From NCBI RefSeq assembly GCF_000449425.2, contig NZ_AVHW01000046.1:62001-126000 (forward strand): a stretch of DNA of 64,000 nucleotides, read 5' to 3'. Positions 1-64,000 of this stretch are shown here, piece after piece. The notes beneath the pieces are model-generated. The model ran no database searches and was not told the DNA's origin. It saw nothing but the letters and a program-made list of their open reading frames with translations. The translations under genes were made by a program, and so were the position numbers. Each line of letters starts with the position of its first letter. Positions within the stretch are counted from its first letter, which is position 1. This stretch comes from Clostridioides difficile CD160 (GTDB lineage Bacteria > Bacillota > Clostridia > Peptostreptococcales > Peptostreptococcaceae).

Positions 1-594
1 GGAAAGACTACACTATGTAATCTATTGCCAAGGTTTTATGAATTTGATAAGGGTGATATAAAAATTGATGGAAAGAGTATAAAAGATGTCAGCTTAAAAT
101 CATTGAGAAAAAATATAGGTATAGTTCAACAAGATGTGTTTTTATTTACAGGAACGATAAGAGACAATATTCTTTGTGGAAATCCTAATGCTACAGATGA
201 AGAAATGATATCAGCAGCCAAAAAGGCAAGGATACATGATTTTGTAGAGACTTTACCAGACGGATATGACACTTATATAGGTGAAAGAGGAGTAAAATTA
301 TCAGGTGGACAAAAACAAAGAATATCAATCTCAAGAATCTTTTTAAAGAATCCTCCAATAATAATATTGGATGAGGCTACATCTGCCTTAGACAATGTAA
401 CAGAGAGAGAAATTCAAGAATCCTTAGAAGAACTAAGCAAAGATAGAACAAATTTAGTTGTTGCACATAGATTAACTACTATAAAAAATGCTGATGAAAT
501 CATAGTATTGACAGATAAAGGAATTGAAGAAAGAGGTACTCATGAAGAGTTAGTAAACAAAAATGGAGTATATAGTAGATTACACAATAACTAG
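1..594 (+). CDS. ABC exporter ATP-binding domain, 3' part of gene
   Basis: C-terminal part of an ABC transporter of the fused permease-ATPase exporter type; the gene begins before the window and the reading frame is open from base 1. The window starts inside Walker A (GKTT). The Q-loop ([18 protein letters not shown]), signature LSGGQKQR, Walker [13 protein letters not shown] and the switch histidine (VAHRLTT) follow in order, so the ATPase half is complete from there on. ATP hydrolysis would drive export across the membrane; the substrate cannot be told from this fragment. A long hairpin with a U-rich tract follows the stop codon, so this is the last gene of its transcript. Confidence 0.9.
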
Positions 595-638
595 TATGTA
601 AATTTTATACAATAACTAACATATACACTAAATTTATA

Positions 639-727
639 AACATAGAATATATTAAGATTCATAAATCAAATTCATTTTAATTAATGAGATGTTTTATGAA
701 AAAATGTATTCTATGTTTTATTTTTTG
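639..727 (+). terminator. terminator after ABC exporter
   Basis: A 10-bp stem (ACATAGAATA at 640-649 with TATTCTATGT at 707-716) closes over a loop that itself folds (TTCATAA/TTATGAA inside), followed by TTTTATTTTTT. The rest of 595-954 shows no gene. Confidence 0.65.
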
Positions 728-954
728 CAAATTACAATTAATTCTATTTATAAGAATAGTGATAAATAGCCAATAATTAGGATAACGTTTTTTTAAAAAG
801 AATAATTTAGAAAGCTAACTTTAATTTATAGAATTTATGGAATTTTATGAAAAAATTCGAATTTTGTCTTGAAATGTTTTTCAAAAGTAGTAAAATAATG
901 GATAACTATACATACATTGTATACAAATATATTTATTATGAGGGGGGATTTTGT

Positions 955-2142
955 ATGGAGGCAATAACAGCTTTTTGTCTAGTTTTAGTATCACTGACGA
1001 TAGGTGATGTAGTTTCAGCGAAAACTAAAGCTTTTGTTCCATCAGTTTTTGTATCAGCAATTATATTTATAGTAGGATTTTGGACTTTTTTCCCAGAAAA
1101 TATTGTAGACTTAGCCGCTTTAGGAACACCATTAGCCCAATTGGGAATGCTTTTATTAATAACACATATGGGAACTATGATGAGTATTAAAGAATTGGCA
1201 GGGCAATGGAAAACAATCGTAATAGCTTTGGCAGGAATAGTAGGTATATGTGTAGGGGCTTTAGCATTAGGTACAGTAGTATTTGGATGGGATACAGCAG
1301 TAATAGCTACACCTCCTCTTACTGGGGGACTAGTTGCATCTATAATGATGGCAGATGCTGCTACAGCAAAAGGTCTTGCAAGTTTGGCAGTACTTGCAAT
1401 TTTGATGTATGTTGCACAAGGATTTGCAGGTTATCCTATTACAGCACTAATGCTTAAAAAAGAAGGAAAAAGACTTTTATCAGATTTTAGAAGTGGAAAA
1501 GTAACTACAAGTAAAGTTGAAGAAAAAACTGAGAATTTACCTGAACAAAAAAGTAGATTTAAGATAATTCCAGATTTACCTGAAAAGTATGATACAACAT
1601 ATATGATAATACTTAGATTAGGATTGGTAGCATGGTTAGCAGTACAATTTACAAATCTTACACATGAAGTTGTATCTAGATATGTTATATGTTTGATATT
1701 TGGTGTAATAGCATCAGAACTTGGAATAGTTGATAGAAAACCTCTTAACAAATCTGGTTCATTTGGATGGTTAATGACATCATTGATGGCTTTTATATTT
1801 GCAGGCTTAGCAAAAGCTACACCAGCAATGCTTGCTGAAATGGCAGTTCCTCTTGTAGGAATCATAATATTTGGTGTAATAGGAATGGGAATATTCTCTA
1901 TTATAGTAGGTAAGCTTTTAGGTGAAAGTAAAGAAATGTCTTTTTCAGTTTCTCTTACAGCACTTTATGGTTTTCCACCAAACTATATATTAACTGAAGA
2001 AGCAGTAAAAGCTTTAGCTGAAACACCAGAAGAAAAAGAATTTTTAATGGATAAGATGCTTCCAAAGATGCTTGTTGGAGGTTTCACTACAGTTACAATA
2101 GCTTCTGTAGTAATAGCAGGTATATTTGTAAATCTAATCTAA
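955..2142 (+). CDS. multi-pass membrane transporter, family not certain
   Basis: 395-residue hydrophobic protein with about ten predicted membrane segments, glycine/alanine-rich helices and the loop TPPLTGGLVASIMMADAA, the layout of a secondary carrier. I do not recognise a precise family; the fold suggests an anion or amino-acid-derivative carrier. ATG 955 is preferred over the in-frame ATG at 847 because a strong ribosome site (GAGGGGGG) lies just upstream and the extra 36 residues look like translated leader. It is followed 65 bases later by an M20 amidohydrolase on the same strand, which suggests uptake of an N-acylated amino acid or peptide that the hydrolase then cleaves. That pairing is inference. 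Confidence 0.75.
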   Translation: MEAITAFCLVLVSLTIGDVVSAKTKAFVPSVFVSAIIFIVGFWTFFPENIVDLAALGTPLAQLGMLLLITHMGTMMSIKELAGQWKTIVIALAGIVGICVGALALGTVVFGWDTAVIATPPLTGGLVASIMMADAATAKGLASLAVLAILMYVAQGFAGYPITALMLKKEGKRLLSDFRSGKVTTSKVEEKTENLPEQKSRFKIIPDLPEKYDTTYMIILRLGLVAWLAVQFTNLTHEVVSRYVICLIFGVIASELGIVDRKPLNKSGSFGWLMTSLMAFIFAGLAKATPAMLAEMAVPLVGIIIFGVIGMGIFSIIVGKLLGESKEMSFSVSLTALYGFPPNYILTEEAVKALAETPEEKEFLMDKMLPKMLVGGFTTVTIASVVIAGIFVNLI

Positions 2143-2207
2143 TATTTAAATGATAACAATAAAAAATATTTTAAATAAGAAGAATATGTACTACTTGGAG
2201 GTCTGGA

Positions 2208-3371
2208 ATGGATATTAAAGAAATAACAAAGAATTATAAAGATTATGTGATTAAACTTAGAAGGGAATTTCATGAAAATCCTGAGAAGAGTATGGAAGAA
2301 GTTAGAACATCAAAAAGAGTTAAAGAAGAGCTTGATAAAATTGGAGTACCATATGTATCAGCTGGAGGTACAGGTGTAATTGCAACTATAAAAGGAACTA
2401 ATCCAGGAAAGACTGTAGCACTTAGGGGTGATATGGATGCACTACAAGTTGTTGAATGTACAGATGTAGAATACAAATCAAAAAATGAAGGACTTATGCA
2501 TGCTTGTGGTCATGATGGTCATACATCAATGCTTTTAGGAGCAGCAAAAGTACTAAATGATATTAAAGATAGTATTAATGGAACTGTAAAATTATTTTTT
2601 CAGCCAGGAGAAGAAGTTGGTAAAGGTGCAAGAGCTATGATTAAAGATGGTGCTATGGAAGGTGTAGATAGTGTATTTGGAATACATCTTTGGACAGATG
2701 TAGAATCTGGAACTATATCAGTAGAAGATGGACCAAGAATGGCTTCTGCCGATTTCTTTAAAATCACTGTAAAGGGCAAAGGTGGGCATGGCTCACTTCC
2801 TCATCAGGGTGTTGATGCAGTGCTTGCAAGTTCAGCAATAGTTATGAATTTACAATCTATGGTTAGTAGAGAAGTAAGTCCTTTAGAGCCATTAGTTGTA
2901 AGTGTTGGAGTTTTAAATTCAGGAACTAGATTTAATGTAATAGCAAGTGAAGCTATATTAGAAGGTACAATAAGACTATTTAATCCAAAACTTAGAGAAC
3001 AAATTCCTTCAATTTTAGAACGTATAGCAAAATCTACAGCAGGAGCATATAGAGCAGAAGCTGAATTAGAATATGGATATTTAACACCAGCAGTTATAAA
3101 TGACAAAGAATGCTCAAAGATAGCAACAGATGCAGCAATTAAGTTATTTGGAGAAGAATGTATAACAATGTTTGAAAAAGTAACAGGAGCAGAAGATTTG
3201 GCTGAATTTATGAATATTGCACCTGGTGCACTAGCGTTTGTAGGAGCTAGAAACGAATCAAAAGGTGCTTGTTACCCTCATCATCATGGATGTTTTAATA
3301 TAGACGAGGATGCCTTAGAAATTGGGACTGCTTTATATGTTCAATATGCAGTAGATTTCTTAAATAAATAA
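2208..3371 (+). CDS. M20D-family amidohydrolase (aminoacylase/carboxypeptidase-like)
   Basis: 387-residue cytoplasmic metallo-amidohydrolase of the IAA-amino-acid hydrolase/N-acyl-amino-acid amidohydrolase type. Visible metal and catalytic motifs are ALRGDMDAL, MHACGHDGHTSMLLGAA and FFQPGEEVGKGA; VTGAEDLAEF and the late HHHG histidines complete the site. It would remove an acyl or aminoacyl group from an amino acid, using two divalent metals. The ATG at 2208 has a TTGGAGG ribosome site. It lies behind the membrane carrier and is closed by a clean terminator, so the two probably form a small uptake-and-cleavage operon. The exact substrate is not visible. Confidence 0.9.
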   Translation: MDIKEITKNYKDYVIKLRREFHENPEKSMEEVRTSKRVKEELDKIGVPYVSAGGTGVIATIKGTNPGKTVALRGDMDALQVVECTDVEYKSKNEGLMHACGHDGHTSMLLGAAKVLNDIKDSINGTVKLFFQPGEEVGKGARAMIKDGAMEGVDSVFGIHLWTDVESGTISVEDGPRMASADFFKITVKGKGGHGSLPHQGVDAVLASSAIVMNLQSMVSREVSPLEPLVVSVGVLNSGTRFNVIASEAILEGTIRLFNPKLREQIPSILERIAKSTAGAYRAEAELEYGYLTPAVINDKECSKIATDAAIKLFGEECITMFEKVTGAEDLAEFMNIAPGALAFVGARNESKGACYPHHHGCFNIDEDALEIGTALYVQYAVDFLNK

Positions 3372-3390
3372 ATTTAATATACTATAAAGA

Positions 3391-3426
3391 AAAAGCAGAG
3401 ACTAAGTTTATATCTCTGCTTTTTTA
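3391..3426 (+). terminator. terminator after amidohydrolase
   Basis: AGCAGAGA (3394-3401) pairs with TCTCTGCT (3413-3420), followed by a run of T. Confidence 0.85.
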
Positions 3427-3480
3427 ATGCATATAATTCTTATAAGATTGACTATATAAAAGATATATGATAACATAAAA

Positions 3481-3499
3481 GAAAATGATAATCAATATC
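3481..3499 (+). promoter_or_regulatory. Fur-box-like operator
   Basis: The 19 bases GAAAATGATAATCAATATC match the classical Fur consensus GATAATGATAATCATTATC at 17 positions by eye. The site is 23 bases upstream of the ZIP transporter start, where a bound repressor would block transcription or early elongation. This points to repression by iron-loaded Fur. Confidence 0.7.
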
Positions 3500-3521
3500 A
3501 ATTAAAAAGAGGGTGATTTAT

Positions 3522-4325
3522 TTGAATAATGTAGTGTTTGCATTTTTGATAACATTATTGGCAGGTTTGTCTACAGGTATAGGAAGTTGCATAGCATTTT
3601 TTGCTAAAAAAACTAATACTAAGTTTCTTTCTATAAGTTTAGGATTTTCTGCTGGTGTTATGATTTATGTGTCTATGATAGAAATTTTTCCTAAAGCACA
3701 AGATGCTTTGACAAAGTCTATGGGTGAAAAAATGGGAAGCTGGTCAACTGTAATAGCTTTTTTTGTAGGGATGGCTATTATTGCAATTATTGATAAGTTA
3801 ATTCCTCAAGAAGAAAATCCACATGAGATAAAGAAAATGGAAAATATAGAAGAACAAAATATCAATAGAAATAAATCTCTTTTGAGAACAGGAGTATTTA
3901 CAGCAATGGCTATAGCAATTCATAATTTTCCAGAAGGTTTAGCTACATTTATATCGGCTCTTGATGATGTTACAATAGCTATACCGATAGCTATTGCGAT
4001 TGCTATACACAATATACCTGAGGGTATATCTGTATCTGTACCAGTTTATTATGCTACAGGAGATAAGAAGAAAGCTTTTTATTATTCTTTTTTATCGGGA
4101 ATGTCTGAACCATTAGGAGCAATTATTGGATATGTGCTTCTTAGAAATTTCTTAAATGATATAACTCTTGGAATTGTATTTGCAATTGTAGGAGGAATCA
4201 TGGTATTTATATCACTTGATGAGCTATTGCCATCAGCTAGAGAGTATGGTGAGCATCATTTATCTATTTATGGGTTGATTGCAGGTATGGGTGTTATGGC
4301 TATTAGCTTATTGTTATTTAAATAA
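3522..4325 (+). CDS. zupT: ZIP-family divalent metal transporter
   Basis: 267-residue ZIP (Zrt/Irt-like) importer with about eight membrane helices. The metal-binding helices carry the twin motifs HNFPEGLATF and HNIPEGISV, typical of the ZupT/GufA branch that imports zinc, iron and manganese. A basic/acidic cytoplasmic loop (residues ~100-125) separates helix 3 from helix 4. The start is taken as TTG 3522 because AGAGGGTG sits about 7 bases upstream; GTG at 3513 lies inside that ribosome site. A Fur-box-like sequence directly upstream argues that iron is a physiological substrate or signal. The gene stands alone. Confidence 0.88.
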   Translation: MNNVVFAFLITLLAGLSTGIGSCIAFFAKKTNTKFLSISLGFSAGVMIYVSMIEIFPKAQDALTKSMGEKMGSWSTVIAFFVGMAIIAIIDKLIPQEENPHEIKKMENIEEQNINRNKSLLRTGVFTAMAIAIHNFPEGLATFISALDDVTIAIPIAIAIAIHNIPEGISVSVPVYYATGDKKKAFYYSFLSGMSEPLGAIIGYVLLRNFLNDITLGIVFAIVGGIMVFISLDELLPSAREYGEHHLSIYGLIAGMGVMAISLLLFK

Positions 4326-4429
4326 GCCTTTAGATATCTGATTGTAACTTAAAATTAATATCAAAATGATATAATTATTTAAATAGACTTTTAAGATATT
4401 TAAAAATATCATTTTGGAGAGTGAGTATT

Positions 4430-4981
4430 ATGAAAAAGAAAATAAAGTTTAAATTTGACTGGTATAGCTCACCTGATAAGATAGAAAAATGGCTAGAAGA
4501 TATGGAAGCGAATGGATATAATCTGTATAAGATAAATAAATTTGGAGGAATATTTTATTTTCACAAAGGAAATCCAAGAAAAATAAAATACGCTATTGAT
4601 TACTACTATGATGCAGAGAATAATTATTTTGATGAACATAAATCAAAAGGTTGGAATCTTATATTTAGGAGTATTGGCAGTTTTATGGGGACATCTTCAT
4701 GGTATGTATGGTCTAAAGAGTATAAAGATTTGCCTCCTAAACTATATAGTGATTTTGATAAACAAAATAAAGTAAAATCAATTTTGTTTATGAATATATT
4801 TATATTCTTTTTGTTAGTGGTAATCTTTATATATTTATTATCTGTTGAAGTAAGTAATCTATCTAGTGGTTATGGAGTATCTATAACTGCTATTGTACTA
4901 CAGATTATGTTATTAGTTTTATATATGGTACAGTTATATAAGAGACTAATGTATTATTTAAGGCTCAAAAAGTTTAAATAA
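4430..4981 (+). CDS. DUF2812 membrane protein
   Basis: 183-residue protein. The N-terminal ~100 residues match the DUF2812 pattern (KFKFDWYSSPDKIEKWLEDMEANGYNLYK, then a KYAIDYY segment), and two membrane helices follow (LFMNIFIFFLLVVIFIYLL and a second near the C-terminus). The in-frame GTG at 4421 is within the ribosome site GGAGAGTGAG, so ATG 4430 is the start. DUF2812 genes are usually found next to a PadR-type repressor; none is present here, so this copy is an orphan. Function is unknown; in other bacteria the family is associated with envelope-stress or antimicrobial-response loci. Confidence 0.8.
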   Translation: MKKKIKFKFDWYSSPDKIEKWLEDMEANGYNLYKINKFGGIFYFHKGNPRKIKYAIDYYYDAENNYFDEHKSKGWNLIFRSIGSFMGTSSWYVWSKEYKDLPPKLYSDFDKQNKVKSILFMNIFIFFLLVVIFIYLLSVEVSNLSSGYGVSITAIVLQIMLLVLYMVQLYKRLMYYLRLKKFK

Positions 4982-4985
4982 ATAG

Positions 4986-5036
4986 AAGAGGGTACCTTGA
5001 AATGATTTTAAAAATATTTTAAGGTACCCTCTTTTA
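4986..5036 (+). terminator. terminator after DUF2812 gene
   Basis: AAGAGGGTACCTT pairs with AAGGTACCCTCTT around an A/T-rich loop, followed by TT. Confidence 0.75.
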
Positions 5037-5235
5037 TACATAAATACTATCTTTTAATAAGGATAATTTTCATTGTGAAAATGATATATCAAAATAACAG
5101 TTGTATAAAATTGAGTATTGATAGAAATAATTTAAAAATGTTATTCTAAAGTATCAGATATAAAAAATTATGCCTGAATGAATTAATTCAAATATTTTAA
5201 CTGTAGTAATTGGAAATCGTGCAAGGAGGAATTTT

Positions 5236-5949
5236 ATGATTAATATAGCAGTTTGTGAAGATGAAAAAGAAACTCAACTTTTAATAGTAGATTATATTGA
5301 GAATATATTAAAAAATATAAGTATAGAATATGAAATACAAAAGTATTTATCTGGCGAAGAGTTGCTTAAAAGCAACTTGAAAGACATAGATATATTATTT
5401 CTTGATATAAAGATGGAAAAACTAAATGGAATGGACACTGCAAGGAAGATTAGAGAAGTAGATAATGAAATGGAAATAATATTTATAACGTCTCTGATAG
5501 ACTATGTACAAGAGGGGTATGAGGTAAGAGCTTATAGATACTTGTTAAAGCCAATAGAGTTAGAAGAATTAAAAAAGCATGTGCTGACTTGTATCAAGGA
5601 TATTGAAATAAATAGGGATAGTTATATTACAATAAAAAATAAGTCCAATACATACAAGATATATCTAAATGAAATTAAGTATATAGAAGTTCAAAAAAAG
5701 GATATGCTAATACACACAATAAATAAGAACTTTGATATAAGATATAGCTTAAGTAAAATAGAAAAAGAATTAAATCTATATAAATTTATAAGATGTCATA
5801 AAAGCTTTATAGTCAATTTAAGTTATGTTGAAAATATAAAGCATAATATTGCAATACTGGAAAGTGGGGAGGAAGTTCCTATTAGTAGATATAGATATAA
5901 AGAGGTTAAGGAGAAGTTTTTGAAATTTCTTGGTGATACAATATGCTAA
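5236..5949 (+). CDS. LytTR-family response regulator (AgrA-like)
   Basis: 237-residue two-component regulator: receiver domain at ~1-120 with the phosphoacceptor Asp57 in LFLDIKM, acidic pair CEDE near the N-terminus and the conserved lysine in LLKPIEL, then a LytTR DNA-binding domain at ~135-237 (YIEVQKKDMLIHT, FIRCHKSFIVNLSYVENI). A strong AAGGAGGA precedes ATG 5236. Its stop overlaps the start of the sensor kinase by seven bases, so the two are translationally coupled. The pair resembles AgrA/AgrC, but neither AgrB nor an AgrD precursor is encoded nearby, so its inducing signal must come from elsewhere or be chemically different. Confidence 0.9.
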   Translation: MINIAVCEDEKETQLLIVDYIENILKNISIEYEIQKYLSGEELLKSNLKDIDILFLDIKMEKLNGMDTARKIREVDNEMEIIFITSLIDYVQEGYEVRAYRYLLKPIELEELKKHVLTCIKDIEINRDSYITIKNKSNTYKIYLNEIKYIEVQKKDMLIHTINKNFDIRYSLSKIEKELNLYKFIRCHKSFIVNLSYVENIKHNIAILESGEEVPISRYRYKEVKEKFLKFLGDTIC

Positions 5950-7322
5950 ATTTTATGACTGAGATGTTATTAATTTTATCTGTATTTACAAAATTTGTTA
6001 TAATGAAAGATGTATTAACTTACAAACAAGATAATAAAAAAAATGAAAAAATAGCATTTTGTATCTTGTTGTTTCTTATTTATATTTTGGTTCAAATAAC
6101 TAGATTATTTAATGAAGGTAAGTATTATAATAATATAAATTACTTATTTCCTATTGTAATATTTATCGTTTGGGCAGGTTACTATAATTATTTTTACAAG
6201 ATGAATTATATTAAGTATTCTATTTTATTTTTTATATTTAGTGTATATTATGAGTGTCTAAATGATGTCATATATAGAATACTATTTTTTGTAATTACAG
6301 GGAATGTTATATCATCTAAAGAATATCTATTGGCATCTCATCTAGATTATATAAAAATTCATATATATAGAAATTTAATAATTATACTTATATACATGAT
6401 ATTTAGTTTTTTTAGGAAGCATATAAAATTGATTAGTCAGGATAAGAGAAATTATATATACTTATTATTTGCTTTATTAGTTAATACAATGAATGTATTT
6501 GTAAATTATATATTAAAGAAATTAGAACGGTTTGGGTCATTATATTCAGAAGGATACTATTTTTACAATTTTGTAAATCCGAAGTTAGTAGGAGCTAGTA
6601 GCATACTTATTATTCTGGTATTCAAGGAAATAATAAAAGAAAATAGATTAAAATCCCAAAATGAATTAATAAAAAATAAGTTAGATATGCAATATGCACA
6701 TTATTTAGCTATTCAACAATCTCATATGAAAGTTAAGAAACTTTACCATGATATAAATAATCATATTTATTGTATAGATAATCTTAAAAATAATAGTAAA
6801 GAAATGGATGAATATGTGCATAATTTAAAAGATGAAATTAAATCATTTAAATATATTTATAATACAGGAAATATGATATTAGATATTATAATCAATGAAA
6901 AGAGTGAAATATGTGAAAAAAAGGGAATTAAATTTACTTGCTGTATAAATTTTTCAAATGTAAATTTTGTGAAACCTATAGATGTGTCAAGTATATTTTC
7001 TAATGCTTTAGAGAATGCAATAGAAGCATGTGATAAAATTATAGATGAGAATGTTGATAAATATATTAGGATTAAAGGAACTATAACGAAGTCATTTTTT
7101 GTATTTAAGTGTGAAAATAGTAAGGTGAATTCTATTAATTCCAATAAAAGTATATTATTTACAGACAAAGTGGATAAATTTATTCATGGAATAGGGATTC
7201 AGAGCATGAAATCCTCTTTACAAAAATATAATGGAGAATTATTATTTGAAAATAATAAGGATAAATTTATACTAAATATATATATACCATTGAATCAAGA
7301 TACTGACAGTTGGGTCGATTAG
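5943..7322 (+). CDS. AgrC-like sensor histidine kinase (GHKL type)
   Basis: 459-residue sensor. The N-terminal ~230 residues form about six membrane helices with almost no extracytoplasmic domain, the AgrC arrangement for peptide sensing. The cytoplasmic half carries the dimerisation motif KKLYHDINNHIYCIDNL with the probable phospho-histidine at 269, an N box (FSNALENAIEAC) and a G box (HGIGIQSMKSSLQKY). Its ATG lies within the last codons of the response regulator gene. It would phosphorylate that regulator. A terminator follows, so the operon is only these two genes; a lipoprotein gene lies further downstream. Confidence 0.88.
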   Translation: MLNFMTEMLLILSVFTKFVIMKDVLTYKQDNKKNEKIAFCILLFLIYILVQITRLFNEGKYYNNINYLFPIVIFIVWAGYYNYFYKMNYIKYSILFFIFSVYYECLNDVIYRILFFVITGNVISSKEYLLASHLDYIKIHIYRNLIIILIYMIFSFFRKHIKLISQDKRNYIYLLFALLVNTMNVFVNYILKKLERFGSLYSEGYYFYNFVNPKLVGASSILIILVFKEIIKENRLKSQNELIKNKLDMQYAHYLAIQQSHMKVKKLYHDINNHIYCIDNLKNNSKEMDEYVHNLKDEIKSFKYIYNTGNMILDIIINEKSEICEKKGIKFTCCINFSNVNFVKPIDVSSIFSNALENAIEACDKIIDENVDKYIRIKGTITKSFFVFKCENSKVNSINSNKSILFTDKVDKFIHGIGIQSMKSSLQKYNGELLFENNKDKFILNIYIPLNQDTDSWVD

Positions 7323-7357
7323 ATTGCTAGTTGGTCCATATATATTGATACAAAAAA

Positions 7358-7403
7358 ATAAGGATGTTATCTTTGTGATAGAAAAAGATAACATCCTTAT
7401 TTG
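7358..7403 (+). terminator. terminator after two-component operon
   Basis: ATAAGGATGTTATCTTT and AAAGATAACATCCTTAT form a 17-bp perfect stem, followed by TTG. Confidence 0.75.
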
Positions 7404-7548
7404 TGTATTAAGGAATGTATAACTTTACTAGTATAAGTTATAAGCATTGGATAGAAAGGTGGTATGTATTGAACAATGAAAGCTAAAAGAATATTGCAGT
7501 TAAATAAGTAATACTTTAAATATGTAAATAGAGTGGAGGTAAGTATAA

Positions 7549-8232
7549 ATGAAGATAAAAATGTATAGAGTGGCTATAGTGGTAGCTTTAAATATCAGTT
7601 TAGGACTGATGGTAGGATGTATGCCTACTGTGTCTGACAATAATTCAAATGGTTCAGAGCAAATTAGTGAGGATTCATTAAAAAAACAAATTGAAGATAA
7701 AAAAGATGAATCTATTGAATTATTTGATAATTACTCAAAAAAGATGAATGATGTAAAAGGTAGAGAAGAAGTAAAAAAAGATTTATCCCAAAGATTTTCG
7801 AAAGCTATAACAAATAGTGGTTATAGTATTACTAATTCAAAAACAGATGGTAGTTTTGTGGTATCTATAAATGGAACAGAGAAAGTACCTGAAAAAAATA
7901 TCCGAAGTTTATTCTATTCTATGTCTGAAGATGACAAAGAAGGAAAGGTAATAATAGATATTCTCTGTGCTAAAGAATATCCAGAGGAAGATAAGTTGTC
8001 TGAGAGTGATAAATATATTAAATTTCTATACAATCTATTTAAGTCATTGACTAATACAGAGTTAACAGAGAAAGAATTTTTTTCTATTGTAGAAAAAAAC
8101 TTTAATGATGGAACAGGTACTGTAGAACTTCCTTATATGAAGGATATGCATATTGAAGTTAACAAAGTTAAAGAGTCTACTAAAGTCTTAAAACTTAGCC
8201 TATTATATAAAGTTGATATTTCAAATCATTAG
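7549..8232 (+). CDS. predicted lipoprotein, unknown function
   Basis: 227-residue exported lipoprotein: signal peptide with lipobox LMVGC, cysteine at residue 25, followed by a serine/asparagine-rich linker and a mostly helical, highly charged body. No enzymatic motif is seen. ATG 7549 has a good TGGAGGT ribosome site. It follows the Agr-like two-component operon after a terminator, so it has its own promoter and could be a target of that system; this is only suggested by position. No clear terminator follows it. Confidence 0.75.
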   Translation: MKIKMYRVAIVVALNISLGLMVGCMPTVSDNNSNGSEQISEDSLKKQIEDKKDESIELFDNYSKKMNDVKGREEVKKDLSQRFSKAITNSGYSITNSKTDGSFVVSINGTEKVPEKNIRSLFYSMSEDDKEGKVIIDILCAKEYPEEDKLSESDKYIKFLYNLFKSLTNTELTEKEFFSIVEKNFNDGTGTVELPYMKDMHIEVNKVKESTKVLKLSLLYKVDISNH

Positions 8233-8301
8233 CATATTAGTATAATATAAAAACTTATAACAAGATAGAAATACATTATAAATAAAATATCCCCCTTCTT
8301 A

Positions 8302-8320
8302 CATAAATAAATTATTTATG
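8302..8320 (+). promoter_or_regulatory. upstream palindrome of the glycyl-radical operon
   Basis: A 9+1+9 inverted repeat (CATAAATAA, one central base, TTATTTATG), immediately upstream of the probable -35 element. Position suits an activator or a second repressor contact site. Confidence 0.5.
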
Positions 8321-8321
8321 C

Positions 8322-8349
8322 TTCCATTTTATGTAAAAGGACAGTATAA
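8322..8349 (+). promoter_or_regulatory. probable promoter of glycyl-radical operon
   Basis: TTCCAT, a 17-base spacer and a perfect TATAAT (8345-8349 region). The -10 is strong and the -35 weak, as expected for a regulated promoter. Confidence 0.5.
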
Positions 8350-8359
8350 TATAATTAAA

Positions 8360-8375
8360 GTATGTTATAACATAC
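8360..8375 (+). promoter_or_regulatory. 16-bp operator palindrome at the start of the transcript
   Basis: GTATGTTATAACATAC is a perfect palindrome placed just after the -10 element, at about +5 to +20. It is the natural candidate for binding by the XRE-cupin regulator encoded at the end of the operon. Confidence 0.55.
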
Positions 8376-8412
8376 AAAAGCTAATAGATATTTATCTAAA
8401 GGGGGATTTTAA

Positions 8413-10785
8413 ATGAGTCAAACTAATAGAATAGAAGCATTTAGACAAGAATACATTAATTCTAAGCCTATGATATGTTGTGAAAGGGCTAGAATTTTTA
8501 CAGAATCACATAAAAAAACTGAGGGAGAGGCTATATGTATAAGAAGAGCTAAGGCTTTTTTAGAGACATGTAAGGGACTTCCTATAAAAATATTTGAAGA
8601 TGAATTAATTGTGGGAACAGCAGGTAAGTTTAGAAGAACAGGTATATTGACACCAGAATTTTCTTGGCAATGGGTAGATAAAGAAATGGATACTTTTGAT
8701 GAAAGAACTCAAGACCCATATGTAATATCAAAAGAGCAAATAGAATTTATAAGAAGAGAGATATTTCCATATTGGAAGGGAAAATCTTTGGAAGAAGTTT
8801 TTTTAGCAAGAATTCCAGAAGATACAGCTAAGATATTGGTAGATACAGGAATAATAGACAATGATTCTAAGTGGAGACAGGCAGTTGGTGAAGTAACACC
8901 AGACTATCAAGATATACTATTTGTAAAAGGATATAAAGGAATCAAAGAGGATGCAGACAAAAAAATAGCAGAACTAGATATATCAATTTCAGAAAATATT
9001 GAAAAAATAGATTTTTACAAATCTGTTTCTATAGTTGCAGAGGCTATTATGATATTAGCAAATAGATATTCAAATCTTGCAAAAGAAATGAGTGAATCTG
9101 AAACAGATGAAAAGAGAAAAGCAGAACTTATAAAAATAGCAGAAATATGTATGAATGTACCAGCAAATCCTCCAACTAGTTTTTATGAAGCAATACAATT
9201 TGTATGGTTTGTACAATTGGGAGGTGTTTTATCAGAAAATCCTCTAGCATTAAATTTAGGTAGATTTGACCAATATATGTACCCTTATTATGAAAATGAT
9301 GCTAAAGAAGGCAAAATAACTGCATCAGAAGCCCAAGAATTGATAGAAGCTCTTTGGATTAAGTTGTCAGAATGGGTATGGACTATATCAGCAAATACAG
9401 CAAATTACTTTGCAGGATATAATCAATTCCAAAATCTTACTGTTGGTGGTAAAAAGAGAAATGGTACTGACGGAACAAATGACATTTCATATATGTGTTT
9501 AAAGGCTACAGAAAGTGTAAAAACTCATCAGCCAGGTTTAAGTGTTAGAATAAGTCAAGGAGCACCAGATGATTTCGTTATGGCAGTTGCAAAACTAGTA
9601 AAACAAGGTACTGGTTTCCCTGCTATACACAGTGATAGTGCAGGGGCACAAATGTTATTACAAGATGGATATGATGCAGAAGATGCAAGAGACTGGAGTA
9701 ATTGTGGCTGTGTAGTTCCTCATTTCAGAAAAACAGGGCAATGGACTTCGGCAGTAAATATAAATTTTGCAGCAGCTTTAGAATATGCTATGAATGAAGG
9801 TAAAAGTAGGTTAACTGGAGAAGTAATGGGATTAGATATAAAGAATATCGCAGAATTTACTTCTTTTGAAGAAGTTAAAGATGAGTTTTTAAAACAATTA
9901 GCATACCTTATCAAAAATTCTGTTATAGGAACTACTGTTGCCCAACAAATTCATAAAGAAATGGTACCGAGACCATTTTTATCTACTTGTGTAGATGGAT
10001 GTTTAGATAAAGGTGTTGATTTAAGCAAAGGAGGAGCAAAATATAATATAGGGCCTGTATTAACTGGTATAGGGCTAGGAGTGGTTTCAAATTCATTAGC
10101 AGCTATAAAAAAATTAGTGTTTGAAGATAAAGTTACGACATTAGAAGAGTTAACAAAAGCACTAAACAATGACTGGGAAGGTTATGAAGATTTAAGAAAA
10201 CTTGCATTAGATGTTCCTAAGTATGGAAATGACAATGATTATGTAGATTCATTAGCAATTGAAGTTTCTGATTTTTATTATACTGAAACTAGAAAATATA
10301 AGGATATATTTGGCTCAAAATTTAATAGTGCATTTATGGGAATATCAAATTATGTACCAACTGGAAAAATTGTAGGTGCAACTCCATGTGGAAGAAAAGC
10401 AACAAAACCTTTGACAGAAGGCGTTTCTCCATTCGTTGGAACTGATACAACAAGTCCACTAGCAGCTATGAAATCTGCATCAAAAATAAATCATGATGTT
10501 CATACTGGTGGAACACTTTTAAACTTAAGACTGAATCAAGATTTGGTAGAAACAGAAAGAGGACTTAGAAATCTAACATCTATGGTTAAATCATACTTTG
10601 CTTTAGGAGGATTCCATGTACAGTTTAATACAATATCAAATGATATTCTATTGAAGGCTCAAGAAAATCCAGAAGAATATAAAGATTTACTAGTGAGAGT
10701 TGCTGGATATAGTACTCAATTTGTTAATTTATCAAGAGAAATGCAAGATGCTATAATAGCTAGAAATTCACATAGTAATTTTTAA
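8413..10785 (+). CDS. glycyl radical enzyme, substrate unknown (PFL/dehydratase superfamily)
   Basis: 790-residue glycyl radical enzyme. The C-terminal radical loop VRVAGYSTQF has Gly765, and the active-site cysteine loop is NCGCVVPH with Cys433 as the likely thiyl residue. Glycerol dehydratase, choline lyase and hydroxyproline dehydratase have Glu two residues after that cysteine (GCVE); here it is Val435, so the usual general base is missing. Pyruvate formate-lyase instead has two adjacent cysteines, also absent (C431-G-C433). It therefore fits none of the best-known reactions and annotation as pyruvate formate-lyase would be misleading. The activase follows 14 bases later. No microcompartment or transporter genes adjoin. 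The ribosome site AAAGGGGGA is strong. Confidence 0.88.
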   Translation: MSQTNRIEAFRQEYINSKPMICCERARIFTESHKKTEGEAICIRRAKAFLETCKGLPIKIFEDELIVGTAGKFRRTGILTPEFSWQWVDKEMDTFDERTQDPYVISKEQIEFIRREIFPYWKGKSLEEVFLARIPEDTAKILVDTGIIDNDSKWRQAVGEVTPDYQDILFVKGYKGIKEDADKKIAELDISISENIEKIDFYKSVSIVAEAIMILANRYSNLAKEMSESETDEKRKAELIKIAEICMNVPANPPTSFYEAIQFVWFVQLGGVLSENPLALNLGRFDQYMYPYYENDAKEGKITASEAQELIEALWIKLSEWVWTISANTANYFAGYNQFQNLTVGGKKRNGTDGTNDISYMCLKATESVKTHQPGLSVRISQGAPDDFVMAVAKLVKQGTGFPAIHSDSAGAQMLLQDGYDAEDARDWSNCGCVVPHFRKTGQWTSAVNINFAAALEYAMNEGKSRLTGEVMGLDIKNIAEFTSFEEVKDEFLKQLAYLIKNSVIGTTVAQQIHKEMVPRPFLSTCVDGCLDKGVDLSKGGAKYNIGPVLTGIGLGVVSNSLAAIKKLVFEDKVTTLEELTKALNNDWEGYEDLRKLALDVPKYGNDNDYVDSLAIEVSDFYYTETRKYKDIFGSKFNSAFMGISNYVPTGKIVGATPCGRKATKPLTEGVSPFVGTDTTSPLAAMKSASKINHDVHTGGTLLNLRLNQDLVETERGLRNLTSMVKSYFALGGFHVQFNTISNDILLKAQENPEEYKDLLVRVAGYSTQFVNLSREMQDAIIARNSHSNF

Positions 10786-10799
10786 TTAAGAGGTAGATT

Positions 10800-11702
10800 A
10801 TGAGTAAAAAAGGTAGAGTTGTAAAAGTGCAACATTTTTCAGTAAATGATGGAGATGGAATAAGGACTACTATATTTTTGGAAGGATGTAAATTAAAATG
10901 TAAGTGGTGTTCCAATCCAGATTCATGGAGTAACATTGTCAAGCTAGGCGTTATGAAGGATAAATGTGTATCTTGTAATAGATGTATAGATGTTTGTCCT
11001 CAAAAGATAAGTTCACTATTTGATAGAACTCAAATAAATAGCAAGTGTGATTTATGTGGAGAATGTATTAAAGTATGCCTTAAAGATGCTATATGTATAA
11101 TGACTGAAGAAATGAATGTTGAAGAAATTATAAAGGAAGTTGAAAAAGATTTTATATTCTTCTTTGAATCTAATGGAGGGGTAACTTTTTCTGGAGGAGA
11201 GCCAACACTTCAAATTGATTTTTTAAGAGAATTAGTGGATGTTTTTTATAATAAAGGTATAAATATGGCAATTGAAACTTGTGGATACTTTGATTGGAAT
11301 AAAGTAAATGATGTATTCGAGAAAATAGACCATATTTTTGTAGATATAAAATCAATGGATGATAATATCCACAAAGAATATACAGGAGTAAGTAATAAAA
11401 TTATATTAGAGAATATATGCAAGCTTTCAAATCTGAATAAATCTATGGTTATAAGAGTACCAATTATTTATGGAGTGAATGATAGTGAAGAAAATATAAG
11501 AAATACTGCATTATTTGTAAAACAAAATGTTTCGGGAGGAAAGATGGAATTGCTTCCATATCATAAATTTGGAATTGATAAATATAAGGCATTAGGACTT
11601 GAAGATTATATATATGAATTTGATGAAATTTGTAATAATCATATGTTAAAATTAAAAGAGATAGTAGAACTTACAGGAGTAAAAATCATAGAATATAAAT
11701 AG
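10800..11702 (+). CDS. glycyl radical enzyme activating enzyme (radical SAM)
   Basis: 300-residue radical SAM protein that installs the glycyl radical on the preceding enzyme. The SAM cluster motif is CKLKCKWC near residue 31, preceded by the GDGIRTT signature of activases. An inserted two-cluster ferredoxin domain follows (CVSCNRCIDVCP and CDLCGECIKVC, residues ~57-97), the arrangement seen in activases of dehydratases and decarboxylases and not in the pyruvate formate-lyase activase, which lacks it. FSGGEPTLQ contributes to SAM binding. Its closeness to the enzyme gene shows dedicated pairing. Confidence 0.92.
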   Translation: MSKKGRVVKVQHFSVNDGDGIRTTIFLEGCKLKCKWCSNPDSWSNIVKLGVMKDKCVSCNRCIDVCPQKISSLFDRTQINSKCDLCGECIKVCLKDAICIMTEEMNVEEIIKEVEKDFIFFFESNGGVTFSGGEPTLQIDFLRELVDVFYNKGINMAIETCGYFDWNKVNDVFEKIDHIFVDIKSMDDNIHKEYTGVSNKIILENICKLSNLNKSMVIRVPIIYGVNDSEENIRNTALFVKQNVSGGKMELLPYHKFGIDKYKALGLEDYIYEFDEICNNHMLKLKEIVELTGVKIIEYK

Positions 11703-11722
11703 GCTATCAGGAGGGTTTTAAC

Positions 11723-12274
11723 ATGGATAATAAATTTCCTAATGTGGGAGAAAACTTAAGGTTATTGAGACAAGAAATGGGCATGAGTTTAGATAAGGCC
11801 TCAAAAATGACAGGAGTTAGTAAAGCAATGCTTGGTCAGATTGAGAGAGGGGAATCGAGTCCAACAGTATCTACCTTATGGAAAATTTCATCTGGATTTA
11901 AAATAAATTTTACAACACTATTAAGTGAAAACACAAATACCTATGAAGTTATAAAAAAGGAAGATGTAGAACCTATTATTGAACAGAAAGGTAATATGAA
12001 GTTATATCCAATATATCCTTTCAGTCCTCAAAGAAGGTTTGAACTTTTCATAATAGAGCTTGAAGAGAATTGTACTCATGTTTCATCTACGCACAGTCAT
12101 GTTTTAGAAGAGTACGTACTTGTAATAGAAGGAAAACTTGAACTTAATGTTGATGGGAAAACTTATATTTTAGAGTCTGGACATTCTATTAGATTTGATG
12201 GAACTTTAGAGCATATATATAAAAATTTAAATATAGGAAAAACTATATTTCACAATATAGAAGTTTATAGATAA
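11723..12274 (+). CDS. XRE-family regulator with C-terminal cupin domain
   Basis: 183-residue transcription regulator: HTH_3 domain at ~8-65 (MSLDKASKMTGVSKAMLGQIERGESSPTVSTLWKIS) and a small cupin sensor at ~105-180 with THSHVLEEYVLVIEGKLEL. This PuuR/SutR-like architecture usually senses a small metabolite through the cupin. Placed 20 bases after the activase with ribosome site AGGAGGG, it is the third gene of the glycyl-radical operon and probably autoregulates it through the palindromes at 8302-8320 and 8360-8375. A weak hairpin (CCTTTTC/GAAAAGG near 12287-12320) follows. Confidence 0.88.
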   Translation: MDNKFPNVGENLRLLRQEMGMSLDKASKMTGVSKAMLGQIERGESSPTVSTLWKISSGFKINFTTLLSENTNTYEVIKKEDVEPIIEQKGNMKLYPIYPFSPQRRFELFIIELEENCTHVSSTHSHVLEEYVLVIEGKLELNVDGKTYILESGHSIRFDGTLEHIYKNLNIGKTIFHNIEVYR

Positions 12275-12437
12275 TTTTATAGTTATCCTTTTCTGAAATA
12301 AATTATAATTTTGGAAAAGGGTGACTTGTTTTTATAATGTCAAAAAAAATTATATATATGTACTAATATTATTGTTTAAAAAAAAACATAAAAGCATTAT
12401 AATAATATTAATAAAATAGAATAAAGAGGAAGAGAAT

Positions 12438-13313
12438 ATGATTATAAAGGTTTTATTAACAGTATTGGTATTAGTACTATTGTATATTCTGTATAAGTAT
12501 GAAACTCAGCATATAGAAACAACAGAATATACTATTTTTAATGAAAAAATTCCAAAAGAATTTGATGACTTTAAAATAGTTCAAGTAAGTGATTTACATA
12601 ATAAGGTCTTTGATAAAAAAAATAATAAGGTATTAATGGATAAAATTGATTCCTTAAGTCCAGATGTTATATTTATAACAGGAGATTTAGTTGATGGGGA
12701 AAATAAAAATTTTCAAGTTGCATTAGATTTAATCGATAATTTGGTAGAAAAATATGAGGTATATCATATAATTGGAAATCATGAACAAAAATCTTTAATA
12801 AAAAAGTACAAGCATCTATATAAAGACTATTTTAAGAAGTTGTACTCAAAGAAAATAATAAATATGGAAAACGAGTATGTAAGAATATATAGAGGAGATA
12901 GTCATCTTAATTTATATGGTTTAATTATACCATTGGAATGCTATCCATATTTTTTTGGCAATAATAAAAAGTTAGAATTAAGTGACAATTTTATAGAAGA
13001 TAATCTAGGTAAGATAAATGAAAATGAGTATAATATGCTTTTAGCTCATACACCTTTTTTCTTTGAAAAATATGCAAAATGGGGAGCAGACTTAATTTTA
13101 GCTGGACATGTTCATGGTGGTATAATAAGAATACCTTTTATTGGAGGAGTATTATCTCCAAATAGAGAGTTCTTTCCTAAGTATGACTGGGGAAAATATG
13201 AAAAAGATAATAGTACTATGATTTTAAATAAAGGCTTGGGAGGTTCAAAAGTTTTAATTAGACTTAATTGCAAACCAGAAATAGTTAAAATTACATTGAA
13301 GTCTAATGAATAA
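12438..13313 (+). CDS. membrane-anchored metallophosphoesterase (YkuE-like)
   Basis: 291-residue calcineurin-like phosphoesterase with one N-terminal membrane helix (residues ~1-20). The dimetal motifs occur in order: SDLHNK, TGDLVDG, GNHE, LAHTP and AGHVHGG. It would hydrolyse a phospho-ester at or outside the membrane; relatives act on UDP-lipid intermediates or nucleotides. ATG 12438 follows AAGAGGAAGAG. It stands alone; nothing in the context fixes the substrate. Confidence 0.88.
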   Translation: MIIKVLLTVLVLVLLYILYKYETQHIETTEYTIFNEKIPKEFDDFKIVQVSDLHNKVFDKKNNKVLMDKIDSLSPDVIFITGDLVDGENKNFQVALDLIDNLVEKYEVYHIIGNHEQKSLIKKYKHLYKDYFKKLYSKKIINMENEYVRIYRGDSHLNLYGLIIPLECYPYFFGNNKKLELSDNFIEDNLGKINENEYNMLLAHTPFFFEKYAKWGADLILAGHVHGGIIRIPFIGGVLSPNREFFPKYDWGKYEKDNSTMILNKGLGGSKVLIRLNCKPEIVKITLKSNE

Positions 13314-13469
13314 GAATTTGTATATAAACATCAATAACATATAGATAAAATTGATGTTAAATCCAGTTAAACATGTACAATGACCAATTTTGAATAAGTG
13401 TTGAATTAATAAAAATAAAGTGTTATTTTTAGCATAGAATATTTAAAATATAGGGGGATTAGAAGAATC

Positions 13470-14450
13470 ATGGGTGATATAAGTAGATTTTATGAATCTG
13501 TAAGAAATAAATATCCAAAACTAAAAGATGGAACCAGAGTTCATATGTGGCCAAAGGAAAATCTTATACTTGGCCCAATTTATGATGAAGCAAATGGATA
13601 TGAAAAAAGTATAGGAAATGTGGATAGCTTAACTTGGAAGCAAATTGTTGTACTGGCAGAATGTGATGGGAAAAATACTACTGAAGATGTAATAAATCTA
13701 TTATCCAATAAATATAGGAATATGCTTGATATAAAAGAAAATGTCATTGAATTTTTTATGTTTTATGAGAATGTATATTTAACCTTTGAAGACGAAGTAC
13801 AGACACTATCAAGTGTTTTTGAGATAACAGGAAACAAAGTATATCTTACTCCTTTATATTTTACAATAGAGATAGATGGTAACAACAATACAAGTCAGTA
13901 TTTTTCTGAAATCACAAGATTATTAAAGTGTATGAATGAAAAAGGTTGTAGATTCATAGAGGTTATTGGTGAGGATATTTTAAAAAATAAAAATATGAGA
14001 GAAATATTTCAATATATGTTAGACCATTTTGATTTAGTTGTGGTAACTAAGGAGAGTTTTACTATTGATAGAGGACTTATAAAAGAATTAGATAATTATC
14101 GTCATAAAGTAATATGGAAAGTATATTCAAACAATGATAATGCACATGTTAAATTAAAAGAAGATATAAAAATAACTAGTTTGATAAAAAGAGGGCATAC
14201 AGTAGTAAGAGAAGATAGGGAGAAAGCAATAAAAATAGCAGACATGAGATTTAAGGATACAAAAGAAAGATTTTCAAAGTATGGTGCAGAATGGAGTCAT
14301 TTATACATTTCTTCTGATGGTAGCGTAAAATCTTATTCACTTCAAAAAGATAAAAGAATCTATTTAGGCAATATATTTAACAATTCAGTTGAAGAGATTT
14401 TCTTAGAGATGCAAGATAAGATTGATAAACTAGAGATTGTGTATCAATAA
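13470..14450 (+). CDS. degenerate radical-SAM/SPASM-like protein lacking Fe-S cysteines
   Basis: 326-residue cytoplasmic protein. Residues ~45-100 look like a PqqD-type peptide-binding domain (TWKQIVVLAECDGKNTTEDVINLL). The middle keeps the ordering of a radical SAM barrel, with IEVIGEDILKNKNM where active members have a GGEP loop, but there is no CxxxCxxC; the whole protein has only three cysteines. The C-terminus resembles a SPASM segment (YISSDGSVKSYS, then IYLGNIFNNSVEEIF) with serine where a cluster cysteine would be. I infer a pseudoenzyme, perhaps a peptide-binding or scaffold protein. A 45-codon ORF follows 80 bases downstream. Family assignment is by pattern only. Confidence 0.6.
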   Translation: MGDISRFYESVRNKYPKLKDGTRVHMWPKENLILGPIYDEANGYEKSIGNVDSLTWKQIVVLAECDGKNTTEDVINLLSNKYRNMLDIKENVIEFFMFYENVYLTFEDEVQTLSSVFEITGNKVYLTPLYFTIEIDGNNNTSQYFSEITRLLKCMNEKGCRFIEVIGEDILKNKNMREIFQYMLDHFDLVVVTKESFTIDRGLIKELDNYRHKVIWKVYSNNDNAHVKLKEDIKITSLIKRGHTVVREDREKAIKIADMRFKDTKERFSKYGAEWSHLYISSDGSVKSYSLQKDKRIYLGNIFNNSVEEIFLEMQDKIDKLEIVYQ

Positions 14451-14530
14451 GTATTAAAATTATATTTTATAAGAGCTTTATAGACTGTTTATTTGATTTT
14501 GTGTCAATAATTATAATGAGGTGATATAAC

Positions 14531-14668
14531 TTGTTAAAATTATTGGACAAATTTTTTTATGATATTTTACTTAAATGTTGGTTGTTTACGATGTTATGGT
14601 TTTTTAGAGAACTTTTTACAAATTTCAAAGTGACTAAAAAATTTAAATTTCATAAAATATTTATGTAA
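14531..14668 (+). CDS. small hydrophobic/basic peptide ORF, 45 residues
   Basis: TTG start with a convincing ribosome site (GAGGTGATATAAC just before it). The peptide has an amphipathic start (MLKLLDKFFYDILLK), a tryptophan/phenylalanine-rich hydrophobic core and a lysine-rich C-terminus. That profile is shared by small membrane-active peptides and type I toxins, but it has no sequence match that I recognise. It could equally be a substrate or partner of the upstream radical-SAM-like protein. Coding status is supported only by the ribosome site and profile. Confidence 0.4.
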   Translation: MLKLLDKFFYDILLKCWLFTMLWFFRELFTNFKVTKKFKFHKIFM

Positions 14669-14669
14669 A

Positions 14670-14837
14670 AATCATATAAAATTCATATAGCATATGTATT
14701 ATATAGAGTATAGAAAGACTAGCTTAAAAAACCATAATATAATACCCTATTGTAATGATAACCCTCCCTCACATCCTCAAATAGAGTTATCATTACAAGA
14801 ATTAATCCATAAATTTAAAATTTATGGTTTTTTTTTA
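14670..14837 (+). ncRNA. duplicated structured RNA element, copy 1
   Basis: About 130 bases are shared with 15216-15348. The core is a 13-bp perfect hairpin (14750-14762 with 14786-14798) whose 23-base loop carries the pyrimidine-rich string CCTCCCTCACATCCTC. A conserved AT-rich block with TGTATTAT (extended -10-like) lies upstream, and a terminator (CCATAAA/TTTATGG plus nine T) closes the unit at 14807-14837. The stem differs from copy 2 at two positions and both changes keep pairing. This looks like a stand-alone small RNA with a CU-rich loop able to pair with Shine-Dalgarno sequences; that function is inference. Confidence 0.6.
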
Positions 14838-14955
14838 TTTAATTTGTTTTATTATATTAGAATATGATTTATTATAGAATATATACTAAGTAATATAGAA
14901 TACAGTAATTAAGTTTTTGACATGTTTTTAACTATACTAATAAGGAGGAGTATTT

Positions 14956-15177
14956 ATGAATGTAAATAATCACAAGTGCCCAGAGTGTGGTGAACACAGT
15001 AAAAAGTTTGAGATAGTAGAGGAAAATGAGGATTGTGTGACATTTGAATGTTACACGTGTGGAACTATATCTATATTGAAGTATTGTGAGAACTGTAAAG
15101 AATTTGTATTTGTAAATATTCCAAATAATGTGGAAACATATGAGTATCGTTGTGGAAAATGTAATAATAAGATTTAA
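14956..15177 (+). CDS. small zinc-ribbon protein
   Basis: 73-residue protein with four CxxC knuckles (CPEC, CYTC, CENC, CGKC), which would bind two zinc ions. No catalytic domain is present. ATG 14956 follows a near-perfect AAGGAGGAG. It sits exactly between the two copies of the structured RNA element, so its transcript could be read together with or be a target of those RNAs. Function unknown; such ribbons commonly mediate protein or nucleic-acid contacts. Confidence 0.8.
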   Translation: MNVNNHKCPECGEHSKKFEIVEENEDCVTFECYTCGTISILKYCENCKEFVFVNIPNNVETYEYRCGKCNNKI

Positions 15178-15215
15178 TATAATAAATATAGGTAATTTCA
15201 TATACCATTTATACA

Positions 15216-15400
15216 AATCTCATATAAAATTCATATATAAAATGTATTATATAAATATAGAAAGAACTAGCTTAAAACATAATATAATTACCCTAAAATT
15301 ATAATGACAACTCTCCCTCACATCCTCAAATTATAGTTGTCATTATAAAATAACTTGGCTGTTTCAAAATGTGAAATCATTTAGAAACAGCTTATTTTTT
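15216..15400 (+). ncRNA. duplicated structured RNA element, copy 2
   Basis: Second copy of the element at 14670. A 14-bp perfect hairpin (15299-15312 with 15335-15348) encloses a 22-base loop with CTCCCTCACATCCTC, nearly identical to copy 1 although the stems differ. The upstream block (CATATAAAATTCATATA, TGTATTATATA, CTAGCTTAAAA, ATAATAT and a CCCT) is also conserved. It ends in its own terminator: GCTGTTTC (15358-15365) with GAAACAGC (15384-15391) followed by TTATTTTTT. The two terminators are unrelated, so the conserved part is the promoter-like block plus the hairpin. Confidence 0.6.
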
Positions 15401-15408
15401 AAAAAAAA

Positions 15409-15436
15409 TAAAGAAGGCAACGGGAAGCCTTCTTTC
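15409..15436. terminator. hairpin, probable reverse-strand terminator
   Basis: AAAGAAGGC/GCCTTCTTT stem with an 8-base loop. The T-run lies on the reverse-strand side only (complement of the A-run at 15400-15409), and no reverse gene is nearby, so its use is unclear. The rest of 15437-15677 shows no gene. Confidence 0.35.
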
Positions 15437-15677
15437 GTGTAAAAAAGTTTAATTTTTTGTTAAGATTTGTTTGTTTATTTTATATTACCTTTATAATATG
15501 TGTTTATTTGAAGGTTGGCAATGGATTTTGCACAACTGGTCATTATTAATGTAAAAGTGGAATATTATTAACAAATAATAATTACAAAATTGTAATTATT
15601 ATTTGTTAAGTAAATGAGTAAAATATCATACTAATGGGTATATAATTAATAATATACTAGTTTGGGGAGGATAAATT

Positions 15678-16547
15678 ATGAATTATAAAACAATCATATT
15701 AAATAGAAAGTCTGTTAGAGAATACAAGAACACAGATATTAAAGAGGAATATCTTAGTGAAATTAAGAAATACTCAGAATCTTGCAAGAAACTAGTTCCA
15801 GAAATAGATGTTGACATAAGAATTATGAATAGAAATGAAGTTTTTGACAATTTAGATAAAGTAGCAGGATATAAAGGAAATATGATAGATGCTCCAAGTT
15901 ATATTATAATATTATCTGATGTAAAAGATAACTATATTGAAAATTCAGGATACATAGGAGAAAGTATAATCTTTAAAGTAACAGAACTAGGAATAGGTTC
16001 TTGTTGGGTTACTTTTGAAGATGGTAAAAAGGTAAGAGAGAAACTTGAAATTAATTCAGATAAAGAAGTAACAGGAATCATAGCAATTGGATATGGGGAA
16101 AATGCAAGCAATACTAAAATATTAAATGCTACAAAGACTGGAGAAAATTATTCAAAATCTGATATGCAAGTTGTATTAGACAATGGTTCTTCTAGATTAG
16201 GTGTAGAAGATGTAGTTTACATGGATGAATGGGGAAATGATGCAAGTATAGAAGTATTAGAAGAAAGAGCACTTCTTGAGGCATTCCACTATGCAAGATT
16301 AGCACCATCTACACTAAATAGACAACCATGGAGATTTATAGTTGATGGAGGAGTTGTAGTTTTAGCCGTTAGAAAAGATGGGCATACTAGTCTATATGAA
16401 GAAAAAATAGATGTAGGTATCGTTATGCTTTACTTTGCAACAATAATAAGTGCAACTATGTTTGAGTTGAAATGGAATTTAGGTACTCCAGATAAAGATT
16501 ACAAAGTACCAGAAGATTATAAGATAGTTGGATATTGTAATATATAA
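15678..16547 (+). CDS. nitroreductase-family protein (TM1586-like)
   Basis: 289-residue flavin-dependent nitroreductase-like protein of the duplicated TM1586 type. The N-terminal half starts with the family hallmark IILNRKSVREYK, and the second half carries EAFHYARLAPSTLNRQPWRF, the FMN phosphate-binding segment. It would use FMN and NAD(P)H to reduce an unknown acceptor. ATG 15678 has a GGGGAGGA ribosome site. It is monocistronic, ending in a long perfect hairpin terminator. Confidence 0.85.
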   Translation: MNYKTIILNRKSVREYKNTDIKEEYLSEIKKYSESCKKLVPEIDVDIRIMNRNEVFDNLDKVAGYKGNMIDAPSYIIILSDVKDNYIENSGYIGESIIFKVTELGIGSCWVTFEDGKKVREKLEINSDKEVTGIIAIGYGENASNTKILNATKTGENYSKSDMQVVLDNGSSRLGVEDVVYMDEWGNDASIEVLEERALLEAFHYARLAPSTLNRQPWRFIVDGGVVVLAVRKDGHTSLYEEKIDVGIVMLYFATIISATMFELKWNLGTPDKDYKVPEDYKIVGYCNI

Positions 16548-16586
16548 GATAATTTAATACTTAACTACACTTAAACTAATTTTTAT

Positions 16587-16633
16587 AAAAAGTTCAATAA
16601 CATTCCATAATATAATGTTATTGAACTTTTTTA
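16587..16633 (+). terminator. terminator after nitroreductase
   Basis: AAAAGTTCAATAACATT pairs with AATGTTATTGAACTTTT (17 bp), followed by T-rich sequence. Confidence 0.85.
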
Positions 16634-16771
16634 TTGTATAATCCAGCTTTCTTATTTATCATGTTTATGAATTAAAAAATACTTACGAATTTTAATGCTT
16701 ACAATTTTGTGCATGAATAGAGAGGTATATTATTTTATTAGATTGTATAATTTGTTTGGAGGTAATATCAA

Positions 16772-17644
16772 ATGGAATGGATAAATAAATTAAATCAAGC
16801 TATTACTTATATTGAAGATAATCTTGAAAGTGGGGTAGATTATGCCGAAGCAGCAAAAATCGCATGCTGTTCAACCTTTCACTTTCAACGGATGTTTTCA
16901 TATATTGCAGAAGTACCAGTATCTGAATACATTAGACGAAGACGTATGACTAAAGCCGCATTTGAACTACAGAATAGCAATATTAAAATCTTAGAACTAT
17001 CTGAGAAATATGGTTATGATTCACCAACATCTTTTAATAGGGCTTTTCAAAATATACATAGCATTTCTCCTTCTGCGGCTAGAGCAAAGGGAGTTGTTTT
17101 AAAAGCATATCCTAAGATGACATTAACTATTTATGTAAAAGGGAACTTAGAAATGCAGTATCGTATTGTAGAAAAGAAAGGATTCCGTATTGTTGGTATA
17201 AAAGAAAGTATGAATATGATTGTAGAAGAGTGTTTTGATAAAGTTCCTAAATTGTGGGATAAATCCATAAAAAATGGAACAATTGATAAGCTTTCAGAGT
17301 TAATAAATAACGAACCTCATGGGTTGCTTGGAGTTAGTGTATGTACAGATAGTAAAGGATTAGATTATTACATTGCTGTCTCAACGGATAATCCTATAGT
17401 AGAAAATACTTATGAATACTTTATACCATCAGGTACATGGGCAGTATTTGAATGTATTTCCCCAATGCCAAATGCTTTGGCAATACAAGAATTACAAAAA
17501 AGAATTATTACTGAATGGTTACCAAGCTCTGGATATGTATATGCTAATTTACCAGATATTGAACTTTATCCTAATGGTGATATTAATGCTCCTGATTATA
17601 CCACAGAAGTTTGGATTCCAATTAAGAAACAATCCCAAAATTAA
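16772..17644 (+). CDS. AraC-family regulator with GyrI-like effector domain
   Basis: 290-residue regulator. Two helix-turn-helix motifs of the AraC/XylS type occupy ~8-105 (DYAEAAKIACCSTFHFQRMFSYIAEVPVSEYIRRRRM, later YGYDSPTSFNRAFQ). Residues ~125-288 form a GyrI/Rob-like small-molecule-binding domain (RIVEKKGFRIVGIKE ... YEYFIPSGTWAVFEC ... DYTTEVWIPI). This architecture is typical of multidrug-responsive activators. A TTGGAGGT ribosome site precedes ATG 16772. The target is not evident; the next genes have their own regulated promoter. Confidence 0.9.
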   Translation: MEWINKLNQAITYIEDNLESGVDYAEAAKIACCSTFHFQRMFSYIAEVPVSEYIRRRRMTKAAFELQNSNIKILELSEKYGYDSPTSFNRAFQNIHSISPSAARAKGVVLKAYPKMTLTIYVKGNLEMQYRIVEKKGFRIVGIKESMNMIVEECFDKVPKLWDKSIKNGTIDKLSELINNEPHGLLGVSVCTDSKGLDYYIAVSTDNPIVENTYEYFIPSGTWAVFECISPMPNALAIQELQKRIITEWLPSSGYVYANLPDIELYPNGDINAPDYTTEVWIPIKKQSQN

Positions 17645-17703
17645 CGAACAATATAAACCTTTAAAATTACAGACTGGAAATGGTCTGTTATTTTTTTTGA
17701 TAA

Positions 17704-17768
17704 ATGGAAAGTAGACTTTACATAAGATGAATATTGTTGTATAATTATGGAAAGTAGACTTTACATAA
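17704..17768 (+). promoter_or_regulatory. promoter embedded in a 22-bp direct repeat (XRE operator)
   Basis: Two identical 22-base copies (17704-17725 and 17747-17768), 43 bases apart, each containing the dyad AAAGT-AG-ACTTT. The -35 TTTACA (17717-17722) lies in the first copy, a 17-base spacer follows, then a perfect TATAAT (17740-17745), and the second copy covers the transcription start. This is a textbook layout for autorepression by the XRE protein encoded next. Confidence 0.7.
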
Positions 17769-17791
17769 ATAAGATATTAAAGGAGAGCAAA

Positions 17792-17989
17792 GTGAAAAAT
17801 AGATTAGAAGAAATAAGAAAAAAGAGAGGTATAAAACAAGAAGAACTTGCATCTGCTTTGCAAGTATCAAGGCAAACTATAGGTTCATTAGAAAATGGTA
17901 GATATAATCCTTCTATCATATTAGCTTTTAAGATAGCAAGATATTTTGATATGAATATTGAAGAAATATTTATTTATGAGGAGGAGTAA
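17792..17989 (+). CDS. small XRE-family repressor
   Basis: 65-residue single-domain helix-turn-helix protein (RGIKQEELASALQVSRQTIGSLENGRYNPSIILAFKIARYF), close to the YozG/YgzD type that pairs with a membrane protein. GTG 17792 is chosen because AAGGAGA lies 8 bases upstream; the longer frame from 17747 would begin inside the operator repeat. The membrane-protein gene starts two bases after its stop, so the two are one operon, likely autoregulated through the repeat at 17704-17768. Confidence 0.88.
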   Translation: MKNRLEEIRKKRGIKQEELASALQVSRQTIGSLENGRYNPSIILAFKIARYFDMNIEEIFIYEEE

Positions 17990-17991
17990 AA

Positions 17992-18435
17992 ATGAAAAAG
18001 AACAGATTATATGTTGGAATTGGATATTTTATTTGTGGAATTTTACTTGTTTTATTGGCTACATTTACAGAGTTTTCATTTGAGGCTTTGATTTGGGGAT
18101 TATCTGGAGCTACTTTGGGTCCTGGGGTATGTATGATTTTTCAATATATATATTGGAGTAAGCCAGAAAGAGCTGTAGAATATAAAGAAAAGGTAGAGAA
18201 TCAAAGGATAGAGATGAATGATGAAAGAAGAATTATGTTACGTGACAAATCTGGACGTATTACTAATCAAATCATGTCTTATGTTTTCGTAATTCTTATA
18301 CTTATTGTTTCTATATTGAGTGTGTTCTCTGTAATGTTAACAAGTAGATGGGTTTTAATTGTTCTTGGATTACTTATTTTATTTCAATTTATTTGTGGTG
18401 TTGTTGTATATAATAAATTAGATAAAAAATTGTAA
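17992..18435 (+). CDS. four-helix membrane protein, partner of XRE repressor
   Basis: 147-residue integral membrane protein with two N-terminal and two C-terminal membrane helices separated by a charged cytoplasmic loop (SKPERAVEYKEKVENQRIEMNDERR). It belongs to the DUF2178/YdgD-like set often encoded directly after a small XRE repressor. Function unknown. Ribosome site GAGGAGG is inside the end of the preceding gene, giving translational coupling. A terminator follows. Confidence 0.8.
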   Translation: MKKNRLYVGIGYFICGILLVLLATFTEFSFEALIWGLSGATLGPGVCMIFQYIYWSKPERAVEYKEKVENQRIEMNDERRIMLRDKSGRITNQIMSYVFVILILIVSILSVFSVMLTSRWVLIVLGLLILFQFICGVVVYNKLDKKL

Positions 18436-18523
18436 TGAATTATAACACTGAATATAAAATTATATAAAAGCAAATTAGTTTATAAATTGATAGTATAAGA
18501 TTAAATTATATGTATAGATTCTT

Positions 18524-18557
18524 AAAAGCCACAAGTATTATATATTGTGGCTTTTTT
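18524..18557 (+). terminator. terminator after XRE/membrane-protein operon
   Basis: AAAAGCCACAA (18524-18534) pairs with TTGTGGCTTTT (18545-), ending in six T. Confidence 0.85.
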
Positions 18558-18639
18558 ATATGGAATTCTATATGTTTTGAAGAGAAGTACTATAGTATTA
18601 TCATTACTTATGAATGATTTTTATAGATTACAAAATAGG

Positions 18640-18987
18640 CTAGTCTTCATATAAATTACCACTATTTTTTTTATTAAGAGTTCCTTCTAATTCAATCATT
18701 AGAAATTTTGTAAGTTTTTTAACTACTGGTCTATGTATTGTATTTTGAGGTACAATGATAAATTCTCCTTCTTTAACTTCTGTTAATCCTTCTGGAGTTT
18801 CCAAATTAAATCCTCCCTCTATTACATAAAACAATTCATCTGATTTTTCATGAACATGAAAATTTAAGCTTCTATTTGCTACTTGTACAACACTTAGTAT
18901 ATTATTGTTTATTTTTCCTAATTTTTTGTATACGTACAGTTGTTCAATATTATTTACTTCTTCAATTATATTAGTTTTTGATAACAT
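18640..18987 (-). CDS. cupin-domain protein
   Basis: 115-residue single-domain cupin: motif 1 HVHEKSDELFYVIEGGF, motif 2 GEFIIVPQNTIHRPV, providing two His, one Glu and a further His as metal ligands. It may be a sugar or aromatic-compound isomerase/dioxygenase-like enzyme or a sensor; the fold alone does not decide. It is transcribed divergently from the LysR regulator and the shared intergenic region carries inverted repeats, so it is the likely target of that regulator. AAAGGAGA precedes its ATG. Confidence 0.85.
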   Translation of the reverse strand: MLSKTNIIEEVNNIEQLYVYKKLGKINNNILSVVQVANRSLNFHVHEKSDELFYVIEGGFNLETPEGLTEVKEGEFIIVPQNTIHRPVVKKLTKFLMIELEGTLNKKNSGNLYED

Positions 18988-19043
18988 TAGAATCTCCTTT
19001 AGATTTTATTTTTGTTTGACTTTTAGTATATCTGTATGTTAAC

Positions 19044-19090
19044 ATCAATCTAATTATTTGTGAAATAGATTGATTTGATTATATCAATCT
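19044..19090. promoter_or_regulatory. LysR operator between divergent genes
   Basis: ATCAATCTA (19044-19052) and TAGATTGAT (19066-19074) form a perfect 9-bp inverted repeat spaced by 13 bases, and a third half-site ATCAATCT follows at 19083-19090. Spacing and location match a LysR-type regulator binding and activation site. Confidence 0.6.
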
Positions 19091-19119
19091 GATATTTAGA
19101 TGAAATGAGGTACATAGAT

Positions 19120-20007
19120 ATGGAATTAAAGCATTTAAATACATTTTTAACACTTAGTAAAATTAAAAATTTTACTAGAACTGCTGAATATTTGAACTAT
19201 GCACAATCAAATATTACAGCTCATATACAACAATTAGAAAAGGAATTGGATGTACATCTCTTTGAACGTATAGGAAAAAGTGTAGAATTGACTAGAGAAG
19301 GTGAGAAGTTGGTTTCATATGCTGAAAAAATGCTTTTATTATCATCTGATATAAAAAAGATGTATAAAGAGAAAGATAATTATGGGCGTATTGTTATTGG
19401 AGCATCAGAATCTATTTGTATTTTTAAGTTACCTGAGATTATTAAAGTATATAAAGAGAAATATCCAGATGTTGACCTTTTTATAAAAACTCTAGATTCT
19501 TCTGATTTTGTTCCTTTACTTGCTGATAATACGATTGACATAGCATTTATACTTGATTTACCTATAAATGATAAATCTACTATTTCTGTATTAAAAAATG
19601 AGGAGCCAATCTGTGTCTTATCAGTTCCAGAAAGTGATTTAGCCTTAAAAGAAAAGGTGTATATTCAAGACTTCCAAAATGTTCCATTTATTTTGACAGG
19701 AAAGAGTTGTTGTTATAGAAGTTTATTTGAGAAAGAGCTATCTGAATCATCTATAGTACCAAAAACAGTTCTTGAAACTGGAAGTATTCAGGTAATTAAA
19801 CAAACAGTACTTAGTGGGCTTGGATTGTGCCTTCTTCCAGAGCTTGCAGTAGAAAAGGAATTAAAAAAACATGAATTAGTTAAGATTCCTTATACTACAG
19901 ACTATAATATTTTTTCACAATTAATTTATCATAAGGACAAGTGGTTGTCTAAGAATCTTTGTGATTTTATCTCTATTGTAAAAAAGACGTATGGGATTAT
20001 TTCTTAA
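19120..20007 (+). CDS. LysR-family transcriptional regulator
   Basis: 295-residue regulator with the N-terminal winged helix (MELKHLNTFLTLSKIKNFTRTAEYLNYAQSNITAHIQQLEKELDVHLFER) and a periplasmic-binding-protein-like effector domain from ~90 onward. ATG 19120 is preferred to ATG 19105, since the latter lies in the GAGG ribosome site and LysR proteins normally begin close to this MELKHL. It is divergent from the cupin gene, which it most likely controls. The inducer is unknown. Confidence 0.9.
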   Translation: MELKHLNTFLTLSKIKNFTRTAEYLNYAQSNITAHIQQLEKELDVHLFERIGKSVELTREGEKLVSYAEKMLLLSSDIKKMYKEKDNYGRIVIGASESICIFKLPEIIKVYKEKYPDVDLFIKTLDSSDFVPLLADNTIDIAFILDLPINDKSTISVLKNEEPICVLSVPESDLALKEKVYIQDFQNVPFILTGKSCCYRSLFEKELSESSIVPKTVLETGSIQVIKQTVLSGLGLCLLPELAVEKELKKHELVKIPYTTDYNIFSQLIYHKDKWLSKNLCDFISIVKKTYGIIS

Positions 20008-20142
20008 TTGTTTACGCTATGCTAATATAAGATATATATTGATATTTTTAGAAAGATAACATAGTGTAGAGAGGTTGTTTATAAGTTTATATGGTAGGTA
20101 TATGCATTGTTAGATAAATAGTCTCTTTTCCAGTTTTGGTAT

Positions 20143-20186
20143 AAAAAAGGGATGATTCAAATTTTTATTTTGAAATAATCCCTTAA
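20143..20186 (-). terminator. terminator of O-acyltransferase operon
   Basis: Read on the reverse strand: GGGAT...ATCCC stem around TTTCAAAAT/ATTTGAA, followed by six T. Its central 25 bases are identical to the terminator hairpin at 49861-49909. Confidence 0.8.
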
Positions 20187-20212
20187 AATTAATTTTAGTT
20201 AATATTTTTATA

Positions 20213-21406
20213 TTATACTATTCCTTTATCTATCATCGCATCTATCATTGAATCAAACCCAGAGCTATTATACATAAACATTACAACATCAGCATTGCTT
20301 TCCTCAATCATATCTTTGTATGTTTTATCTATTGAGTTTATATTTCTAGGGTCTACTATCTCTACTTCATTAAACATATCAGCAAATAAAAGTGTTGTAG
20401 GAGCCTGGTATGAATCTCTAAATATTAGTATTTTTTTATCTAATAATGCTTTAGGATTTTTTATAGTTAATATATTAGTTTGAGCTCCTCTAATGTATGC
20501 CCCACCATAATCCCACTTTTTATCACTTCTTTTAGTTGCATAGACCTGTCTTTCTTCTTTTTCTTTTCCATTTATATCAAAGCTATAATCTTGGTTATCT
20601 TTTGTCATATAAACTACATATTCATTTTCTTTAATTAGCATATCTATATTTTGATTATAACTTCCTACAAACTTTTTATCAGTAACTATAGACTTTTTGT
20701 AGCTATTAAAATGATTTCTTAAATCTTGCTTAGAAAGACCCAAGTCCATATTTGATGCCATCATTTTAAAGCCTTCAAATGCTCCATATCCAGTCCAATG
20801 ATGGTCAGTTTTAAAATATAAATTTTCTCTTTCTTTATTTGAATAGTTGCTTAAAAAATACTCATCCATATCTATGTATTTAATTGAATCTTGATTTAAT
20901 CTATTTTTAAAATTCTTTAAATTTATATCTATATTACTTGTATTATCAACATACTTAGGATATAAATGTTTTAGCATATTAGATTTATGTGGCATCATTG
21001 TAAAATACACATCTTTTCCCATATCTTTACTTAGATCAGATAAGTAATTAATAGACTTTTCGTATCTATTTAATTGGTTTTGGTTTAAAACTTTTGGAAA
21101 CATACCTAATATCCAGTTATCTTTTCCTAAGTAATAGTTACCTACTTTAGTTTTATTTAAACTAGCTTGAGATTTTGTATTTATTGATATCATTTCATCT
21201 CTAAATGCAAAATGGTCATTAAAGTACTCTTCAAATTTATCTATGTAGTTACCTTTTTTAAAATTTTCTATAGTTGGGAATTTTGCAAGATTTCTATTTT
21301 CAGTTATACTTAATTTTTTCTTTGGAAGTGAGAAGTTTAGTATAAAAAATCCAAATACTATAATTAAAAATGAAATGGCAACAATCCTTGGTTTATTTTT
21401 ATTCAT
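20213..21406 (-). CDS. DHHW-motif protein, AlgX/AlgJ-like O-acetylation factor
   Basis: 397-residue protein with one N-terminal membrane helix and an extracytoplasmic SGNH-like domain. The conserved TDHHWTGYGAF motif and the late RDSYQAPTTLLFADMF serine motif are the catalytic hallmarks of AlgJ/AlgX-type acetyltransferases. It begins 16 bases after the MBOAT gene on the same strand, the usual pairing: MBOAT moves an acyl group through the membrane and this protein transfers it to an extracellular polysaccharide. The polymer modified is unknown. Confidence 0.88.
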   Translation of the reverse strand: MNKNKPRIVAISFLIIVFGFFILNFSLPKKKLSITENRNLAKFPTIENFKKGNYIDKFEEYFNDHFAFRDEMISINTKSQASLNKTKVGNYYLGKDNWILGMFPKVLNQNQLNRYEKSINYLSDLSKDMGKDVYFTMMPHKSNMLKHLYPKYVDNTSNIDINLKNFKNRLNQDSIKYIDMDEYFLSNYSNKERENLYFKTDHHWTGYGAFEGFKMMASNMDLGLSKQDLRNHFNSYKKSIVTDKKFVGSYNQNIDMLIKENEYVVYMTKDNQDYSFDINGKEKEERQVYATKRSDKKWDYGGAYIRGAQTNILTIKNPKALLDKKILIFRDSYQAPTTLLFADMFNEVEIVDPRNINSIDKTYKDMIEESNADVVMFMYNSSGFDSMIDAMIDKGIV

Positions 21407-21422
21407 GTCAATACCTCCAAAA

Positions 21423-22832
21423 TTAGAATCTAAAGTATAAGAATGGATTATAAGTTGAGCTACTTAACATTACCATTACAATAAACATGCAAGCAACTAT
21501 GAAAGCTGCATTAGTAACTTGACACATTGTACTATTTAGTGTATTTTTATTCTTCTTAACTACTAATGACTTTATAACTTCTACAATAGGAGTTGATAGA
21601 ATGATTGCTCCAACAATTATATACCAATATTCAATTATAAATACATTGAATGCATTACTGACAAGTGGATAATTTCCAGAACCAAACATAATACCTATAA
21701 ACTTAATAGCTTTTGGTAAATCTTCTGCTCTAAAGAATACCCATCCAATCATGACTATAAAAAGTAAATACATATGTCTTATGATTCTTGGCATTTTATA
21801 TAACAACTTTTCTAAAAATGCTTTTTCTATTGATATTAATATTCCAAAATATAGACCCCATATAATAAAAGTCCAATTAGCTCCATGCCACATGCCAGTT
21901 AAAAACCATACTATAAATAGATTTCTATATAGTTTTAATCTAGAGACTCTATTTCCACCTAATGGGAAATATACATAGTCTTTAAACCAAGTACTTAAAG
22001 ATATATGCCACCTTCTCCAAAACTCAGATACTGTTTGAGAGATATATGGATAGTTGAAATTTTCTAAAAAATCAAATCCAAATATCTTACCTAAACCAAT
22101 AGCCATATCACTATAACCACTAAAGTCATAGAATATTTGAAGTGTATAGCAAACTACACCTAGCCACACATCAAGTCTTGATAAATCTCCAGATGACTTA
22201 TTAAATACATCATCTGCAATTATACCTAATTGATTTGCTAAAATCACCTTTTTTCCAAGACCAATAACGAATCTGTTTACGCCTTGAGTAAATTTATACC
22301 AATTATGTTCTCTATGTCCAATAGCATCTGCCACAGTCTGATATCTAACAATAGGACCTGCTACAAGCTGAGGGAATAAACTTATGTATAATGCTAGGTT
22401 AGTTAATTTTCTTTGAACTTTAGCATCATTTCTATATACATCTATTACATAGCTCATTATCTGAAATGTGAAAAATGAGATACCTAAAGGTAATTTAATT
22501 TCAGGTATAGTTATATTTGTATTTAATAAAAAATTAATATTATCTACAAAGAAATTGCTATACTTGAATATACCAAGAATGGATATATTGTAAATCACAG
22601 AAAGCACAACCCATATTTTCTTATCTTTACTGTCAGAAACTTTAATACCAAATATATAGTTTACTATTATTGATAGCATCATCAAAAAAATATATTTTGG
22701 TTCTCCCCATGCATAGAAGGTAATACTTGCTAGAAGTAACACAACATTTTTATACTTAGAATTTGCTAAGTAATAGCAAATGAGTATGACTGGAAAGAAT
22801 AAAAATAAAAATATTAAACTACTGAATATCAT
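21423..22832 (-). CDS. MBOAT-family O-acyltransferase (AlgI/DltB-like)
   Basis: 469-residue membrane-bound O-acyltransferase with roughly ten helices. It contains the family motifs GISFFTFQIMSYVIDVYR and FWRRWHISLSTWFKDYVYFPLGG, and the catalytic histidine in GMWHGANWTF. It would pass acetyl (or another acyl) groups from the cytoplasm to the DHHW partner encoded next. ATG at 22832 has AAGGAG upstream. The operon has just these two genes and lacks a polysaccharide synthase nearby, so the acceptor polymer is made elsewhere. Confidence 0.92.
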   Translation of the reverse strand: MIFSSLIFLFLFFPVILICYYLANSKYKNVVLLLASITFYAWGEPKYIFLMMLSIIVNYIFGIKVSDSKDKKIWVVLSVIYNISILGIFKYSNFFVDNINFLLNTNITIPEIKLPLGISFFTFQIMSYVIDVYRNDAKVQRKLTNLALYISLFPQLVAGPIVRYQTVADAIGHREHNWYKFTQGVNRFVIGLGKKVILANQLGIIADDVFNKSSGDLSRLDVWLGVVCYTLQIFYDFSGYSDMAIGLGKIFGFDFLENFNYPYISQTVSEFWRRWHISLSTWFKDYVYFPLGGNRVSRLKLYRNLFIVWFLTGMWHGANWTFIIWGLYFGILISIEKAFLEKLLYKMPRIIRHMYLLFIVMIGWVFFRAEDLPKAIKFIGIMFGSGNYPLVSNAFNVFIIEYWYIIVGAIILSTPIVEVIKSLVVKKNKNTLNSTMCQVTNAAFIVACMFIVMVMLSSSTYNPFLYFRF

Positions 22833-22939
22833 ATTAAACTCCTTATCTTTTTATTATTTAATAAATGAATAATAAATAAAACAACTAAAATTAATAATAT
22901 ATATATTAAGAGTAAGGTCTTGATTTATTTCTGATTTTA

Positions 22940-23120
22940 GGCCCATACTATTTAACTACCACTGCTTACTGAGCACTTCTTGAGAGAGTACAATACCAAC
23001 AATAAGTTGATGTATCAAGAATTATACTCAGAGCAATTGTTAAAGATCTAGCTTTATAACTTTTTATGTATTTTAGTGTTATTTTTAAATTATCTTTTAT
23101 ATTTACAACTTCCTTTCTTA
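22940..23120 (-). pseudogene. relic of an FtsX-like ABC permease N-terminus
   Basis: Reading the reverse strand from 23109 gives 47 codons (NIKDNLKITLKYIKSYKARSL, then IALSIIL and TLSRSAQ) before a stop at 22968-22966. This is the start of an FtsX/MacB-type permease. Between them the sense reading LIVGI sits in the +1 frame, meaning one inserted and one lost base; the normal start codon is gone (GTA where ATG is expected, with AAAGGAAG still in front) and a CAG-CAA pair has become CAG-TAA. The rest of the permease is absent. Assignment rests on pattern recognition. Confidence 0.65.
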
Positions 23121-23730
23121 ACTAAATAAATTATATATTTATCTAAAATATATAGCAAAGTAAGTATTTTCAAGTTTTAAGTACTTAATTGTAGAAATTT
23201 AGCTGTGTTTTTACAAGTTTTATTAATATATATGTAAATTTTGACTTTTTATATAATTTTTTTAAAATTATGTAATGTTATAATGGATTAATAAAGCTAT
23301 TATAATAAAATAATAAAGAAAAATCACGGACACATTGCTTAACTATATGTGTTTGCCTTTGGTTGTAGCTCTATACAGTCCATTAAGATAGATGTTGTTT
23401 ATATCTATAATTGTAAAAAGAACTCTTTATTAAGTATTGGAGTTAGAATACTTTCAGATATGCTTTTATTACAAGTTTGTTTTAAATGACAAATACTTTA
23501 AAATAATATCGAATAGTTATACTGAATAATGATGATTGATTATAAATATTTTTAGAGAGGGAAAAGTTTTAGAGATTGGGAAAAAATCAATATGATAAGA
23601 AGTATGGATTTATTAAGTAAATACATAAAAAATCCTGCTTTGTTTAGATATGTTTTAGGAGTTCAAGAAGTCATGCCTATGGTATTTATACTTATACAAG
23701 GCTAGAAACAAAGATGAAAAAATATTACAA
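23121..23730. other. intergenic stretch without recognisable gene
   Basis: About 600 bases of AT-rich sequence with many stops in all frames. The only notable reading is a 37-codon ORF at 23592-23705. The low coding density beside a permease relic and a tRNA-like relic suggests decayed former genes. Confidence 0.5.
23592..23705 (+). CDS. 37-residue ORF, doubtful
   Basis: Short ORF (MIRSMDLLSKYIKNPALF, continuing to a hydrophobic C-terminus ending VFILIQG). A purine-rich GAGAGGGAAAAG lies about 35 bases upstream, too far for an ordinary ribosome site, and GGGAAAAAA is the nearest alternative. It could be a small membrane peptide or the remains of a larger gene. I do not recognise it. Confidence 0.2.
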   Translation: MIRSMDLLSKYIKNPALFRYVLGVQEVMPMVFILIQG

Positions 23731-23771
23731 TAAAAAAAAACTCTTTAGTATATACTAAAGAGTTTTTTTTT
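23731..23771. terminator. bidirectional terminator below tRNA-Leu
   Basis: AAAACTCTTTAGTA pairs with TACTAAAGAGTTTT, with A-tract on one side and T-tract on the other; serves the reverse-strand tRNA. Confidence 0.8.
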
Positions 23772-23773
23772 AT

Positions 23774-23856
23774 TGGTGCCGCTGATGGGACTCGAACCCA
23801 TATGGTTTCCCGTACGATTTTGAGTCGTATGCGTATGCCAGTTCCGCCACAGCGGC
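23774..23856 (-). tRNA. tRNA-Leu (CAA)
   Basis: Reverse strand: acceptor GCCGCTG pairs with CAGCGGC followed by A and an encoded CCA. The anticodon loop CTCAAAA is closed by ACGA/TCGT and gives anticodon CAA (codon UUG). A type II variable arm and the T-arm GGGTTCGAGTCCC are present. It is transcribed toward the terminator at 23731-23771. Confidence 0.95.
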
Positions 23857-23984
23857 TTATATTTTAAATCCAAGCTACTTGTATATCCTACCAGATTTTC
23901 CAAGAATATGCAAGAGGAATATTGAATACAAAATACTCATCAAACTGTAAAATATCATAAATACTAGACTTTTATTACAAAAAC

Positions 23985-24043
23985 TTATTAATCAATACAG
24001 TTGATTTTGAACCCATTGTATTTATCAATTCCACCACTCGGGC
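23985..24043 (-). pseudogene. tRNA-Leu-like relic
   Basis: Reverse strand from 24043 begins GCCCGAGTGGTGGAATTGATA, which matches the acceptor and D-arm of a leucine tRNA, and continues with TTCAAAATC in the anticodon-loop position. The anticodon stem no longer pairs and no T-arm or acceptor 3' strand is found. It looks like the 5' half of a decayed or recombined tRNA-Leu gene, ~130 bases from the intact tRNA-Leu. Confidence 0.55.
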
Positions 24044-24194
24044 ATATTATGTATATTATTATAGCAAAAAAATATATTGTTTGCAACATATTTAATTTTA
24101 ATATACTATTATTATTATGGGAATATTAAATAACAGTATATTGGTATATAATATATATGTTACAAAAATAGATAATTTTTAGGAGTGATATAAT

Positions 24195-26843
24195 TTGGAA
24201 AAAAAATTAATTATAATAGATGGAAATTCAATAATAAATAGGGCTTTTTATGCTCTTCCAGAAATGAATAATAAAGAAGGTCTAAAGACCAATGCTATAT
24301 ATGGTTTTACGACAATGTTATTTAAAATGATTGATATATATAAACCAACACATATAAGTGTAGCCTTTGACAGAAAAGCACCTACATTTAGACATTTAGA
24401 ATATAAAGAATATAAGGCTGGAAGAAAGGGAATGCCAGATGAATTGGCAGAACAATTACAACCATTAAAAGACCTTTTAGATAAATTTAAAATAAACAGA
24501 TTAGAAATAGATGGTTATGAAGCAGATGATATTATAGGTACTGTTTCTAAAAAAGCAGAAGAGAATGGATATAAGGTATACATAGTAACTGGAGATAAAG
24601 ATGCCATCCAACTTGCTTCAGATAACACAACTACTCTTATAACAAAAAAAGGAGTTGGTGAAGTAGAAGAATACAACTTTAATTCTGTGATTGAAAAGTA
24701 CGAGATGACACCAACACAGTTTATAGATTTAAAAGGTCTGATGGGAGATAAGTCAGATAATATACCTGGAGTACCTGGGATAGGTGAAAAAACAGGCATA
24801 AAGCTTATAAAAGAGTTTTCTAGTGTAGAAAACTTGATAGAGAATACAGATAAACTTAAAGGTAGTGTAAAAAAGAAAATAGAAGAAAATAAAGAAATTG
24901 CTATTCAAAGTAAAAGATTAGCAACTATTATAAGAGATGTACCAATAGAAGTAAATTTAGAGAGCATGATTTTTGGTGATTATGATAAAGATGAGCTTTT
25001 AGATAAATTTAGATATTTTGGATTTACAAGTCTCTTATCAAGATTAGTTGATTTAGTTGATTCAAATGATACAGAGCAAGTAGAAGAAAAAATAGAAATA
25101 TTAAAACTAAAAGATATAGATAAATTTATAGATGAAGTGAATAAAAAAGGACAGGTTATTTTAAAAACTGTTAGAGGACAAGGTAATATACTTGAAAAAA
25201 ATATAATATATATTTTTATAAGTGTAGATGGAGAAAAAATATATTATATAGATTCAGATGAAGTAACAAAATTAGATAGCATACTTTCAAATAACGAAAT
25301 TAAAAAATATGGATATAATTTAAAGGATGATTATATATCTTTAAAGCCATATAATATTAAATTGGAAAATATGTATTTTGATATAACTATAGCTGAGTAT
25401 TTAATAGATTCAACTTCATCTACTTCATATGATTGTAGTGCAATAGCCATGAAGTATTTATCAAAAAAGGTTAAATCAAAAGAAGAATTATTAGGAAAAG
25501 GAGTTAAATCCAAAAACTATGAAGATTTAGAGTTTGAGGATTTAGCTGAGTACATGGGTCAAATAATATGCACAGTGAAAGAAACAGTTCCTATGATGGA
25601 AAGAAGTCTAATAGATATGAGTATGGATGGTCTTTTTTATCATGTAGAGATGCCTTTAGTAGAAGTTTTAGGACATATGGAGTATGAAGGTATAAAAGTA
25701 GACAAAAGTATCTTGGATGAGTTAAGTATTGAGTTTAAAGAAATAATAGCTACATTAGAAAAGGAAATTTATGAATTATCTGGAGAACCATTCAATATAA
25801 ATTCACCAAAACAATTAGGTGTTATACTATTTGAAAAATTAGAGCTTCCAATAATCAAAAAAACTAAGACTGGATACTCTACTAATGCAGATGTTCTAGA
25901 AAAATTAAGGGATAAACATCCAATAATAGATAAGATAACTGAGTATAGACAAATAGTAAAGTTGAATTCTACTTACGTTGAAGGGCTTTTAAATATAATA
26001 AATCCAGAAAGTAATAGAATTCATTCATCATTTAATCAAACAATAACAACTACAGGAAGAATTTCATCTACAGAACCAAATCTTCAAAATATACCTATAA
26101 AAATGGAAATGGGTAGAAAAATAAGAAAAGTATTCATTGCAGATGATAATTGTAAGCTGGTTGATGCCGATTACTCACAGGTAGAACTTAGAGTTCTTGC
26201 ACATATGAGTCAAGATGAAAATATGATAGAAGCATTTAAACACAATGAAGATATTCATACTAAAACAGCTTCACAAGTTTTCAATGTTTCTATGGAAGAT
26301 GTCACTAGTGAATTGAGAGGTGCAGCTAAAGCAGTAAACTTTGGTATTATATATGGTAAAAGTGATTTTGGATTGGCAGATGATTTAAATATACCTGTTC
26401 CAAAGGCAAAAGAGTATATTGAAAGTTATTTTGCTAAATACCATAAAATAAAAGAGTTTATGGATATGACAATAGAAAAGGCTAGTGAAGATGGATATGC
26501 TGTAACAATTTTAAACAGAAGAAGATATATACCAGAGATAAAATCAAGCAATTTTATGGAAAGAAACAGAGGAAAGAGATTTGCTATGAATGCACCAATA
26601 CAGGGAAGTGCAGCAGATATAATAAAAATTGCTATGATAAATGTTCATAAAAAGTTGGAAGATAATAATTTAAAATCAAAACTTATACTACAAGTTCACG
26701 ATGAATTGATAGTTGAAGCAATTGATGATGAAATAGAGATAGTTAAAAAGATAGTAAAAGAAGAAATGGAAAATGCTGTAAGTATGGATGTTCACTTAGA
26801 TGTAGATTTAAATGTCGGTAGTTCTTGGTATGAGACAAAGTAG
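24195..26843 (+). CDS. polA: DNA polymerase I
   Basis: 882-residue family A DNA polymerase for Okazaki-fragment processing and repair. Residues ~1-290 are the 5' nuclease (DGNSIINRAFYA, EADDIIGT, GLMGDKSDNIPGVPGIGEKTG). The middle 300-480 region has the exonuclease fold without the DxE that starts an active 3'-5' proofreading site. The polymerase domain has motif A DADYSQVELR, motif B RGAAKAVNFGIIYG and motif C LQVHDELIVE. TTG 24195 is the start, with AGGAGTGAT upstream. coaE follows 8 bases after the stop. Confidence 0.97.
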   Translation: MEKKLIIIDGNSIINRAFYALPEMNNKEGLKTNAIYGFTTMLFKMIDIYKPTHISVAFDRKAPTFRHLEYKEYKAGRKGMPDELAEQLQPLKDLLDKFKINRLEIDGYEADDIIGTVSKKAEENGYKVYIVTGDKDAIQLASDNTTTLITKKGVGEVEEYNFNSVIEKYEMTPTQFIDLKGLMGDKSDNIPGVPGIGEKTGIKLIKEFSSVENLIENTDKLKGSVKKKIEENKEIAIQSKRLATIIRDVPIEVNLESMIFGDYDKDELLDKFRYFGFTSLLSRLVDLVDSNDTEQVEEKIEILKLKDIDKFIDEVNKKGQVILKTVRGQGNILEKNIIYIFISVDGEKIYYIDSDEVTKLDSILSNNEIKKYGYNLKDDYISLKPYNIKLENMYFDITIAEYLIDSTSSTSYDCSAIAMKYLSKKVKSKEELLGKGVKSKNYEDLEFEDLAEYMGQIICTVKETVPMMERSLIDMSMDGLFYHVEMPLVEVLGHMEYEGIKVDKSILDELSIEFKEIIATLEKEIYELSGEPFNINSPKQLGVILFEKLELPIIKKTKTGYSTNADVLEKLRDKHPIIDKITEYRQIVKLNSTYVEGLLNIINPESNRIHSSFNQTITTTGRISSTEPNLQNIPIKMEMGRKIRKVFIADDNCKLVDADYSQVELRVLAHMSQDENMIEAFKHNEDIHTKTASQVFNVSMEDVTSELRGAAKAVNFGIIYGKSDFGLADDLNIPVPKAKEYIESYFAKYHKIKEFMDMTIEKASEDGYAVTILNRRRYIPEIKSSNFMERNRGKRFAMNAPIQGSAADIIKIAMINVHKKLEDNNLKSKLILQVHDELIVEAIDDEIEIVKKIVKEEMENAVSMDVHLDVDLNVGSSWYETK

Positions 26844-26851
26844 GTGATTTT

Positions 26852-27454
26852 ATGTTGATATTAGGACTTACAGGAGGAATAGGCTGTGGAAAAAGCAGCC
26901 TATCAAATATATTCAGAAATCTTAATATTTCTATAGTGGATGCAGATATTATATCTAGAAAAATATTTGAAGATAAAATATTAGTAAAAAAAGTATTTAA
27001 TTACTTTGGACAAAATATAAAAAATGATGATGGAACACTAAATAGAAAAGCTCTTGGAAAAATAGTTTTTAATGATAAAGAAAAACTTAGAGAGCTAAAT
27101 AATTTGACTCATCCACGAATAAGAGAAAGAATAATAAGTGAGATAGATGAAGTAAGAAAAAAAGGCGAAAGTATAGTGATTTTAGATGCAGCTATATTGG
27201 TAGAAAGTGGTTTTTTAGATATGGTTGATAAGTTATTAGTAGTCACTTGTCAACAAGAAGTGCAAATTAATAGGATAAAGAATAGAGATAATTGTAGTGA
27301 GCAAGAAGCAATTAGTAGAATAAATTCACAAATGAGTCAGGAAGAAAAATCCAAATATGGTGATTATATAATAGATAATTCGGGAACAATAATTGAATTA
27401 GAAAGTAAAGCACACAAATTTATTGAGTACATGAAGGAGAATTGGCGTGAATAG
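26852..27454 (+). CDS. coaE: dephospho-CoA kinase
   Basis: 200-residue P-loop kinase performing the last step of coenzyme A synthesis, phosphorylation of dephospho-CoA at the ribose 3'-OH. Walker A is GLTGGIGCGKSS, followed by DADIISRKIF, the LTHPRIRERI segment and ILDAAILVESG. Length is standard. It is co-transcribed with polA and overlaps the following transglycosylase gene by eight bases, a common polA-coaE arrangement in Firmicutes. Confidence 0.95.
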   Translation: MLILGLTGGIGCGKSSLSNIFRNLNISIVDADIISRKIFEDKILVKKVFNYFGQNIKNDDGTLNRKALGKIVFNDKEKLRELNNLTHPRIRERIISEIDEVRKKGESIVILDAAILVESGFLDMVDKLLVVTCQQEVQINRIKNRDNCSEQEAISRINSQMSQEEKSKYGDYIIDNSGTIIELESKAHKFIEYMKENWRE

Positions 27455-28001
27455 TAAGAAAGTATTGATTCTATCTATTTTTATAATCTTATTTGGAGCA
27501 CTATTAATGGAAAGCAAAGTAATACATAAGTTTTTGTATCCTAAAAAATATTCAGAATATGTAGAAAAATATTCTAAGGAATTTAATTTAGATGAAAATA
27601 TAGTTTACAGTGTTATAAAAGTCGAAAGTAAGTTTAATAGTTCTGCCATTTCAAAAAAAGAGGCAAAGGGTTTAATGCAACTATTAGATATAACTAGGGA
27701 CTGGGGAGCAGATGAACTAAAGCTAAAAAATGTTGATATTTTTGACCCAGAGACTAATATAAGACTTGGTTGTTGGTATTTAAATAAATTGTATAAGGAA
27801 TTTGGTAAATTGGACTTAGTAATAGCTGCATATAATGGTGGTTCAGGTAACGTGAGAAAGTGGTTAGAAAATAATGAATATAGTAAAGATGGAGAAAATC
27901 TACATGATATACCTTTTGAGCAAACTTCAAAATATGTAGAAAAAGTTAAAAATAATTATAAACATTATAATAAGATATATGGCAAGAAAGGAAAAAACTA
28001 A
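27447..28001 (+). CDS. lytic transglycosylase (SLT family)
   Basis: 184-residue secreted or membrane-anchored murein lytic transglycosylase. An N-terminal membrane helix (VLILSIFIILFGALLM) precedes an SLT domain with the catalytic glutamate in SVIKVESKFNSSAIS, then EAKGLMQLLDIT and AAYNGGSGNVRKWL. It cleaves the MurNAc-GlcNAc bond to yield anhydro ends. GTG 27447 is 8 bases inside coaE, with AAGGAGA upstream. It overlaps the next lipoprotein gene by one base (TAATG). Confidence 0.9.
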   Translation: MNSKKVLILSIFIILFGALLMESKVIHKFLYPKKYSEYVEKYSKEFNLDENIVYSVIKVESKFNSSAISKKEAKGLMQLLDITRDWGADELKLKNVDIFDPETNIRLGCWYLNKLYKEFGKLDLVIAAYNGGSGNVRKWLENNEYSKDGENLHDIPFEQTSKYVEKVKNNYKHYNKIYGKKGKN

Positions 28002-29719
28002 TGAAGAGAATAAAAGTCTTAACAGTTATTTTAGCTATAACTCTTATGGTAGTTGGTTGTAGTAATACTAAAACAAAACAAAGTAGTAGTGATTCGAGTT
28101 TAAAAAGTCAAAGTTCTATAGATGCTAAATATATAAACTTAACAATGGTAACTCCAAAAACTATAAATCCTATAACTAATACTGATAAGTCTGTTGGTTA
28201 TATAATGAATTTAGTTTATGATGGTTTATTTACTATAGATGAAAACTATAATGTAACTCCTCAACTAGTTAAAGAGTATAATATAGCTCAAGATGGAATG
28301 AGTATAGATATAAAGTTAAAAGATGCAAAGTGGCATGATGGAAAAGCTGTTACTTCAAATGATGTAAATTATACTATTGGCTTAATTCAAAAAAGTACAG
28401 ATAGTCCATATAATGAATTTACTAAAAACATAGCTTCTGTGAATATTAAATCGGATAAAGATTTCACAATAAAATTTAAAGCTAGATATGCCTTTTCTAT
28501 TGATAGTTTAATCTTTCCAATAGTATCTCAAAATCATTTAGATTCAAAGGATGCAAATGACAAAAATAATAATTTGATAGGAAATGGGAAATATAAAATA
28601 GAATCATATACAGAGAGAGAAGGAATGGTTTTATCTGTAAATAAAGATTACTATGAAGAAGTTCCAAAAACTATGAAGAATATAAAAGTGGGTATGGTTC
28701 CTAATGAAGATGCAAGAACATCTATGGTCATGGCACTTGATAGTGATATAACTAATGTTACATTGAATGATTTGAGTAAGTTTCAAGAAAAAGAGTTTAA
28801 TATAACAAAATATCAAGGTAGAGAGTATGAGTGTATATTGTTTAATTATAATAATCCTTTTTTCAAGGATGTCAATTTTAGAAAAGCAATTGCACATTCT
28901 ATAAATAAAGATAGAATTATCAGTGAAGGTTATATGGATGATGCTACTCCAGTTAATTTTCCGCTTAATTCAAAGTCAAAGTACTACAATAGTGAAATGA
29001 AAGATTTGGAATTCAATAAAGATAAGGCGATAGAGTATCTTAATAAAGTAGAATATGCAAATATAAATTCAGTAAATCAAAATGATAATAAAGCAGATAA
29101 GAAACAAAAAAAATCAACTAAAAAGAATACAAAAAAGCTTACTCCAGAAGAAGAAGCAAAAGCTAAAAAAGAGGAAGAAGAAAGAGTTAAAAAAGAAGCT
29201 GAGGAAAAACAAAATAGAGAAAAAGAAGAAGTAAAGAAAAGACTTTCTGAAATGAATTTAAAAATAATAGTAAATAGAGATAATAGCGAAAGACTAAAAA
29301 CTGCAAACATAATAAGTGAAAACTTAAAAGCTATAGGAATAAATAATACAATAAATCAGTTATCAGATAAAGATATGGAAAATGCTCTTAATTCTAAAAA
29401 CTATGATTTAGCATTGGTTGGATGGAAACTATCAAGTATACCAGATGTAAGTAGCATTATAGCAAGTAGTGGCTATACTGATGATAAGTTAAATGGATAT
29501 ATGTCTGCACTTACAAGTTCCACATCTGAAATTGAAACAAAAAAAGCATACAAAAATGTACAGACATATGTAAAAGATAATGCAACATTTATAAGTTTAG
29601 CTATCAGAAATAACTATATTGTAAGTAATAGTAGATTAAAAGGTAAAATTACTCCAAATGATTTTGATGTATATGAAGGAATATCTAATCTAGATATAAA
29701 ATCTAGTGAATCAAATTAA
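28001..29719 (+). CDS. peptide-type ABC solute-binding lipoprotein with charged insertion
   Basis: 572-residue extracytoplasmic binding protein of the OppA/DppA family (SBP_bac_5). The lipobox is LMVVGC with the lipid-modified Cys20. The binding fold has the family patterns NLVYDGLFTIDENYNV, KDAKWHDGKAVTSNDVNYT and DVNFRKAIAHSINKDRI. Residues ~358-418 are a run of Lys/Glu-rich sequence (KKQKKSTKKNTKK, then EEEAKAKKEEEERVKKEAEE) predicted as a long charged helix, not part of the usual fold. No permease or ATPase genes follow, so it must work with a transporter elsewhere or act as a sensor. Confidence 0.88.
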   Translation: MKRIKVLTVILAITLMVVGCSNTKTKQSSSDSSLKSQSSIDAKYINLTMVTPKTINPITNTDKSVGYIMNLVYDGLFTIDENYNVTPQLVKEYNIAQDGMSIDIKLKDAKWHDGKAVTSNDVNYTIGLIQKSTDSPYNEFTKNIASVNIKSDKDFTIKFKARYAFSIDSLIFPIVSQNHLDSKDANDKNNNLIGNGKYKIESYTEREGMVLSVNKDYYEEVPKTMKNIKVGMVPNEDARTSMVMALDSDITNVTLNDLSKFQEKEFNITKYQGREYECILFNYNNPFFKDVNFRKAIAHSINKDRIISEGYMDDATPVNFPLNSKSKYYNSEMKDLEFNKDKAIEYLNKVEYANINSVNQNDNKADKKQKKSTKKNTKKLTPEEEAKAKKEEEERVKKEAEEKQNREKEEVKKRLSEMNLKIIVNRDNSERLKTANIISENLKAIGINNTINQLSDKDMENALNSKNYDLALVGWKLSSIPDVSSIIASSGYTDDKLNGYMSALTSSTSEIETKKAYKNVQTYVKDNATFISLAIRNNYIVSNSRLKGKITPNDFDVYEGISNLDIKSSESN

Positions 29720-29765
29720 ATTAAATGGTTAATTAGTATTTAAAAAGTCAAAACTATATGATAAA

Positions 29766-29782
29766 ATACCCTTATAGGGTAT
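29766..29782 (+). promoter_or_regulatory. CsoR-like copper operator
   Basis: ATACCCTTATAGGGTAT is an inverted repeat of ATACCCT with a 3-base centre, resembling CsoR binding sites (TACCC...GGGTA). It abuts the ribosome site AAGGAGG of the copper chaperone gene and overlaps the expected transcription start, suiting copper-relieved repression. Confidence 0.6.
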
Positions 29783-29796
29783 AAGGAGGTAATTAA

Positions 29797-30009
29797 ATGA
29801 AAAAGAAACTATTAGTAGAAGGTATGAGTTGTGGTCATTGTGTAAATCATCTTAAAACTGCATTAACAGAAGATATAGATGGCATTGAAGTTTTAGATGT
29901 AGATTTAGAAAACAAGTGTGCATCTGTAGATATGAAAGATGATGTATCAATTGAAAAATTAAAAGAAGTAGTAGCAGAATTAGGATTTGAATTAAAGGGA
30001 ATTGAATAG
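29797..30009 (+). CDS. copZ: copper chaperone, heavy-metal-associated domain
   Basis: 70-residue single HMA-domain protein, the CopZ type: ferredoxin-like fold with the Cu(I)-binding GMSCGHCVNHL near residue 10. It would buffer cytoplasmic copper and hand it to a P-type ATPase. Such an ATPase is not encoded beside it, which is unusual since copZ normally sits with copA. A CsoR-like operator precedes it. Confidence 0.88.
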   Translation: MKKKLLVEGMSCGHCVNHLKTALTEDIDGIEVLDVDLENKCASVDMKDDVSIEKLKEVVAELGFELKGIE

Positions 30010-30023
30010 AAAGATAACAAACT

Positions 30024-30121
30024 AAAAAAAGACCTCTATTGGGGGAGTAATAGAGGTCTAAAAATGGGGGAGATTGAGTATGTTTGATTTTACATTACTA
30101 TTATCTCCCCCTTTAAATTAA
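30024..30121. ncRNA. candidate bistable hairpin element with two G-tracts and one C-tract
   Basis: Hairpin 1: GACCTCTATT (30031-30040) with AATAGAGGTC (30049-30058), loop GGGGGAGT. Hairpin 2: GGGGGAGAT (30066-30074) with ATCTCCCCC (30103-30111). The loop of hairpin 1 contains the same GGGGGAG, so the single CTCCCCC can pair with either G-tract. Seven A at 30024-30030 make hairpin 1 a good terminator when read on the reverse strand. On the forward strand the second G-tract is a ribosome site for a 13-codon ORF at 30080-30121. Direction of transcription is not settled. Confidence 0.4.
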
Positions 30122-30210
30122 TATATACATAAAAAGTAAAAAAATTTTGTAATTACTCACATTTCTTAATTGTTTTGAATATACTATAAATAGTTAAGGG
30201 AGGGAGTATC

Positions 30211-30810
30211 ATGGAATCTAGGGGATATAAAGAGGATTTAAAAAAAATGATACTTGATATGGCCCACAAAGAACTTGAGAGTTATGTATCACAAAAAGGA
30301 GCAAAAAAATACTTTGAAGGCAATTTGGATAAGATTATCAATAATAACATAAAAAAATTTAATCAAAGTATTGGTCTTAATAGAGTATATTTAAAAATGT
30401 TAAAAAAGTGTGCATATCAAGAAAGTGTAAATTCAATATCAAGAACTATAAAGAAAGAAACATTATTTAAATCAAAAAAAGAGCTATTCGCTTTTTCAGA
30501 GTACTTAAAGCTTGATATTAACAAGAGACTTTCATATAATCAGATTTTAAGAAAAATATCAAGATATATATACTATAATAGAAGTTCATATGCTCAAAAG
30601 TATGTTGCTTTTAAAAGAGGGGATGAAGAATATCTTTTAGAACCTGAAAAGATAAAAGATGAATTAATAGCAAGTTATAGGTCAAAAACTAGGGAAGATA
30701 TGAAGTCTATAGCAAAACTTTTGGATATAGAAGTAGAAGATGATTATAATGCTGAAGACATTAGAAAAAAAGTAATAAATTATATTATTAAAGAGAAGAT
30801 TAAGAACTAA
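30211..30810 (+). CDS. conserved hypothetical helical protein
   Basis: 199-residue soluble, very basic and largely helical protein. No known domain recognised. It contains a central tyrosine-rich stretch (RKISRYIYYNRSSYAQKY) and a C-terminal segment (KSIAKLLDIEVEDDYNAEDIRKKVINYII) resembling a SAP/helix-extension-helix fold, which could bind nucleic acid; that is a guess. Strong ribosome site GGGAGGGAG. Monocistronic between the hairpin element and a terminator. Confidence 0.75.
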   Translation: MESRGYKEDLKKMILDMAHKELESYVSQKGAKKYFEGNLDKIINNNIKKFNQSIGLNRVYLKMLKKCAYQESVNSISRTIKKETLFKSKKELFAFSEYLKLDINKRLSYNQILRKISRYIYYNRSSYAQKYVAFKRGDEEYLLEPEKIKDELIASYRSKTREDMKSIAKLLDIEVEDDYNAEDIRKKVINYIIKEKIKN

Positions 30811-30870
30811 AGTTTTAATTTGTTTGGTTAGAATTGTACGAAGCAATACAATTTAAAAATTTTAAATAGT

Positions 30871-30950
30871 AAGTTCTATCAATTTACATGATTAAGTATA
30901 ACTTGATTATAATTCTTCTATGGATTTGATAGAACTTATTCTTTTTTTGA
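30871..30950 (+). terminator. terminator with long loop
   Basis: AAGTTCTATCAA (30871-30882) pairs perfectly with TTGATAGAACTT (30926-30937); a CTTTTTTT tract follows. The 43-base loop can form a small internal hairpin. Confidence 0.65.
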
Positions 30951-31084
30951 CATATTACCTTAAATAATTTACTACTATTTAGGAATTACACAGCATTATT
31001 CAAATTTTTAACTTAATGTGATTTAAATAAATTTATAATAATGATATAATATAAAAAAAATAAAAATTGGAGGGTGATTTCAAA

Positions 31085-31456
31085 ATGAAGTTTAATTTTT
31101 GCCATAACAATTTCAATGTTACTGACCTGGAAAAAAGTTTGAATTTTTATAATAAAGCTTTGGGACTGAAAGAAGTAAAGCGTAAAGAAGCAGAAGATGG
31201 TAGTTTTATATTAGTTTATTTGGGGGATGGTATTACTAGTCATACATTAGAATTAACTTGGCTTAGAGATTGGGATGGACCATATAATTTAGGAGATAAT
31301 GAATTCCACTTAGCTTTGGAAGTTGATGAGTTTGATGAGGCAAAAAAACTTCATAAAGATTTGGACTGTATATGTTTCGAAAACGAAAATATGGGAATTT
31401 ATTTCATAGCAGACCCAGATAATTATTGGATTGAAATACTTCCTAAAAATTATTAA
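31085..31456 (+). CDS. glyoxalase I-type metalloprotein (lactoylglutathione lyase-like)
   Basis: 123-residue vicinal-oxygen-chelate protein. Its two beta-alpha-beta-beta-beta modules carry the candidate metal ligands His in FCHNNFNV, Glu in TLELTW, His in EFHLALEV and Glu in YWIEILP, matching GloA. It would isomerise a methylglyoxal hemithioacetal. ATG 31085 follows GGAGGGTGAT; the in-frame TTG 31067 lies in front of that site. Together with the methylglyoxal synthase at 49.4 kb it suggests a methylglyoxal cycle, though the genes are far apart and the thiol cofactor is unknown. Confidence 0.88.
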   Translation: MKFNFCHNNFNVTDLEKSLNFYNKALGLKEVKRKEAEDGSFILVYLGDGITSHTLELTWLRDWDGPYNLGDNEFHLALEVDEFDEAKKLHKDLDCICFENENMGIYFIADPDNYWIEILPKNY

Positions 31457-31587
31457 TTTTAAGTAAATATTTATAATTTCTTTACAATTAATAATATAAT
31501 AAGTTATCATTAAATTATAGGTACTAAAAATGGATAATAATGTTATGAATTTATGTTTATAAAAATTTGTTGGGGGGAGTGATGGTA

Positions 31588-32874
31588 GTGAAGAAAGCTA
31601 TAGCAGCTTTAGGAATTGGAGCGGTAGCAGTATCTGTTAGTTCCATAAATGCAAGTGCTCTTGAAAAAGGAGTAGTAACGGCAAGTGCTTTGAATATAAG
31701 AAGTGGGCCAAGCGCTGATTGTGATAAAGTAGCAAAATTATACAAAGGAAAAACTGTAGAGATTTTAGAAAAATCTAATGGTTGGTATAAAGTAAGGGTA
31801 TCAAGTTCTGTTGTTGGATGGGGAAGTGCAAAATACATATCAACTAGTGGTTCATCTGAAAGTACATCAAACCAAAGTAATTCGACTTCAAGTGGGACAA
31901 CTATAAGTGGAAATGGTAAGGTAAATGTGAGTTCAAGACTGAATATAAGAAGTGGTGCAGGTACTAACTATTCATTAGTTGGTAAGGCAAATAATGGAGA
32001 TGTAGTAAAGTTATTAGAACAAAGTAATGGATGGTACAAAATAAAACTATCAAATGGTGTTACTGGATGGGCTAGTAGCCAATATATCTCAAAAACGTCA
32101 GAAGATGTTGGGACAAATAATTCTAATTCAAATAATTCCAATTCAAGTAATACTAATAATTCTGATAAAAAACCATCTAGTGAAGAGTCTATTGAGGGAA
32201 AAAACGGTAAGGTAACCTCTACTGTAAGTTTAAATGTGAGAAGTGGACCTGGGACAAGTTATTCTATAATAGGAAAATTAAATGGTGGAGATATTGTTGA
32301 ATTAAAGGCTAAGAGTAGTGGATGGTATAAAGTAAAGTTATCAAATGGTACAACTGGATGGGTAAGTGCTAGTTATATTTCTGAGACTAATGAAGGAACA
32401 AAAGACAATTCTAGTTCATCATCTAATCAGAATTCTCAATCCAACAGTAATTCTAATTCATCATTTACTGGAAATTCAGATAAATCTACAGCAAAAGGCT
32501 CAACAATTGTAGACTTTGCATATACTCTTATTGGAATTCCATATCAGTGGGGTGCATCAGGCCCTAATAAATTTGACTGCTCTGGATTCACACAGTATGT
32601 TTTCAAAAACTCTGTAGGTGTTTCTATTCCTAGAGTTTCCAGAGAGCAAGCCAAATCTGGAAGCGCAGTTTCTATGGGAAATTATGCACCAGGAGATTTG
32701 GTTTATTTTGACACTGATGGAGATGGAGCAACTAATCATGTAGGCATATATGTAGGTAATAGTAAATTTATCCATTGTAGTGGTACTCAGACCAATCCTA
32801 ATAAGGTTAAAGTGGATAATTTAACTAGTTCATATTGGTCTAAAGCATTACTTGGAGCAAGAAGACTTGCTTAA
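31588..32874 (+). CDS. cwlA: secreted NlpC/P60 peptidoglycan hydrolase with three SH3b repeats
   Basis: 428-residue exported hydrolase. A signal peptide ([23 protein letters not shown]) is followed by three bacterial SH3 repeats (~29-88, 111-168, 208-266), each with an LN(I/V)RSGP core, joined by Ser/Asn linkers. The C-terminal NlpC/P60 endopeptidase domain (~302-428) has catalytic Cys331 (FDCSGF), His384 (TNHVGIY) and His396 (FIHCSG). It cleaves stem-peptide bonds during daughter-cell separation. I recognise it as C. difficile CwlA, reported to be controlled by the PrkC kinase. GTG 31588 best fits the GGGGGGAG ribosome site; ATG 31582 and GTG 31579 are alternatives. Confidence 0.9.
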
Positions 32875-32984
32875 CAAATACAATTTCTTATTAAAAAATT
32901 AGAATAAATAATCATTTCTATTCATAAATTGTGACTCTTAAAAATATACTTTATTAATAATATAATTTTGGGAGGGACAAACTA

Positions 32985-33929
32985 ATGAATAGAAGAAAAA
33001 CGATATACAGAGGATTTAATAATAATAGACATAAAATTGATTTACGTAAGTATGTTATAACCATTGCCTGTTTATGTTTAATTGGCTATTATTCTTATAC
33101 AAAAATAAAAGATAGCAAGGTACTTGAATATGTATCAGCTAAAATACCATTTCTAAATCATTCATCAGATATAACTTATAAAGATATATCTGATGAATTA
33201 AATTCAATAAAAAACGGAAAAAAATCTAAATCAGAAACCAGTCCAGAAGATAAAGAAGAAACTAATCCAGAAAAAGCAGTAAATAATACTAAAGAAGCAG
33301 AAGAAGTGAAATTAGCTACTATAGAAGGATGGGATATGTATACTATTCAAGTTGCTGCAATAGATAATAATGATGACTTGAAAAAAATACAGACATCATT
33401 AGTTAGTAGCGATATACCTTTTTCAGTTATGGAGAAGGATGGAGTAAAAAAAATACAGACATATTCTTCGTTTGACGAAAACGAAGTTAGAAAACACATA
33501 AGCAGTGTAAGAAAGGTATTTCCAGATGCATTTTTATCACACTTGGATGCACCAATGTTATCTTTAGAATATACAAGTAATTACGCTTATATAGAGAGTA
33601 TATCCAAAGAATTAAATAAATTAATAACAAACTTTAAAGAAGAATCAAGTTTTTGGTCAAATGATGAAAATAATGTGGATATGAAAAAATATAATACTAT
33701 TTTGACAAATAGAAAGGCAATATCACAAAATATATCAAAAGAAGCTGAAAAGATTGACTATTCTGAAATGCGTTTATTTAAAGATAATTTAATTGATTAT
33801 GTAAAGAATGTAAATGAAAAAATTGATACAGCTTCAAAAGCAGCAAATGAAGAAAAATATAGTGTGAGTAAAAGTCTACTTTTATCATCTATGCAAGAGT
33901 ACTCTTTGTTTATAAATTCTATAAAATAA
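32985..33929 (+). CDS. single-pass membrane protein with SPOR domain
   Basis: 314-residue bitopic protein: a basic cytoplasmic N-terminus, one membrane helix at ~26-43, a Lys/Glu-rich linker (~70-105), a SPOR domain at ~115-185 (MYTIQVAAIDNNDDLKKIQTSL ... KKIQTYSSFDENEVRKHI), and a helical C-terminal third. SPOR domains bind denuded septal glycan, so it should locate at the division septum. Its place directly after the cell-separation hydrolase cwlA fits a septal role. Strong ribosome site GGGAGGG; terminator follows. Confidence 0.82.
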   Translation: MNRRKTIYRGFNNNRHKIDLRKYVITIACLCLIGYYSYTKIKDSKVLEYVSAKIPFLNHSSDITYKDISDELNSIKNGKKSKSETSPEDKEETNPEKAVNNTKEAEEVKLATIEGWDMYTIQVAAIDNNDDLKKIQTSLVSSDIPFSVMEKDGVKKIQTYSSFDENEVRKHISSVRKVFPDAFLSHLDAPMLSLEYTSNYAYIESISKELNKLITNFKEESSFWSNDENNVDMKKYNTILTNRKAISQNISKEAEKIDYSEMRLFKDNLIDYVKNVNEKIDTASKAANEEKYSVSKSLLLSSMQEYSLFINSIK

Positions 33930-33961
33930 AATACAGAAAATTTGGACTTTAGAAAGCTATA

Positions 33962-33995
33962 TGAAAAGGATTGTTTAATTAAGCAATCCTTTTCC
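33962..33995 (+). terminator. terminator after SPOR protein
   Basis: GAAAAGGATTG pairs with CAATCCTTTTC around TTTAATTAAG. Confidence 0.75.
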
Positions 33996-34065
33996 TCGTT
34001 TTGACTTAATATAAAGAGATTGATTTATAAAATAAATTATAAAAATAGGGATATTTTTTTAACAA

Positions 34066-34094
34066 TTGTTAAGATTTTTTAATATATATAGTAT
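34066..34094 (+). promoter_or_regulatory. probable rnf promoter
   Basis: TTGTTA (34066-34071), 17-base spacer, TAGTAT (34089-34094), about 50 bases ahead of rnfC. Sigma-A type. Confidence 0.45.
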
Positions 34095-34144
34095 ACTTAT
34101 AGAAGGCAGAAAAAATGTTTTTTTATAGATAAGGGGGTAAAACA

Positions 34145-35482
34145 ATGAAACTCTTAACTTTTAAGGGAGGGATACATCCTCCATATAGAAAAGAGTACTC
34201 TAACACAAAGGCACTTGAAAAAGCTCAAGCTCCAAAGATAGTTTACATTCCTCTTCAGCAACATATAGGGGCACCAGCTAAACCTATTGTTGAAGTTGGT
34301 GATGAAGTAAAGTTTGGGCAAAAAATAGGTGAACAACAAGGTTTCGTGTCATGCAACGTTCATTCTTCAGTATCAGGAAAAGTTATTGCTATTGAACAAC
34401 ATGAAGTACCAGGTGGTTCGGCTCAATGTGTAGTTATCGAAAACGACTTTAAGGAAGAATTACATGAAAGTGTTCAACCAAAAGGTCAGTTAGAGGATTT
34501 GAGTAAAGAAGATATAGTAGGTATTATAAAAGAGGCAGGAATAGTAGGTATGGGTGGAGCTACATTCCCTAACCATGTAAAAGTATCTCCTCCACCAGAT
34601 AGTAAAGCAGAAGTAGTTATATTAAATGGAGCAGAGTGTGAGCCATACTTAACTGCAGACCACAGATTAATGATTGAAAATCCAGAAGATGTTGTATTTG
34701 GTTTAAGAGCATTAATGAAGGTATTAGATGTTAAAAAAGGATTTATAGGAATTGAAACAAATAAACCAGATGCTATAGAAGCAATTCAAAATGTAGCTAA
34801 AGATTATAGTGAAATCGAAGTTGTTGGTCTTCAAGTGAAATATCCACAAGGAGCAGAAAAACAACTTATTTATGCGTGTACAGGTAAAGAAGTTCCATCT
34901 GGTGGATTACCAATAGCAGCAGGTGCAGTTGTTGACAACGTTGCCACAGCAGCTCAAATAGCTAAATCTATTAAAACAGGTATGCCTTTGGTAGAAAGAA
35001 TCACTACAATAACAGGTAGTTGTATCAAAGAACCTAAAAACCTAATAACAAAAGTTGGAACATTAGTTTCAGAAATAATAGAACAATGTGGTGGATTTAA
35101 AGAAGGTAAGAAGGTTGGTAAAGTTATAATGGGTGGACCTATGATGGGTATGGCTCAATATACTACTGAGATAGCAACTAATAAAGGTTCTTCAGGGATT
35201 TTATGTTTGGATGAGGAAGAATCACGTACTCCAGATATTCAAAACTGTTTAAGATGTGGAAGATGTACAGATGTATGTCCATCATTCTTACAACCACTTT
35301 ACATAAGTGCATATTCTTTAAGAGATGATTATGACACAGCTGAATATCATAGAGCAATGGATTGTATCGAATGTGGGTCTTGTTCATTTATTTGTCCAGC
35401 AAGAAGACCATTACTTCAATCTATAAGATCAGCAAAGAGAGAAATAGGAGCAAAGAGAAGAAAGCAAGCTGCTCAGAAATAA
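34145..35482 (+). CDS. rnfC: Rnf complex subunit RnfC
   Basis: 445-residue peripheral subunit that accepts electrons to NAD+. It has a Rossmann-like NADH/FMN-binding region with GMGGATFPNHVK and GAECEPYLTADHR, an SLBB domain, and two [4Fe-4S] motifs CLRCGRCTDVCP and CIECGSCSFICP near residues 376-420. First gene of rnfCDGEAB, which couples reduced ferredoxin oxidation to NAD+ reduction while pumping Na+ or H+. In a Stickland-fermenting anaerobe this is a main energy-conserving step. Ribosome site AAGGGGG. Confidence 0.97.
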   Translation: MKLLTFKGGIHPPYRKEYSNTKALEKAQAPKIVYIPLQQHIGAPAKPIVEVGDEVKFGQKIGEQQGFVSCNVHSSVSGKVIAIEQHEVPGGSAQCVVIENDFKEELHESVQPKGQLEDLSKEDIVGIIKEAGIVGMGGATFPNHVKVSPPPDSKAEVVILNGAECEPYLTADHRLMIENPEDVVFGLRALMKVLDVKKGFIGIETNKPDAIEAIQNVAKDYSEIEVVGLQVKYPQGAEKQLIYACTGKEVPSGGLPIAAGAVVDNVATAAQIAKSIKTGMPLVERITTITGSCIKEPKNLITKVGTLVSEIIEQCGGFKEGKKVGKVIMGGPMMGMAQYTTEIATNKGSSGILCLDEEESRTPDIQNCLRCGRCTDVCPSFLQPLYISAYSLRDDYDTAEYHRAMDCIECGSCSFICPARRPLLQSIRSAKREIGAKRRKQAAQK

Positions 35483-35504
35483 AGAAAGTTAAGGGGGAAA
35501 AACG

Positions 35505-36482
35505 ATGGAAAATAAGTTGATAGTATCATCTTCTCCTCATGTGAGAAGTAATGAAGATACTTCATATATAATGAAACAAGTTATTATAGCACTCCTTCCA
35601 GCAGCAGTAGCAGGAGTATACTTCTTTAGACTTAATGCTTTGAGTGCTATGTTTTTTTGTATACTTGGTACAGTAGGTACTGAATTTTTATATCAAAAAT
35701 TTATGAAGCAAAAAAGTACTATAGGAGATTTTTCAGCTGTTGTAACAGGATTATTATTAGCATTTAACGTACCTGCATCACTTCCTTGGTGGATGTGTCT
35801 AGTAGGAGGAATATTTGCAATATTAGTAGTTAAAATGGTATTTGGTGGAATTGGATGTAACTTTGTCAATCCAGCACTTGCTGCAAGAGCATTTTTATTA
35901 GCATCATTCCCAGTTGCGATGACTGCTTGGACTCAGCCAGGTGTTAACTGGATAGGTAAAAACTTAGATGCAGTTAGTACAGCAACTCCATTGAGCTTTT
36001 TGAAAAATGGAGCAGCAGGATTAGCAGACCTTTCTAGTAATGGAATCAGTCTCGCTGATATGATGATTGGTAATATTGGTGGATGTATAGGTGAAACATC
36101 AGCAATATTATTATTATTAGGTGGAGTATACCTAATGTATAAAGGCATAATAAATTATATTATACCAGTATTTTACATAGCAACTGTATTTATATTAACA
36201 TTCCTTTTAGGTGGATTTAATATAAATTTCGCAATATATCAGCTGTTTGCTGGAGGTCTTATGTTAGGTGGATTCTTCATGCTTACGGATTATACAACTT
36301 CGCCTATGACTAAAAAAGGTCAAATAATATACGCTGTATTAGCTGGTCTTATAACAACAGTTATAAGAATGTATGGTGGATATCCAGAAGGTGTATCTTA
36401 CTCAATACTACTAGTAAACTGTCTTGCTCCACTTATAGATAAGTTTGTTAGAAATAGAGTGTTTGGGGAGGTGGCTAAATAA
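35505..36482 (+). CDS. rnfD: Rnf complex subunit RnfD
   Basis: 325-residue integral membrane subunit with about nine helices. STATPLSFLKNG contains the threonine expected to carry covalently bound FMN. FGGIGCNFVNPALAARAFLLASFP is the other family signature. It shares its last base with the first base of rnfG (TAATG), giving tight translational coupling. Confidence 0.96.
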   Translation: MENKLIVSSSPHVRSNEDTSYIMKQVIIALLPAAVAGVYFFRLNALSAMFFCILGTVGTEFLYQKFMKQKSTIGDFSAVVTGLLLAFNVPASLPWWMCLVGGIFAILVVKMVFGGIGCNFVNPALAARAFLLASFPVAMTAWTQPGVNWIGKNLDAVSTATPLSFLKNGAAGLADLSSNGISLADMMIGNIGGCIGETSAILLLLGGVYLMYKGIINYIIPVFYIATVFILTFLLGGFNINFAIYQLFAGGLMLGGFFMLTDYTTSPMTKKGQIIYAVLAGLITTVIRMYGGYPEGVSYSILLVNCLAPLIDKFVRNRVFGEVAK

Positions 36483-37051
36483 TGAATAGTATTGTAAGAC
36501 TAGGTGGGACTTTACTTGCTATAAGTGCTATAGCCGCATTAGCACTTGGGGCTACAAATCAAGTTACAGCTCCAGTAATAGAACAAAGAAATATACAAGC
36601 AAATAATGAACTTAGAAAAGCAGTACTTCCAGAAGCAAAAGAGTTCAAAGAAATGGAAGAAAGTACTTATAAAAACCTTGGGGATGGACTTATAGCTGAG
36701 GTATATGAAGGTCTTGATGGTTCTGAAGTAGTGGGATATACTTTAAAAGCTAAGCCAAGTGGTTATGGTGGAGAAATTGAAGTTATGGTAGGTATATCAT
36801 CTGAAGGTCAAGTTACAGGTGTTGATATTGGTAATATGACAGAGACAGCAGGACTTGGAGCAAAAGCTAAAGATGATGCATTTAAAGGTCAATATAAAGG
36901 CAAAACTGCTGAGCCTCTTGAAGTAGCAAAAGGTAGTGCAACAGCAGACAATCAAATACTAGCAATATCAGGTGCAACTATTACGTCTACAGCAGTTACT
37001 ACAGGAGTAAATGCTGCAATAGATGTTTTCAATAGTGCTCTTAATAAATAA
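36482..37051 (+). CDS. rnfG: Rnf complex subunit RnfG
   Basis: 189-residue flavoprotein with one N-terminal membrane helix and an extracytoplasmic FMN-binding domain. The flavinylation motif is SGATITSTAVT near the C-terminus, where the threonine after SGA would be the FMN ester site (added by an ApbE transferase, not encoded here). ETAGLGAKA is also typical. It passes electrons within the Rnf membrane arm. Confidence 0.95.
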   Translation: MNSIVRLGGTLLAISAIAALALGATNQVTAPVIEQRNIQANNELRKAVLPEAKEFKEMEESTYKNLGDGLIAEVYEGLDGSEVVGYTLKAKPSGYGGEIEVMVGISSEGQVTGVDIGNMTETAGLGAKAKDDAFKGQYKGKTAEPLEVAKGSATADNQILAISGATITSTAVTTGVNAAIDVFNSALNK

Positions 37052-37063
37052 GGAGGGTTAATT

Positions 37064-37657
37064 ATGAATTTAGCTAAAGTATTTAAAAATGGGCTAATAG
37101 ATGAGAACCCAACATTTGTGCAAGTTATAGGTATGTGTCCAACACTAGCCGTTACAACTTCAGCAATAAATGGAATCGGTATGGGTCTTTCAACAGCAGC
37201 AGTTTTAATATGTGCAAATTTAGTTATATCATTACTAAGAAAAATCACACCAGATAAGATAAGAATACCTATATTTGTAGTAATTATAGCTACATTTGTT
37301 ACAATAGTAGGAATGGTTTTAAAAGCATATGTTCCTGCTCTTGATAAGGCTCTTGGTATATATATACCATTAATAGTTGTTAACTGTTTAATATTAGCTC
37401 GTGCAGAGAGTTTTGCTTTTAAAACTGGTCCACTAGCTTCAATTGTTGATGGTGTAGGTCAAGGTCTTGGATTTACTGTTGCTCTTACAATAATAGGTGC
37501 AGTAAGAGAATTACTTGGAAATGGTAGTTTATTTGGATTGACACTATTTGGAGCATCTTTCCAACCAGTATTAATATTTATATTACCACCAGGTGCATTC
37601 TTAACATTAGGATTCTTATTTGCAGGATTTAATAAATTAAGAAGTAAAAAAGCGTAG
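37064..37657 (+). CDS. rnfE: Rnf complex subunit RnfE
   Basis: 197-residue six-helix membrane subunit, homologous to RnfA and placed in the membrane with opposite topology. Signatures include NPTFVQVIGMCPTLAVTTSA, which carries the cysteine that helps ligate the intramembrane iron-sulfur centre, and RAESFAFK. Ribosome site AGGAGGG within 13 bases of rnfG. Confidence 0.95.
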   Translation: MNLAKVFKNGLIDENPTFVQVIGMCPTLAVTTSAINGIGMGLSTAAVLICANLVISLLRKITPDKIRIPIFVVIIATFVTIVGMVLKAYVPALDKALGIYIPLIVVNCLILARAESFAFKTGPLASIVDGVGQGLGFTVALTIIGAVRELLGNGSLFGLTLFGASFQPVLIFILPPGAFLTLGFLFAGFNKLRSKKA

Positions 37658-37671
37658 TGGAGGTGTAATAA

Positions 37672-38247
37672 ATGAATTTAATACTTTTATTTTTAAGTAT
37701 CGTTCTTGTTAATAACGTTATAACATCTCAGTTCTTAGGTATATGTCCTTTCTTAGGAGTTTCTAAGAAAGTTGATACAGCAGTAGGGATGGGAGTTGCA
37801 GTTACATTCGTTTTAACTTTAGCTTCAATTATAACTTATTTTATACAAATTTTATTAGTAAAAACTGGAACTGGATTTTTACAAACAATAGCTTTTATAT
37901 TGGTTATAGCTTCTATAGTTCAGTTCGTTGAAATGGTAATTCAAAAGATGAGTCCATCTTTATATCAAGCATTAGGAGTTTATTTACCTCTTATAACTAC
38001 AAACTGTGCAGTTCTTGGTATAGCTCTAGTTAATGTTCAAAAAAGTTATAACTTAGTAGAAACAATAATAAATGGATTTGGTGCCGGAGCTGGATTTACT
38101 TTAGCAATAGTAATATTCGCAGGTATAAGAGAAAGACTAGAATTAGCTGATATACCAGAAGCATTTAAAGGTTTCCCTATAACACTTATATCAGCAAGTT
38201 TAATGTCAATAGCTTTCTTAGGATTTACAGGACTTATAAAGCTATAA
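37672..38247 (+). CDS. rnfA: Rnf complex subunit RnfA
   Basis: 191-residue six-helix membrane subunit, paralogue of RnfE. N-terminal VLVNNVITSQFLGICPFLGVSKKVD has the conserved cysteine that shares the [2Fe-2S] centre with RnfE, and TTNCAVLGIAL is the second half-repeat. Ribosome site GGAGGTG. Length is standard. Confidence 0.95.
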   Translation: MNLILLFLSIVLVNNVITSQFLGICPFLGVSKKVDTAVGMGVAVTFVLTLASIITYFIQILLVKTGTGFLQTIAFILVIASIVQFVEMVIQKMSPSLYQALGVYLPLITTNCAVLGIALVNVQKSYNLVETIINGFGAGAGFTLAIVIFAGIRERLELADIPEAFKGFPITLISASLMSIAFLGFTGLIKL

Positions 38248-38265
38248 AAAAGAGGGGTGAAAATA

Positions 38266-39234
38266 GTGATACTTACAGCTGTATTAGTTTTAGGAGTTAT
38301 GGGCTTAATCTTCGGGATAGTACTAGATTTTGCATCTAAAAAGTTTGCTGTAGAAGTAGACGAAAGAGTGGAAGCTATACTAGGAGTACTTCCAGGAGCT
38401 AACTGTGGTGGTTGTGGATTTCCAGGTTGTGGAGGTCTTGCAAGTGCAATAGTTGAAGGAAAAGCACCAGTTAATGGTTGCCCTGTAGGTGGAGCAGATG
38501 TTGGTGCAAAAGTAGGAGAAATAATGGGAGTAAGCGCTGAAGCAGGTGAAAAGCAAGTAGCAAAAGTTATTTGTAAAGGAACTTGTTCAAGTGCAAAAGA
38601 TAAATATGAGTACGACGGAATATCAGATTGTAGAGCAGCAAATGTTTTAAATTCAGGAGCTAAAATGTGTAAATTTGGATGTTTAGGTCTTGGAACATGT
38701 AAAGCTGCTTGTAAATTTGATGCTATATCTATAGTTGATGGAGTAGCAGTAATAGATGAAGAAAAATGTGTAAATTGTGGAAAATGTCAAGAAGTTTGTC
38801 CTAAGGGCATAATAATCACAAAGCCAGAAAGTCAAGAAGTAGTTGTAGAGTGTAACAGTAAAGAGTTTGGTAAGGCTGTTAAAGAAAAATGTACTGCTGG
38901 ATGTATTGGCTGTGGAATGTGTGTAAAAGCTTGTAAATTTGATGCTATAATATTTGAAAATAAAATAGCTAAGATAGACTCTAGCAAGTGTGTAGGTTGT
39001 ATGGAATGTGTAGCAAAATGCCCTACAAAAGTAATATCAGGTGATATAACTAAGAAAAAGAAAGTTACTATTGACCAAGAACTTTGTGTTGGATGTACAG
39101 TATGCAAAAAACAATGTAAGTTTGATGCAATAGAAGGAGAATTAAAAGAAAAACATAAGGTAGATGCTGATAAATGTGTAGGATGCCATTTATGTATGGA
39201 AAAATGTCCAAAGAAAGCTATTAAAATTTTGTAA
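38266..39234 (+). CDS. rnfB: Rnf complex subunit RnfB, multi-ferredoxin
   Basis: About 322 residues: an N-terminal membrane helix, the [4Fe-4S] domain with CGGCGFPGCGG and NGCPVGG (~40-75), then a chain of ferredoxin modules (CVNCGKCQEVCP, CIGCGMCVKAC, CVGCMECVAKCP, CVGCTVCKKQC, CVGCHLCMEKCP). This is more clusters than in short proteobacterial RnfB and typical of Clostridia. It is the entry point for electrons from ferredoxin. GTG 38266 suits the AGAGGGGTG ribosome site; GTG 38257 lies inside it. Confidence 0.93.
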   Translation: MILTAVLVLGVMGLIFGIVLDFASKKFAVEVDERVEAILGVLPGANCGGCGFPGCGGLASAIVEGKAPVNGCPVGGADVGAKVGEIMGVSAEAGEKQVAKVICKGTCSSAKDKYEYDGISDCRAANVLNSGAKMCKFGCLGLGTCKAACKFDAISIVDGVAVIDEEKCVNCGKCQEVCPKGIIITKPESQEVVVECNSKEFGKAVKEKCTAGCIGCGMCVKACKFDAIIFENKIAKIDSSKCVGCMECVAKCPTKVISGDITKKKKVTIDQELCVGCTVCKKQCKFDAIEGELKEKHKVDADKCVGCHLCMEKCPKKAIKIL

Positions 39235-39249
39235 TATGGACAAAATAAG

Positions 39250-39326
39250 GATATGGAATAATTTCCATATCTCTAATGAGTACATAAAACAGAGGTATGG
39301 AATAATTTCCATACCTCTATTTTATG
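39250..39326 (+). terminator. tandem hairpins ending the rnf operon
   Basis: Two hairpins in a row share TATGGAATAATTTCCATA: 39251-39270, and the longer AGAGGTATGGAA/TTCCATACCTCT at 39291-39319, which is followed by ATTTTAT. The second is the likely terminator; the first looks like a partial duplicate. Confidence 0.65.
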
Positions 39327-39453
39327 TATATTTATTTTATTGGTAATAAATATAACAATAGTGTAACAAAAAAGGTTCGACATTTCTGTTGAATTTTTTA
39401 CAATATAGTGATAGACTAAATAGGTACAAATTACGTACAAACGAGGTGAATAA

Positions 39454-40038
39454 ATGAATATAATCTTGGCATCAGCCTCTCCAAGAAGGAAAGAAATTCT
39501 AGAGAATACAAATGTAAGATTTGATATAATTAAAAGTGAAATTGATGAGATTATATTAGAAAGTGAAGCACCAGAACATTTAGTTATGAGATTGGCTTTT
39601 GAAAAAAGTATGTCTGTAGCATCTGAACATAATGAAGATGTTGTTATTGGAGCTGATACAGTTGTTGTTTTAGACAATGCTATTTTAGGAAAACCTAAAG
39701 ATGAGTCTTGTGCAAGAGATATGCTAAAAAGACTATCTGGAAGAGAGCATCAAGTCATAACCGGTATTAGCTTAATAAACTTGTGCGAAGATAAGAAAGT
39801 AATTGACTATGTAATCAGCAATGTGAAATTTAAAACGTTATCAGAACAGGATATTGAGGATTATCTGAGAACTAAAGAGTCATTTGACAAAGCAGGAGCT
39901 TATGGTATACAAGGCTATGGAGCTTTGCTAGTTGAAGAAATTAAAGGAGATTATTTTAATATAGTCGGTCTTCCAATTTCAAAGTTAGGTGACTTATTAA
40001 AAAAACATTTTAATATAAATCTTTTTTATGGAGTGTGA
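39454..40038 (+). CDS. maf: Maf nucleoside-triphosphate pyrophosphatase
   Basis: 194-residue Maf/YhdE protein. SASPRRKEIL is the phosphate-binding loop, DVVIGADTVVVLD the metal site, and DKAGAYGIQGYGALLVEEIKGDYFNIVGLP the C-terminal signature. It removes non-canonical nucleotides (dTTP/UTP-type pyrophosphatase) and is often next to cell-shape genes, as here before radC-mreB. Ribosome site ACGAGGTG. Confidence 0.95.
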   Translation: MNIILASASPRRKEILENTNVRFDIIKSEIDEIILESEAPEHLVMRLAFEKSMSVASEHNEDVVIGADTVVVLDNAILGKPKDESCARDMLKRLSGREHQVITGISLINLCEDKKVIDYVISNVKFKTLSEQDIEDYLRTKESFDKAGAYGIQGYGALLVEEIKGDYFNIVGLPISKLGDLLKKHFNINLFYGV

Positions 40039-40083
40039 TTTATCTGAAAAAGTCATTTAATTCAACCATTTAAGGTAAAAGAA

Positions 40084-40743
40084 ATGGCACCAGAGGAAAG
40101 ACCCAGAGAAAAGATGCTTGCTGAAGGAGTAAAAAGCTTATCAAATACTGAATTGTTGGCTATACTTTTAAGGACTGGTAACAAAAATAAAAATGCTATT
40201 GAGTTAGCCAACTATATAATAAATAGAGATATTCAGGGTATTAGACATTTAGAAGATATGACAATAGAGGAGCTGTGTAATATAGATGGAATTGGGTTAT
40301 CAAAATCAACCCAAATTAAAGCAGCTTTAGAACTAGGCTCTAGAATAGCCAGTTTTAAACCTATGAAGTATAAAATAAAAAATCCTTGGGATATACATAA
40401 ATATTATATGGACAGCCTTAGGTATTTAAAAAAAGAGGTTTTTAAAGCAGTTCTTTTGAACACAAAAAATGAGATAATATCTGATGTAGATATATCCGTG
40501 GGGACTTTAAGCTCGTCATTAGTCCATCCTAGAGAGGTTTTTAAAGAAGCTATAAGAAGAAGTGCAAGTAAAATAATAGTGATGCATAATCACCCTTCAG
40601 GAAGTGTGGAACCATCAAGTGAAGATAAGAATATCACATCAAGACTTGTTAAATGTGGAGAAATAATTGGAATAGAAATAATTGACCATATAATTATTGG
40701 AGATGGATTATACTTTAGCTTTAAAGAAAATATGATAATTTGA
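40084..40743 (+). CDS. radC: RadC-family JAB1/MPN protein
   Basis: 219-residue protein: N-terminal helix-hairpin-helix region (IEELCNIDGIGLSKSTQIKAA) and a JAMM metalloprotease-like domain with HNHPSGSVEPSSED as zinc site. Biochemical role is unsettled despite the repair name. The frame is open for about 12 codons before ATG 40084 and translates to QPFKVKE, which resembles normal RadC N-termini, but no conventional start exists there; AAGG at 40072 supports 40084. Confidence 0.9.
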   Translation: MAPEERPREKMLAEGVKSLSNTELLAILLRTGNKNKNAIELANYIINRDIQGIRHLEDMTIEELCNIDGIGLSKSTQIKAALELGSRIASFKPMKYKIKNPWDIHKYYMDSLRYLKKEVFKAVLLNTKNEIISDVDISVGTLSSSLVHPREVFKEAIRRSASKIIVMHNHPSGSVEPSSEDKNITSRLVKCGEIIGIEIIDHIIIGDGLYFSFKENMII

Positions 40744-40812
40744 CTTTATATGTGATAAAATAGTAGGAGAATGTTTTTAACATGATTCTTAATAGTAGGA
40801 AGGAGTAAAATC

Positions 40813-41874
40813 ATGGCTAAGGAAAAAAAGAAAGAGAAAAAAGGTTTTTTTAGTTTTAATAAGATGACAAAGGATATGGGAATAGATTTAGGGACTGCAA
40901 ATACATTAGTTTACATAAAAGGACAAGGTATTGTTGTTAGAGAACCATCAGTTGTCGCAATAAGAGATGACAGTAAGGAAGTTTTAGCAGTAGGTGAAGA
41001 AGCTAAAAAAATGATAGGTAGAACACCAGGAAATATAGTAGCTATAAGACCTATGAAAGATGGTGTAATAGCTGATTTTGATATAACTCAATCAATGATT
41101 AGTTATTTCATACAAAAAGCAGCTGACAAAAAAGGTGTTGTAAGTCCAAGAATAGCTATATGTGTTCCTTTTGGAGTTACAGAAGTAGAAAAGAGAGCTA
41201 TAGAAGAAGCTGCAAGACAAGCAGGAGCTAAAGATGCATTCCTTATAGAAGAGCCAATGGCAGCAGCTATAGGAGCAGGATTAAAAGTTGAAGAACCAGA
41301 AGGTAATATGGTAGTTGATATTGGTGGAGGTACTTCAGAGATAGCTGTAATATCTTTAGGAGGAATCGTTACTGCTAAATCTATAAGAATTGGTGGAGAC
41401 GAGTTTGATGAGTCTATAGTTGCTTATGTAAAAAAAGAGTACAATCTTATGATAGGTGAAAGAACTGCTGAAAATGTTAAGATTAGTATAGGTTCTACAT
41501 TTAAAGATGATGAAGAAGTAAACATGCAAATAAGAGGTAGAGATTTAATTTCAGGGTTACCTAAGACAATAGAAATATGTTCTACAGAAGTTAGAGAAGC
41601 ATTAAAAGAACCTGTAAGTTCAATAGTAGATGCAATAAAATCTACACTAGAAAAAACTCCACCAGAATTAGCGTCAGATATAATGGAAAACGGAATAATG
41701 CTAACAGGAGGAGGAGCTTTGCTTAGAGGTCTTGATAAACTTATTACACAAGAAACTGGAATGTCTGTGCAAATAGCAGAAACACCTCTTGATTGTGTTG
41801 CACTTGGAACAGGAAAATCTGTTGAAGACCAAGAAATCTTTGAAAAAGTATTAATGATGAATGCTAAAAATTAG
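40813..41874 (+). CDS. mreB: rod-shape protein MreB
   Basis: 353-residue bacterial actin that directs sidewall peptidoglycan synthesis. Actin-fold motifs: [17 protein letters not shown] (phosphate 1), [17 protein letters not shown] (phosphate 2), [14 protein letters not shown] (adenosine). It carries a lysine-rich N-terminal extension of about 20 residues ([20 protein letters not shown]) before the usual start, perhaps aiding membrane binding. First gene of the mreB-mreC-mreD-pbp2 group. Ribosome site AGGAAGGAG. Confidence 0.97.
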
Positions 41875-41883
41875 AAGTTGGTG

Positions 41884-42777
41884 ATGGCCTTGAGATTTGA
41901 CAAGAATAAAAATGAGAAAAAAAGGATTAATGTTAAAGTGATAGCAACGGGCGTAGTTGCTATCACTTTAATTGGAATTGTGGGTATATCAATCGGTAAG
42001 TTTTCTAGTGGTAGTCCAGTAAATTTAGGAGTAGCCTCTGATGCTATTACAAGTGTTGGAAAAGGAATAAACAATGGCTTTTCTTTTATCAAAAATGGAT
42101 TTAAAGATATATCAAGTTTTAAAGAGAATTCTAAAAAGGTAAAGAAATTAGAAGCAGAAAATGAAAAACTTAAAAAGGATATGATAACTTTAAATACTAA
42201 ATTAGATAAAACAGAATCACTAGAAGAGTTAAAAAAGACGCTTAATTTTGTAGAGGAAAAATATAAAGCTACAAGTATTTCTACAAGTGTTGTCAGTAAA
42301 AATGATGGAAACTGGTATGAGAGCTTTGTTATAGGTGCAGGGAAAAGTTCGGGTGTAAAAAAAGAAAGTATAGTTATGAATGGTAGTGGATTAGTTGGTG
42401 TAGTTTATGAAGTTTCAAACAATTATAGCAAGGCAATTTCACTATTGGATTCTAAGGCATCTGTAAGTTTTAAACTAGCAAAGGATGCTAATGCGAAAGG
42501 AACAATTACTCAAAATACTACTTTAGATAATAAGGATAGTTATAATAGTAAAGGATACTTACAAGGCTATATGTTTGACTCATCATACAATGTAATTCAA
42601 GGAGATATAATAACAACATCAGGTCTTGGATTCTTCCCAGAGGGTATACCAATTGGTGAGGTTGAAAAAGTAGTTGATGATAAAGATAAGTCGCTAAAAT
42701 ATGTAGTTGTAAAACCTTATGTTGATTTTAAGAATATAGATGACGTTGTAGTCATAGAACCAAGAAATATAGGATAA
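41884..42777 (+). CDS. mreC: rod-shape protein MreC
   Basis: About 297 residues: basic cytoplasmic tail, one membrane helix (VIATGVVAITLIGIVGISIG), a coiled coil at ~85-120 (KKVKKLEAENEKLKKDMITLNTKLDK), then the beta-barrel MreC domain ending with GEVEKVVDDKDKSLKYVVVKPYVDF. It links MreB to PBP2 outside the membrane. Start is uncertain between TTG 41878, ATG 41884 and TTG 41890, because the ribosome site is weak. Confidence 0.9.
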   Translation: MALRFDKNKNEKKRINVKVIATGVVAITLIGIVGISIGKFSSGSPVNLGVASDAITSVGKGINNGFSFIKNGFKDISSFKENSKKVKKLEAENEKLKKDMITLNTKLDKTESLEELKKTLNFVEEKYKATSISTSVVSKNDGNWYESFVIGAGKSSGVKKESIVMNGSGLVGVVYEVSNNYSKAISLLDSKASVSFKLAKDANAKGTITQNTTLDNKDSYNSKGYLQGYMFDSSYNVIQGDIITTSGLGFFPEGIPIGEVEKVVDDKDKSLKYVVVKPYVDFKNIDDVVVIEPRNIG

Positions 42778-42791
42778 AGGGGATAAAAACA

Positions 42792-43280
42792 ATGAAAAAA
42801 GTTTTACTTTGTCTATTAGGAATTGTGCTTATGACTATAGAAAATAGTATAACAAATTATATAGATATTTTTGGCATAAGCTTTAATCTAGTTCTTATAT
42901 ATGTGACTATAATCTCTCTTTATTTAGATGAACTAGAGGGTGGTATTATAGCTGCTATAATAGGGCTTATTAAAGACATAACCGTTGGTGGAATTTTTGG
43001 TGTAAATGCGTTAGTTTTGTTTGTTATTGCGTATGCAATCGGACACATGAGAGACCAGCTATATAAAGGTAGCTATATTATTACTTTCGTTTTGATTTTT
43101 ATAGGAAGTTTAATTGATTCAATTGTCAATATAGGTACATCTAGTATAATCTATCAAAGCTATAGCATATCAACACTTTTAGTAAAAGGTCTACTAGTAG
43201 CACCAATAGTGAATAGTTTAATTGGTTTAGTAATATATCGCTTATCTAAAAGAGCAGTTTTAAAACTTAAAGAAGATTAG
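42792..43280 (+). CDS. mreD: rod-shape protein MreD
   Basis: 162-residue membrane protein with about five helices, of the MreD family (LVLIYVTIISLYLDELEGGIIAAIIGLIKDITVGGIFGVNAL). It belongs to the elongation complex with MreC, PBP2 and RodA. Starts 14 bases after mreC with ribosome site AAAGGGGA. Confidence 0.9.
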   Translation: MKKVLLCLLGIVLMTIENSITNYIDIFGISFNLVLIYVTIISLYLDELEGGIIAAIIGLIKDITVGGIFGVNALVLFVIAYAIGHMRDQLYKGSYIITFVLIFIGSLIDSIVNIGTSSIIYQSYSISTLLVKGLLVAPIVNSLIGLVIYRLSKRAVLKLKED

Positions 43281-43291
43281 TTGGTGAGTTC

Positions 43292-46270
43292 ATGGAAGAA
43301 AATAAACAAGTTGATAGACTAAAAATAATTAAAATAGTCATAAGTGTGATATTTTTAGCTATTTTAGTAAAAATAATCTACATGACTACATTTAAATATG
43401 AATATTACAATGAGTTAGCTGAGAATAAAACATATAAAAAATTGGCAATAGAAGCTCCAAGAGGAGAAATAAAAGATAGATATGGAAGATTGTTAGCGGG
43501 AAATAAAAACTTATTTACTGTTCAGGTTTCAGGTAACGATATTAATAAAAAAGATGCAAAGAAGCGTTCAAGAGCAAATGAAATATCATTAAAGCTTATA
43601 AATTTGCTTGAAAAAAATGGTGAAGAATATGTAGATGAGTTTCCTATATATGTAGAAAATGGAAAGTACTATTATACATATGACAGAGATATTAGAGAGT
43701 ATAAATCAGAAAATGGTATCCCAAATGATTATAATGCTAAAGAAAGTTTTTATTACTTAGTAGATAAACTTATCTCAGCTGGAATATTGTCTCAAGAAGA
43801 TAAAAGATTGGATGCAACAAAATTACAGGCAAAACTGAATGAAAATGGATATTATCCACCTATTTTAGTTAGTAAATGGATGTTCACAGCAGAAAGAGAT
43901 AAGAGAGATTGGCTGGCTAGTTATAAGATAAAAGAGACTAAGCTAAATGCCAAAGAAGCGTTTGAAAAAGTAAGAAATAGTGAAGCATTAGATATTGATA
44001 AAAGTTTAAGCGATGAAGATGCAAGAAAAATAATGGTTGTGAGAGATTTGATAAAATCAAAAGGATATTCTCAGTATAATCCAGTAACCATTGCAAAAGA
44101 TGTAGGAGAAACTACAATTGCACAAATTGAAGAGCGTGCTATGGACCTTGTTGGTGTTTCAATAGCAGTTGAACCAGTAAGATATTATCCTAATGGAACT
44201 TTAGGTTCACATATGTTAGGATATGTAGGAAAAATGCCATCAACCCAAATAGAATCATACCTTCAGAAAGGTTATGAAAATGGAGACATGGTAGGTCTTG
44301 CAGGAGTAGAGAAAAGTAATGAAAGTAGACTAAGAGGAACTGATGGTTATAAAATGGTTAAGGTTGATGCATTGGGAAGAATCAGTAAAGAGATTGAATC
44401 TAAAAAGCCTAAATCAGGAGATACTGTATATCTTACACTAGATAAAGACTTACAAGAAGTTTCAGATAATGCATTAAAACAAATAATTGAAGTTGCTTCT
44501 AAAGGAGGTACTTTTAAAAGTAAATTTGGTGATAAACCAATTAGTGCATATGCAGGAAAAGCACAATCAGCAGCCCTTATAGCTATTGATGTAAAAAATG
44601 GAGAAGTATTAGCTTCTTCAAGCTATCCTAATTATGACCCAAATAAATTTGCAAAAGGTATTTCTACAGAAGATTATAAAGCACTTCAGCCAAAGAATCC
44701 AAATGACTTACTAGCAGGGAGTCCACTTTTAAACTTAGTTACACAAGGGGAATTCCAGCCAGGTTCTTCATTTAAGATGGTAACTTCAATGGCAGCTTTA
44801 GAAAATGGTTTAAATCCAAACTTTACAATAAATGACCCTGGGGTTATCATGTTAGGTAAAAAATCTTTTGGTGACTATGTATGGAACCATGGTAGAGGCA
44901 ATCATGGCATGACAAACTTATATAAAGCAATACAAGAATCTTGTAATATATATATGGCAACTATTGGTACAGGTAAAACATGGCCAGATGGAAAAAGCAT
45001 TGGTATAGATATGAATGCAAGTAAAATCCTTGAGTATGCAAAATTGTTTGGACTTGACCAAAATACTGGACTTCAAGATGAAGTAGAAGAAAGAGCAGGT
45101 AAAGTTCCTAGCACAGAGGATAAATTGAAATCAACACAAGCTCTGTTAAAGTCGAATTTAGAAAGAGAAATGGCAAATGACTTTGTTGATATAACTAGAG
45201 ATAAAAATCCTAAAGAATATGAAAAAAGAATCAATGAGATTGTAAGCTGGGCAGCAGAAAAGAAAACTCCTGGTAGAGTAGAAACAATGAATAGACTAAA
45301 AAAATTGGATGTTAAAGAAGAGAGAATAGAAGATGTAGCAGATTTAGCAGTATTTAGTTATTTCAACTTTGCAAAATGGAGTACTGCAGATACATTCAAC
45401 TTGGCTATAGGTCAAGGTGAGAATGCCTATACACCAGCTCAGATATCAAGATATGTGGCTGCCATAGCAAATGGAGGCAATTTAGTAGAATTATCTGTAG
45501 TTGATAGAGCTGTTTCAAGTAACTATTCATCAGTGAAAATCAATGACCAGAAGAAAGTAGAAAAAATACCTTTTAAAAATCCTGACAACTTAAAAGAATT
45601 AACAAAAGGTATGAAATTGGTTGCAAAACAAGGTACAGGAAAGAGTGCTTTTGCTGATTTCCCAATAGATGTAGCGGCAAAGACTGGTACAGCTGAGAAA
45701 AGTGGGAAAATACCTACAGATAATGAATATGAATATTTAAAAAGTCATATATCATCTTATAATGTAAATCTAGATGATGCAGTTAAACTAGCAGATAAGA
45801 TGAAAGCAGAAAAAGAAAAAGAACTTTCATTAACTAAAGAAAAGGAAGTAAAAAAGAAATTAGAAAACAAAGATTTAAAAGACGAAGAAAGAAAGAAATT
45901 AGAAGAAGAATTAGAGGATGGAATAAAAGTTAGATTAGAAGATACTGATAAAGTGAATTCTTCATATTTAAGAAAAGCTATAAAGGAATTAAATCCAAAA
46001 ATAACAGATGACGAAATAGATAAATTTAAACAAGATTATGGTTCTTTTACATGGACTGTTGCTTTTGCTCCAGCAGATGACCCAGAAATAGCTGTTGTAT
46101 GTGTAATTCCTCAAGGTGATTCAAGTGTATTCTCACTTTTACCAACTCGAGAAGTTATTGGAACGTATATGGGATTAGAGCCAACTAATAGTAAAAAAGA
46201 CAACAATACGAATGATGTTAACAATTCTTCTGACGAAAATATAAATTTCGAGTCACAAATTAACAGATAG
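43292..46270 (+). CDS. class B penicillin-binding protein 2 with large insertions
   Basis: 992-residue PBP2-type transpeptidase of the elongasome: membrane helix at ~12-33, dimerisation domain with RGEIKDRYGRLLA, then transpeptidase motifs S492-x-x-K495 (PGSSFK), S550-C-N and K797-T-G. The usual protein is 600-720 residues. The distance from SCN to KTG is about 247 residues and a Lys/Glu-rich helical segment (~830-890) follows KTG, so extra domains are inserted around the active site. RodA, encoded ~2.5 kb downstream, is the partner glycosyltransferase. It is a beta-lactam target by family. Confidence 0.93.
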   Translation: MEENKQVDRLKIIKIVISVIFLAILVKIIYMTTFKYEYYNELAENKTYKKLAIEAPRGEIKDRYGRLLAGNKNLFTVQVSGNDINKKDAKKRSRANEISLKLINLLEKNGEEYVDEFPIYVENGKYYYTYDRDIREYKSENGIPNDYNAKESFYYLVDKLISAGILSQEDKRLDATKLQAKLNENGYYPPILVSKWMFTAERDKRDWLASYKIKETKLNAKEAFEKVRNSEALDIDKSLSDEDARKIMVVRDLIKSKGYSQYNPVTIAKDVGETTIAQIEERAMDLVGVSIAVEPVRYYPNGTLGSHMLGYVGKMPSTQIESYLQKGYENGDMVGLAGVEKSNESRLRGTDGYKMVKVDALGRISKEIESKKPKSGDTVYLTLDKDLQEVSDNALKQIIEVASKGGTFKSKFGDKPISAYAGKAQSAALIAIDVKNGEVLASSSYPNYDPNKFAKGISTEDYKALQPKNPNDLLAGSPLLNLVTQGEFQPGSSFKMVTSMAALENGLNPNFTINDPGVIMLGKKSFGDYVWNHGRGNHGMTNLYKAIQESCNIYMATIGTGKTWPDGKSIGIDMNASKILEYAKLFGLDQNTGLQDEVEERAGKVPSTEDKLKSTQALLKSNLEREMANDFVDITRDKNPKEYEKRINEIVSWAAEKKTPGRVETMNRLKKLDVKEERIEDVADLAVFSYFNFAKWSTADTFNLAIGQGENAYTPAQISRYVAAIANGGNLVELSVVDRAVSSNYSSVKINDQKKVEKIPFKNPDNLKELTKGMKLVAKQGTGKSAFADFPIDVAAKTGTAEKSGKIPTDNEYEYLKSHISSYNVNLDDAVKLADKMKAEKEKELSLTKEKEVKKKLENKDLKDEERKKLEEELEDGIKVRLEDTDKVNSSYLRKAIKELNPKITDDEIDKFKQDYGSFTWTVAFAPADDPEIAVVCVIPQGDSSVFSLLPTREVIGTYMGLEPTNSKKDNNTNDVNNSSDENINFESQINR

Positions 46271-46367
46271 CTTAATCCATATATAAACTTTAGCTTTATA
46301 CAGAAAAAATAAAAGGATTTAAAGCGTATTTGAAGAATATAAATGATATATCACTCTGGAGGTTGTT

Positions 46368-47051
46368 ATGTCTTTAAGAGAAATTTGTAGTCAAGAACTA
46401 GTAGAGTTCAAGGGTAATAAAAGAGGGATAATAGTAAATATAAAAAAAGAAGCTCCATTTGAGGAAATACAGGAAAAATTAATAAACAAATTGGAAGCGT
46501 ATGTTGGCTTTTTTAATGGGGCTAAAATTAGTAAAATTAATAGTGATTATTTAACTGACATGGAGATTCTAGAATTAAAAGAAGGAATCACTTCTAGATT
46601 TGATGTGGAATTCGTTGAAGATCAAAAAATTGAAGAAAATAGTAATTTTCCAACAAAATATGTCAATACCCTAAGATCTGGAGAAAATATTGAATTTGAA
46701 GGTGATGTAGTCATATTAAATGATATGAAACCTGGTTCAAAGGTGCTTTCAAAATCAAATACAGTTGTTATGGGAGATATAAATGCTGGTGCTAAAGTTG
46801 TAGCAGGAGGTAATGTTTTTGTAATGGGTAAAATAGAAGGCTTTGTACATGCAGGTGCAGAAGGTAATGAATTTGCATATGTTGTTGCTGGAAATCTTAA
46901 TCCTAAAATATTACAAATAGCAGAAAATATTGCAGAAGCTCCAGATGATGAAGAAAATTATGAAGTTGAATCAGAAATTAGCCCAGAAATAGCCTTTGTG
47001 AGTAATGGAAGAATTGTAATCGAAAGCTATTTGTCAAAATTGGACAAATAG
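46368..47051 (+). CDS. minC: septum-site protein MinC
   Basis: 227-residue FtsZ-assembly inhibitor. The N-terminal ~100 residues are the FtsZ-binding domain and the C-terminal half is the beta-helix with repeated glycine turns (GDVVILNDMKPGSKV, VMGDINAGAKVVAGGNVFVMGKIEGFVHAGAEGN), which binds MinD. It blocks polar division together with MinD/MinE encoded next. Ribosome site TGGAGGT. Confidence 0.95.
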   Translation: MSLREICSQELVEFKGNKRGIIVNIKKEAPFEEIQEKLINKLEAYVGFFNGAKISKINSDYLTDMEILELKEGITSRFDVEFVEDQKIEENSNFPTKYVNTLRSGENIEFEGDVVILNDMKPGSKVLSKSNTVVMGDINAGAKVVAGGNVFVMGKIEGFVHAGAEGNEFAYVVAGNLNPKILQIAENIAEAPDDEENYEVESEISPEIAFVSNGRIVIESYLSKLDK

Positions 47052-47074
47052 AAAGAAAAATAGGGGGTAGTATT

Positions 47075-47872
47075 ATGAGCGAAGTTATAGTTATAACATC
47101 TGGTAAAGGTGGAGTTGGAAAAACTACTACCGCAGCAAACTTAGGAACTGCGCTAAGCCTAGAAAATAAAAAAACAGTAGTAGTAGATGCAGATATCGGA
47201 CTTAGAAACTTAGATGTAGTAATGGGTCTTGAAAATCGAATAGTTTATGACATAGTAGATGTAGTTGAAGGAACTTGTAGGCTTAAGCAAGCTCTAATAA
47301 AAGACAAAAGATTTGATAATCTATATTTATTACCAGCAGCACAAACTAGAGACAAAAATGCTGTCTCAGTTGAACAAATGGTTGACCTGTGTGAAAAACT
47401 AAAAGAATCTTTCGAGTATATAATAATAGACTGCCCAGCAGGTATTGAGCAAGGATTTAAAAATGCAATAGCTGGAGCAGATAGAGCTATTGTGGTTACA
47501 AATCCAGAAATATCGGCAGTAAGAGATGCTGATAGAATAATAGGTTTATTAGAAGCAAATGAAATAAAAGAAATAAGATTAGTTATAAATAGGATTAGAA
47601 ATGATATGGTTAAACGTGGAGACATGATGGATAAACAAGATATAATAGAAATATTAGCAATAGATTTGTTAGGTCTTGTTCCTGATGATGAAAGTATAAT
47701 TATATCGACAAATAAAGGTGAGCCAGCTATACTTGATTCAAAGTCACTTGCTGGTCAAGCATACAAGAATATCGCAAAAAGGATACTAAATGAAGAAGTT
47801 CCTCTACTTGAACTTGAAGTTGAAGATGGATTCTTTGGTAGACTTAAAAAAATGTTTAGCATGGCTAAGTAG
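47075..47872 (+). CDS. minD: septum-site ATPase MinD
   Basis: 265-residue deviant Walker ATPase: GKGGVGKTTTAANLG at the N-terminus, VVDADIGLRNLD, IIDCPAGIEQGF, and a C-terminal amphipathic membrane-targeting helix (FFGRLKKMFSMAK). It dimerises on the membrane with ATP, recruits MinC and is released by MinE. Confidence 0.97.
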   Translation: MSEVIVITSGKGGVGKTTTAANLGTALSLENKKTVVVDADIGLRNLDVVMGLENRIVYDIVDVVEGTCRLKQALIKDKRFDNLYLLPAAQTRDKNAVSVEQMVDLCEKLKESFEYIIIDCPAGIEQGFKNAIAGADRAIVVTNPEISAVRDADRIIGLLEANEIKEIRLVINRIRNDMVKRGDMMDKQDIIEILAIDLLGLVPDDESIIISTNKGEPAILDSKSLAGQAYKNIAKRILNEEVPLLELEVEDGFFGRLKKMFSMAK

Positions 47873-47889
47873 CAAAGGAGGATACATCT

Positions 47890-48174
47890 GTGTTAGATTT
47901 ATTTAGAGTTTTTTCTAACGATGCTAAAACTAGTAAATCTGTTGCTAAAGAGAGGTTAAAATTAGTTTTAGTACATGATAGAGTAGATTGTTCACCACAA
48001 CTTTTAGAAATGATAAAAACAGACATTTTAAAAGTAATAGCCAATTATGCAGAGATAGAAGATGATGGCCTTGAAATAAAAATGTCTAAATGCAGAGGTG
48101 AGCACGATGACAAACCTGTATCTGCATTAGTTGCTAATATACCATTAAAGAATATAAAAGATAGATGTATGTAA
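47890..48174 (+). CDS. minE: topological specificity factor MinE
   Basis: 94-residue MinE. The N-terminal MinD-binding segment (AKERLKLVLVHDRVD) is followed by the dimerising domain (MIKTDILKVIANYAEIEDDGLEIKMSK). GTG 47890 follows AAGGAGGA. Presence of MinE means an oscillating Min system in this organism, in contrast to Bacillus, where DivIVA/MinJ replaces it. A terminator follows. Confidence 0.95.
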   Translation: MLDLFRVFSNDAKTSKSVAKERLKLVLVHDRVDCSPQLLEMIKTDILKVIANYAEIEDDGLEIKMSKCRGEHDDKPVSALVANIPLKNIKDRCM

Positions 48175-48182
48175 TTAGTGCT

Positions 48183-48224
48183 TAAAAGGGGGGTATCCTT
48201 ATTGGTATATGCCCCTTTTATTTA
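48183..48224 (+). terminator. terminator after minCDE
   Basis: AAAAGGGG pairs with CCCCTTTT around an inner GGTAT/ATAT pairing, followed by ATTT. Confidence 0.7.
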
Positions 48225-48258
48225 ATTATGTGTTTAAAGATAGAAAGACGGTGATTCT

Positions 48259-49389
48259 TTGAAAAAAATCAATATTAATTATAAGTCGACAATTAAGTTG
48301 ATAAAACAGTTAGACTGGAAACTTATAGTTACAGTATTAGCTATCTTTATTTTTGGACTTGTTATACTTAGTAGTGCAACGCATGCTAATTCGACTGGTT
48401 CATATAATCAATTAATTAAGCAAGGACTAGCTTTTGTACTTGGCATAGGGATGATTATAGTCATATTATTTTTTGATTATAATCTTTTAGGTAGGTATTA
48501 CAAAGCGCTTTATATAATAAGTCTTGTTTTGTTAGCCATCGTTTTATTACCTGGAATTGGTACAGAAAAAGGTGGCGCTAGGTCGTGGATTAACTTAGGT
48601 CCACTTGATTTGCAAACATCTGAGATAGTCAAATTAACATTTGTACTTAGTTATGCAAAGATACTTGAAACTAAGAAAGACAAATTAAATACATTAAAGG
48701 AAGTTATACCTGTTGTGGTTTATGCTATTCCATTTATTGGATTATTACTTGCACAACCAGATTTGGGAACAGGAATTGTCTTTTGTTGTATGATATTTGC
48801 AATGATGTTTACAGCAGGTCTTAGTTCAAAATTGATAAAAAGAGGAATAATCATACTGTTGGTATCAATGCCACTGATGTATTTGATGATGGCAGACCAT
48901 CAGAAGATAAGAATAGAAGCCTTTTTAAATCCAGAAGATGTAACACTGAAAGGAAACTATCAGGTTATGCAATCTTTGATTGCGATAGGTTCTGGTGGTG
49001 TAACTGGTAAGGGGCTATACAATGGAAGTCAGAACCAAGAAGATTTTTTACCTGTGCAAGATAGTGATTTTATATTTGCTGTTGTAGGTGAAGAACTTGG
49101 TGTAATAGGAATGGCAGTGCTGATAATCTTATTTGCAATATTCTTATTAAGGCTTTTAGTAATTGCAAGAGATGCCAAGGATTTTTATGGAACCCTCATC
49201 GTGGTTGGTGTTATGGGGATGTTTGGTTATCAGATAATCCAAAATATAGGTATGACTGTTGCATTAATACCAGTAACAGGAGTAACACTACCTTTTGTAA
49301 GTTATGGAGGTAGTTCGTTATTAACATCCTTAGCAAACTTAGGATTAGTACTAAATGTTTGTATGAGAAGAAAGAAAATAAATTTCTAG
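48259..49389 (+). CDS. rodA: SEDS-family peptidoglycan glycosyltransferase RodA
   Basis: 376-residue FtsW/RodA/SpoVE protein with about ten membrane helices, polymerising lipid II during elongation. Recognisable segments are GARSWINLGPLDLQTSEIVKLTF, AQPDLGTGIVF, and the late FVSYGGSSLLTSLANLGLVLNV. TTG 48259 start with GACGGTGAT. Its location after mreBCD-pbp2-minCDE supports the RodA role, not FtsW or SpoVE. Confidence 0.92.
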   Translation: MKKININYKSTIKLIKQLDWKLIVTVLAIFIFGLVILSSATHANSTGSYNQLIKQGLAFVLGIGMIIVILFFDYNLLGRYYKALYIISLVLLAIVLLPGIGTEKGGARSWINLGPLDLQTSEIVKLTFVLSYAKILETKKDKLNTLKEVIPVVVYAIPFIGLLLAQPDLGTGIVFCCMIFAMMFTAGLSSKLIKRGIIILLVSMPLMYLMMADHQKIRIEAFLNPEDVTLKGNYQVMQSLIAIGSGGVTGKGLYNGSQNQEDFLPVQDSDFIFAVVGEELGVIGMAVLIILFAIFLLRLLVIARDAKDFYGTLIVVGVMGMFGYQIIQNIGMTVALIPVTGVTLPFVSYGGSSLLTSLANLGLVLNVCMRRKKINF

Positions 49390-49427
49390 ATTTAATACTT
49401 GAAACGTAAATTGAGGAGATTGAGCAT

Positions 49428-49841
49428 ATGAATATAGCATTAGTAGCGCATGACCAAATGAAAAATACTATGGTCGGATTTTGTATAGGTTATGAATCAA
49501 TTTTAAAAAAGTATGGACTTTATGCAACTGGAACTACAGGAAAAAGAATAATGGATGAAACTGACTTAAATATCAATAGGTTAGCATCTGGTCCTTTAGG
49601 TGGAGACCAACAAATAGGTTCTTTAATAGTAACACAAGAGATAGACTTAGTTATTTTTTTAAGAGACCCATTGACATCTCAGGCTCATGAAACAGATATA
49701 CAAGCTTTAATAAGACTTTGTGATGTTTATCATGTTCCAATAGCTACAAATCTAGCTTCTGCAGAAATATTTATAAAAGCTCTTGATAGGGGAGAACTAT
49801 CATGGAGAGAAGTTAGAAAAAATAAAAGTCAACGTGTTTAA
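49428..49841 (+). CDS. mgsA: methylglyoxal synthase
   Basis: 137-residue enzyme converting dihydroxyacetone phosphate to methylglyoxal and phosphate. Motifs: ALVAHDQMKN at the N-terminus, ATGTTGKRI phosphate loop, SGPLGGDQQIGSLI with the catalytic aspartate, and FLRDPLTSQAHETDIQAL. Ribosome site TGAGGAGA. It ends in a strong terminator. Confidence 0.96.
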   Translation: MNIALVAHDQMKNTMVGFCIGYESILKKYGLYATGTTGKRIMDETDLNINRLASGPLGGDQQIGSLIVTQEIDLVIFLRDPLTSQAHETDIQALIRLCDVYHVPIATNLASAEIFIKALDRGELSWREVRKNKSQRV

Positions 49842-49860
49842 GAAAAGTAAATTATATATA

Positions 49861-49909
49861 AAAAAAGGAGATGTTTCAAAATAAAAATTTGAATCATCTC
49901 CTTTTTTTA
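49861..49909 (+). terminator. terminator after mgsA
   Basis: GGAGATG pairs with CATCTCC with an inner TTTCAAAAT/ATTTGAA pairing, followed by seven T. Shares a 25-base core with the hairpin at 20143-20186. Confidence 0.85.
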
Positions 49910-50538
49910 TATTATTTTAAACCTATTGATTTGTATGTTATCTACAATATTCACTGACTTCACAATAAAATTGTACATAGTTTTTTGTGTAAGTACAATA
50001 ACATACATTGTGTTTTAGATTATAAATCATTTTTATCTGAATTACTTGCTCAATCAACTGATATATTGTTACATTCTTTTCTTTTATAGTCTTCACAGTG
50101 AGCCATAACTATACATGATTATACATCCTGATGTAACTATACTTTCCAAAAAATGTATTGAATATATATATTATAATCTGTATAATGTTTTTAGGGGAGA
50201 ATATATAAATTGTATACAATTTTAATTATATTATTGAAAATTCTCCTCACTCTCACCGTTAATAATGATTGAAAAAGAGTTACTCCAGATACAGAATAAC
50301 AGTTTCTAATATATTAATAATTATCGTTTTCTCATGTTGACATCAAATATACTAATTTGTGAGTTGTATTGTATACCAATTATGTAGAAAATATTAACCA
50401 GATTTTCCATGAAATCCAGATATTTCTCAACTGTATAAATGGAGATACATGTTTACAATCCTTCTTTTTAAATCCAAAATAGTCTGATTAATGGTAGGGA
50501 ATAGGAAATAAAAATATTTTATAAAGGAGAATGCTAAT
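49910..50538. other. long intergenic stretch, no recognisable gene
   Basis: AT-rich sequence with stops in all frames. It contains AGGGGAGAAT/ATTCTCCTCA (near 50193-50249) flanking the palindrome AAATTGTATACAATTT. A short reverse-strand reading at about 50111-50058 (MAHCEDYKRKECNNISVD) has cysteines but ends quickly and may be a gene remnant. Nothing firm. Confidence 0.4.
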
Positions 50539-51576
50539 ATGAAAAAAATCAGGAAATTAGCTACCAAACTATTGATTACAACAATGGTTTTAACTTCAAG
50601 TATGTATGTGACAGTTTATGGTATGACAGCTAAAGATGTTACTGCAAAGACACCAAAAAGCTACGTATCTGGAACTAACAGTATATATGGTCCAAAGTTG
50701 TCACAAGCCCAACTGAATTCAGTAGCACAGGCAACAGCAGACTTTATGAATAATAAAATTACAAAGAACATGACCACAGATGCTAAGATTATGGTTGCCT
50801 ACAATCACATTAAAAATAACACAACATATGTTAATTGGAACGCAGCAGAGGGAGCCAATACTGCCTATACATTGGTAACTAAAAAAGGTGCGTGCTCTGG
50901 AATGTGTAGGAGTTTTAAAGCCCTATGTGATGCTATGGGAATTGAATGTTATTATGTACATAGTACATCAAATGACCACCAGTGGAACCTTGTCCGTTTT
51001 GAGGATGGACGTTTGTATCATGTAGACATTGATGCTAACAAATCGGCAGGAAAGGACATTATATACAAGAGCCTTACTCACCCATTACCATTTGACAAGA
51101 CAGCATATCCAGCTGTTGGAGCAGTAAATACTCAAAATCCGCCAGCAAAAGCTGGGAAGCACACTATGCTAGCAGATCAACAAGGGGCAATACTTAATGA
51201 AGTTTATGGAAATAATATGAAGCCAAAAAATGAAATGTATGAGGGTCTTTTGTGTAGTTCAATTGACTCATCAATAAATACAATTAAGTTTACAGGTAGT
51301 AATTCAAATTTAGACCCATCAAAGCATACGGTTTCTGTAATAGGATTTATGAAAACACCATATGGTATGTTTGCATTAGCACCAAATAGTAAACCTGTTG
51401 AATATCCTTTTGAATATGATAAGCCATTTTCTTTAGATTTTAGTGGTAAGAACCGTTCTGCGGCAGAATTGTCAAAATACTGTAAAAAAAATAATATAAT
51501 TATTAAAGTAGAAATTGGTGAAAAAGGATCTAATTCTGGAATAGGGCTAGTAGCATACGCTAGATACGTCCGTTAA
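50539..51576 (+). CDS. secreted transglutaminase-like cysteine protease fold protein
   Basis: 345-residue exported protein: signal peptide (KLLITTMVLTSSMYVTVYG), then a transglutaminase-like domain with a catalytic triad Cys119 (KGACSGMCRSF), His147 (SNDHQWNLV) and Asp163 (YHVDID). The C-terminal ~130 residues lack a recognised domain. Such proteins cross-link or cleave surface or extracellular proteins. It is isolated between long non-coding stretches, with somewhat fewer AT-biased codons than the neighbours, which may hint at later acquisition. Ribosome site AAGGAGA. Confidence 0.82.
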   Translation: MKKIRKLATKLLITTMVLTSSMYVTVYGMTAKDVTAKTPKSYVSGTNSIYGPKLSQAQLNSVAQATADFMNNKITKNMTTDAKIMVAYNHIKNNTTYVNWNAAEGANTAYTLVTKKGACSGMCRSFKALCDAMGIECYYVHSTSNDHQWNLVRFEDGRLYHVDIDANKSAGKDIIYKSLTHPLPFDKTAYPAVGAVNTQNPPAKAGKHTMLADQQGAILNEVYGNNMKPKNEMYEGLLCSSIDSSINTIKFTGSNSNLDPSKHTVSVIGFMKTPYGMFALAPNSKPVEYPFEYDKPFSLDFSGKNRSAAELSKYCKKNNIIIKVEIGEKGSNSGIGLVAYARYVR

Positions 51577-51687
51577 TACTAATATACAAATAGAACATAT
51601 TATTATAAATAATGCAACCTCTCGCTGATGGTGTATTTAACATTATTATGTGAAACAAAAAAGAGATTTTCGACCTCTTTAAAAATT

Positions 51688-51753
51688 TAAAAAAGGAGTT
51701 GAACTTAAAATTAGATTAGAAAAAATCAATTTTGAGACAACTCCTTTTTAATT
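51688..51753. terminator. bidirectional terminator between convergent genes
   Basis: AAAAAAGGAGTTG pairs with CAACTCCTTTTT around a long A/T loop, located between the transglutaminase-like gene and the flavodiiron gene. A smaller AAAGAG/CTCTTT hairpin precedes it. Confidence 0.7.
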
Positions 51754-51806
51754 TATTTTTGGATATAAAACTATTTAAATTAAATAATTTTGTTTGTGAT
51801 TAATGA

Positions 51807-53000
51807 TTATTTAACTAATTTTGCAAATTCTGCACCAAATGCCATACAGTCTTTTAATGTTTCTTCACTAGGGAAGAATTTTTTCTTAAGAGATTCTACA
51901 GGCATTTTAAATGACATAGCTTTAAGTAAAGTCTCAGCCATAGTTATACCTTCACCACTCCAACCGAATGAACCGAATACTCCTGCTATCTTGCCTTGAT
52001 TAGCCATTGGGTCTATAACAGAGAATAAATCCCACATAGGTTTAACCATAGTTTTGTTTATAGTTGGAGAACCTAATAGTATTACCTTTGATACTACTAA
52101 TGTATCGTGCATCTCTGTTAATGTCATATCTTCTAAATCATATAATTCAGCTTTTGCGCCTTCTGCATCAAGACCTTCTTTTATCTTTTTAGCCATTTCT
52201 AAAGTATTGCTATAAGCTGATAAGTAGAATATAGAAACTTGGTTTTGATTTGTTGTATTAATAGCTTCTGTAGACCATTCAACATATCTTTTAACAGCAG
52301 CCATTGGGTCTTTAGTAAGCATTGGTCCATGAGAAGTTAATATAGTATCAAATTCTATGTTCATTCCTACAACCTTATCTACAGCACTTAAAACGTGCTT
52401 AGCAAATGGCTTAACTATACAGTCATAATAGTGTTTAGCTGATTTTAGGTAATCTTCACTGTTTACTACATCTGCATCAACACTTGCAAAGTGACAACCA
52501 AATGCATCACAAGTTAAAAGAGTCTTGTCCTCTTCAATGTAAGTAAACATTGTATCAACCCAATGTAAGAATGGAGCAGTTATAAATTTAAGGTTTCTTT
52601 TACCAATATTTAAAACTTCACCATCTTTTATTACATGACAATTAAAAGGTCTATTTATTTGACCATCTAAGTATAGTTTAGCAGCTTTAGTACAATAAAC
52701 TTCTATATTAGGATTTAAATCTAATAAGTACTTTAAACTACCAGCATGGTCTGGTTCTGTATGATGAATTACAACATAGTCAATCTTAGCTATATCAGTA
52801 ACTTCTGATAGATTACTTAAGAATTCATCTTTAAAATTTGCTTTTACTGTGTCAAATAAAACCGTTTTTTCGTCCTTGATTAAATAAGAGTTGTAAGTTG
52901 TCCCAAACTCAGTTTCCATTATTATGTCGAATACTTTTAAACCTTCATCTACTACGCCAGTAAAGTAGATATCTTTTTTTACTTCAAAAACTTTACTCAT
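51807..53000 (-). CDS. fdpA: flavodiiron protein (FprA/NorV-type O2/NO reductase)
   Basis: 397-residue two-domain enzyme. The N-terminal metallo-beta-lactamase-like domain carries the diiron ligands (HHTEPDHAGS, FLHWVDTMF, CDAFGCHF, LTSHGPML), and a C-terminal flavodoxin domain (~250-397) binds FMN (IFYLSAYSNTLEMAKK). It reduces O2 and/or NO with electrons from rubredoxin or NADH partners, protecting the anaerobe. I recognise it as the C. difficile class A enzyme FdpA. A sigma-B-type promoter lies upstream. Ribosome site GGAGGG. Confidence 0.93.
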   Translation of the reverse strand: MSKVFEVKKDIYFTGVVDEGLKVFDIIMETEFGTTYNSYLIKDEKTVLFDTVKANFKDEFLSNLSEVTDIAKIDYVVIHHTEPDHAGSLKYLLDLNPNIEVYCTKAAKLYLDGQINRPFNCHVIKDGEVLNIGKRNLKFITAPFLHWVDTMFTYIEEDKTLLTCDAFGCHFASVDADVVNSEDYLKSAKHYYDCIVKPFAKHVLSAVDKVVGMNIEFDTILTSHGPMLTKDPMAAVKRYVEWSTEAINTTNQNQVSIFYLSAYSNTLEMAKKIKEGLDAEGAKAELYDLEDMTLTEMHDTLVVSKVILLGSPTINKTMVKPMWDLFSVIDPMANQGKIAGVFGSFGWSGEGITMAETLLKAMSFKMPVESLKKKFFPSEETLKDCMAFGAEFAKLVK

Positions 53001-53037
53001 TTTTAACCCTCCTAAAATTTATCATTATACAAGTAAC

Positions 53038-53063
53038 ATACCCCATTTTGGGATTAATGAAAC
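53038..53063 (-). promoter_or_regulatory. sigma-B-type promoter of fdpA
   Basis: Reverse strand: GTTTCA, a 14-base spacer, GGGTAT, matching the sigma-B consensus (GTTTxx-N12..15-GGGWAW). It lies 38-63 bases upstream of the fdpA start. A separate TATAATG just downstream could be a vegetative -10. Confidence 0.7.
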
Positions 53064-53318
53064 AAAAGATGTCATTATAAGTCATATAAAACAATAGTTT
53101 ATGTTTATAATATATCATATTTGATAAAAAATCTGCATTTTAATAAAAATTTAATGGAAAATATTATTAAATATTTTTTAGACATTCTATTTTGTGAATA
53201 ATATAGGTTTTAAATTCAATATTTTAGTTATATTTTTGATAGAAAATATTTTATCGTGTATAATATTACTTATAAATAAGAATAAAAATAAAGAGCTTGT
53301 TTGGAGGAATTTGGATAA

Positions 53319-55163
53319 ATGAATAAAGTAGACTTGAAAAAAATCTTAAAAAAAGTAGAAAAGCCTGCTAGATATCTTGGAAATGAAATAAATTCAATTC
53401 ATAAAGATACTAGTAATAGTGAATTGATAAGATACGCACATTGCTTTCCAGATTTATATGAAGTTGGTATGAGTCACTTAGGAAGTCATATATTATACGA
53501 TGTAATAAACAAAGATGAAGATGTATTTTGTGAGAGAGTATATTCTCCTGCTATTGACATGGAAAATATAATGAGAGAAAAAAACATACCATTATTTGCA
53601 TTAGAGTCAAGAGAGCCTATAACAAACTTTGATTTTGTTACTTTTACACTTCAATATGAACTTTCATATACTAATATCTTAAATATATTAGATTTAGCAA
53701 ATATACCAATATTAAAAAAGGAAAGAAAACTGGAAGACCCATTTGTAATGGTTGGTGGCCCTTGTGCCTATAATTCTGAACCTTTAGCAGATTTTGTGGA
53801 TGTAGTAATATTAGGTGAAGGTGAAGAGGTCAATTTAGAAGTAGTAAATGAGTACAAAGAATGGAAGGAAAATAAAACGACTAGAGAAGATTTTTTATAT
53901 AAAATATCAAGTATAGAGGGAGTATACATACCAAGTTTTTATGATGTTAAATACAATGAAGATGGTACAGTTAAAAGTGTAACTCCTAATAGAGATGGAG
54001 TTCCTAAGAATCCTACTAAGAGAATAATAAAAGATGTTGAAACTGTAGACTATCCAGAGAAATTAATAGTACCTTATATAGATACTGTTCATGATAGAAT
54101 AGTGTTGGAATTATTCAGAGGATGTACAAGAGGATGTAGATTCTGTCAAGCAGGTATGATATATAGACCAATAAGAGAAAAAAGTGTTGAAAGACTTAAA
54201 GAAATATTAGATAAATTAGTTAAAAATACTGGATATGATGAAATATCATTATCATCGCTTAGTACAAGTGACTATAGCAAATTATCTGAGCTTACTGATT
54301 ATTTGGTAGACGAGTATGCTTCTAATAATATAGGGATTTCTCTTCCATCTCTTAGATTAGATAACTTCTCAATGGAAATTGCTGATAAAATACAACAAGT
54401 AAGAAAGTCTGGACTTACTTTTGCTCCAGAGGCGGGAACTCAAAGACTTAGAGATGTTATAAATAAAGGTGTCACAGAAGAAGATTTGGAAAATGCAACA
54501 GAAAGAGCTTTTGAGATGGGATGGAATAGTGTCAAACTATATTTCATGATTGGTTTACCAACTGAGACTTATGATGATTTAGATGGAATAGCTAAATTAG
54601 CATATAAGGTTATTGATATTTACAGAAAAGTAAATGGAGGTAAATTAAAGAGAAGTTTTAGCGTTACAGTAAGTACTTCTACATTTGTACCAAAGCCATT
54701 TACACCTTTCCAATGGCATGGACAAGATACTACAGAAGAAGTAGTTGAGAAGCAAAGACACTTAGTAAATAAATTGAGAAACAACAATATAAAATACAAT
54801 TACCATGATTCAAAAACTAGCTTGATGGAAGCTGTAGTAGCTAGAGGGGATAGAAGGATAGGAAAAGTTATATATGATGCATTTAAACTAGGTGCAAAGT
54901 TTGATGGATGGGCAGAACACTTTAATTTGGATATATGGAAGGAAGCTATGGAAAAAAATAATCTTTCTATAGATTTTTATGCACATAGAAATAGAACTTA
55001 TGAAGAAGTATTTCCTTGGGACCATATAGATGTAGGTGTTAATAAAAAATTCTTAATTAGAGAAGATGAGAATGCTAAAAAAGAAAAAATCACTTCTGAT
55101 TGTAGACATAATTGTAATGGCTGTGGAATAAATATACATGATATAGGAAGGGGGCTTTGCTAA
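53319..55163 (+). CDS. radical SAM protein, TIGR03960 family
   Basis: 614-residue radical SAM protein with an N-terminal B12-binding-like region (CFPDLYEVGMSHLGSHILY ... VMVGGPCAYNSEPLADFVDVVILGEGEE) and the cluster motif CTRGCRFC near residue 274. It ends with additional cysteines (CRHNCNGCGIN). It belongs to the TIGR03960 family that always precedes the small TIGR03936 protein, as here with only one base between them. The substrate is unknown; location before RNase G and ribosomal proteins suggests an RNA or ribosome modification, which is inference. Confidence 0.92.
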   Translation: MNKVDLKKILKKVEKPARYLGNEINSIHKDTSNSELIRYAHCFPDLYEVGMSHLGSHILYDVINKDEDVFCERVYSPAIDMENIMREKNIPLFALESREPITNFDFVTFTLQYELSYTNILNILDLANIPILKKERKLEDPFVMVGGPCAYNSEPLADFVDVVILGEGEEVNLEVVNEYKEWKENKTTREDFLYKISSIEGVYIPSFYDVKYNEDGTVKSVTPNRDGVPKNPTKRIIKDVETVDYPEKLIVPYIDTVHDRIVLELFRGCTRGCRFCQAGMIYRPIREKSVERLKEILDKLVKNTGYDEISLSSLSTSDYSKLSELTDYLVDEYASNNIGISLPSLRLDNFSMEIADKIQQVRKSGLTFAPEAGTQRLRDVINKGVTEEDLENATERAFEMGWNSVKLYFMIGLPTETYDDLDGIAKLAYKVIDIYRKVNGGKLKRSFSVTVSTSTFVPKPFTPFQWHGQDTTEEVVEKQRHLVNKLRNNNIKYNYHDSKTSLMEAVVARGDRRIGKVIYDAFKLGAKFDGWAEHFNLDIWKEAMEKNNLSIDFYAHRNRTYEEVFPWDHIDVGVNKKFLIREDENAKKEKITSDCRHNCNGCGINIHDIGRGLC

Positions 55164-55164
55164 T

Positions 55165-55866
55165 ATGAGTAAAATAATAAGAGTAAAATTTAAAAAGGAA
55201 GGCGATATGATATATATATCACATCTTGACCTTCAGAGATTATTGCAAAGAGCATTTAGGAGAGCTGAAATAAACTTATCACATTCTCAAGGGTTTAATC
55301 CTCATCCTAAAATGAGTTATGGTAATGCTTTGGCTTTAGGAACAGAAAGTCAGGGAGAGTATGTAGATATTGAGATAGAAGAAGATGATTTATCAGTAGA
55401 GGAGTTCTTAAGTAAAGTATCAGTTCAACTTCCAGATGGAATAGCATTTATCAAAGCAAAAGAAATTGATAGACAAACACCTTCTCTTTCTTCTGTGATA
55501 GATTATGGAGAATATCTGTTTAATATAGAGTTAAAAAGACCTCTAACTAAAGAGTTTGTAAAAAGAAAAGTAATTGATTTTATGAATAATAAAGAAATAA
55601 TCATAACAAAAAAGAATAAAAAAGGGAAGATGGTCGAAGTTGATATAAGACCTATGATAAGAACTTTTGATGTTTTAAATTTAGAAGATGAATATATTAC
55701 TCTTACCGCTACTATAGCTACAGGTTCAAAGACTAATTTAAATACTAATATACTTATTCCAAAAATATTAGAGATGTTTGAATTGAATGTTGACCCATTA
55801 GATGTTGATATATTGAGAAGAGATTTATATGTATTAGAAGATGGTGAATTAGTGACTCCTATGTAG
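55165..55866 (+). CDS. radical-SAM-linked protein, TIGR03936/DUF2344
   Basis: 233-residue protein fixed in its pairing with the preceding radical SAM gene. The N-terminus IRVKFKKEGDMIYISHLDLQRLLQRAFRRA and SQGFNPHPKMSYGNALALG are the family signatures. No catalytic cysteines; probably a subunit or RNA-binding partner of the radical SAM enzyme. Start one base after the previous stop. Confidence 0.9.
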   Translation: MSKIIRVKFKKEGDMIYISHLDLQRLLQRAFRRAEINLSHSQGFNPHPKMSYGNALALGTESQGEYVDIEIEEDDLSVEEFLSKVSVQLPDGIAFIKAKEIDRQTPSLSSVIDYGEYLFNIELKRPLTKEFVKRKVIDFMNNKEIIITKKNKKGKMVEVDIRPMIRTFDVLNLEDEYITLTATIATGSKTNLNTNILIPKILEMFELNVDPLDVDILRRDLYVLEDGELVTPM

Positions 55867-55883
55867 GCTCGAGAGGTGAAGTT

Positions 55884-57305
55884 GTGAAAAAGATAGTTAT
55901 CGAGTCCTTAGTAGGGTCTCAGAAAACAGCAGTACTTGAAGATGAAAGGTTAGTAGAACTTTTTGTTGAGGATAATTTAAATAAAAAGACTGTATCCAAT
56001 ATATACCGTGGAATTGTAAAAAAAGTTATACCAGGAATAGAAGCTTGTTTTGTAGATATTGGCTTTAAAAAACTTGCTTATTTACAATTGAAAAAAGGAA
56101 GTACTATAAAATCTGGTCAAGATATTCTAGTGCAAGTAAATAAAGAAGAAATAGGAACTAAAGGTGCAAAATTAAACACTGAAATTAGTATTTCTGGAAG
56201 GTATATTGTCTATATACCTTCCAATGATAGAACTACAATATCGAATAAAATTACTGATGAAAAAGAAAGATTTAGATTAAAAAAAATTACTAAGGCAGTA
56301 AATAAAGAAAATTTAGGCTTAATAATAAGGACTGAGGCTCAAGGTTGCACTCATGATGAAATAAAAAAAGATATAGAAGAGTTGAAATTAAAGTATGAAA
56401 ACATTTTAAAAGAATATAAACTTGGTATTGGACCAAAATTATTATATAAATCCTTAGATTTTGCAACTAAATATGTAAAAGATAATGTGAATGATGATAT
56501 TGAATCTATAATTACTAATAGTTATGATAGATATTGCGAACTCAAATCTATTTTGAAGGGAATAGACAATACTTATGTTGATAAACTATGTCTAGAAGAA
56601 AATAGAGATGTATTTGATTTATATAGGATAGAATCTCAAATAGAGAAGTTACTAAATAAAAAGGTATGGTTAAAGAGTGGAGGTTATCTAATAATTGAAA
56701 AGACAGAAGCTCTTACAGTCATAGATGTAAATACAGGTAAGTTTGTTGGAACTGGCAAACTTGATGAGACTGTTTATAAAACTAATATTGAAGCTGCAAA
56801 AGAAATTGTAAGGCAACTTAGAATTAGAGACATAGCTGGAATAATAATAATTGATTTTATTGACATGCATAAAAAGAAGCATCAAAATGAAGTTTTACAC
56901 CTCTTAGAGGAAGAATTTAATAAAGATAAAAGAAAAGCTGAAGTGTTAGGTATGACGAAGCTTGGTTTAGTAGAAGTTGCAAGGCGTAGAGAAAAAGAGT
57001 CTATTGATAAATATTATCTAATGTCTTGTCCATGTTGTGATGGTGCACAAACGATAAAATCTATACATCATATGGTAGATGGTATTGAAAAAGAAATTAT
57101 GAGAATAAGCGAGCATACAGTCTATAAAAATGTAATAATAGAGTTTAATGATTTTATTTTTGAACAAATAAAAGAATATTATATGGATATAATTGATAAA
57201 ATTGGTGAAAAATATAATATAAAGATTTCTTTAAACTCAAATGCTACATTAAAACACAATAAAACTAATGTTATTTTCGATAAAATAGTTGACAATAAAA
57301 TGTAA
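55884..57305 (+). CDS. rng: ribonuclease G (Rne/Rng family)
   Basis: 473-residue endoribonuclease: S1 RNA-binding domain at ~35-120, RNase H-like and DNase I-like core with catalytic aspartates in LTVIDVNTGKF and IIIIDFIDMHK, and the zinc link CPCC at ~383 for dimerisation. It processes rRNA and mRNA ends. GTG 55884 has GAGAGGTGAAG. Lies directly upstream of the L21 leader and rplU. Confidence 0.93.
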   Translation: MKKIVIESLVGSQKTAVLEDERLVELFVEDNLNKKTVSNIYRGIVKKVIPGIEACFVDIGFKKLAYLQLKKGSTIKSGQDILVQVNKEEIGTKGAKLNTEISISGRYIVYIPSNDRTTISNKITDEKERFRLKKITKAVNKENLGLIIRTEAQGCTHDEIKKDIEELKLKYENILKEYKLGIGPKLLYKSLDFATKYVKDNVNDDIESIITNSYDRYCELKSILKGIDNTYVDKLCLEENRDVFDLYRIESQIEKLLNKKVWLKSGGYLIIEKTEALTVIDVNTGKFVGTGKLDETVYKTNIEAAKEIVRQLRIRDIAGIIIIDFIDMHKKKHQNEVLHLLEEEFNKDKRKAEVLGMTKLGLVEVARRREKESIDKYYLMSCPCCDGAQTIKSIHHMVDGIEKEIMRISEHTVYKNVIIEFNDFIFEQIKEYYMDIIDKIGEKYNIKISLNSNATLKHNKTNVIFDKIVDNKM

Positions 57306-57319
57306 ATATTTTATAATTA

Positions 57320-57405
57320 ATAATTGTAATGCCGCACAGTAAAGGTCTAAATCTTCAAATGAAGTACCTTGTACTGGCGAGTTTGAGGCCGAGGAGGTGT
57401 ATTTA
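57320..57405 (+). ncRNA. ribosomal protein L21 leader RNA
   Basis: The stretch between rng and rplU contains the L21-leader pattern: GCCGCACAG, AAAGGTCTAAATCTTC, GTACCTTGTACTGGCGAG and TTTGAGGCCGAGGAGGTG, with AAGGTC/GTACCTT-type pairings and the ribosome site at its 3' end. In Firmicutes this leader mediates feedback on rplU-prp-rpmA, probably by L21 itself. Confidence 0.75.
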
Positions 57406-57717
57406 ATGTACGCTATAGTAAAGACTGGTGGGAAGCAATATAAAGTTTCTGAAGGTGATGTATTATTCGTTGAAAAATTAGAAGCTAACGCAGGTGATGT
57501 TGTTACTTTAAACGAAGTATTAGCTTGCTCTAAAGATGGAGAATTAAAATTAGGTTCTCCAGTAGTAGAAGGAGCATCTGTTCAAGCTAAAGTTGTTGAA
57601 CAAGGTAAGGCTAAGAAAGTTATAGTTTTCAAGTATAAAGCAAAAAAAGATTACAGAAGAAAACAAGGACATCGTCAATCATACACTAAGATAGTTGTAG
57701 AAAAAATAAACGCTTAG
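57406..57717 (+). CDS. rplU: 50S ribosomal protein L21
   Basis: 103-residue L21 ([25 protein letters not shown] ... [24 protein letters not shown]). ATG 57406 is chosen over GTG 57397 because GAGGAGGTG lies immediately upstream and L21 proteins begin MYAIV. First gene of rplU-prp-rpmA. Confidence 0.97.
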
Positions 57718-57731
57718 TTGTTGGTTAAGTT

Positions 57732-58049
57732 ATGATAAAAGTAAAATATTATTATAATGATGATTTCTTGATACAAGGTTTTTGTTTAAAGGGACATGCT
57801 GATTTTGCTGAAATAGGCTATGATATAGTGTGTGCTGCAGTTACATCTAATGCTATTGCAGTTATAAATTCTTTAGACAAATTACAAAAGATTGAATTTG
57901 AAAAAGTAGTAGGAGAAGAAGGTCATATAGAATGTATAGTTAAAGATATACATATAAAAGATGCACAATTATTACTAAATCACTTTCAATTAGCGGTTGA
58001 AGAAATTAAACGGGAATACCCAAAAAATATAAAAATTTTAAAAAAGTAG
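57732..58049 (+). CDS. prp: ribosomal-processing cysteine protease Prp
   Basis: 105-residue YsxB/Prp. Catalytic dyad His in LKGHADFAE and Cys in YDIVCAAVTSNAIAVINSL. It removes the N-terminal extension of L27, encoded next, and the L27 here has that extension, so both parts of the system are present. It sits between rplU and rpmA as usual in Firmicutes. Confidence 0.95.
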   Translation: MIKVKYYYNDDFLIQGFCLKGHADFAEIGYDIVCAAVTSNAIAVINSLDKLQKIEFEKVVGEEGHIECIVKDIHIKDAQLLLNHFQLAVEEIKREYPKNIKILKK

Positions 58050-58062
58050 GGGGTGACTCCAT

Positions 58063-58353
58063 ATGTTAAACATGAATTTACAATTATTAGCATCTAAAAA
58101 AGGGGTAGGTTCTTCTAAAAATGGTAGAGATTCTATATCTAAAAGATTAGGTGTTAAGAGATTCGATGGGCAATTAGTAACTGCTGGAAGTATAATAGTT
58201 AGACAAAGAGGAACTAAAATACATCCAGGAACTAATGTTGGAAAAGGTAGCGATGATACTTTATTTGCATTAGTTGATGGTACTGTTAAATTCGAAAGAA
58301 AAGACAAGAAGAGAAAAAAAGTTAGTATATATCCAGTAGCAATAGCTGAGTAA
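58063..58353 (+). CDS. rpmA: 50S ribosomal protein L27 with cleavable N-terminus
   Basis: 96-residue L27. The N-terminal [14 protein letters not shown] matches the Prp cleavage motif (LNLQFFA-type), so mature L27 would start around Ala10/Ser11 and place its tail near the peptidyl-transferase centre. The core [26 protein letters not shown] and GSDDTLFAL are standard. Ribosome site AGGGGGTG. A terminator follows. Confidence 0.97.
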
Positions 58354-58360
58354 TATACAT

Positions 58361-58388
58361 AAAAGGAGTGTTGAGGCACTCCTTTTTC
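58361..58388 (+). terminator. terminator after rpmA
   Basis: AAAGGAGTG pairs with CACTCCTTT around TTGAGG, followed by T-rich sequence. Confidence 0.85.
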
Positions 58389-58463
58389 TTATAGTACTGA
58401 TGAATTTATAATAGTGTTTTTGGTAATGCTAATTAAAAGTTTTTAATTAAGTAGGTGAAGAAT

Positions 58464-59741
58464 TTGTTTATAGATAAGGCAAGAATATTTGTTAAGGCTG
58501 GAAATGGTGGAAATGGTTCGGTAGCATTTAGAAGAGAAAAATATGTTCCAGCTGGTGGACCAGATGGCGGAGATGGTGGTCGTGGAGCAAGCATCATATT
58601 TGAAGTTGATTTGGGTCTTAGAACTCTAATGGACTTTAAGTACCAAAAAAAATATCAAGCTCAAAATGGTGGCGACGGAAGCAAAGGTAAAAGAGCTGGT
58701 AAAAATGGAGAGAACCTAGTATTAAAAGTACCAGCAGGTACAGTAATAAGAGATGAGGCTACAGGTCTTGTATTGGCAGATTTAAAGAAAGAAGGAGATA
58801 TAGCTGTAGTTGCAAAAGGTGGTATAGGTGGTAAAGGTAACCAACACTTTGCAAATGCAGTAAGACAAGCTCCAGCTTTTGCAAAATCTGGTACAGATGG
58901 AGAAGAAAGATGGGTAACTCTTGAACTTAAAATGATAGCAGATGTAGGTCTTTTAGGATTTCCTAATGTAGGTAAATCAACATTTCTATCAGTGGTAACT
59001 AAGGCTAAACCCAAAATTGCAAACTATCATTTTACAACACTAACACCAAATCTAGGTGTCGTTCAAACTAAGTTTGGAGATAGTTTTGTACTTGCAGACA
59101 TACCTGGAATTATAGAGGGTGCTTCTGAAGGTATAGGATTAGGGCATGAATTCCTAAGACATGTAGAGAGAACAAAGGTATTGATACATATTGTAGATAT
59201 ATCTGGACTAGAGGGTAGAGACCCTATTGAAGATTTTGACAAGATAAATGACGAACTTAGATTGTACAATGAAAAGCTTTCAAAGAGACCACAAGTTGTT
59301 GTTGCAAATAAGTTTGATATACTAGAAGATGAAAGTAAGTTTGATACATTTAAGAATGAGTTAGAAGGCAGAGGATATACAGTATTTAAAATATCTGCAG
59401 CAACTCGTCAAGGAATAGATGATGTAATAGCCTATGTCTCTAAACTTTTAAAAGAAGTAGAAGATGTGGAACTAGTTTCAGAAGAAGAAATGTACAGACC
59501 AGAACTTGATATTGGTACTGAAGAAGAATTGAGTATAGATATTGAAGATGGTGTGTATGTAGTTACAGGTAAAGCACTTAGAAGAATAATGTATTCTGTA
59601 AATTTTGATGATATGGAATCTCTTCAATATTTCCAAAAAGCTATGGAAAGTCAAGGTGTGTTTGATAGACTTAGAGAAATGGGAATAGAGGATGGAGATG
59701 TAGTTAGAATTTACGAATTGGAATTTGAATTTTACAATTAA
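58464..59741 (+). CDS. obgE: GTPase Obg
   Basis: 425-residue ribosome-assembly and stress GTPase. The glycine-rich Obg fold occupies ~1-158 (KAGNGGNGSVAFRREK), then the G domain with GFPNVGKST, DIPGI, NKFD and SAAT, and the C-terminal OCT domain (~350-425). TTG 58464 is the start, since AGGTGA is just upstream and orthologues begin MFIDKA; GTG 58455 lies in the ribosome site. Confidence 0.96.
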   Translation: MFIDKARIFVKAGNGGNGSVAFRREKYVPAGGPDGGDGGRGASIIFEVDLGLRTLMDFKYQKKYQAQNGGDGSKGKRAGKNGENLVLKVPAGTVIRDEATGLVLADLKKEGDIAVVAKGGIGGKGNQHFANAVRQAPAFAKSGTDGEERWVTLELKMIADVGLLGFPNVGKSTFLSVVTKAKPKIANYHFTTLTPNLGVVQTKFGDSFVLADIPGIIEGASEGIGLGHEFLRHVERTKVLIHIVDISGLEGRDPIEDFDKINDELRLYNEKLSKRPQVVVANKFDILEDESKFDTFKNELEGRGYTVFKISAATRQGIDDVIAYVSKLLKEVEDVELVSEEEMYRPELDIGTEEELSIDIEDGVYVVTGKALRRIMYSVNFDDMESLQYFQKAMESQGVFDRLREMGIEDGDVVRIYELEFEFYN

Positions 59742-59770
59742 TTTTAGTATAGGATTATAGAGGTGAGGAT

Positions 59771-60139
59771 ATGTTAAAAGGAAAACAAAGAGCGTATTTA
59801 AGATCTTTGGCAAATACTTTAAAACCTACTACACAAATTGGTAAAGAAGGTGTCACAGAAAGTTTCTTAGAGCAATTAGATGATATGTTAAGAGTTAGAG
59901 AATTAGTAAAAGTTACTATACTAGAAAATGCAGGTCTTGATGCTAAAGAAACTGCTAATGCAGTATGTGAAGCTTTAAGAGCTGAATTTGTGCAAGCTAT
60001 TGGTTTTAAATTTACTATTTATAAGAGAAATGTTGAGGAACCTAAGATACTTTTCCCAGGACATGAACAGGCAAAAGCCAAGGTTAAAAATAATAATGTT
60101 ACAAAAAAAGGTAAACCAACTAAAAGAGCAGCTAGATAA
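59771..60139 (+). CDS. yhbY: CRM-domain RNA-binding protein YhbY
   Basis: 122-residue protein: CRS1/YhbY domain at ~1-95 (LKGKQRAYLRSLANTLKPTTQIGKEGVTESFLEQLDDML with a GxxG-like loop and later NVEEPKILFPG), then a basic Lys/Arg C-terminal tail longer than the ~97-residue E. coli protein. It binds pre-50S particles. Located after obgE, a common pairing in ribosome assembly. Confidence 0.92.
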   Translation: MLKGKQRAYLRSLANTLKPTTQIGKEGVTESFLEQLDDMLRVRELVKVTILENAGLDAKETANAVCEALRAEFVQAIGFKFTIYKRNVEEPKILFPGHEQAKAKVKNNNVTKKGKPTKRAAR

Positions 60140-60177
60140 TAGTATATATTCTTTTAGTAAAATAAGTTAAAAAAATA

Positions 60178-60206
60178 GTGACAATTGGCAAAAATTGTAT
60201 TATACT
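60178..60206 (+). promoter_or_regulatory. promoter of the SAM-riboswitch/hom transcript
   Basis: GTGACA, 17-base spacer, TATACT, ending about 25 bases before the riboswitch. Confidence 0.5.
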
Positions 60207-60230
60207 ATTAAACATAAATTTAAATTAGCA

Positions 60231-60378
60231 ATCTTATCAAGAGAGGCAGAGGGACTGGCCCTATGAAGCCCGGCAACCAGTATATTTTATTATACATTGG
60301 TGCTAAATCCTGCAGCAGTTATGCTGAAAGATGAGTATAAACCCGTCATATGGCTTGAGTTTATACTCAAGCTTTTTT
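60231..60378 (+). promoter_or_regulatory. SAM-I (S-box) riboswitch with terminator
   Basis: Aptamer hallmarks in order: CTTATCAAGAGAGGCAGAGG, GACTGGCCC, GAAGCCCGGCAACC, a variable P3 arm, TGGTGCTAAATCCTGCAGC and GCTGAAAGATGAG. A terminator hairpin follows (GAGTATAAAC at 60333-60342 with GTTTATACTC at 60359-60368, then TTTTTT). SAM binding would end transcription before hom. Confidence 0.92.
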
Positions 60379-60439
60379 AATTAGTATATTTATACATATA
60401 AATAATTTAATATAATCAAAATGATGGGGGTATGTAACA

Positions 60440-61642
60440 GTGAAGATAGCAATATTAGGGTATGGAACAGTAGGAAGTGGATTAATTGATTTAATAGAAA
60501 ATAATACTTCAAAAAGAGATATAGAAATAGTTGGAATTTTAGTTAAAAATAAAGAGAAACATAAGTCTAAAAAGTATTTTGATAAGATAACAACAGATAT
60601 AGAAGATATATTTGATAAGGATATTGATATACTAGTTGAAGTAATTGGAGGATTGAATCCAGCTTTTGATTATGTAACAAGAGCATTAAATAAAAAAATA
60701 CATGTAGTAACAGCCAATAAAGACTTGCTTGCAGAGAGAGGTAGCGACCTTATAGAATTAGCCAATTTAAATGATGTTAGCATTAAATTTGAAGCATCTG
60801 TAGCAGGTGGTATTCCAGTTTTAAAGCCATTGATAGAATCATTAGAAGGTAATAATATAAAGAGTATAAATGCTATTTTGAATGGAACTTGTAATTTTAT
60901 ATTATCAAAGATGTATGATGAAAATCTACCGTATGATGTAGCTTTAAAACAAGCACAAGAATTGGGATTTGCAGAAGTTAACCCAGATGCAGATGTTTTA
61001 GGATATGATAGTGCTAGAAAACTATCTATATTATCTACTTTATCTTATGGAAAAATAGTATATTGGAAAGATTTATTATTAGAAGGAATAACTTCAATAG
61101 ATGAAAAAGATATAGAATACGCAAAAAAATTAAATTGTAAGATAAAATTAGTTGCTAGAAGTAAGTATGAATCAGGAGAAGTAAGTGGGTTTGTTAGACC
61201 AGCATTGGTTGATAATGATAATATGCTTTCAAAAATAGATAATGAGTTTAATGTAGTGATTCTAGTAGGTGATTCAGTAGGTGAACTTTCTTTTGTGGGT
61301 AAAGGAGCTGGAAGAGGTGCAACAGGTAGTGCTGTCTATGCTGATATTATAGATATAATAGATAATAGAAATGCAAATATAAAATCTTTCTCAAAAGGAA
61401 AGTTGGATTTAAGTGGACTTATAGAAGATGAATGTAGTGCTGTAGTTAGATTTGATGGATATGATAAAGATGGAATTTTAAAATGTTTAGATAAATATGT
61501 GGATAGCTATGACATTATAGATGATGAAGAACTAGCGATTTTTGTAAATGCAAATTCAGAGCATAAAATTGATAGACTTTTGGAAGATGTAAAAAGAAAT
61601 AATTATAGTAAATCAGCTAAGAAATTATTGAAGATAGATTAA
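60440..61642 (+). CDS. hom: homoserine dehydrogenase
   Basis: 400-residue NAD(P)-dependent enzyme reducing aspartate semialdehyde to homoserine. Motifs: GYGTVGSGL, VEVIGGLNPA, VTANKDLLAERG, ILNGTCNFILSKM and ADVLGYDSARKLSILS with the catalytic lysine/aspartate. The C-terminal ~70 residues resemble a shortened ACT domain (SAVVRFDGYDKDGILKCLDK). Since a SAM-I riboswitch controls it, its flux is directed to methionine. GTG 60440 start with GGGGG upstream. Closed by a strong terminator. Confidence 0.95.
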   Translation: MKIAILGYGTVGSGLIDLIENNTSKRDIEIVGILVKNKEKHKSKKYFDKITTDIEDIFDKDIDILVEVIGGLNPAFDYVTRALNKKIHVVTANKDLLAERGSDLIELANLNDVSIKFEASVAGGIPVLKPLIESLEGNNIKSINAILNGTCNFILSKMYDENLPYDVALKQAQELGFAEVNPDADVLGYDSARKLSILSTLSYGKIVYWKDLLLEGITSIDEKDIEYAKKLNCKIKLVARSKYESGEVSGFVRPALVDNDNMLSKIDNEFNVVILVGDSVGELSFVGKGAGRGATGSAVYADIIDIIDNRNANIKSFSKGKLDLSGLIEDECSAVVRFDGYDKDGILKCLDKYVDSYDIIDDEELAIFVNANSEHKIDRLLEDVKRNNYSKSAKKLLKID

Positions 61643-61668
61643 TATATTTATATAGGAATTATAAAATT

Positions 61669-61718
61669 TAAGGTGAAGTAAAACAAAATAAATATTTTGT
61701 TTTACTTCACCTTTTTAA
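61669..61718. terminator. bidirectional terminator between hom and recV
   Basis: AAGGTGAAGTAAAACAAAAT pairs with ATTTTGTTTTACTTCACCTT, a 20-bp perfect stem with A-rich and T-rich flanks, serving the forward hom and the reverse recV transcripts. Confidence 0.85.
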
Positions 61719-61763
61719 TATCTGGTGAATTAATAAGATAATAGAAAAATAAATACGTTATAA

Positions 61764-62330
61764 TTAGCCAATAAAGAAGTTTTCACTAGCTTCATTAATA
61801 GCTTGTTGAGTTACCCTTATATATCGCTGTGTAGTGGCCACAGAGCTATGATTTAAGAGCTCTTTGACTAACTCTAAGTTATTATTACTCTTTTCAAATT
61901 GAGTAGTAGCATATAGCTTTCTAAAGCTATGTGTACTTATATTATACAAATTCAAGTATTTACAAATTATCCTCAACTGTTTTTGAATAGCTTTTGTCTT
62001 TATATTTACTAAATAGTCATTTGATTTAAGATTATACTTTCTAGCATGTTCGTTTATAGATTCAATTATATTTTTATTAACTGGTCTATATTGTAATTTG
62101 CCTGTCTTTTTTTCATTTATTTCTAACATGTTACCTTTAAAATTGCCTATTTTTAATCTTAAAATATCTGATATTCTTAGACCTAAATTAGCTTCTAACA
62201 TTAGTGCCAATGCAACTTTAGGATTTTTTCTAAATCTTTTTTCAACGCCATTTTCACTATAAATAAAGCCAGTATGTAATAGTTCCATTATCTTTTTATA
62301 TTCGTCTATTTCTATAGGTCTTGTTGCCAT
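61764..62330 (-). CDS. recV: tyrosine site-specific recombinase RecV
   Basis: 188-residue recombinase formed of the catalytic domain only. Catalytic residues: Arg in LGLRISDILRLK, Lys in NEKKTGKLQ, HxxR in STHSFRKLYATT, His in LLNHSSVATT and Tyr in QRYIRV. I recognise it as RecV of C. difficile, which inverts several promoter/terminator switches (cwpV, flagellar and other loci). No inverted-repeat switch is found adjacent, so it acts in trans. ATG 62330 is preferred over TTG 62336, which is too close to GAGGAG. Confidence 0.9.
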   Translation of the reverse strand: MATRPIEIDEYKKIMELLHTGFIYSENGVEKRFRKNPKVALALMLEANLGLRISDILRLKIGNFKGNMLEINEKKTGKLQYRPVNKNIIESINEHARKYNLKSNDYLVNIKTKAIQKQLRIICKYLNLYNISTHSFRKLYATTQFEKSNNNLELVKELLNHSSVATTQRYIRVTQQAINEASENFFIG

Positions 62331-62597
62331 TTTCAACCACTCCTCTTATTTGATTTGGTAAGTTTAGGTCGGTATTTATTATATAATATAAATGAAACAT
62401 TATATAATGGAAAAATTTACCAATAAACTTATGCAACTGTGATATATGTGATTAAGGAGAATTTTTTGAAAAATATTTACTAATAAAATTACAAAATTGT
62501 GATGAAATAACTGTGTTGTTAAACTAATTAAAAAGGTTATTAAAATTATGACAAATATAATAAAAAAATGGAAGTATTTAGTCAATTTTTGTGATTT
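62331..62597. other. recV-ylbJ intergenic region
   Basis: Contains the recV ribosome site (GAGGAG on the reverse strand) and an AT-rich reverse-strand stretch with TATATTATATAAT near 62375-62390, a likely -10. No further gene or inverted-repeat switch is seen. Confidence 0.4.
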
Positions 62598-63857
62598 TTA
62601 TTTTTTTCGTAAATATTTCTTAATGGAGAAAGTATTTTTATATCTGATTAATTTTCCACTTGTAGATAAACTTTTCATATGCTTTTTAGCAATAAATAAA
62701 GCTGATATTAGGTAAACTATTACTACAATTTGAAGAATTGTGTCATAATAGCTAAGATAATAAAACCAGATTAAGTTATTATATATAACATTATATGTAT
62801 CAGCAAAACTAGAAACCAATACAGTAGAGTTTGCAATAGGATAAAGTATAAATATAAATAGAGCAGCTAAGATTCCATGAGCAAACTTACTTAGTATGTA
62901 TAATTTTAAATCTATGTCTGTTTTTGATAAAAATGTACAGCATTGAGCAAGTATGGATAATCCACTAAATCCTATTAAAAAACTAGCTAAAGATGCTCTT
63001 AGTATTTCTGGAGCACTTGTTATACTGGACACCTTATTGCAACCTATAGTGATTTCAAATAAACCACTTACAAATGCTTGACAGAGTTCTTTGTTTACAC
63101 CTAAAAATGAAAGAGGTAAATACAAAATTGACGCTATTAAAGATATTACATTAAAAAGTGATAGTATTTTAAATACTACTGAAAAAACAATTACAAATCC
63201 ACCAACTGTGAGTAAGGTATTTACTCCATTAAATACAGCATTTCCAAATAGAACAAAAAAGCCATTTCCACTTGCATTTCGAAGATTGATTATATTTTTT
63301 ATGTTTGTTTTTAAATCTAATTTTGTCTTTGGAAGAATTTCATTACCATAATTTCTAAAAAAAAGACCAACCAATATAGTCCCTAGATAATGGCATAGAA
63401 TCATTAAATAGCCTAAATTTGAATTTTGAAACATGCCCGTACCAACCGAACCTATTATGAATAAAGGTCCTGATGTAGAACAAAAAGAGACGAGTCTTTG
63501 TGCTTCATGTTTAGAAATTTGTCTATTATTTCTAAATTCAGAAGCCAAACTTACCCCTACTGGATAACCAGATACTGCTGATATTGCAAAAGCCAAAGCA
63601 CTTTTGCCTGAGACATTAAATACAAGTCTAGTTATAGGATTAATAATAAATCCTATAATATCCACTATTTTTAAATCGACAATTAGGTTTGCTCCAATTA
63701 TGAATGGTAGTAGTGATGGAACTAGAACATTAGACCATATAGAGAAACCCTCTCTTGCAGATTTTATAGCTTCATTTGGGTATAGGATAATGCCTAAAAC
63801 TAGAACTCCAACTATAATAGCTGGAGCAAAAAAAGCAATAATTTTATTTTTTTTCAT
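62598..63857 (-). CDS. ylbJ: sporulation integral membrane protein YlbJ
   Basis: 419-residue membrane protein with about ten helices and gate-domain signatures of the nucleoside-recognition/YlbJ family (GFSIWSNVLVPSLLPFIIGANL, SGYPVGVSLASEFR, SFCSTSGPLFIIGSVGTGMF, and GFSGLSILAQCCTF). In Bacillus YlbJ is needed for spore cortex formation and is expressed in the mother cell. Ribosome site AGGTGAT. It is divergent from the gene at the right window edge. Confidence 0.93.
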   Translation of the reverse strand: MKKNKIIAFFAPAIIVGVLVLGIILYPNEAIKSAREGFSIWSNVLVPSLLPFIIGANLIVDLKIVDIIGFIINPITRLVFNVSGKSALAFAISAVSGYPVGVSLASEFRNNRQISKHEAQRLVSFCSTSGPLFIIGSVGTGMFQNSNLGYLMILCHYLGTILVGLFFRNYGNEILPKTKLDLKTNIKNIINLRNASGNGFFVLFGNAVFNGVNTLLTVGGFVIVFSVVFKILSLFNVISLIASILYLPLSFLGVNKELCQAFVSGLFEITIGCNKVSSITSAPEILRASLASFLIGFSGLSILAQCCTFLSKTDIDLKLYILSKFAHGILAALFIFILYPIANSTVLVSSFADTYNVIYNNLIWFYYLSYYDTILQIVVIVYLISALFIAKKHMKSLSTSGKLIRYKNTFSIKKYLRKK

Positions 63858-63981
63858 AATATCACCTATAAATTTGAGTTATAAGATATTATATTAAAAG
63901 TAATAAAAATATATGAATGTAATGGCTTAAGATATATAATAGATATATATTACAAGAACGATTATAATATTGGAGGAAAAA

Positions 63982-64000
63982 ATGTTTAATAGTATAGCTA
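63982..64000 (+). CDS. start of an unidentified gene, cut by window end
   Basis: ATG 63982 with a strong TTGGAGGA ribosome site; only MFNSIA is visible. It is divergent from ylbJ. No function can be assigned. Confidence 0.6.

What the first reader, a model, noticed from the sequence alone, without database searches (positions are those of the whole stretch)
14670..15400. Paired small-RNA elements with compensatory stem changes and an identical CU-rich loop
Two copies of a ~130-base element flank a zinc-ribbon gene. The hairpin stems differ at two paired positions (G-C versus A-T, and T-A versus C-G), each with a matching change on the other arm, while the loop string CTCCCTCACATCCTC is unchanged. 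Each copy has the same promoter-like upstream block and its own unrelated terminator. That pattern is what selection on RNA structure and on loop sequence gives. The loop has two runs able to pair with Shine-Dalgarno sequences, so these may be twin trans-acting regulators.
Basis: partly seen in the sequence, partly recalled or inferred. Interest (0 to 1): 0.85.

Follow-up and report, generated by a model that had tools for sequence, protein, structure and literature searches.

The report
Multicopy small RNA with kinase-linked promoters
The two elements are members of a family of small RNA genes, six copies in this gut bacterium, that probably act as the output of one sensor-regulator pair encoded beside one of the copies; two relatives had been seen before as separate RNAs, but I found no paper on their kinship or their controller.

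Summary
The pair at 14.65-15.40 kb belongs to a Peptostreptococcaceae sRNA family with six copies in this genome. All 13 stem pairs covary, while a 15-base CU-rich loop and a leader are largely kept. All 57 distinct promoters compared have units at exact 11-bp steps before TATTAT, three TTCA-like and one looser, the layout of an OmpR-type response-regulator site. In 19 of 24 family genomes that hold both, one copy lies 70-110 nt behind the same OmpR-type regulator/kinase operon, and that operon has two such units upstream in 17 of 22 loci (13 of 16 genera). Two C. difficile 630 sRNAs, RCd6 and SQ1498, match two of the six positions and promoters, so transcription of members is already reported; I found no paper that links them. 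Best reading: a two-component system controls sibling sRNAs that pair with mRNAs through the loop, as LhrC and the csRNAs do. Shown: sequence, structure, linkage. Inferred: regulator binding, targets. Against: no excess of complementary sites, loop no better than shuffled loops on ribosome sites, overexpression of two members without seen effect, one genus keeps the RNA without the kinase, three genera lack the repeat before the operon.

The parts
14649..14702 (+). Promoter of copy A: four units at 11-bp steps, then TATTAT
   Evidence: 0 mismatches to the four-unit pattern; G000:C45:76649-76702
14711..14799 (+). sRNA copy A, modelled part: leader plus hairpin
   Evidence: R2, 101.8 bits;
14750..14798 (+). 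Covarying hairpin of copy A
14764..14778 (+). Conserved loop CTCCCTCACATCCTC, copy A
14804..14838 (+). Terminator-like hairpin and T run of copy A (bounds approximate)
   Evidence: not reported by the consensus scan
15197..15250 (+). Promoter of copy B: four units at 11-bp steps, then TATTAT
   Evidence: 0 mismatches; G000:C45:77197-77250
15259..15349 (+). sRNA copy B, modelled part: leader plus hairpin
   Evidence: R2, 83.8 bits;
15299..15348 (+). Covarying hairpin of copy B
15313..15327 (+). Conserved loop CTCCCTCACATCCTC, copy B
15356..15402 (+). Terminator-like hairpin and T run of copy B (bounds approximate)
   Evidence: not reported by the consensus scan

Best explanation
A family of sibling trans-acting sRNAs that is the output of one two-component system. 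An OmpR-type response regulator, encoded with its kinase directly upstream of one family copy in most of the genera seen, binds tandem TTCAYA-N5 units that take the place of a -35 box and drives the copies, and through two such units, in most genera, its own operon. Each RNA presents a CU-rich, nearly G-free loop on a stem of about 13 pairs, plus a single-stranded leader with UACCC, and pairs with a small set of mRNAs at or near their ribosome sites to lower translation. Shown: the family, the covarying stem, the kept loop, the tandem-unit promoters, the operon linkage, the two-unit site before the operon. Inferred: that this regulator binds these units, its sign (activation), the pairing mechanism and the targets. 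Reported by others: transcription of two RNAs that match family positions in strain 630.
For: All 13 stem pairs have changes on both sides in 47 distinct rows; 97.5% of cells paired against 76.2% in shuffles and 31-62% when slid. Loop CTCCCTCACATCCTC is exact in 5 of 6 own copies and in other genera, as in G075. In 57 of 57 distinct promoters TTC of the first unit and TT.A of the second are invariant at 11-bp steps; these units were not used for anchoring; the third is looser, the last was used for anchoring. Four-unit pattern with 0-1 mismatch: 52 matches in 71 family genomes, each just upstream of a model hit (my comparison). Copy 70-110 nt behind the kinase match on the same strand in 19 of 24 genomes that have both, 2 more at 1671 and 3260 nt behind inserted genes. 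Regulator = Response_reg + Trans_reg_C, kinase = HisKA + HATPase_c. TTCAY-N6-TTCAYA within 170 nt upstream of the regulator in 13 of 15 loci, 0 in 300 shuffles of that set, 0 of 101 other ORF starts of the same loci (pattern set); with seven further loci 17 of 22. Kinase and sRNA go together: both 24, kinase only 3, sRNA only 2, neither 8 of 37 genomes, Fisher p 1.6e-4; by genus 14/2/1/6, p 0.0017 (relatedness not corrected). RCd6 and SQ1498 at two of the positions, 12- and 10-fold lower in stationary phase.
Against: No regulator-DNA binding or mutant data. Genus g10 (G016, G036) keeps the RNA and its promoter, but its best kinase matches are E about 1e-35 to 1e-34 over the kinase core only. 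G012, G018 and G026 have the kinase and no model hit. The repeat before the regulator was not found in 5 of 22 loci (L192, L199, L194, L197, L214; genera g20, g23, g6), although g23 and g6 have sRNAs. Sites complementary to the loop are not in excess: 59 non-self sites against 73 for the reversed pattern; GAGGATGT-N0-15-ATG is rarer than its reversed control in 8 of 8 genomes. The loop is no better than shuffled loops at 56 ribosome sites. In strain 630 up to 100-fold overexpression of RCd6 and SQ1498 gave no detected effect on predicted target mRNAs or growth (PMC3649979). Identity of RCd6 and SQ1498 with this family rests on position, neighbours and promoter letters, not on the 630 sequence itself.
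Confidence: 0.7

Rival explanations
1. The RNAs act by binding a protein (a sponge for an RNA-binding protein) through the fixed loop, and several copies give the dose. The regulator link is the same.
For: The order of the loop letters is kept, yet gives no gain in generic ribosome-site pairing over shuffled loops and no excess of complementary sites. Several copies per genome fit a dose effect. Overexpression left predicted target mRNAs unchanged.
Against: Different copies and genera keep different halves of the loop: ACATCCTC in the kinase-side copies of Clostridioides and in two of the g2 loops, TCCCTCACA in g10 and G021 (g15), CTCCCTCA in the second G024 copy, which is more like alternative pairing seeds than one protein site. 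PMC11651100 cites RCd6 as Hfq-associated, but Hfq is a general chaperone.
Confidence: 0.15
2. Same sRNAs, but driven by another OmpR-type regulator such as PhoP (phosphate); the neighbouring kinase operon is only a frequent neighbour that shares the regulator.
For: The units resemble Pho boxes (consensus TTHAYA with an 11-bp step, recalled). The own pstS promoter has similar units and the same 9-bp gap to TATTAT (matched at 2 mismatches). g10 has the RNA without a close kinase. Three genera lack the repeat before the regulator.
Against: pstS units read TTAACA/TTTACA; the first sRNA unit has C at the third place in 57 of 57. A copy sits beside the operon in 19 of 24 genomes and the operon has the TTCAYA repeat in 13 of 16 genera.
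Confidence: 0.16
3. Cis-acting elements: attenuators or leaders of the next gene, for example copy A for the zinc-ribbon ORF.
For: Copy A ends about 118 bp before the zinc-ribbon ORF on the same strand, and the ORF is found in 6 of 7 congeners read.
Against: Each copy has its own promoter and terminator-like end; next genes differ and often face the other way; RCd6 and SQ1498 are discrete RNAs of about 100 and 150 nt on Northern blots.
Confidence: 0.04
4. A dispersed mobile repeat without a regulatory role.
For: Six dispersed copies; two very similar ones in opposite orientation about 30 kb apart in several Clostridioides genomes.
Against: Covariation in every pair with a kept loop, recurrent positions across species, no match in phages, plasmids (the window pair) or viral contigs (exact leader-plus-loop pattern).
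Confidence: 0.01

Closest known systems
RCd6 (CD630_n00170) and SQ1498 of C. difficile 630
   Same: RCd6 lies beside blaR and SQ1498 beside the kinase CD2113, as copies C27 and C82 do here; the published RCd6 hexamers and spacing (TTAAAT, 17 bp, TATATA) occur at copy C27, and the SQ1498 -10 (TATAAA) before copy C82. Both are 10- to 12-fold lower in stationary phase.
   Different: Described as two separate RNAs; in the sections and passages I read nothing says that they are related, that there are more, or which regulator drives them. The other neighbour of RCd6 (a PTS gene) is not that of copy C27 (a MecA_N-type PBP gene). The 630 sequence itself was not in hand.
csRNAs of streptococci (CiaRH regulon)
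   Same: Five sibling sRNAs driven by one response regulator through an 11-bp direct repeat (TTTAAG-N5-TTTAAG; PMC8186281, one passage).
   Different: Other repeat letters, four units instead of two, long hairpin with a fixed loop; no Rfam match here.
LhrC1-5 of Listeria (LisRK)
   Same: Five copies that need one two-component system, CU-rich UCCC motifs that bind a ribosome site, Hfq-binding but not Hfq-requiring (PMC4132741, abstract and passages).
   Different: LhrC has three redundant CU motifs and 111-114 nt; here one long loop plus UACCC; no Rfam match.
SpoZ and RgaRS of C. difficile
   Same: A two-component system that drives an sRNA (PMC10602386, passages).
   Different: VirR-like repeats; the sRNA is not described there as one of several copies in the passages seen; other regulator family (recalled).

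Membership tests
TCS-driven multicopy sRNA (a kind, not a homology family) | Several sibling sRNA genes in one genome | tested here: met
   Six model hits in G000 and in 5 of 7 congeners, seven in the two others, both drafts with copies at or near contig ends; most other genera have one or two
TCS-driven multicopy sRNA (a kind, not a homology family) | Shared regulator-like site in the promoters | tested here: met
   57 of 57 distinct promoters
TCS-driven multicopy sRNA (a kind, not a homology family) | Expression depends on the response regulator | not testable with these tools
   Only linkage and the repeat before the operon
TCS-driven multicopy sRNA (a kind, not a homology family) | Base-pairing with target mRNAs | tested here: inconclusive
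   No excess of sites; single candidates only
RCd6/SQ1498 | Position, neighbours and promoter of RCd6 and SQ1498 | tested here: met
   one neighbour of RCd6 differs
RCd6/SQ1498 | Sequence identity with the strain 630 genes | not tested
   The 630 chromosome was not identified in the collections used
LhrC | Rfam homology | tested here: not met
   No sRNA-family match at gathering score for the window or 10 family loci, none relevant at E up to 5; that Rfam holds an LhrC family is recalled
csRNA (CiaR) | TTTAAG-N5-TTTAAG promoter repeat | tested here: not met
   Units are TTCAYA-like
PhoP regulon | Units of the own pstS type (TTAACA/TTTACA) | tested here: not met
   C at the third place of the first unit in 57 of 57; pstS promoter read. 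PhoP binding itself was not testable

The most novel reading that the evidence does not exclude
A two-component system whose regulon is essentially RNA: the strict four-unit promoters found lie only in front of the sibling sRNAs, and the operon itself mostly has two units. Signalling output would be almost wholly post-transcriptional, and lineages would retune it by adding copies and by changing halves of the loop, or, in genus g12, by putting another CU-rich RNA behind the same kind of promoter.
Probability: 0.33. Interest if true: 0.8.

Novelty: new member of a known kind. Interest (0 to 1): 0.6.

Why it matters
It joins two orphan C. difficile sRNAs and four more loci into one family, points to a likely controller that no paper in my searches describes, and may explain why overexpressing single members showed nothing. 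It makes a direct test possible: one regulator deletion should silence six RNAs at once. It would add the Clostridia to the groups in which a two-component system works through sibling sRNAs.

Tried and rejected
Rfam: window at gathering score gave only a SAM riboswitch and a tRNA; the element region at E up to 5 gave three matches far below gathering score; ten family loci gave none.

PhoP as driver: considered first because of the 11-bp units; the pstS promoter has TTAACA/TTTACA units, so put second.

Regulon search with a two-unit pattern at up to 2 mismatches: 49 hits against 62 for the reversed control, uninformative; the four-unit pattern is specific.

Targets: the loop complement with up to 2 mismatches gave 7 sites besides the five exact loops, one of them the C82 copy itself; of the 6 others two lie at a ribosome site (pduL-like gene, L008; substrate-binding protein, L012). 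With up to 3 mismatches, 24 of the 59 non-self sites were held as loci and checked: six had a start codon in reach (L008, L012, L258, L269 ATG; L263 TTG; L270 GTG), without a control. GAGGATGT-N-ATG over 8 species: fewer than control; from its capped list I fetched 15 places and found an 11-bp match at the ribosome site of a dCache-PAS gene in G005, G006 and G007; in the own genome the same 11 bases lie where no ORF of 40 aa starts. Picked after looking, so a lead only.

Inversion between the two inverted copies: the flank comparison showed no clear swap; the script then stopped with an error and was not repeated.

Model R1 (7 pairs) was replaced by R2 (13 pairs, structure given by me from copy A); A2 is fitted to that structure, which favours it, hence the slide control.

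The zinc-ribbon count was off by a loose pattern and was redone.

Paper not held: the 2021 PNAS paper on C. difficile RNA and Hfq (identifier recalled).

Full report
OBSERVATION. The two copies are as described. Stem differences are compensated at two positions, the loop is identical, the upstream blocks are alike, the 3' hairpins are not. The loop control allowed 3 mismatches (11 of 100 shuffles had two or more sites) and does not test exact sites; the homologues settle the matter.

FAMILY. The own genome (G000, 4.76 Mb) has six copies: two in the window, C88 between dapF-like and threonine-aldolase-like genes, C27 behind a BlaR-type gene (Peptidase_M56 + Transpeptidase) and facing a MecA_N-type PBP gene, C29 at a contig end by a D,D-carboxypeptidase-like gene, and C82 behind a histidine kinase (names without a Pfam line are my reading of the translations). 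A covariance model from 22 sequences (A1; R2) hits 41 of 71 genomes of the family, 15 of 23 genera, at E up to 1e-3. In the order sample 26 of 198 genomes hit, all in this family (43 rows listed as same family); in the class sample 2 of 291, both in this family. All three searches used stricter filters, so weak members are lost: G075 has an exact loop and was missed. Named carriers of leader plus exact loop are assemblies titled Clostridioides difficile, Romboutsia weinsteinii, R. lituseburensis, R. sedimentorum, Faecalimicrobium dakarense, Peptostreptococcaceae bacterium VA2, Clostridium sp. CCUG 7971 and one Peptostreptococcaceae MAG (19 stretches). The window pair had no match in phages or plasmids, the leader-plus-loop pattern none in viral contigs. 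Whether G000 is C. difficile in the strict sense I could not tell.

STRUCTURE. 65 matches from 58 loci chosen out of those held gave alignment A2 with 47 distinct rows. Each of 13 pairs has double changes, 135 cells against 33.2 in shuffles, 97.5% paired. RNAalifold on the same alignment finds 12 pairs by itself, all with double changes. The alignment was fitted to the structure, but the slid controls (31-62% paired) use the same rows. Many rows are close relatives.

LOOP. Exact in 5 of 6 own copies. Variants mostly keep one half: TTCCCTTACATCCTC in C82, CCCACGAACATCCTC in g2 (another g2 genome has CCCACTAACATTCTC), TTCCCTCACACTCTT in g10 and G021, TCTCCCTCAAAATTT in a second G024 copy. The leader around CTAGCTTAAAAACATAATATAATACCC is also kept.

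PROMOTER. I aligned 57 distinct upstream regions on the last unit and TATTAT. The three upper units were not used for this, yet TTC of the first and T, T and A of the second are 100%; the third is looser (for example TATCTA in C27). Units are 11 bp apart and the last is 9 bp from TATTAT. This is the layout of tandem OmpR/PhoB-type sites (recalled). The published RCd6 promoter instead reads the overlapping TATATA as -10 with TTAAAT 17 bp before it. The four-unit pattern over 71 genomes gave matches in 45; the reversed control gave at most two per genome. All 52 matches with 0-1 mismatch lie just upstream of an sRNA hit by my comparison of the two lists. The pattern was made from these promoters and misses the C27 type, so this says that no other place in these genomes has so strict a site, not that no other gene is regulated. 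Matches with 2 mismatches include further copies and unrelated places.

CONTROLLER. In 12 of the 20 stretches the copy follows a regulator-kinase operon. A kinase search found 27 of 61 genomes at E up to 1e-60, all in the family. Of 37 family genomes in both searches, 24 have both, 3 only the kinase (G012, G018, G026), 2 only the RNA (G016, G036), 8 neither (Fisher p 1.6e-4; by genus p 0.0017; relatedness not corrected). Of the 24, the gap from kinase match end to model start is 70-110 nt in 19; in G001 and G004 it is 1671 and 3260 nt with inserted genes; in G021, G029 and G032 the RNA is elsewhere, in the last two before polA-like genes. The regulator's upstream 170 nt have two units in 13 of 15 loci first examined (not L192, L199); 300 shuffles gave none; four apparent control hits of 105 were the regulator itself from an alternative start, so 0 of 101 (the pattern was set after reading). 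Seven more loci gave 4 with and 3 without (L194, L197, L214), so 17 of 22 loci and 13 of 16 genera; the four new positives are all Clostridioides. The three genera without it (g6, g20, g23) are ones where the RNA was not found beside the operon. g10 lacks a close kinase; I did not search its regulator.

WHAT IS PUBLISHED. PMC3649979 (abstract, section 8 part 1, section 12 and passages read; supplement not readable) reports RCd6 between CD0469 and CD0470 blaR, about 100 nt, and SQ1498 between CD2112 and the kinase CD2113, about 150 nt; stationary/exponential ratios 0.08 and 0.1; overexpression without detected effect. The RCd6 hexamers and 17-bp spacing occur just before the leader of copy C27, and TATAAA before copy C82. 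Shared decline in stationary phase fits a shared regulator (inference). PMC7438776 (one passage) gives their start sites. PMC11651100 (passages) lists RCd6 as repressed in mouse infection and Hfq-associated. PMC10267692 (parts 1 and 2 of 4 of the results, and passages) does not name RCd6 or SQ1498 in its main text. Searches for RCd6/SQ1498, for kinase locus tags, some of them guessed, for sibling sRNA families in C. difficile and for two-component systems with sRNAs listed no paper that joins them; I judged most listings by title and abstract start only. Subscription papers are mostly not held.

HOW IT WORKS. A signal activates the kinase; the regulator occupies the units and recruits polymerase; several RNAs are made; the loop pairs with mRNAs. 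The last step is the weakest: the loop's order is conserved but not better than shuffled loops on ribosome sites of 56 window ORFs (mean -8.04 against -8.36 kcal/mol; 203 of 300 at least as good), and there is no excess of complementary sites. So the loop is not a generic anti-Shine-Dalgarno; it either has particular targets or binds a protein. Leads: a dCache-PAS gene with an 11-bp match at its ribosome site in three congeners (duplex -21.5 kcal/mol with the copy A loop in G006), a pduL-like gene and a substrate-binding protein in the own genome.

VERDICT. Real; ordinary in kind (csRNA-like, LhrC-like in how it probably works); new, as far as my searches show, as a family and in its link to this operon.

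Noticed in passing
L208 and L209 (G068, G069), about 1020-1270: In genus g12 a promoter of the same kind (2 mismatches) drives a short RNA without the hairpin, with ACCTCCC and ACCC motifs and a terminator-like end: perhaps a replaced output RNA.
   Followed up: partly
L210 and L211 (G068, G069), about 600-750: Behind the C-terminal part of another kinase-like ORF lies a promoter with similar units and a short RNA with CTCC motifs and a terminator-like end: possibly a second kinase-sRNA pair.
   Followed up: no
L190 (G001) and L191 (G004): Different genes lie between kinase and sRNA in two species (a hydrolase-like ORF; an ABC-transporter-like set), as if inserted at the same site.
   Followed up: no
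G006:C1:578269 (-) and 609895 (+); G000 C27 and C29: Two very similar copies in opposite orientation about 30 kb apart in several Clostridioides genomes; some draft contigs end in or near them. They could allow an inversion; my flank comparison showed no clear swap.
   Followed up: partly
L092, L100, L195, L196, L201, L205: A second recurrent home of the sRNA is just before a polA-like gene in genera g6, g11 and g23.
   Followed up: no
L082 about 2180-2310 (own pstS): The pstS promoter has TTAACA/TTTACA units and the same 9-bp gap to TATTAT, a likely PhoP site.
   Followed up: partly
L241, L251, L252: The start of a dCache-PAS protein gene in three Clostridioides species has 11 bp of perfect complement to the sRNA loop over its ribosome site.
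   Followed up: partly
L088 4418-5418 and similar loci: Two half-length ArsP_1-like permease ORFs run head-on toward the sRNA in several genera, with a small ORF of YtxH-like look (no Pfam match) behind them.
   Followed up: no
window 60231-60337: SAM riboswitch (Rfam RF00162, 89.1 bits).
   Followed up: no
window 14956-15177: 73-aa four-CXXC ORF between the copies, found in 6 of 7 congener loci (not L016); no Pfam match.
   Followed up: partly
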